Source: a virus. Taken from it: a stretch of 22,952 nucleotides of DNA. Position 1 is the first letter of the stretch; each line of letters opens with the position of its first letter. A model generated the notes under the pieces. It had not been told where the DNA came from and made no database searches. It worked only from the letters and a program-made list of their open reading frames with translations. Below, one piece after another: positions 1-22,952 of the stretch. Location: the IMG/VR virus record IMGVR_UViG_3300014913_000083, positions 1-22,952 of that record. One strand, 5' to 3'. The position numbers were made by a program, and so were the translations under genes.

Positions 1-1
1 A

Positions 2-283
2 GCAGGTTTAGCTGTGTATCTAGGTATATCTATAGCGTGTGTTGAAAACTGGGGAAGGCAAGCGGAAAAAGTAGAGTTTTTAAGGGTATTGGATAAGATA
101 GAGGCCCAGCAACGCCGAATTTTGTTTAACAATGGACTGACAGGCGTGTTTAATGCGGCTATCACAAAGCTTGTTTTAACTAAGCATGGATTTAGTGATA
201 AACAAGATCAAACTCATTCGGGTCCGGATGGAGAGCCATTGTCTTTTAGTATTGTGCCAGTTGCATCTACCCCCCAAAAATGA
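2..283 (+). CDS. terS: Terminase small subunit, C-terminal part (5' end outside window)
   Basis: Small terminase recognises phage DNA and recruits the large subunit for packaging. The frame is open to the left edge, so the gene starts upstream; a GTG at 14 is in frame but is not a convincing start because the conserved region begins before it. The 93 visible residues resemble the DNA-packaging protein gp3 family (GP3_package type). They contain the end of a helix-turn-helix region (LAVYLGIS followed by NWGR), a helical segment, and the typical tail 'LTKHGFSDKQ' followed by a polar C-terminus. The stop codon overlaps the TerL start as ATGA, as expected for a translationally coupled TerS-TerL pair. 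The family call rests on motif resemblance and on the adjacent TerL; the 5' part, including most of the DNA-binding domain, is not visible. Confidence 0.8.
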   Translation, partial: AGLAVYLGISIACVENWGRQAEKVEFLRVLDKIEAQQRRILFNNGLTGVFNAAITKLVLTKHGFSDKQDQTHSGPDGEPLSFSIVPVASTPQK

Positions 284-1470
284 CAAAGAATAAAGACATT
301 GAAATACCAGAGGTTTTTGTTGAGCCTCTTTTTTCGCCCTATCGAAATAAAGTTTTTTATGGTGGCCGTGGAGCTGCTAAGTCAAGATCAATAGTACGAG
401 CATTATTAATGCTTGCTGCTTCTCAGCATGAGAGAGTCCTCTGTACTCGTGAATTCCAAACATCAATAAAAGACTCAGTTAAGCGTCTACTTGACGATGA
501 GATAGTAAGGATGGGGCTGCAAGACTATTACAGGTCGACTAGAACAGAATTATATTGTCCCGCCACCGGGTCACTTTTCCTTTTCGCTGGTCTTCATCAC
601 AATGTTGATTCTATAAAGTCCATGGAAGGGATAACAAAATGTTGGATTGAAGAAGCACATGTTGTTAGTCAGTCCTCGCTGGATACCCTTGTGCCAACTA
701 TTCGTCAAGATGGATCTGAGCTTTGGTGGTCCTATAATCCAAAGATGAAAAATGATCCGGTTCATTCTTTATTTGTCTTGAATAAACCTCCGCCAAACTC
801 TTTCGTTAAAAAAGTAGGTTTTGATGATAACCCATGGTTCCCCGATGTTTTGCGCCAGGAAATGGAGTGGGACAGGGACCACAACCCCGACAAATATCAG
901 CATGTTTGGTTGGGCAATCCGCTTGTAAACTCCGAGAAACAAATATTTTATGGGTGCTGGAAAGTTGAACCAGTGCCAAGAGATATTAAAGGGGAATTGT
1001 ACTATGGGGCTGATTGGGGATTCTCACAAGACCCAACGACAGTAAATCGGATGTGGATTGATGGCAAAAAACTGTATCTTGACTACGAGGCCAATAAAAC
1101 AGGCGTTGAGATTGACAAGCTACCAGAGTTATTCAAGCAAGTGCCTGGCGCATCTCGTCATAAAATAATTGCTGATAATGCAAGGCCGGAAACAATAAGC
1201 TACATGAATAACCATGGGTTTAGAGTTAGTGCCAGCAAAAAAGGTAAAGGCTCGATCGAGGATGGAATTGAACATATAAGGCAATATGAAGTTATCATTG
1301 ATCCTCGCTGCAAAAAAACAATAGACGAATTCAGTCTGTATTCGTTCAAAGAAGATAAGAGAACAGGCGAGATAACAAACAAGATAGAAGATAAGAACAA
1401 TCATCATATTGACAGCATAAGATACGCACTTGAGAGGGTTAGGAAGAATAAACGAAAAGTCCTAATATAA
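280..1470 (+). CDS. terL: Terminase large subunit (PBSX/Terminase_3-like ATPase-nuclease)
   Basis: TerL is the motor that pumps DNA into the prohead through the portal and cuts the concatemer. The 396 residues fit the family's usual length. The N-terminal ATPase domain has a Walker A motif GGRGAAKS at residues 28-35 and a Walker B-like segment WIEEAH at about 122-127, in which the acidic pair is expected to coordinate Mg and activate water. The C-terminal RNase H-like nuclease domain starts near residue 240, with 'GADWGFSQDPTT' carrying Asp245 as a probable metal ligand. A second acidic site lies in 'IIADNARPE', and 'NNHHIDSIRYAL' near the C-terminus is the usual last acidic motif. The start ATG overlaps the TerS stop. 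After the stop there is a 77-bp gap with a promoter-like sequence and then the accessory block rather than the portal gene. Confidence 0.95.
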   Translation: MTKNKDIEIPEVFVEPLFSPYRNKVFYGGRGAAKSRSIVRALLMLAASQHERVLCTREFQTSIKDSVKRLLDDEIVRMGLQDYYRSTRTELYCPATGSLFLFAGLHHNVDSIKSMEGITKCWIEEAHVVSQSSLDTLVPTIRQDGSELWWSYNPKMKNDPVHSLFVLNKPPPNSFVKKVGFDDNPWFPDVLRQEMEWDRDHNPDKYQHVWLGNPLVNSEKQIFYGCWKVEPVPRDIKGELYYGADWGFSQDPTTVNRMWIDGKKLYLDYEANKTGVEIDKLPELFKQVPGASRHKIIADNARPETISYMNNHGFRVSASKKGKGSIEDGIEHIRQYEVIIDPRCKKTIDEFSLYSFKEDKRTGEITNKIEDKNNHHIDSIRYALERVRKNKRKVLI

Positions 1471-1478
1471 AAATAAGA

Positions 1479-1506
1479 TTGACTATCGGCTATAAAATAG
1501 TAAAAT
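1479..1506 (+). promoter_or_regulatory. Predicted sigma70 promoter upstream of the TerL-portal insertion block
   Basis: TTGACT at 1479-1484 and TAAAAT at 1501-1506 are separated by 16 bp in the 77-bp gap after TerL. The -35 matches consensus at 5 of 6 positions and the -10 at 5 of 6. It could drive the 1548-5053 block independently of the terminase transcript. The gap is AT-rich, so chance matches are likely. The gene at 1548 has its own ribosome-binding site (GAGGAAA near 1535). Confidence 0.4.
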
Positions 1507-1547
1507 AACGCCTAAATAATTAATTTTCTTGCGCGAGGAAATCACAC

Positions 1548-1826
1548 ATGGCATTAACAGCACTAATCACATCTCAAACAGCAGCGGCTACAAGTTCAGA
1601 GTTCGTTGTTACATCCCCGACAACAGTTACCTGCGATGGCCTTGGGATTGACGATGTTGTCCAAGTTTTGGTAAAAACAGTAGCTGGAACATTTCAGCAA
1701 CTAAATTATAAAGAGCCGGTTTTGCTCACAAGGCGTGATAACACTATCATCCTATCAGCAATCGGAGCTTATCAAGTCAAAAAAGGCGTAACATCTGCCG
1801 CCGTTTCGGTTGGCTACGAAGCTTAA
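1548..1826 (+). CDS. Small beta-rich phage protein, probable virion accessory or fibre-associated protein
   Basis: No named family is recognised with certainty. The 92 residues are strongly beta-patterned, with no signal peptide, membrane segment or cysteine cluster apart from a single Cys. Alternating segments such as 'VVQVLVKTVAGTFQQL' are followed by 'VLLTRRDNTIILSAIGAYQV' and a closing 'KKGVTSAAVSVGYEA'. This pattern (a variable strand pair, an LT..DN loop, a G-x-Y-x-V-K strand, then a short valine-rich end) resembles small beta-sandwich proteins encoded beside phage fibre genes. The start ATG has a good Shine-Dalgarno (GCGAGGAAA) and is the first gene after a predicted promoter. It is followed after 16 bp by the next gene of the same block. 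A role as a decoration or appendage protein is inferred from shape and context only. Confidence 0.7.
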   Translation: MALTALITSQTAAATSSEFVVTSPTTVTCDGLGIDDVVQVLVKTVAGTFQQLNYKEPVLLTRRDNTIILSAIGAYQVKKGVTSAAVSVGYEA

Positions 1827-1842
1827 TAGTTGAGGTTTTACA

Positions 1843-2442
1843 ATGCCCCATTTTATTAAGTCTCCTTTTTCACCTCCTTTTTTAAATCCGGTAGCATGTC
1901 CATTATATGCTGATGGTGTTATCGGTTCGTCTTTACCTCCTGTTTCAGACAAGCTAATTGCGTGGCTAGACGGCTCGAACACAGACCTAACTCACAAGAC
2001 CGACAAGATTAATAGCTATGATTTCCTGATGGCTAATTGCCCATATACTGCTATTCTGGATGGTGAAGGCAACCCGGTGTTAGATGGTGCTGGTGATCCT
2101 ATTTACTCACCAGAACTTGATACTACTGGTTGGGAGTGCGAATACACAGCACCAGCAAGCGGTCAGCCCGGACATACTGAGTTATTGGCAATTGATGATG
2201 GTACTCTTTATACTGGCTCGACTCCAAATACTTTAACTAAAATAATCATGGAAGCGATTGATAATGATCAGATGATTTGGGATCATAACAGGGAGGCATT
2301 ATTGATTTATGATGCGCCCTTGGTCGGGGACGAATTACAGTCCGTTTTGCTTTATTGCGGTAAAATTCAAGTAATGTCTTATTTGGGCCAACCAATTAGT
2401 TTTAATGGCGAACAAATAACAACACAAATAGTGGTGGCGTAA
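1843..2442 (+). CDS. Hypothetical protein in the TerL-portal block (unrecognised)
   Basis: I do not recognise this 199-residue protein. It lacks a convincing signal peptide: the N-terminus has aromatic and proline residues (FIKSPFSPPF) but no continuous hydrophobic core. The middle carries an imperfect tandem 'ILDGEGNPV' / 'VLDGAGDPI' repeat at about residues 66-86, a hairpin-like pattern often seen in beta-structured phage fibre or adhesin proteins. The C-terminal half is mixed, with 'IIMEAIDNDQMIWDHNREALLIY' followed by beta strands to the end. The start ATG has a TGAGG Shine-Dalgarno 8-9 bases upstream, 16 bp after the preceding gene. It ends one base before the next start, so the two are probably translated together. 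Being a virion or appendage protein is inferred from the flanking lectin-like and fibre-like genes; an enzymatic role cannot be excluded. Confidence 0.65.
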   Translation: MPHFIKSPFSPPFLNPVACPLYADGVIGSSLPPVSDKLIAWLDGSNTDLTHKTDKINSYDFLMANCPYTAILDGEGNPVLDGAGDPIYSPELDTTGWECEYTAPASGQPGHTELLAIDDGTLYTGSTPNTLTKIIMEAIDNDQMIWDHNREALLIYDAPLVGDELQSVLLYCGKIQVMSYLGQPISFNGEQITTQIVVA

Positions 2443-2443
2443 A

Positions 2444-3766
2444 ATGACAATAGATGTATTCCAAGTTCCGCTTGATGAGACACACGAAGTTACTCTAAGC
2501 GGCGATCAAATAATATTAGATGGGTCACTGTATAATTTTTTCGACATTTATCTAGATAGACCGCTAACCCGGATTAGTAATATAATCAACAAAGTAGACG
2601 GACGAGAATATTTTTTGCATTTCCGGCAAGACGGAATTGGTAAAAGAGCAGTTAAGTTTGGAGACTGGACAGAGCATGATAATTTAACATGCGATATTAC
2701 AAATGTGAGTGGAACCGTTACTATTACAATCACCGCTGGTTCCTTTGACTGGGACACGCTAAGTAGTGAAACTCTTGGCGGTTCAGATATACATATGTCA
2801 GGGTGGTCAGATAACTGCAATAATATTTGTTGTGTTGAGGTGACTGATTTTGACGAGAGTGCAGGTACTATCACGTTGGATCATCCATTTGCAGACTGTG
2901 TTACCAATCGAACCGGTGAAACTGGAGTCTCGCTCAATGTGCACAACAACTACTACTACCAAGATGAAGTTAAAGATAGCTGGGTTTCTACAGATGCAAG
3001 AGATGTAACAATCTTCACAGCGAAGACCTCTAGTCAAGATGTGTTTATTCTGGAGAAGAAAGGAACACTACACAGGCGGCATGTTATTTCTGCTCAAGCT
3101 AGACACTGGAACGAAAGGTGGGATGACTTCATTGGCGGTAATGATGATGGGCTTCTCCAGTGGCAAGAAGCCAATAATGGTGGATACATTAATATTGATT
3201 CATCAGCAAGTGACTCAAACCACTTTGGTGTAGTTTCTCTTAGGCTCAATAGTGGTATTACAATCGGACGTGTTCAAATGAGATTAGGCAGAGATGCCTT
3301 TATACTTGATAATGTCAAAGCAGTGATGGAAACCGTACAACGATATAAAACCACAGCTTTCGATCAAACAGGTATTACTTACTTTCACGGCTGGGGTGAC
3401 CAAAATAATGATCCCGGAGCCTTGAGTGCCGGTGTCTATTTCGAGATTAGAAGCAATGGCGATAGTACAGGGCAAGTTTGGTGCGTGACAAATGACGGTG
3501 GCACTAAAACGGAGCACAATACTGATATTTTTATAGCTGAAGATACATGGTACGCCACAAAGATTCAGATTGCTGCTGATTTTAGTCATGTCCATTTCTT
3601 TTTGAATGACCATGAAGTAGCCAAAATAGGCACTAATCTCAGTGCAGACAGAGTACATTGTTTCTTTGGTTCTGACTATCCAACAGGGCCAGCATTGACG
3701 AGTAACAAGGAAATGGAAGTAGATATGTTCTATGTTAAGTATCGAATGAATTCAGACAGGATATGA
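2444..3766 (+). CDS. Protein with C-terminal concanavalin/LamG-like domain, probable appendage or receptor-binding protein
   Basis: The 440-residue protein has two parts. Residues 1 to about 220 are beta-rich with no recognised family. Residues from about 224 to 440 follow the pattern of a concanavalin A-like (LamG-type) jelly-roll used by phage proteins for carbohydrate binding. It begins with 'FIGGNDDGLLQW' and includes 'GVYFEIRSNGDSTGQVW', a 'DTWYATKIQI' strand, an 'HVHFFLNDHEVAKIG' hairpin and a final 'VDMFYVKYRMNSDR'. No signal peptide or membrane segment is seen. The ATG follows the preceding stop by one base and lacks a strong Shine-Dalgarno, which suggests translational coupling; the end overlaps the next gene's upstream region. 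Binding a host surface glycan is inference; ligand residues cannot be assigned by eye. Similar modules also occur in decoration proteins and depolymerase accessories. Confidence 0.75.
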   Translation: MTIDVFQVPLDETHEVTLSGDQIILDGSLYNFFDIYLDRPLTRISNIINKVDGREYFLHFRQDGIGKRAVKFGDWTEHDNLTCDITNVSGTVTITITAGSFDWDTLSSETLGGSDIHMSGWSDNCNNICCVEVTDFDESAGTITLDHPFADCVTNRTGETGVSLNVHNNYYYQDEVKDSWVSTDARDVTIFTAKTSSQDVFILEKKGTLHRRHVISAQARHWNERWDDFIGGNDDGLLQWQEANNGGYINIDSSASDSNHFGVVSLRLNSGITIGRVQMRLGRDAFILDNVKAVMETVQRYKTTAFDQTGITYFHGWGDQNNDPGALSAGVYFEIRSNGDSTGQVWCVTNDGGTKTEHNTDIFIAEDTWYATKIQIAADFSHVHFFLNDHEVAKIGTNLSADRVHCFFGSDYPTGPALTSNKEMEVDMFYVKYRMNSDRI

Positions 3767-3774
3767 GGAATAAA

Positions 3775-4602
3775 ATGAAAAAATTAATACTAGGATTGAT
3801 ACTCCTTCTGCCAACAACAGCTATGGCAAGCGGTCAATGGGGTAGTATGACGCCACTAGGAACCCCGGCCAGCAACTCAGATGCAATAGTAACCAGTGAT
3901 GATAGTACAGCATCAAAGACTTCGCAGCTTTTGTTTAGTGGTGACGCGGAAGAGTGCTTGCGCGGTACTGGTATGTGGGCTGATTGCGCAAATGATACTG
4001 CGTATAATGCGACTAGCTGGAATGGCAATAATGATGCTGCAACTAAGAACGCCTTGCGTGATTGGTTCGAGACTCTTCAAGTTTCGATTGATCTTAACAC
4101 AGCCAAGACAAGCTATAATTCGACCGACAGCACAAAGGTAGGTCATATATCAATTACTCAAGATGTGGATTTAGATACTGTTGAGAGTGACACGGCCACG
4201 AATAATGCTAAAATTACAAACGCAACACATACCGGAGATGTTATTGGTTCTGGAGCTTTGACAATAGCTGTTGACGCTGTTGACATTGCAATGCTCTCAG
4301 CCACTGGAACAGCAGACTCAACAACATATCTTCGTGGTGAGAAAGCTATTTTATCTATTGGTTCAGGTTGTAGGTGTGTCCAGCATAATCGTGATGTTGG
4401 TGGTTCCCCTAATTCACAACATTTATATTTTAGAGCCATCGACGGTAGTTTAATTATCAAGCAAACTGATGGTGTATACATCGAGATACCATCAATTGAT
4501 ATCTATAATTATGTTGATGCTAAATATCCTGATAGTTTAGGGCTGGGTTGCTACCCAACATTTGTTCATATTGATAGCAGATCAACTAAGGCAAGGTGGT
4601 AG
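3775..4602 (+). CDS. Exported fibre-like protein (Sec signal peptide plus tail-fibre motifs)
   Basis: I chose the ATG at 3775 because a TGAGGAAT Shine-Dalgarno sits just upstream; the in-frame ATG at 3763 would add four residues (MRNK) before the same signal. The 275-residue product begins with a classical Sec signal peptide: MKK, a hydrophobic core 'LILGLILLLPTT', and an AMA signal-peptidase-I site with cleavage expected before SGQWG. There is no lipobox cysteine. The mature part looks like phage fibre material: 'DTAYNATSWNGNNDAATKN', 'NATHTGDVIGSGALTIA', 'TTYLRG', and 'CLRGTGMWA' resembling the common fibre motif FLRGDGTWA. Virion proteins are normally assembled in the cytoplasm, so a signal peptide here is unexpected. 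The product may act in the periplasm or at the surface of the infected cell, or the signal may be a retained hydrophobic anchor. The last third, with five Cys overall, is unrecognised. Confidence 0.75.
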   Translation: MKKLILGLILLLPTTAMASGQWGSMTPLGTPASNSDAIVTSDDSTASKTSQLLFSGDAEECLRGTGMWADCANDTAYNATSWNGNNDAATKNALRDWFETLQVSIDLNTAKTSYNSTDSTKVGHISITQDVDLDTVESDTATNNAKITNATHTGDVIGSGALTIAVDAVDIAMLSATGTADSTTYLRGEKAILSIGSGCRCVQHNRDVGGSPNSQHLYFRAIDGSLIIKQTDGVYIEIPSIDIYNYVDAKYPDSLGLGCYPTFVHIDSRSTKARW

Positions 4603-4642
4603 TTGTGGTGAGTTGCGATATCGTTTTTAACGAGGCTAAACA

Positions 4643-5053
4643 GTGAAATACTACTCTGACTTAAAGTATCAATTAGCAGAAGACCACTTTCATGCCATTA
4701 CAGATATACGAATCATCCCAATAAATGACATAGAAACTAAGTTTGTTAACTTGTCTGCTACCGGGAAGTTGGTTATTAAAGCGGGCTTTGCTTGGGACGG
4801 CCCAAGCGGGCCTACCAGAGACACAAAATCAAATATGAGGGCGGCACTGGTCCATGATGCGATTTATTATCTAATTAGACAAGAGATGATCCCCCATAGT
4901 TCTTGGCGCTATGCTGATCAAGAATTTGAGTTGATATGTAAAGAAGACAATATGAATTCTTTTAGGTTGTGGTATTACATGATTGGTTTAAATGCTGCAA
5001 ATGGCCGAGCTGCACTACCCAAGAACAAACGAAAGGTACACGAAATTAAATAA
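4643..5053 (+). CDS. DUF1353-like protein
   Basis: The 136-residue protein fits the DUF1353 pattern: a glycine-phenylalanine strand followed by 'WDGPSGPTRD' (Asp52, Ser55), then a helix with 'AALVHDAIYYL' (His71, Asp72, Tyr75) and a further 'YADQEF' (Asp93). The conserved His and Asp residues suggest a metal or catalytic site, but no reaction is established for the family that I can state with confidence. It is common in phages and prophages. The start is GTG with an ACGAGG Shine-Dalgarno seven bases upstream; no in-frame ATG fits the conserved N-terminus. It is the last gene of the block inserted between TerL and portal and is followed by a second promoter-like sequence. No signal peptide is seen. 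Confidence 0.7.
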   Translation: MKYYSDLKYQLAEDHFHAITDIRIIPINDIETKFVNLSATGKLVIKAGFAWDGPSGPTRDTKSNMRAALVHDAIYYLIRQEMIPHSSWRYADQEFELICKEDNMNSFRLWYYMIGLNAANGRAALPKNKRKVHEIK

Positions 5054-5055
5054 TA

Positions 5056-5083
5056 TTGTTTATTATTGATATTGTGATATAAT
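5056..5083 (+). promoter_or_regulatory. Predicted extended -10 sigma70 promoter upstream of the portal gene
   Basis: A perfect TATAAT at 5078-5083 is preceded by TG at 5075-5076, giving an extended -10 (TGnTATAAT). A weak -35, TTGTTT at 5056-5061, lies 16 bp upstream. It sits in the 59-bp gap between the DUF1353-like gene and the portal gene, where it could restart head-gene transcription after the inserted block. The sequence just downstream of its -10 resembles that downstream of the promoter near 1501. Confidence 0.5.
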
Positions 5084-5112
5084 TAGCGCCAAACTAACTA
5101 AATCAAGAGTCT

Positions 5113-6393
5113 ATGCTTAAATTTATTAAGAAATTCTTACCAAAACAGCAAGTTAAAGAAAGAGTTGTTACTATTGGTGGTGATTCTTTTCTAGCTAATG
5201 CTATCCTTGGCACTACTGGGTCAGTGTCTGCAAGCCAGGCAATGCAGTATTATAGGGATAATGCCGCTGTTGCTACTGCTGTTGACTTGATAGCTCAGTC
5301 AGTTGAGCAAATATCACCGATTCTAGAAGATAATAATGGCGAGCTTATATCTGCTCACGCAATTCTTGAGCACCTAGCCATACCGAACGGGTTTGATACT
5401 TGGCAAGAGTTTATAGGGCAAGTATCTCGCCATTATCTTTTAACTGCTGACTCTGAAATTTATTCAATTGGAACAGTTACCCGCCCACCAATTCAGACAT
5501 TCGCAGTAAAGCCACAGAATATTACAATTACCGAAGATTTCAATGATGGATACCCACGGCAGTATGTTGTTTCTTCCGGGGTTGGCCGTGGGACATATGT
5601 TCGTGATGAGCAGATTAACAAAGCCACAAGGTTTTATGACGGCTCCATGAAAGAGCTTTATCACATCATGGGTTTTTCCAGTAACGGGAACAATATTGCT
5701 GGTGACAGTGTGTTAAGTGCTGCTGCTATGGACATAAAGCAACAACTATCTGGTCGTATTCATAATTTACAAATGATCCAATCAGGTGGGCGGCCATCTC
5801 TTGTTTTTTCATTTAACGATGAAGATAGAATTGACGATGACGAACATCAAGAAAGGAAGCGGCGTTTAAATGAAGATTTAAGTGGCGAGTATAATAGCGG
5901 TAAAATAGCTGTTTTATCTGGCGCTGATGTTTCAGTTAAAGATTTTGGAACATCAAATAAAGACATGGATTATAGCGAACTCGATAAAGTGTCGAGCTTA
6001 GCTATTTACAATAGATACAAGATACCATTGCCATTGGTTGATAATTCAGCAGCTACCATGTCGAATCGTGAATCGTCAATGCTGGCTCTTTATGATCTTG
6101 CTGTCTTGCCATTAGTTGAATTATTATTTGCCAATCTGCAAAAAATGTTATTCCCTCGTTATGGGATTGAAAACGCCAAACTAACTTATGATCGAGGTGC
6201 TATTCCGGCTCTCGTTAGTCGTAGGCTTGATCAGATAAAACAACGTAAAGATATTGGTGTTGAGACAACTAACGAATTGAGGGGCTTAATCCATGGCCGT
6301 GATGATTATGTTGGCGGGGATGAACTGTATATGCCAGCTAATTTGATACCTCTGGGAGCTGACTTGATTAAGGGTGATATTGATGACCTATAG
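5113..6393 (+). CDS. Portal protein (HK97/SPP1-type family)
   Basis: The portal forms the dodecameric ring at one capsid vertex through which TerL pumps DNA and to which the neck attaches. The 426 residues match the usual HK97-family length. Recognisable elements in order are an N-terminal 'AMQYYRDNAAVATAVDLIAQSVEQI' region, 'ILEHLAIPNGFDTWQEFIGQVSRHYLLTADSEIY', the clip-to-wing segment with 'HIMGFSSNGNNIAGDSVL', 'GKIAVLSGADVSVKDFG' and 'SSLAIYNRYKIPLPLVD'. The C-terminus ends in the acidic 'ELYMPANLIPLG'. These are hallmarks of phage portal proteins. The Shine-Dalgarno is weak (AAGAG). The gene's last 11 bases overlap the start of the Mu F-like gene. TerL normally lies immediately upstream; here 3.6 kb separates them. 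Confidence 0.93.
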   Translation: MLKFIKKFLPKQQVKERVVTIGGDSFLANAILGTTGSVSASQAMQYYRDNAAVATAVDLIAQSVEQISPILEDNNGELISAHAILEHLAIPNGFDTWQEFIGQVSRHYLLTADSEIYSIGTVTRPPIQTFAVKPQNITITEDFNDGYPRQYVVSSGVGRGTYVRDEQINKATRFYDGSMKELYHIMGFSSNGNNIAGDSVLSAAAMDIKQQLSGRIHNLQMIQSGGRPSLVFSFNDEDRIDDDEHQERKRRLNEDLSGEYNSGKIAVLSGADVSVKDFGTSNKDMDYSELDKVSSLAIYNRYKIPLPLVDNSAATMSNRESSMLALYDLAVLPLVELLFANLQKMLFPRYGIENAKLTYDRGAIPALVSRRLDQIKQRKDIGVETTNELRGLIHGRDDYVGGDELYMPANLIPLGADLIKGDIDDL

Positions 6394-7150
6394 TCAAATA
6401 TTAAACATAAAGCTCAAGCTTGAAAAAACATTTAAGCCTGAGATAAAAAAACAGTTCAGTAAAACACTAGCGGCAATGACAGAATTTGTTTTGTTGCATG
6501 GTGTTCCCTCAGCGACAAGAAAGCAATTAGCAGAATGGGAATCGATACTTGAAAATCATTATATCCGTTGTCAGAAAATGTTTGACCCTCGCCGGAAGAA
6601 ATCAGAAGATATGACAGAAGAGGAAAGGGCTATTGTATTAGCTCTCCTGCTTTGGCGTGAGCAACAGGCAAGAAATAAGGCTTTCAAGATAACAGAAACA
6701 ACAAGGAAGAACGCTTATCAATCAATTCAACAAGCACGAGAGATATTAGCAGAACAGGGCATAGCTAGTCCTAGTAATGCTGAGATATCCAGAACAGCTA
6801 AAGAGTTGATGCGAAAGCGTTTTAATGGCCGGGTTGATGTTATTGCGATGGTGGAAACTCAAGCAGCAAGTGAAACAACAAGATTTGAATGGGCAGGTTC
6901 AGAGTTTGCTGAACCTGACGAGCCAATTGATAGACCTAGTGTTGTGCCAGTGCCTGTTTATAAAGTTTGGCGAACAAGAATGGATAAGTTAGTAAGGGCT
7001 GGGCATAAAGTAGTAGAAGGACAACGGCGGTTAAAATCTGAGTCGTTTAATGTTATGGGCGAAAGTTTAATGTATCCGGGTGATACTTCATTGGGGGCCA
7101 CAATGCGTAATGTCGCAGGTTGTAGGTGTGCCTCATTATTTAGTTGGTGA
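6383..7150 (+). CDS. Head morphogenesis protein (Mu gpF / SPP1 gp7-like)
   Basis: These minor head proteins bind the portal and are packaged in the prohead; in SPP1 the counterpart also influences DNA ejection. The ATG at 6383 is preferred because AAGGGTG lies about seven bases upstream; a GTG at 6374 in the same frame is the alternative. The roughly 255 residues are helical and charged up to about residue 180. The diagnostic C-terminal Mu-F domain follows: 'YKVWRTRMDKLVRAGHKVVEGQ', then 'FNVMGESLMYPGDTSLGATMRNVAGCRCA'. The WRT...D..VR.GH, 'YPGD' and terminal CRC are family signatures. The gene overlaps the portal by 11 bp and ends 4 bp before the protease start, which fits a coupled portal-F-protease-capsid cluster. 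Confidence 0.85.
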   Translation: MTYSQILNIKLKLEKTFKPEIKKQFSKTLAAMTEFVLLHGVPSATRKQLAEWESILENHYIRCQKMFDPRRKKSEDMTEEERAIVLALLLWREQQARNKAFKITETTRKNAYQSIQQAREILAEQGIASPSNAEISRTAKELMRKRFNGRVDVIAMVETQAASETTRFEWAGSEFAEPDEPIDRPSVVPVPVYKVWRTRMDKLVRAGHKVVEGQRRLKSESFNVMGESLMYPGDTSLGATMRNVAGCRCASLFSW

Positions 7151-7154
7151 AATT

Positions 7155-7811
7155 ATGGAAAAATTACTAGTTCCATTTGAAATGAAAGAATTGACTGAGG
7201 ACGATGACTTTTATTATTTTAAAGGTTACGCCTCAACTTTTGGCAATGTTGATCTTGGCAATGATGTAGTTGTTGAGGGCGCATTTACTGAGACTATCAC
7301 AAAGTTCTCTAAAGAGTCGCCATTACCAGCTCTTTGGCAACATGATCATCACGAGCCTGTTGGTGTTTTTGATGTCCTTCGTGAAGATAAAAAAGGTCTT
7401 TACATTGAAGGAAGGATGCCAAAAGAAGATAGTTTTGTTCGTGAACGAGTAGCACCGCAGATGAGGATTAAGTCTGTTAAGGCTATGTCCATAGGTTTCT
7501 GGATAAAAGATTGGAAGCATGAAGACGATGTTCGCAAACTTTTAAAAATTGATCTTATTGAGATCAGTCTTGTAACAAGTCCAATGAATCCCGATGCAGT
7601 AATTACCGATTTTAAATCTTTATCTTTTGACGATATTAAAGAAATAGATATTCGTGAATTAGAAAAACAATTTAAAGAGGGCGTTAAGCTCTCGAATAAA
7701 GCAACAAAAACCATTATATCAGCCATAAAGAGCCTCCGTGATGAAGGCGAAAGCAATCGTGACGATTGGAGCGAAGTAATGGAATCACTCAAATCAATTA
7801 AGGAGGCCTAA
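7155..7811 (+). CDS. Prohead protease (HK97-family serine protease)
   Basis: This protease cleaves the scaffold domain off the capsid protein and digests itself during prohead maturation. I start it at the ATG at 7155, where the family sequence begins (MEKLLVPFEMKEL). Longer versions of the same frame reach back into the preceding gene and have no support. In the 218-residue product, 'FKGYASTFGNVDLGNDVVVEGAF' is the usual opening, His63 lies in 'ALWQHDHHEPVG', Ser112 in 'VKAMSIGFW', and Glu136 in 'LIEISLVTSPMNPDA'. Together these match the expected His/Ser catalytic arrangement and flanking strands. Residues after about 155 form a charged, probably disposable tail. The gene ends 2 bp before the capsid gene, and its 3' end carries that gene's Shine-Dalgarno. 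Confidence 0.9.
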   Translation: MEKLLVPFEMKELTEDDDFYYFKGYASTFGNVDLGNDVVVEGAFTETITKFSKESPLPALWQHDHHEPVGVFDVLREDKKGLYIEGRMPKEDSFVRERVAPQMRIKSVKAMSIGFWIKDWKHEDDVRKLLKIDLIEISLVTSPMNPDAVITDFKSLSFDDIKEIDIRELEKQFKEGVKLSNKATKTIISAIKSLRDEGESNRDDWSEVMESLKSIKEA

Positions 7812-7813
7812 AA

Positions 7814-9013
7814 ATGGCTGATGAAGTAACCGCTAATGATGTTATGGTGGCAATAAAGGAACTCAGGGAAACCGTGAAAACTCATGGAACTGAGTCTGCT
7901 GAATTCAAAGAAAAAGCTGAGAAGATGGAAAGCGATTTCGCCGCCCAAGAAGCTAAAAACCAAGAACTGCTACAGGCCCAAGAAGCTGCCAAGAAAGAAG
8001 CTGGCGAGCTTATGGACCGCGTTAAGGCCATGGAGCTTGACCTTGTTAAAGCTTCAAGTAATCCTGGCAATGTAGATTATAAGACTTTGCCCGAGTATAA
8101 AGCTCTTCAAAAGTTTTACACCCAAGGCACTATGTCTCTTGACGTTGATGACATCAAAGCTCTTCGTACTGATGTAGATACGCAAGGTGGATATTTAACT
8201 ACCCCTGAAATGGACAATGTTATTCTTAAGGAAATTGTTGAAGTTTCCCCAATGCGCTCTTTCGCTCGTGTTCGCACTGTAAGCAAGAAGCAACTTGAGA
8301 TGCCAAAGCGAACAGGTATTCCTACAGCGACATACGAGGGCGAGGCAGATGCTGGAAGTGATAGCGAATCTGATTACGGACTAGAGACACTTAATGCTTT
8401 TCGTCAAACTGTAACAATACCCTATACTCTTGACTTGTTGATGGATGCTGACTTTAACCTTGAGTCTGAGATTACGGGGGATGTTGCCTTGGCATTTGCC
8501 AAAGGCGAAGGTATGAACTTTGTCCTCGGTGATTCTGTTAAGAAGCCTCAAGGCTTACTTGAAGGAGCTGGTTTGCAAGCTGGTGCTCGTGAAACCGCTG
8601 GTTCTGGTGCTATTTCATGGAAAGACCTGTTACTGCTCACTGGAGACCTTAAAGAAGGTTACAATCCGATGTTTGGAATGAACCGGACGACCCTTGCCCA
8701 GCTTCGTATCCTTGAAGACACTGCTGGTAATCCAGTATGGCAAGCTGGCATGGCTCCAAATGCTCCAAATACCATTGGTGGTGAAAATTACGCAGTGTTC
8801 CAAGATATGCCATCAATTGCCGCTGGGAACTTTCCAGTATTCTATGCTGACCTTGCAATGGCTTATACAATTATTGACCGCACTGGTGTTAGTATTGTTC
8901 GTGATGAGTATGCTAAAAAGCGTCAAGCTATTATTGAAATGACCTTTCATCGCTACAATGGTGGCCAGGTTGTGATGCCAGAAGCAGTTAAATTGCTTAA
9001 AGTCGCGGCTTAA
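7814..9013 (+). CDS. Major capsid protein, HK97 fold, with N-terminal scaffold domain
   Basis: This is the main shell subunit. The 399-residue protein has a charged, heptad-rich coiled-coil at residues 5-80 (delta/scaffold domain), probably removed by the upstream protease near residues 80-110. The HK97-fold body follows: 'DTQGGYLTTPEMDNVILKEIVEVSPMRSFARV' (N-arm and E-loop entry), 'QTVTIPYTLDLLMDADFNLE', 'GEGMNFVLGDSVKKPQGLL', and the P-/A-domain stretch ending in 'VSIVRDEYAKKRQAIIEMTFHRYNGGQVVMPEAVKLLKV'. The spacing follows the family closely. The ribosome-binding site is a perfect AGGAGG at 7801-7806, the strongest in the head region, in line with high expression. A hairpin follows the stop codon. 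Confidence 0.94.
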   Translation: MADEVTANDVMVAIKELRETVKTHGTESAEFKEKAEKMESDFAAQEAKNQELLQAQEAAKKEAGELMDRVKAMELDLVKASSNPGNVDYKTLPEYKALQKFYTQGTMSLDVDDIKALRTDVDTQGGYLTTPEMDNVILKEIVEVSPMRSFARVRTVSKKQLEMPKRTGIPTATYEGEADAGSDSESDYGLETLNAFRQTVTIPYTLDLLMDADFNLESEITGDVALAFAKGEGMNFVLGDSVKKPQGLLEGAGLQAGARETAGSGAISWKDLLLLTGDLKEGYNPMFGMNRTTLAQLRILEDTAGNPVWQAGMAPNAPNTIGGENYAVFQDMPSIAAGNFPVFYADLAMAYTIIDRTGVSIVRDEYAKKRQAIIEMTFHRYNGGQVVMPEAVKLLKVAA

Positions 9014-9023
9014 TTTAGTTTAG

Positions 9024-9054
9024 TTGGCATCCAGGTTAGTAGCCTAGATGCCAA
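9024..9054 (+). terminator. Hairpin after capsid gene (weak terminator or mRNA 3' stabiliser)
   Basis: TTGGCATC at 9024-9031 pairs perfectly with GATGCCAA at 9047-9054. An inner AGG/CCT pairing (9033-9035 with 9043-9045) leaves a 7-base loop and one mismatch. No clean T-run follows, only an AT-rich stretch, so full termination is unlikely. Placed 11 bases after the capsid stop, it may protect the capsid mRNA end or cause partial termination. Confidence 0.5.
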
Positions 9055-9083
9055 ACATATATTTATAATATCGAGGTTTTAAA

Positions 9084-9485
9084 ATGTCTAAAGATTTACA
9101 TTCAAATATGTCTGCAATCCCAGCTTTGGCAATTGCAGTTATTTCCAGTGACATCACTACCGCTGGTATCACTATTGACACTAAGGGGTTTGAGGGTCTT
9201 GAGTTTGTCTTGCAATCAGGCACTGTAACTGATGGTGCTTATGCGGTTTCTATTCAGGAAAGTGATGCGTCTAATATGTCAGACGCTGCTACTGTATCTT
9301 CTGAGTTGATTCTTGGGGATGCTGACTTTGCTCTTGCCGATGACGATGAAGTAAAGCGAATAGGCTCTATTGGCAAAAAGCGTTATCAACGGTTATCAAT
9401 TACATCAACTGGTACATCGGCTGGTGGTACTTTTGGAGCTGTTGCTATTTTGGGTAATCCCCATACAGCCCCAATTGCTGACTAG
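9084..9485 (+). CDS. Probable head decoration/stabilisation protein (unnamed family after the capsid gene)
   Basis: The 133-residue protein is beta-rich with no signal or membrane segment. It resembles a family that often follows HK97-type capsid genes: 'IDTKGFEGLEFVLQSGTVTDGAYAV', an acidic 'QESDASNMSDAA' loop, then 'KRYQRLSITSTGTSAGGTFGAVAILGNPHTAPI' at the C-terminus. The alternating strands and GT-rich turns suggest a small beta-sandwich suited to binding the capsid lattice. The role is inferred from position and fold pattern; I know no direct functional data for the family. The Shine-Dalgarno is CGAGG. The gene lies between the capsid hairpin and a strong intrinsic terminator, giving it its own transcript boundary. 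Confidence 0.75.
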   Translation: MSKDLHSNMSAIPALAIAVISSDITTAGITIDTKGFEGLEFVLQSGTVTDGAYAVSIQESDASNMSDAATVSSELILGDADFALADDDEVKRIGSIGKKRYQRLSITSTGTSAGGTFGAVAILGNPHTAPIAD

Positions 9486-9516
9486 CTAGAGTAGAATAGA
9501 AGTTATTTGACTTGCG

Positions 9517-9550
9517 AAAAAGGACCATCACAATGGATGGTCCTTTTTTT
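9517..9550 (+). terminator. Rho-independent terminator closing the head gene cluster
   Basis: AGGACCATC at 9521-9529 pairs with GATGGTCCT at 9536-9544 around the 6-base loop ACAATG. The stem extends through A/T pairs on the outside and is followed by a run of seven T (9544-9550). This is a textbook intrinsic terminator. It separates the capsid/decoration genes from the connector genes, so the downstream genes need readthrough, antitermination or a promoter that I could not locate. Confidence 0.9.
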
Positions 9551-9572
9551 GAATTAAAAAAAAGGTAATAAA

Positions 9573-9926
9573 ATGTATATAGCGACTAAAACAATAGATT
9601 GGGCGTTAAATCCACCAAAGAATGATCGCTTGTTTTTGCGTGAAGGTAAAGAGGTGGAAGGGCTAAACGATGAAGCCTTGGCTGAAAGATTGCTTGACAT
9701 GAAGTATATTAAGCATGTTGTTGAAGTTGTTGAAAGTAAAGAGTCTGCATACCATGCGGAACTAAGCACCGAAGAAACATTGCTATACTTGGTTGCCGAC
9801 ATAAAAAAGAACGATGACAAGAAGGATGCTCTTGAAGATTGGGGCAAAGAAAACGCCGGGGTTGATATCGATCGGCGTAAAAGTGTAAAAAACATTATTA
9901 AAGAATTGGTAGAAATCGTTGGATAA
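9573..9926 (+). CDS. Small head-tail region protein with HeH/LEM-like C-terminus
   Basis: The 117-residue protein is acidic and mostly helical after residue 40. The N-terminal 35 residues look like a small beta unit (LNPPKNDRLFLREGKEVEGLNDEALAERLLDM), as in many short phage proteins encoded between capsid and connector genes. The C-terminal 35 residues, 'ALEDWGKENAGVDIDRRKS' followed by 'VKNIIKELVEIVG', match the helix-extended-loop-helix pattern (HeH/LEM-like) found at the ends of several phage head proteins. No function is established. The start follows the terminator with an AAGGTAATAAA ribosome-binding region, so it is the first gene of the next cluster. Its stop overlaps the start of the gp6-like gene by 8 bp. 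Confidence 0.75.
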   Translation: MYIATKTIDWALNPPKNDRLFLREGKEVEGLNDEALAERLLDMKYIKHVVEVVESKESAYHAELSTEETLLYLVADIKKNDDKKDALEDWGKENAGVDIDRRKSVKNIIKELVEIVG

Positions 9927-10479
9927 TTATACCGAACTAACAACAGGATCGTTACCTATCACCTTAGCAGAGACAAAAGAGTTTATTCGTGTTGATAATA
10001 CCGCTGATGATTTGTTAATACAAATGTTGCTTGACTCTGCCTCTGAAATGGCAGAAAGTTATACCAATAGGCTATTATACGCAAGGGAATTCCAGGGGCT
10101 ATTTGACCTTAATTGTTTCATAAATAACACCTACGAATTTCAAATCAGGCGAACACCTGTTAATTCAATATCGGAATTTTCAACTTATCTTAGTGGGTGG
10201 ATTGTTTCAACAGATTACTCATTTAAGCCGACAGGAACTTTTCCTAGAATAAAATTAACCAGTTCTCTAAGTGTTGATGCTGATCAGCCATATCAGATAA
10301 AGATACTATTTAATGCTGGAGAGGCATCTTTAAACAATATTGCAAAGTTGGCAATTCTTGAAATGGTGTCTTTTTGGTATGAAAATCGAGGAGACACGGC
10401 CCCAGATAAAGCCTTAAAGTTGCCAGTAGAGGCAGAAAAACTGCTACGACAACTACGAATTGTCAACACATTCGGGTAA
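9919..10479 (+). CDS. Head-tail connector (HK97 gp6-like adaptor)
   Basis: Adaptor proteins of this type form a ring below the portal and begin the neck. The 186 residues open with the family signature 'LPITLAETKEFIRVDNTADDLLIQMLLDSASEMAESYTNRLLY'. A beta section follows ('RRTPVNSISEFSTY', 'FPRIKLTSSL'), then the closing helical 'IAKLAILEMVSFWYENRGD' and 'AEKLLRQLRI', all as in HK97 gp6 / Phage_connect_1 proteins. The start appears to be TTG at 9919, overlapping the previous stop. No in-frame ATG or GTG occurs before the conserved region, so a TTG start and translational coupling are likely. It ends 3 bp before the gp7-like gene. Confidence 0.87.
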   Translation: MDNYTELTTGSLPITLAETKEFIRVDNTADDLLIQMLLDSASEMAESYTNRLLYAREFQGLFDLNCFINNTYEFQIRRTPVNSISEFSTYLSGWIVSTDYSFKPTGTFPRIKLTSSLSVDADQPYQIKILFNAGEASLNNIAKLAILEMVSFWYENRGDTAPDKALKLPVEAEKLLRQLRIVNTFG

Positions 10480-10482
10480 TAA

Positions 10483-10887
10483 ATGTCTCGAAGAACAATA
10501 TCACATAGAAGATTAAAGAAAAATTCGATAGGAGACCTGCGAGACCGCATAATCCTAAAGATTAGGGCTATCAATGCCCCTTTGTTTTCTACTGCTAATT
10601 TCCACCAACAATTCACTATAATTAAAACAGCATGGGCCAAGGTTGAGACTCCGTCTTATGCTGGGAGTGGGGAGAATAAGTTTAATGATGTAGCTCTTGC
10701 TAGTGCCATTACTCATGTATTTACCATTCGCTATGATGCTGATAATGTTATAACAGCGGAGGCATTTGTTGAGTGGGAAGATAATCACTATAGGATCTTG
10801 AAAACTATTAACCCCGAAGAGCGCAACGAATACCAAGAATTGCGATGCCAATTGTTGGGTGATAAGGACTTGGAGGCCAATCAGTGA
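10483..10887 (+). CDS. Head closure / head-tail adaptor protein (HK97 gp7-like)
   Basis: This small stopper-type protein closes the neck beneath the adaptor ring. The 134 residues carry the family's features: 'IGDLRDRIILKIRAI' at the start, 'AWAKVET' followed by 'GENKFNDVALASAITHVFTIRYDADNVITAEAFVEW', then 'HYRILKTINPEERNEYQELRCQLLG'. The 'THVFTIRY' strand and 'YRIL...N.EE' are typical of Phage_H_T_join proteins. The basic N-terminal extension of about 15 residues (MSRRTISHRRLKKN) could contact DNA or the portal; that is inference. Its stop overlaps the next start as GTGA. Confidence 0.87.
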   Translation: MSRRTISHRRLKKNSIGDLRDRIILKIRAINAPLFSTANFHQQFTIIKTAWAKVETPSYAGSGENKFNDVALASAITHVFTIRYDADNVITAEAFVEWEDNHYRILKTINPEERNEYQELRCQLLGDKDLEANQ

Positions 10888-11315
10888 TAACCATTAAAGC
10901 TAGTGGGCGTAATGCCAAGGTTTTATTACCCATTGAACACGGTCAAAAGAATACAGAATTAGGAATAAAGAACGGTTTGTATGATATGGGTGTCATTGTT
11001 AGGAGATATCTAAGAAAAGAGATTAGGCGAAAAGATACCAAATCTGGTGTTAAATATTCAAACTTGCCAAATCAATCTTCGGCGGCTGGTGAGTTTCCAG
11101 CTAATCAAAGCGGTGATCTTGCAAAGAGTGCTGGTTTTTCTGTCCGGGGGACTCGGCAAATGGAATTTGGGACAGATACTGATTACGCTGAATATTTAGA
11201 AGATGGAACAAGCAAGATGGCAGCCAGACCGCATGTAAAAAGAACAGCTAATGAAAAAGAAGGTGAATTTGCTCAGGTACTACAAAATAGCATCGACCGG
11301 GCTAATAAATTTTAA
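10884..11315 (+). CDS. Tail completion / neck protein (HK97 gp10-like)
   Basis: Proteins of this family sit at the head-tail interface or complete the tail end. The 143 residues show an N-terminal helical part ('GIKNGLYDMGVIVRRYLRKEIRR') and the family core: 'GEFPANQSGDLAKSAGFSV', 'MEFGTDTDYAEYLEDGTSKMAARPHVKRTAN'. The 'G.L..S', 'YA..LE.GT' and 'ARP' motifs are typical of HK97 gp10-like proteins. The start is GTG at 10884, supported by GGAGG at 10872-10876 and a 4-base overlap with the previous stop. It ends immediately before the gp37-like gene, so this is the junction between HK97-type neck genes and the Mu-type tail genes. Confidence 0.8.
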   Translation: MITIKASGRNAKVLLPIEHGQKNTELGIKNGLYDMGVIVRRYLRKEIRRKDTKSGVKYSNLPNQSSAAGEFPANQSGDLAKSAGFSVRGTRQMEFGTDTDYAEYLEDGTSKMAARPHVKRTANEKEGEFAQVLQNSIDRANKF

Positions 11316-12389
11316 ATGAAAATATCAGATGTAGTTACCCAAATACGAACTATCTTGCCAAAGTATACCAACCGGCTAGGCGACTTACTAGATATTTCTG
11401 ATATCACGGTGACAGATGGGAACCTCGCCACAATAACAACATCAACACCACACAATATTCCTGTTAGCCATGCTGTTACCTTGGCAGATGTTAAGTCAGA
11501 AACAAGCATTACAGGTGTGTCACAAGATGGATTAGTATTCACCTTTACCACTGCCATACCGCATGATCTAACTCTCGATTGGCAAGAAACTGTTAATTTG
11601 ATTGGATTTACTGATACTGATTGGAATAATTCTTTTGATCTAGTCTCAGTGCCATCAAGATTAACTTTCAGCGTCAGGTCAACAAACACAATGCCCACAT
11701 TAACAGCGAGTGAGAATTTACTTGAAGTAAAAGCGAGCGGGGTTAATGGTTCATTTTTAGCCACTGTTATTGACACCACCAGTTTTAGTATTTCAGGATC
11801 TTTTGACGATGGCGGGTATCAAGGTGGCCAGGTGTCGGATGCTGTTAGAGTATCTGGCGTTATTGATATTGATAGGGCTATTGAAGAATATACTAAGCAA
11901 ACAATCAACGACCTGTGGCTTTTTGTCGCGCCTGTTGATGCCGAAGTCTCAAAAGACAGGAATAGTTTAAGTGATGCTATTTCGTCTTTGACCAGTGGGG
12001 CAGCCTTGCGGATGAGGATTCTCGATGGGTTCAATGTCTATGTTGTTGGGTCAACTGTTGACGATATAAGCGGAGTTAACACGTTAGACCTTTGCCGCCA
12101 TGATTTATTATTGCCGATTTTAAAGACTCTTTTCGGCACTGTTTTTACTTCCGGGCTGACAGGTGGTGAAGATTTTAAAACTGTCTTTGCAGGACATGGA
12201 ATAAATAGGTATAATAGGGCCGTTCTTGTTTACGAATATGAATTTCAAGTTGCAATGGATTTAACTGGTAATGACGCTGTTGAGGATGAAGATACCAGGG
12301 CCTATAGAGATATTGATTATTTTCACGATATGGGCAGCAGCGATACAACTGATACTAATATTGACAATATAAATTTAGACGGTGATTGA
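11316..12389 (+). CDS. Mu gp37-like tail protein (putative tail terminator) with inserted beta-sandwich modules
   Basis: In Mu the counterpart, just upstream of the sheath gene, is associated with tail completion. The N-terminal 25 residues (KISDVVTQIRTIL) and the C-terminal half ('DAEVSKDRNSLSDAISSLTSGAALRMRILDGFNVYVVG', then 'CRHDLLLPILKTLFG' and 'INRYNRAVLVYEYEFQVAMDLTGNDAVEDE') form the tail-protein core. Residues about 30-175 are an inserted beta-rich section with a recurring pattern: 'ATITTSTPHNI', 'FTFTTAIPHDL...VNLIGF', 'NNSFDLVSVPSRLTFSV' and 'VNGSFLATVIDTTSFSI'. This appears to be one module nested inside another. The gene begins directly after the gp10-like stop. The gp37 call rests mainly on gene order and the C-terminal pattern. 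Confidence 0.75.
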   Translation: MKISDVVTQIRTILPKYTNRLGDLLDISDITVTDGNLATITTSTPHNIPVSHAVTLADVKSETSITGVSQDGLVFTFTTAIPHDLTLDWQETVNLIGFTDTDWNNSFDLVSVPSRLTFSVRSTNTMPTLTASENLLEVKASGVNGSFLATVIDTTSFSISGSFDDGGYQGGQVSDAVRVSGVIDIDRAIEEYTKQTINDLWLFVAPVDAEVSKDRNSLSDAISSLTSGAALRMRILDGFNVYVVGSTVDDISGVNTLDLCRHDLLLPILKTLFGTVFTSGLTGGEDFKTVFAGHGINRYNRAVLVYEYEFQVAMDLTGNDAVEDEDTRAYRDIDYFHDMGSSDTTDTNIDNINLDGD

Positions 12390-12390
12390 T

Positions 12391-12612
12391 ATGATAGCTG
12401 GATATGAGAATAAAAGGTTAAAGCTTAATTCTGACCTTGGCATTTATAAAAAAGGCAGTTCTGTTAATGCTACATTTGGGCCAGACGACCAGCCAGTTTC
12501 ACCATATTGGCGAAAAAGGCTTGAAGAGTCAAAGAAAGATAATTGTTTAGAAATAGTAAAGCGGCCTAAAAAGACCGTTAAGAATAAGGCAAAAGCCGAT
12601 AAGGAGGTTTGA
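12391..12612 (+). CDS. Mu gp38-like small protein (DUF2635-like)
   Basis: This small protein lies exactly where Mu has gp38, between the gp37-like and sheath genes. The pattern 'KLNSDLGIYKKGSSVNATFGPDDQPVSPYWRKRLEESKKDNCLEIVK' matches the DUF2635 scheme, with a short beta start, a substitution-tolerant loop, 'YWRKRL' and an acidic/beta end. The C-terminus adds a lysine-rich tail. The ATG at 12391 is chosen with GGTGAT upstream; an in-frame GTG at 12382 would add three residues and overlap the previous stop by 8 bp. The 3' end carries the strong AAGGAGG of the sheath gene. Function is unknown. Confidence 0.65.
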   Translation: MIAGYENKRLKLNSDLGIYKKGSSVNATFGPDDQPVSPYWRKRLEESKKDNCLEIVKRPKKTVKNKAKADKEV

Positions 12613-12614
12613 TT

Positions 12615-14168
12615 ATGCCTGTTAGTTTACCGAGCGTAACGCTCTCAATAATTCCAGCAACGCAACTTTCAGGCGTGACAGCTCAGAAAGTTCTTATTGT
12701 TGGTCAAATTTCGGCTTCTGGCGCGGCAGCCTCAGCTGGAACTTTGCACCAGAATGTTCAAGCTGATGGCTCGGAGAAAACTAAGTTCGGTATTCGCTCG
12801 CACTTAGCCCACATGATCCAAGCATTTAAGGCTGACAACAAGGTAACGCAACTAGATGTTTTTACAGTTGCGGACCCAACCACAGCTGCCGCTCAGGCAA
12901 CCGCAACTATAACTTGTACTGATGTCGTTGGTGATGCCACAGAAGCTGGCACTATAAGTATCCAAGTCGGCAATGTAGTTAAAGATGTCTCTGTTGCTGT
13001 TGGGGACGGCGGCGAAGACTTAGCCGATGCTATTGTAACTGCTTTTACTGATACTGATTATGCGTTTGGCACACCTGTGAAGTCTGGGACTGGTCCATGG
13101 ATTGTGACATTCACAATTGATAGTAACGGCGCAGTAGGTAACGACCTACCAATTATTGTTGGAGATTTAATATCTGGTACTGATGTTGTCGTTACTACTG
13201 GCTTCGATGACGGTGCAGGGATTGTTGTTTATTCTGGCCTAGCTGCTGCTATTCAGAATATTAGATATCAAACTATTGTTTGGCCGTCTGCTTATACTGT
13301 TGCCGACATCACGACCATTGTTGATGATCGATTTAACGAGACAAACGAGGTGATGGACGGTATAGCTGTTCAGACAGTTTGCGACACGCTTACTACCCTA
13401 AAGTCTGCGGCCCTAGCTGAAAACTCGCAGAACCTTGTTATGATCGCTCAGAACCCAGTCACAGTAACAGGCGGTGCTGTTTATCCCTCGACAAATGCAA
13501 GCCCTGATTACTTGTCTGTTCAAGTCGCCGCTATCAGGTCTTTAAGACTGACAGAAGATGCTTTGCTGACTGACTACTTGACCACAACAGCAAGGCAAGA
13601 TCAATATGGCGGCATTGGATTAGCTAGTTTGCCATATTTTAATACAGCATTGCCTAATTTGCCTGTTGCTGACCCAACAGAAGATTACTCGTTACTAGAA
13701 TATGCAGAGCTTGCAAGTAATGGTTTAGCTGCTGCCGGGCCTAACCGGGCCTACTCTGGGTCGGTCTTTGGCGAATTTGTCACTACTTATATTAACGATA
13801 CTGCTGGGAACCCTGATTCAAGTTATAAGTATCTGAACACTGTAGATACTGTTTCGGTAATTAGAGAATTTTTCTTCGAGAACTTAAAGTCTCGATATGC
13901 TCAAACAAGATTAACAACTGGCGACCTGATCCAAGGCAAGGCAATGGCAAACGAGCCGAGCATTAGAGCTTTTTGCCATCGTTTATATGATGAATTAGCC
14001 GATGAAGGTTTAGTTCAAAAAGGAACAGCAGCGAAGCAAGATTACAACGCTAATCTTAGTATCACTGTTGATATCGCAAATGGAAAAGTTACCATTGACC
14101 AGGCCCCATTGTTAGTTACTCAGCTTAGAGTGATTATAGGCACTGTTCAGGTAAATTTTGGAGGATAA
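12615..14168 (+). CDS. Tail sheath protein (Mu gpL-like)
   Basis: The contractile sheath surrounds the tube and drives it through the envelope. I use the ATG at 12615, seven bases after AAGGAGG at 12601-12607; the longer TTG version (12609) overlaps the ribosome-binding site. The product has 517 residues, near Mu gpL length. The N-terminus ('LPSVTLSIIPATQLSGVTAQKVLIVGQ') and the core 'DVFTVADPTTAAAQATATI' with an inserted beta domain (residues about 97-205) are typical of Mu-type sheaths. So is the C-terminal domain, with 'GPNRAYSGSVFGEFVTTYINDTAGNPDSSYKYLNTVDTVSVIREFF' and a closing beta region ('LSITVDIANGKVTI'). The strong ribosome-binding site suits a protein needed in many copies. It ends 3 bp before the tube gene. 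Confidence 0.93.
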   Translation: MPVSLPSVTLSIIPATQLSGVTAQKVLIVGQISASGAAASAGTLHQNVQADGSEKTKFGIRSHLAHMIQAFKADNKVTQLDVFTVADPTTAAAQATATITCTDVVGDATEAGTISIQVGNVVKDVSVAVGDGGEDLADAIVTAFTDTDYAFGTPVKSGTGPWIVTFTIDSNGAVGNDLPIIVGDLISGTDVVVTTGFDDGAGIVVYSGLAAAIQNIRYQTIVWPSAYTVADITTIVDDRFNETNEVMDGIAVQTVCDTLTTLKSAALAENSQNLVMIAQNPVTVTGGAVYPSTNASPDYLSVQVAAIRSLRLTEDALLTDYLTTTARQDQYGGIGLASLPYFNTALPNLPVADPTEDYSLLEYAELASNGLAAAGPNRAYSGSVFGEFVTTYINDTAGNPDSSYKYLNTVDTVSVIREFFFENLKSRYAQTRLTTGDLIQGKAMANEPSIRAFCHRLYDELADEGLVQKGTAAKQDYNANLSITVDIANGKVTIDQAPLLVTQLRVIIGTVQVNFGG

Positions 14169-14171
14169 TAA

Positions 14172-14552
14172 ATGTCTACTCGTACTTTATCAAATCCGTC
14201 ATTAGAGATTAATGATGATGTCGTGGCCTATGTCCCGAACTCTTTATCATATAAAGAGGGCAGTGGAGATAAAGAGGTCAAAGCGCAAACATCTGGCGGA
14301 AATTCTATATCTGTTGTTGTTACTGAAAATGCTGAAACTAAGATATCGAACTTAAAGTTCAAGCTGTTCAATACAGCAGCAAACCTTAATTTGATTAACA
14401 CATGGTCAGCGAACCTAGCCAACACTGCAGCACTATCAGAGGGTGAAATATCAGTTTCATTCCGCGATATGGTTGTTTGCACTGAGCCTGAAAGGGCTAT
14501 CGGTGCTGATGGTGAGCTTGAAATTGAGTTCAAGGGCGCACCAGTAGTATAG
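14172..14552 (+). CDS. Tail tube protein (Mu gpM-like)
   Basis: This forms the inner tube through which DNA passes. The 126 residues show the Mu tail-tube pattern: 'NPSLEINDDVVAYVPNSLSYKEGSGDKEVKAQTSGGNSISVVVTENAETKISNLKFKLFNTAANLNLINTW' compresses to alternating strands with the 'KFKLFNT..N...I..W' hallmark. The end is 'DMVVCTEPERAIGADGELEIEFKGAP'. It follows the sheath directly with GGAGG upstream of the ATG, the standard sheath-tube order, and is followed by a terminator-like hairpin. Confidence 0.92.
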   Translation: MSTRTLSNPSLEINDDVVAYVPNSLSYKEGSGDKEVKAQTSGGNSISVVVTENAETKISNLKFKLFNTAANLNLINTWSANLANTAALSEGEISVSFRDMVVCTEPERAIGADGELEIEFKGAPVV

Positions 14553-14562
14553 TATATCTTTT

Positions 14563-14612
14563 GTGGGTGAGGGTCTTTCCTGTGGTGGGTTAAAGACCTG
14601 ACCCCACTTTTT
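14563..14612 (+). terminator. Probable intrinsic terminator after the tube gene
   Basis: Two nested stems: GTGGG (14563-14567) pairs with CCCAC (14603-14607), and GGTCTTT (14572-14578) pairs with AAAGACC (14592-14598), with a small internal loop between them. Five T follow at 14608-14612. It would reduce transcription of the chaperone and tape-measure genes relative to sheath and tube. Partial readthrough is required because no promoter is evident downstream. Confidence 0.75.
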
Positions 14613-14640
14613 AAATAACTCACCAAAAGGAAAAATCAAC

Positions 14641-15081
14641 ATGGAAACTTTTATTTATGATCTAAATAAAGAACTGCAATTTTCAAAGGGTGGTGATTTT
14701 TCAACCACTGCAAGCCTAGAGTTTACTTCTGCTGGTATGTCGGCATTTGATGAAGTATCAGAGTTTGAACAACTAATTGCTGGTGCTTTCTTGAGTTCAG
14801 CGAAAGCAGCGACCACAAGTGGACAAGCACCAGAAGAAGCAAAAGCGGACGAACAAGTATCCCCGTCCGCATCTGATATTAAAATGATTTTGGTATCATG
14901 CCAAGATATTAAACTTGCAGATATAGCCAAAAGTTTCCGTCGTTTAGCTTGTAAAACTTGCACTATAGATAATAGCGGCACACTCATCAAAGACAGCCAT
15001 TTCAATAAGTTGAGCCGTGAAGACTTTATGGGTATGCTTTGTGAGTATGTTGCAAATTTTACCTTTCCCTCACTCTTTTAA
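14641..15081 (+). CDS. Tail assembly chaperone, short (frame-0) product (Mu gp41-like position)
   Basis: This 146-residue product occupies the chaperone position, between tube and tape-measure genes, in the same order as Mu gp41 and lambda G. The N-terminus 'ETFIYDLNKELQFSKGGDFSTTASLEFTSAGMSAFDEVSEFEQLI' gives a beta start with a helix. An Ala/Glu-rich linker (residues about 52-78) follows, then 'SDIKMILVSCQDIKLADIAKSFRRLACK' and a helical C-terminus ending 'FTFPSLF'. Chaperones of this class bind and shield the tape measure during tail assembly and are absent from the virion. The Shine-Dalgarno is AAGGAAAAA. The stop lies within a frameshift signal, so a second, longer product is expected. 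Confidence 0.8.
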   Translation: METFIYDLNKELQFSKGGDFSTTASLEFTSAGMSAFDEVSEFEQLIAGAFLSSAKAATTSGQAPEEAKADEQVSPSASDIKMILVSCQDIKLADIAKSFRRLACKTCTIDNSGTLIKDSHFNKLSREDFMGMLCEYVANFTFPSLF

Positions 15082-15088
15082 GTGGGGG
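15054..15088 (+). promoter_or_regulatory. Programmed -1 ribosomal frameshift signal
   Basis: Slippery heptamer A AAT TTT (15054-15060, X XXY YYZ in frame 0), spacer ACCTTT (15061-15066), then a stem: CCCTCACT (15067-15074) pairs with AGTGGGGG (15081-15088), with seven Watson-Crick pairs and one G-U around the loop CTTTTA. The frame-0 TAA (15079-15081) sits at the loop/stem edge. It is the only in-frame X XXY YYZ heptamer in the 37-nt interval where the shift must occur. Confidence 0.85.
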
Positions 15089-15251
15089 TTTTGTTTCAGA
15101 CAAGAACGAGTGGCTTTACCTGATAGCCCAAATTATGAAGTTTTACGAGGGGGCCATATCTTATGAAACAGCCCTTTCAATGTCACTCTGGGAATTAAGA
15201 TCAATGCTAATCAATGCTGACAAGATAAACAAAGCGATCAAGGACGACTAA
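15060..15251 (+). CDS. Chaperone frameshift extension (-1 frame), making a G-T-like fusion with the upstream gene
   Basis: The -1 frame is closed by TGA at 15042-15044, then open to TAA at 15249-15251, which overlaps the tape-measure ATG by one base. It has no ribosome-binding site or credible start of its own. After a slip at 15054-15060, decoding would run Tyr-Leu-Ser-Leu, then 'GGFVSDKNEWLYLIAQIMKF', 'YEGAISYETALSMSLWEL' and a charged end (INADKINKAIKDD). That adds 63 residues after residue 140, a 203-residue fusion. The 'WLYLIAQ...YEG..SYE..LSMSLWEL' pattern resembles the T-type extension of other phage chaperones. A frameshift into this segment is known from lambda (G/GT) and many other tailed phages; here it is predicted, not measured. 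Confidence 0.85.
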   Translation, partial: YLSLTLLSGGFVSDKNEWLYLIAQIMKFYEGAISYETALSMSLWELRSMLINADKINKAIKDD

Positions 15252-16897
15252 TGGCCAGACAAGTTTCGTTTATATATGAAGTTATTGATCGTTTCACCGG
15301 GCCACTCCGGAAAGTAAAACGCGCACAAGACCGACTCAATAAGTCCTTATCTAGGGGTAGTCAAAAAGCTAAAAAGTTTTCAGAGAAGATGGGGCAAGTC
15401 GGTGGTGGACCTCAAGCTGTGGCTGCTGTTGCAGGAATTGGTTTAATGGCAAAAGTCACATCTGATCTTGAAGACAAGATGGCGGATGTTGCAAGAGTAA
15501 CAGACTTATCAAAAACTGGCGTTGCATCTCTACAGTCTGAATTTAGGGGACTATCAAAGGCAACAGGCAAGAGCGCAACAGGCTTCGCCGATATCGCTTT
15601 TCAAGCTGGCAAAACTGGTATTGCTTCCGACAAATTAAAAGACTTTGCATTAAACACAATAAAAACAGCAAACGCTTTTGACATGGTTGAGAGTGAAGCT
15701 GGCCGGGCGTTAGGATCGATCAGGACTAAACTAGACTTATCAGTTGATGGCGTTGATGTTTTAATGAACAGGGTTAATTATCTAGCCGATACCACCGTTG
15801 CCGATGGCGCAAGGATGGTTAATATTCTTGAAAGAACATCTGGCACAATGAAGCTATTTAAGATTCCAACAGATGTTACTGCTGGATGGGTTGCTTTTGC
15901 TGATCAAGTAGAAAGAAGCCCTGAGCTTGCTGCAAGCGGAATAAACATGATGATGAATAAGCTTGCCAGTATGCCAGGTATGACTGAAAAAATGCTTGCT
16001 AATCCTCGGACAGCAATCATTGATGTTATGCGTAAAATATCGCGGATGGATGAAGTTGCGAGGATTGGCTTTATTCGTGAAGCCTTTGGCCCAGAAGCTG
16101 GGCGGTTCGTTTCCAAGTTAGTCACTAAAATGGACCTGCTTGACAAGTCTATGTCGAACGCTATGGCCCCTGAGGCTCTAGGTTCAATAGATAGGGAATG
16201 GGCCAATTACATGGCAAGGACCTCGACAAAGTTTAAGAAGTTTAAGCAGTCTGTGATTGATGTTTTCAGGACTATTGGTGTGCAAATACTTAGGACTTTT
16301 GATAAGTATTACCCTGCAATTCAAGCAGCAACTGACAAGATACTATCATTCGTTAAAGCCCACCCCGGCCTTGTTAAGTTTGGATTAGCAATAACCGCAA
16401 TAGGTATAGTAATGGTTCCCTTAGTTATGGCACTAGGAGCTTTTGCTTCTGGTCTATCTGCTGTCTTAGCTATATTGCCAGCATTGGGAGCTGTTGGAAC
16501 TGCCATTGGGGTTGCACTAGGGGCAATAACTGCGCCAGCTATAGCCGTTACCGCTGCTGTTGTGGGGGTTGGCGCTGCTGCTTATCAAGCATACAAACAT
16601 TTTGATGTATTAAAACAAGCTGCCAATGATGTGTATGATTCATTGGCCAAAGTTGGCAAGGTAATGTCTCAGACTAGTCGGGGCATATGGGGCGGTTTAA
16701 AGTCAGCTCCTGGGCAAATATGGGAAGGTATGTTTGGCGGTGACGACAAGAACATTGTCGGGCAAAATGCTAAAGCAAACAGGCAGACAATTGACGGCAA
16801 TATAAATGTAACTGCCAACCCAGGGACAACAGTAACAAAAGCCACATTGTCATCTAATCACGGCAATATGGGCATGAACACAATAGGAGCTTATTAG
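15251..16897 (+). CDS. Tail tape measure protein (Mu gp42-like)
   Basis: The tape measure sets tail length and helps DNA ejection. The 548 residues are helical, with a basic start ('YEVIDRFTGPLRKVKRAQDRLNKSL') typical of Mu-type tape measures, and a TP901-type core with 'FRGLSKATGKSATGFADIAFQAGKTGI', 'AFDMVESEAGRALGSIRTKLDLSVDGVDVLMNRVNYLADTTVADGARMVNILERTSG'-like order and 'EAFGPEAGRF'. A long hydrophobic Ala/Val/Gly-rich stretch (residues about 372-448) contains several potential membrane-spanning helices, and a terminal 'IDGNINVTANPGTTV' strand region follows. By the usual relation of roughly 0.15 nm per residue, the tail would be on the order of 80 nm. The ATG overlaps the chaperone extension's stop (TAATG), and AAGGA lies upstream. 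Confidence 0.92.
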   Translation: MARQVSFIYEVIDRFTGPLRKVKRAQDRLNKSLSRGSQKAKKFSEKMGQVGGGPQAVAAVAGIGLMAKVTSDLEDKMADVARVTDLSKTGVASLQSEFRGLSKATGKSATGFADIAFQAGKTGIASDKLKDFALNTIKTANAFDMVESEAGRALGSIRTKLDLSVDGVDVLMNRVNYLADTTVADGARMVNILERTSGTMKLFKIPTDVTAGWVAFADQVERSPELAASGINMMMNKLASMPGMTEKMLANPRTAIIDVMRKISRMDEVARIGFIREAFGPEAGRFVSKLVTKMDLLDKSMSNAMAPEALGSIDREWANYMARTSTKFKKFKQSVIDVFRTIGVQILRTFDKYYPAIQAATDKILSFVKAHPGLVKFGLAITAIGIVMVPLVMALGAFASGLSAVLAILPALGAVGTAIGVALGAITAPAIAVTAAVVGVGAAAYQAYKHFDVLKQAANDVYDSLAKVGKVMSQTSRGIWGGLKSAPGQIWEGMFGGDDKNIVGQNAKANRQTIDGNINVTANPGTTVTKATLSSNHGNMGMNTIGAY

Positions 16898-16898
16898 G

Positions 16899-18140
16899 AT
16901 GGCTGTTGGACTGCGATTAAAAGATTTTCAAGTGGCTAAATTTCGAGACCTTCCTATTTTTGTTACTAGTGAGTCAGTTAGTAGAGGGAAAAAAACAGTC
17001 ATCCATGAATACCCGAATAGTGATAAGCGTTTTGTCGAGGAACTTGGCAAACTACCACCGACATTTACTTTGAATGTGATTGTCTTTGGCTCCGATGCTG
17101 TCCAAGATAGATACAACCTAGAGTTTAAGCTGGAAGAACCTGGTCTAGGCACGCTTATCCACCCTGTCTACGGATCTAATGAAGTTCAAGTTTTAGAATA
17201 TAACGCAAAGTCTGACCAAACCAAGATCGGGGTTTTTGAGTATTCTATCAAGTTTGCAATATCAGAAGCTACCATAACACCCACACCAGCCGAAGTAACA
17301 AGCTCTAATGTCAAAAACGATGCTGAATTGGCCAGAGAAGCTATATTTGGGTCATTAGTTGATAAATATATTCCACCAGAGATGTCTGATTCTATTGTGG
17401 GTGTTGCTGATAATGTCACCGGCATTTATGATACAGTAGAAGATAATATCAACAATGTCACCGGCACTATTATTTCACAAATGGCAACTTTCACTCGATT
17501 TATAACCCAGGGGCGTGATTCTGTTTATCAAGTGATCCAAACCGGCCAGAATGTAAAGGACTCGTTAGTAGATGTGTATAATTCAGCATTAGCTGCCGTA
17601 AGCGACCCGTCGACATTAACGGCGGCATGGGAAGAGTTATTATCGTTTAATCTTGATGGTTCTACAACAGACTTTGGGCCAATAACAACAGTTACAAGGA
17701 CAGCCACAGGAACAAGTCAAAATATAACAGACGAGCACACAAGGTTAATGGCTTTAATTAATTACACCGAAGCTCTTTCGTTTACTGAGTTTTCAACGAT
17801 GTCTAGTTTGGAAGAAGCAAGGACGAAAATGGTTGAACATTATGACCTGTTTTTTCGTGATGGGGATAAGGTTACTGGCGACTATGGCCTTGACTCTATG
17901 CTTAATGATCCCATTGTTAGGGGTGCTTTAAATACTTTGAAGATAACGGCCATTGCAGACTTTGAGACAAAAGAACAAAATGCTTGGCGGGTACTTGATG
18001 TTGATGGCGGAATATCATCTTTGGTACTGCTAAACTATCAATATTATGGTAGTTTAGATAACATTGATACAGTTTTAAATTTGAATACCAATATAAACGC
18101 TGCTAATTTTGTAAACGAAGAGGTCAAGATAGTTCAATGA
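16899..18140 (+). CDS. DNA circularisation / tail-baseplate protein (Mu gpN-like)
   Basis: Mu gpN is a tail-baseplate component that also protects the ends of injected DNA. The 413-residue product has the family's N-terminal domain: 'LKDFQVAKFRDLPIFVTSESVSRGKKTVIHEYPNSDKRFVEELGKLPPTFTL' in outline, with 'YNLEFKLEEPGLGTLIHPVYG' and 'FEYSIKFA' following. The rest (from about residue 130) is a long helical region with 'DNVTGIYDTVEDNINNVTGTI', an internal near-repeat of D/N-rich helix starts. It begins 1 bp after the tape measure, with a TTAGGATG ribosome-binding region, and overlaps the gpP-like gene by 4 bp (ATGA). Gene order matches Mu N-P. Confidence 0.88.
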   Translation: MAVGLRLKDFQVAKFRDLPIFVTSESVSRGKKTVIHEYPNSDKRFVEELGKLPPTFTLNVIVFGSDAVQDRYNLEFKLEEPGLGTLIHPVYGSNEVQVLEYNAKSDQTKIGVFEYSIKFAISEATITPTPAEVTSSNVKNDAELAREAIFGSLVDKYIPPEMSDSIVGVADNVTGIYDTVEDNINNVTGTIISQMATFTRFITQGRDSVYQVIQTGQNVKDSLVDVYNSALAAVSDPSTLTAAWEELLSFNLDGSTTDFGPITTVTRTATGTSQNITDEHTRLMALINYTEALSFTEFSTMSSLEEARTKMVEHYDLFFRDGDKVTGDYGLDSMLNDPIVRGALNTLKITAIADFETKEQNAWRVLDVDGGISSLVLLNYQYYGSLDNIDTVLNLNTNINAANFVNEEVKIVQ

Positions 18141-19165
18141 TCCAACTCCAAGTTAACGGGAAAAATTACACTGATTTTCTTGCTGCTGATGTCCAGTTGT
18201 CTATTGATCAGTTAGTTGGAGGCTTTGCTTTTCAGGCAACTGCCACACCGGCAAGTATTTTCCCTTTTTCTATGCGAGATGTTGTTAAGGTGATAGCTGA
18301 TGGATTTACTGTTATAACTGGCGTGATTGATAAGATTGAGGTTTCCTATGATGCTTTCGCACACACTATCTCAATAACTGGCCGGAGTTTACTCGCTGAT
18401 CTTGTAGATAGTTCAATAGATGAACAAATCAATACGACAGAACTGTCATTAGCTAAGATTTGTGAAAAAGTTTTGTCCGATATTGGTTTAAATGTTAAAG
18501 TCATAGACAATAGCGGAACCAGTGAATTTAAAGATTATGATATTGCAAGCTCAGAGGAAGGACAGACAGCATTTGAATTTATTCAGGCATTAGCTAATAA
18601 GCGGCAAGTATTACTAACAAGCGATAGTGATGGTAATTTACTGTTGACTCGGGCCGGAACAGAAACAGCCCCTTTTAATCTGCAAAACAAGCTAGAAGCA
18701 AAGGATAATAATATACTCACCGGCACTTACACAACAGATCAATCAAGCCAATTTTATAAGTATAAAGTAAATAGTCAGTTGTCATTGCTGAAAATGCTTG
18801 AAGAAACAACACCGGAAGATGCCGCCAATCAATCAGGAATAGCAATAAACGAAAGCATTAGAGAAACAAGGCTCCTAAGCTTAACAGCGGAAGAAAACAG
18901 CGACAACGAAACAGATGTAGACCGCGCCAAGTGGGAAAGAAACATACGCAAAGCTCGTGGAATTGGAGCAACATATAATATTCAAGGCCATTCAATGGGT
19001 GGTAAAGAGATAAAGATAAATCAGCTAGTTCAAGTCAATGACGATTATTTATCTCTCAATGAAAAGATGCTAATTAAAATGGTCAACTTGAAATATAGTT
19101 TAGACTCTGGGTCGATAACAACTATCCAATTATCTGACCCCAAGGCATATACTTTAGATGATTAA
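18137..19165 (+). CDS. Baseplate hub protein (Mu gpP-like)
   Basis: Mu gpP is the T4 gp27-like hub protein that binds the spike. The 342 residues open with 'IQLQVNGKNYTDFLAADVQLSIDQLVGGFAFQATA', a beta domain. 'VVKVIADGFTVITGVIDKIEVSYDAFAHTISITGRSLLADLVDSSID' follows, which is the hub family signature, then 'EEGQTAFEFIQALANKRQVLLTSDSDGNLLLTR' and a mixed C-terminal domain ending in 'DDYLSLNEKMLIKMVNLKYSLDSGSITTIQLSDPKAY'. Both ends overlap neighbours (ATGA upstream, 8 bp with gp45), which fits coupled translation of the hub and spike. Confidence 0.9.
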   Translation: MIQLQVNGKNYTDFLAADVQLSIDQLVGGFAFQATATPASIFPFSMRDVVKVIADGFTVITGVIDKIEVSYDAFAHTISITGRSLLADLVDSSIDEQINTTELSLAKICEKVLSDIGLNVKVIDNSGTSEFKDYDIASSEEGQTAFEFIQALANKRQVLLTSDSDGNLLLTRAGTETAPFNLQNKLEAKDNNILTGTYTTDQSSQFYKYKVNSQLSLLKMLEETTPEDAANQSGIAINESIRETRLLSLTAEENSDNETDVDRAKWERNIRKARGIGATYNIQGHSMGGKEIKINQLVQVNDDYLSLNEKMLIKMVNLKYSLDSGSITTIQLSDPKAYTLDD

Positions 19166-19661
19166 TTCATTACTCCAAAAAATAAAACAAGGTTATCTAT
19201 CACTTGTCAGTGACGATACCAATGCCTATCCCCAGGCGGAATGTGTGAGCATGGGGAAGCGAAGCAAGTTTATCAGGCTTTCCGTTTATGGTATTTGTTC
19301 TAATCCCCCGGAAAAATCTCATATATTGCTATTATCTGGACAGGGTGGGGAATCTGACAAGTTCGGTATCTGTAACGATTATCTTGGCAGGATGAAAGGG
19401 CTAAAAGAGGGCGAGGTGGCATTGTTTAACACCAAATCTGGTAGTTATGTCCTCTTAAAAGCGGACGGTGGAATTGATGTTTCAGGTGATGAAATATCAA
19501 TAACTGGCAATGTTGCAATTGATGGGACACTTGATGTGTCTGGGGCAATTACAACCCCAGACGAAGTTACCGCAGGTACGGTTCATCCTGTCACTCTAAC
19601 TGGCCATGTCCATCCAATAACCCAACCTAACGGGACCCCATCGGGGGCAGGTGTTGGATGA
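19158..19661 (+). CDS. Baseplate spike protein (Mu gp45-like)
   Basis: Mu gp45 is the trimeric membrane-piercing spike. The 167-residue protein has an N-terminal OB-fold region ('YPQAECVSMGKRSKFIRLSVYGICSNPPEKSHILLLSGQGG') and a beta-helix-like middle ('SITGNVAIDGTLDVSGAITTP'). The C-terminal tip has 'VHPVTLTGHVHPI', where His150 and His152 form the HxH motif that in Mu gp45 coordinates iron at the apex. It is short for the family, and ends in a glycine-rich tail. Overlaps of 8 bp with gpP and 4 bp with gp46 place it in the baseplate operon. The tip and its metal ligands are inferred by comparison with Mu. Confidence 0.88.
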   Translation: MINSLLQKIKQGYLSLVSDDTNAYPQAECVSMGKRSKFIRLSVYGICSNPPEKSHILLLSGQGGESDKFGICNDYLGRMKGLKEGEVALFNTKSGSYVLLKADGGIDVSGDEISITGNVAIDGTLDVSGAITTPDEVTAGTVHPVTLTGHVHPITQPNGTPSGAGVG

Positions 19662-20245
19662 TGGCAGTAGATACTAGGCAAAGAGTTGATATTATCCCAG
19701 CAGAAACTAATGGTCTATGGGATATCGAATTTGAGAATGGTGATATAAAATACACAAATGGCCTTGAGACCACTGTTTTCATATCTCTACTAACAGACGC
19801 AAGAGCGGCGGCAGATCAAGCCTTTGCGCCAGAAAAAAGGCGTGGATGGCTAGGCAATGTTGCTTCTCCTGTTGACGGCCGTGATTTGGGCGGACTGCTT
19901 TGGCTAGTTGACCAAGCTAGACTAAATCAAGATACTTTAAATTCTGCTATAGACTACGCTAATAAGGCCCTTAATTGGTTGGTCGAGGATGGCTTAGTTA
20001 TAGAGATAAAAGTTACAGGCCGGATAATCCCAACTAAGTATATTGAATTAAATATAACTTTGGTTTCTAAGACAGGTGATGCTTCTAATGTTTATGTTCC
20101 TCTGTGGAGAAATACAATTGAGCACTCATACACTTTGCCTGAAGTTGTTGCCCCCCCACCAACCTGTGATGATTGGCTGATGCAAACTGGATTTTGGCGA
20201 GATGCTGGCGTTTGGGCTGACCACTGCCAATGGCCATCAGATTAA
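19658..20245 (+). CDS. Baseplate wedge protein (Mu gp46-like) with Trp-rich C-terminal extension
   Basis: Mu gp46 is a T4 gp25-like wedge component. Residues 1 to about 160 of 195 carry the family core: 'LWDIEFENGDIKYTNGLETTVFISLLTDARAA', 'RRGWLGNVASPVDGRDLGGLLWLVDQARLNQDTLNSAIDYANKALNWLVEDGL' in outline, and 'YIELNITLVSKTGDASNVYVPLWRNTIEH'. The last 30 or so residues are unusual: 'PPPTCDDWLMQTGFWRDAGVWADHCQWPSD', with four Trp and two Cys after a proline hinge. Whether this extra tail forms a small folded domain or a docking peptide is unknown. The ATG overlaps the gp45 stop; a second ATG follows one codon later. Confidence 0.87.
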   Translation: MMAVDTRQRVDIIPAETNGLWDIEFENGDIKYTNGLETTVFISLLTDARAAADQAFAPEKRRGWLGNVASPVDGRDLGGLLWLVDQARLNQDTLNSAIDYANKALNWLVEDGLVIEIKVTGRIIPTKYIELNITLVSKTGDASNVYVPLWRNTIEHSYTLPEVVAPPPTCDDWLMQTGFWRDAGVWADHCQWPSD

Positions 20246-20259
20246 TTAAGGATCAATAA

Positions 20260-21567
20260 ATGATTTCATTCCCAAGTTACAAAACGATTATAGATCGTGT
20301 CCGGGCCGATGTTTCAAGCCTTATACCTGAGTTGGACCCTGCTGGACTTTTTGGTAGCTTTATCCGGGCAATCACAGACAGTTGTGGTGGTCGGCATTAC
20401 GACAATGTTCTGTTGTTACAACAGCTAGAAAAAGAAGTTTTCCCACAAACAGCATCTGCCGAATCGCTAGAACAGTGGGCGGCCTATGAAGCATTATCAA
20501 GAAATCCGGCTGTATCGTCTAGTGGGCATATTACAGTAAGTGGTACAATTAACACAACCATTCCATTATCAACGGCCTTCCAATCTATAAATAACCTGTC
20601 GTTTGTTACTACTTCTGTTGATACCATTACAACAGTTGTTAATTCTATAACCACACTAACACGGTCTGGGACAACGGCAACAGCTTATTGTTCTGACGCT
20701 CACAATTTAGCCACACATACTAATATTACAATAGCTGGGGCGGTGGAAACTGATTATAATGGGACTTTTGAAGTAACAGTAATATCAGCGACAGTCTTTA
20801 GTTATACTTTAACTGCTACCCCAACCACACCAGCAACCGGCACGATTACGGCAACTGGAGACTACGCCTGTGTCCAAGTAGAGTCAGTTAGTGCTGGAAA
20901 CGACCAAAATATTGAACCAGGGGCCACATTTAATATAAGCGATATTGTGACAGGTGTTGATTCTGAGTCGTATGTCGGGATTGGTGGTATAACAGGAGGG
21001 GCAGACGCTGAGACGGATAGCGAGCTACTAACTAGAGTTATGAGTAGTAGGGCTAACCCTGTCGCCAATTTTAGTGTTGGATCAATAACTAGAGATGTTC
21101 TATCTGTTTCTGGAGTGACTAGGGTTTTGGTTAAAAGGGTAACACCATATGTCGGGGCCGTTACTGTTTATTTTGTCCGTGATAATGACGACGATATCAT
21201 TCCTGATGCCGGAGAAGTTCAAACAGTCCGAGACAAACTACTGCTAACATTGCCAGCTCAAACAGAAGAAACTGATTTGATAGTAGAAGCACCAACAGCG
21301 GTGACCACTAACTATGTTTTTAGTGGTCTAACGCCAAACACGACTACCATGCAAGACGCTGTTCTGGCCAACCTGCAAGCGTTTTACGAAGATAATGCAG
21401 ATTTTGAGACCGACATAACAGAAGATGCGTATAGGTCAGCTATAATTGAGACTATTGACCCCGTTACAGGCGATCCTTTATCTTCATTTACTCTAACAAG
21501 CCCGACAGGTGATATATCAATAACATCTGGGCAAATAGGTGTTTTGGGAACGGTGACTAACCCATGA
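20260..21567 (+). CDS. Baseplate J-like wedge protein (Mu gp47-like) with inserted beta-sandwich module
   Basis: Baseplate J proteins (T4 gp6-like) form the wedge around the hub. The 435-residue product has the family start ('FPSYKTIIDRVRADVSSLIPELDPAGLFGSFIRAITDSCGGRHYDNVLLLQQLEKEVFPQTASAESLEQWAAYEALSRNPA' in outline) and the end ('VSVSGVTRVLVKRVTPYVGAVTVYFVRDND' and 'GDPLSSFTL'). Residues about 131-200 are an inserted repeat-type beta module: 'ITTLTRSGTTATAYCSDAHNL', 'ITIAGAVETDYNGTFEVTVI', 'PTTPATGTITATG'. The Shine-Dalgarno is AAGGA. Its last 4 bp overlap gp48. The insert makes the protein longer than its usual counterpart. Confidence 0.9.
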   Translation: MISFPSYKTIIDRVRADVSSLIPELDPAGLFGSFIRAITDSCGGRHYDNVLLLQQLEKEVFPQTASAESLEQWAAYEALSRNPAVSSSGHITVSGTINTTIPLSTAFQSINNLSFVTTSVDTITTVVNSITTLTRSGTTATAYCSDAHNLATHTNITIAGAVETDYNGTFEVTVISATVFSYTLTATPTTPATGTITATGDYACVQVESVSAGNDQNIEPGATFNISDIVTGVDSESYVGIGGITGGADAETDSELLTRVMSSRANPVANFSVGSITRDVLSVSGVTRVLVKRVTPYVGAVTVYFVRDNDDDIIPDAGEVQTVRDKLLLTLPAQTEETDLIVEAPTAVTTNYVFSGLTPNTTTMQDAVLANLQAFYEDNADFETDITEDAYRSAIIETIDPVTGDPLSSFTLTSPTGDISITSGQIGVLGTVTNP

Positions 21568-22154
21568 GTTTATTCACACCACAGCCTTTAACTAGGCAGC
21601 CATTATACTTGGCTAAACATTTGCCAGATGGCAAGTTATGGGAAAATAAGTTTAATATTAGTTCGAATATCGGCAAACTAATTAAAGCCCTTAGTTCTGG
21701 GTTTCATTACATTCAAGAGTATATCCACACTTTTTATACTGAGTTTGGTATAACGACAACTGACCAATTAATTGAAGATTGGGAAAAGTCGGTTGGTATT
21801 CCCGGTGATTGTTTTACCGCAAGTGGTACATTGGCCCAAAGACGAATAGCTGTTGAGCAAAAGTTCAGTAATTATCAAGGCGTTCAGGTAGCGAGCGACT
21901 TTGTACGAGTTGCAGCATTATTTGGTTTTGATATTGATGTATTCCCAGGTGCTGAAAAATTAACAGGAACAGATAAAACAATAAGACATACCATTGTTGT
22001 TGTCTTGAATAATCCTGCCACCGGCAGTGAATTTTTCCCACTTGGTTTCCCTGTTGTATTTTCATCACAAGGACAAACAACATTGCAATGTGTTTTTGAC
22101 ACACTGGCCCCGGCCAATGTTAAAGTTGAAATATATAAATTAGGTGATATTTAA
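21564..22154 (+). CDS. Tail/baseplate protein (Mu gp48-like)
   Basis: Mu gp48 is the last baseplate wedge gene before the fibres and is thought to connect baseplate and fibre. The 196-residue product begins 'FTPQPLTRQPLYLAKHLPDGKLWENKF', shows 'LIEDWEKSVGIPGDCFTASGTLAQRRIAVEQKFSNYQGVQVASDFVRVAALFGFDIDVFPGAEK' in outline, and ends with a beta segment 'FPLGFPVVFSSQGQTTLQCVFDTLAPANVKV'. The 'P.G..W', 'DW...VG.P.DC' and 'R...V......G.....F' motifs are the usual DUF2313 pattern. It overlaps gp47 by 4 bp, and its stop shares one base with the tail fibre ATG (TAATG). Confidence 0.85.
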   Translation: MSLFTPQPLTRQPLYLAKHLPDGKLWENKFNISSNIGKLIKALSSGFHYIQEYIHTFYTEFGITTTDQLIEDWEKSVGIPGDCFTASGTLAQRRIAVEQKFSNYQGVQVASDFVRVAALFGFDIDVFPGAEKLTGTDKTIRHTIVVVLNNPATGSEFFPLGFPVVFSSQGQTTLQCVFDTLAPANVKVEIYKLGDI

Positions 22155-22952
22155 TGAGAAATATAACAGCAAAAGTTGACGATGCGGGTGACACTCTCCC
22201 TGCTGCTGAGTTTAATGTTAACTTAAGAAAAGAACTACAAGACATTGTAACAACAGCAGGGACAACTTTAGACCCGGAAGCTGGCCCGGACACGGATCAG
22301 AACATGCTGGCAAAGGCTATATCAACTTATGTCGCTGGCGCTGGGACATGGGTAGATAGCGGAACAGCAAATGCTCTTGTGCTCTCGCAGCATGGGTCTC
22401 TACTAGCCCCGACTGCTTATTTTGACGGCATGACAATATCTTTCTCCCCAGCAGTTGCAAACACAGGGGCAACAACTGTTAATGTGGCCGGGCTTGGAGC
22501 TAAAAATCTCCAGCTGATTGGTGGGACGGCTCTTACTCCTGAATATCTACGAACATCAGTTTTTTATCTTGCTCAGTATAATCTGAGTAATGACAGGTTC
22601 GAGCTGCTTAGCTTGTCTCCAGCAGTTGTTGACACAACCGCTGGCCACCAAATAGTAGTAGCTGACCAATCAATTGTTTATAGGTCTGGTACTAGGGTTA
22701 AATCTGAGATAGGGAAAAACAAGCTGGGAGACACAGGGACAGATAGTGCAACTTTTTCTCATGTTGATATTACTACTCCGGATGAATCAGCAATAATGCA
22801 ATTGCCAGCCGGTGAGGTCAGGATTGGAACACCTGCTGGCCAAGATATTAATTTCAGGAATGATGGTACACAGTTCGCATCATTTACACCTACAGTTTTA
22901 AGTTATGCTTCTGATGTTGAAGCTACTGCTGTTTTCGGCAGAACTAGGCTAT
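22154..22952 (+). CDS. Tail fibre protein, N-terminal part (cut by right edge)
   Basis: The frame is open for 266 codons to the right edge, so the C-terminal part lies outside. The first 15 residues form a small attachment segment (MRNITAKVDDAGDTLPAAE) followed by 'TTLDPEAGPDTDQNMLAKAI'. Typical fibre sequence follows: 'GTANALVLSQHGSLLAPTAYFDGMTISFSP', 'ANTGATTVNVAGLGAKNLQLIGGTALTP' and 'NDRFELLSLSPAV', as in phage fibres that attach below gp48-type proteins. It starts at ATG 22154 inside the previous stop, with AGGTGAT upstream. The visible part has no receptor-binding tip, so host range cannot be predicted. A chaperone for fibre assembly, if any, would lie beyond the edge. Confidence 0.85.
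   Translation, partial: MRNITAKVDDAGDTLPAAEFNVNLRKELQDIVTTAGTTLDPEAGPDTDQNMLAKAISTYVAGAGTWVDSGTANALVLSQHGSLLAPTAYFDGMTISFSPAVANTGATTVNVAGLGAKNLQLIGGTALTPEYLRTSVFYLAQYNLSNDRFELLSLSPAVVDTTAGHQIVVADQSIVYRSGTRVKSEIGKNKLGDTGTDSATFSHVDITTPDESAIMQLPAGEVRIGTPAGQDINFRNDGTQFASFTPTVLSYASDVEATAVFGRTRL

Follow-up and report, generated by a model that had tools for sequence, protein, structure and literature searches.

A tail assembly chaperone gene starts at position 14641 of an IMG/VR virus record of 22,952 bases, analysed here over its whole length and referred to as the window. Its reading frame closes inside a second frame, displaced by -1, which stays open as far as the tape-measure gene, and this raises the question of whether one gene gives rise to two proteins. 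The available evidence indicates that the chaperone is very probably made in two lengths by -1 programmed ribosomal frameshifting of the lambda G/GT type. The original prediction of such a frameshift, called "textbook", is thus supported by the comparison with related loci, and the adjective appears fair.

Overlapping frames and slippery heptamer in the window

The window carries a contractile-tail module (Table 1). The chaperone gene lies in it between the genes for the sheath and the probable tube and the gene for the tape measure, and the extension ends where the tape-measure gene starts; both features are expected for frameshifted tail assembly chaperones of the G/GT type. The tube candidate gave no profile match and was assigned by position only. 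Elsewhere in the window, the region 1548-5053, between large terminase and portal, contains a Peptidase M15 domain protein (3763-4602), a DUF1353-like protein scoring below the cut-off (4643-5053) and unprofiled, possibly fibre-like proteins; this interval is an unusual site for lysis or fibre-type genes.

Table 1. Tail genes and frameshift elements of the window
Feature	Position	Strand	Basis or remark
Sheath	12609-14168		PHROG profile match
Probable tail tube protein	14172-14552	+	Position after sheath; matches annotated tube gene position in Salmonella phage 118970_sal3
Short form, tail assembly chaperone (G-like), 146 aa	14641-15081	+	ORF; homologous to short forms of 11 relatives
Open -1 frame	15045-15251	+	Closed upstream by TGA 15042-15044; ended by TAA 15249-15251
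Slippery heptamer A AAT TTT (P-site AAT, A-site TTT)	15054-15060	+	Same codon position as relatives' heptamers
Spacer ACCTTT, 6 nt	15061-15066	+	Sequence reading
Hairpin, 8 bp (one G-U), loop CTTTTA; probable frameshift stimulator	15067-15088	+	Predicted folding
Tape measure protein	15251-16897	+	PHROG 28, E 2e-59
DNA circularisation protein	16899-18140		Profile/ORF survey of window
GpP-like hub	18137-19165		Mu-type tail protein
Baseplate J	20260-21567		Mu-type tail protein
Mu-like Gp48	21564-22154		Mu-type tail protein

The frame-0 stop is the TAA at 15079-15081, and the TAA that ends the -1 frame shares its last A with the ATG of the tape-measure gene. The codons read after the shift (15060-15248) encode a T-like extension of 63 residues, which has homologous counterparts in the -1 frame of 11 relatives; the predicted fusion has 203 residues, and the frame-0 tail beyond the shift site only 6. 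A shift in the opposite direction was rejected: the +1 frame stays open as far as 15166, but it encodes a product unlike any relative's extension. All the details given in the original prediction (the ORF, the -1 frame, the heptamer, the spacer, the stem and the length of the fusion) were re-derived and proved correct.

Within the 37-nt overlap of the two frames (15045-15081), A AAT TTT is the sole X XXY YYZ heptamer in register; the T TTC CCT at 15064 does not fit the reading frame. Of the 5382 codon pairs in the window's genes, 22 carry an in-frame heptamer, a rate at which the overlap would contain one or more with P 0.04, while codon shuffling gives P 0.07; the heptamer by itself is mildly unusual, and the evidence from the window alone is suggestive. 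No SD-like stimulators were found upstream of the heptamer in the window. Systematic tests in E. coli placed H_HH.U_UU.Y among the most efficient -1 motifs (PMC4066793); both A_AA.U_UU.U and U_UU.U_UU.C belong to this class, the efficiency ranking being that of E. coli and, for the host of this phage, a guide only.

From these features we infer that slippage happens, how often it does so and what each product does, as follows. Most ribosomes would stop at 15079, releasing the short form, while a minority, with tRNA-Asn and tRNA-Phe on the heptamer, would slip back by one base, aided by the hairpin located 6 nt further on, and would read on to 15248 to complete the fusion. By analogy with lambda gpG/gpGT, the tape measure protein would be bound by the N-terminal domain that both proteins share, and tube subunits would be recruited by the C-terminal extension. 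The original prediction also held the fusion to be required for tail assembly, a role that may be transferred from lambda G/GT (PMC5009743).

Conservation of the site among relatives

Since the chaperone is too divergent to be found by its own sequence, relatives were located through their tape-measure proteins, and the sequence upstream of these genes was then read. Searches with the chaperone sequence gave no matches in IMG/VR or among GenBank phages, scans with the sheath and hub proteins gave no matches, and scans of genome contigs returned only very distant Rikenellaceae tape-measure matches, which were of no use; the alignment of the extensions alone was too variable to serve as a scan query. 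The systematic assessment covered relatives down to about 30% tape-measure identity and comprised 11 non-redundant loci with upstream DNA (L002, L008, L009, L016, L017, L019, L033, L034, L035, L036 and L037); a further one, L038, is identical to L035 over the chaperone gene. Together with the window, the 11 relatives form one clade in the tape-measure protein tree.

The original prediction had proposed a comparison of homologous loci for conservation of heptamer, spacer and stem. In 11/11 relatives this revealed a short form, a heptamer of the slippery type at the corresponding codon, and a -1 extension homologous to that of the window; most also have a hairpin, and none lacks the arrangement. 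The retention of the heptamer at one codon is, among the sequences compared, the strong part of the evidence for frameshifting. The motif is T TTT TTC in 9/11, T TTT TTT in L037 and A AAT TTT in L035 (and L038), where its context, GC AAATTTT AC, is identical to that of the window. That a true frameshift mutation or a sequencing error split one gene, a reading favoured by nothing beyond the split itself, is refuted by the recurrence of this split at that codon in all 11 relatives and by selection on the -1 frame.

In the tape-measure tree L035 is the fully supported sister of L036, which carries T TTT TTC, and the window is placed elsewhere with moderate support. As the two sisters differ and the window stands apart from both, this tree calls for no fewer than two switches of the heptamer within the family, between T TTT TTC and A AAT TTT, with the slippery class retained each time. 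A clade made up of the window and L035 was rejected (p 0.00017), as expected given that L036 is the sister of L035. Both forms of the motif are H_HH.U_UU.Y heptamers, and the family suggests that selection keeps slipperiness and not one particular heptamer sequence.

In most relatives no more than about 10 nt separate the end of the extension from the start of the tape-measure gene. At L016 a gene for recombination endonuclease VII (3343-3942, minus strand; Pfam PF02945, E 2.5e-22) is located between the extension stop and the tape measure, whereas in its sister L017 the two adjoin; the inserted gene is likely a free-standing homing endonuclease beside the frameshift gene.

Hairpin and translation of the extension

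The two arms of the window hairpin (15067-15074 and 15081-15088) enclose the loop in such a way that the frame-0 stop falls inside the structure. The 34 nt 3′ of the heptamer have a minimum free energy of -12.1 kcal/mol (z -2.9 against shuffles), and the same folding z-scores for all 12 sequences, which are related to each other, combine to a Stouffer value of -7.1. Most relatives have a stem-loop about 4-8 nt past the heptamer, with differing sequences: stems of the GCCCTC/GAGGGC type occur in seven relatives and different ones in the window, L034 and L036. An Rfam search gave no match. A predicted downstream structure of this kind is common, and non-essential, in G/GT-type chaperones. The original prediction also stated that the stem sets the ratio of the two products; this is only plausible, because the hairpins of L035 and L037 fold weakly (z -0.9 and -1.2).

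In the window the hairpin runs into a T-rich tail and resembles an intrinsic terminator in its score, so that it could be mainly a terminator or attenuator before the tape-measure gene, a reading compatible with frameshifting. The stem of 8 bp contains 5 G-C pairs, is followed by TTTTGTTT and was flagged by the terminator scan. However, terminator-like sites number 4 in 2 kb against 1.7 expected, and the relatives carry a hairpin at the same spacing without the T run; what is conserved is the heptamer with its hairpin and not the terminator feature, which makes a mainly terminating role unlikely. A hairpin with dual use, stimulating the -1 shift and acting, through its T-rich tail, as a translation-sensitive terminator before the tape measure, is very doubtful; if it existed, the ratio of the chaperones and the dose of the tape measure would be set together.

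The close pair L016 and L017 bears on how the extension is read. Past the frame-0 stop 18 codons differ between the two extensions; these differences amount to 4 non-synonymous changes and no stops in the -1 frame, versus 17-18 non-synonymous changes plus 3-6 stop-containing ones in the other two frames. On this substitution pattern coding selection acts on the -1 frame of the extension in these relatives, the window having no relative close enough for such a comparison; more divergent pairs of relatives gave a weaker signal.

A coding extension might also be translated as a small protein of its own, either from an independent start or by reinitiation once the frame-0 stop has been reached. 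The stop and the start regions are close together, and ATG codons occur in the -1 frame of the window 75, 120 and 144 nt into the extension. In the relatives, however, the conserved residues of the extension begin at the heptamer itself (FF|RYALGRG), ahead of any start, and the extension of L019 is without any common start codon. L036 is the most telling case: a TAG in the -1 frame abuts its heptamer and the next start codon lies 99 nt beyond it, so that, as its sequence reads, independent initiation of the residues between the heptamer and that start is excluded, and the conserved residues there can come only from a shift in the overlap. A separate protein is, as a result, very improbable.

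Even less probable is a change of frame by transcriptional slippage of the mRNA on a T run, with no role for the ribosome. Runs of T6 or T7 are found at the site in relatives, but the window and L035 have only the T4 inside A AAT TTT, a run too short for transcriptional slippage, and the conserved feature is the X XXY YYZ register and not a homopolymer.

Protein family and comparison with known frameshifted chaperones

Neither the short form nor the extension of the window matched any PHROG or Pfam profile, and the PHROG tail assembly chaperone families gave nothing convincing for any of the 12 members. The Pfam family PF10109 (Phage_TAC_7) left the window protein unmatched and was hit, below threshold, by the distant L040 and L046 only. 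The AlphaFold2 model of the short form is confident (pLDDT 86) and displays a beta hairpin followed by helices. Among the PDB chains aligned with it, the best was 2ob9, the tail assembly chaperone of HK97 (Z 4.5, with an rmsd of 4.0 over 87 residues; the next scored 3.1), and such structural matches are of low confidence, a Z of 4.5 being in the range where unrelated folds can also score. For the short form, Foldseek against the PDB gave no significant match and a PDB sequence search nothing relevant; the viral Foldseek search listed, below the top, several annotated tail assembly chaperones with weak E-values, including Mu FS-gp41. The model of the extension is moderate (pLDDT 73). A 'tape measure chaperone' of Citrobacter phage Moogle matched both the short-form and the extension models weakly.

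Conservation of a -1 frameshift in long-tailed phages, with lambda gpG/gpGT as the known case, is credited to Xu, Hendrix and Duda (2004), as that work is cited in PMC5009743 and PMC10885494. Similarly to lambda, the window gene precedes the tape measure and comprises a short form, with a heptamer near its end, and a -1 extended form whose extension ends at the start of the tape-measure gene. It has no detectable sequence match to described families; its heptamer A AAT TTT, the very short frame-0 tail after the shift and the clear downstream hairpin also set it apart from lambda. The frameshift trick is well known in phages and ordinary in kind; the protein family is undescribed and unprofiled. 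The known frameshifted tail chaperones thus gain a family that no PHROG or Pfam profile covers, and annotation pipelines will therefore overlook its second product as well as its function.

A similar arrangement is that of Salmonella phage 118970_sal3 (SfV-like), which has the same order of sheath, tube, chaperone, tape measure, DNA circularisation protein and hub, and in which T TTT TTT is followed by an unannotated -1 extension reaching the tape measure. Its short form, however, has 108 residues and belongs to PHROG 166, and the similarity to the window is too low for a confident alignment. In its record (L005:2835-2993; KU927493.2) the GenBank chaperone ends at 2901, and both the heptamer and the open -1 extension lack annotation. 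A -1 shift on T TTT TTC was also proposed for overlapping tail assembly genes of the P. aeruginosa Mu-like phage PaMx73 (PMC4378225); its heptamer is of the U_UU.U_UU.Y class, but the phage has a siphovirus tail, and the likeness is one of arrangement.

With phage Mu, whose gp41/FS-gp41 (E, 41 or 14) belongs to PF10109, the window shares the Mu-type proteins of its tail module and the weak structural match noted above for the short form. Mu uses an exceptional -2 shift (PMC4378225), whereas that of the window is -1.

Among more distant loci, L040 (3831-3837) and L046 (3841-3847) have A AAT TTT abutting a frame-0 TAG stop, followed by a -1 extension; slippage may be enhanced by having the stop next to the site. 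The chaperone-like genes of L062 (2719-3143) and L067 (2791-3215) have an open -1 extension without an X XXY YYZ heptamer, and the CTT TTT present there (a U_UU.U tetramer) may be the slip site. A chaperone-like gene of L042 (3386-3788), with counterparts in L043, L044 and L065, has its extension in the +1 (equivalently -2) frame, as in Mu, and this extension ends shortly before the tape measure.
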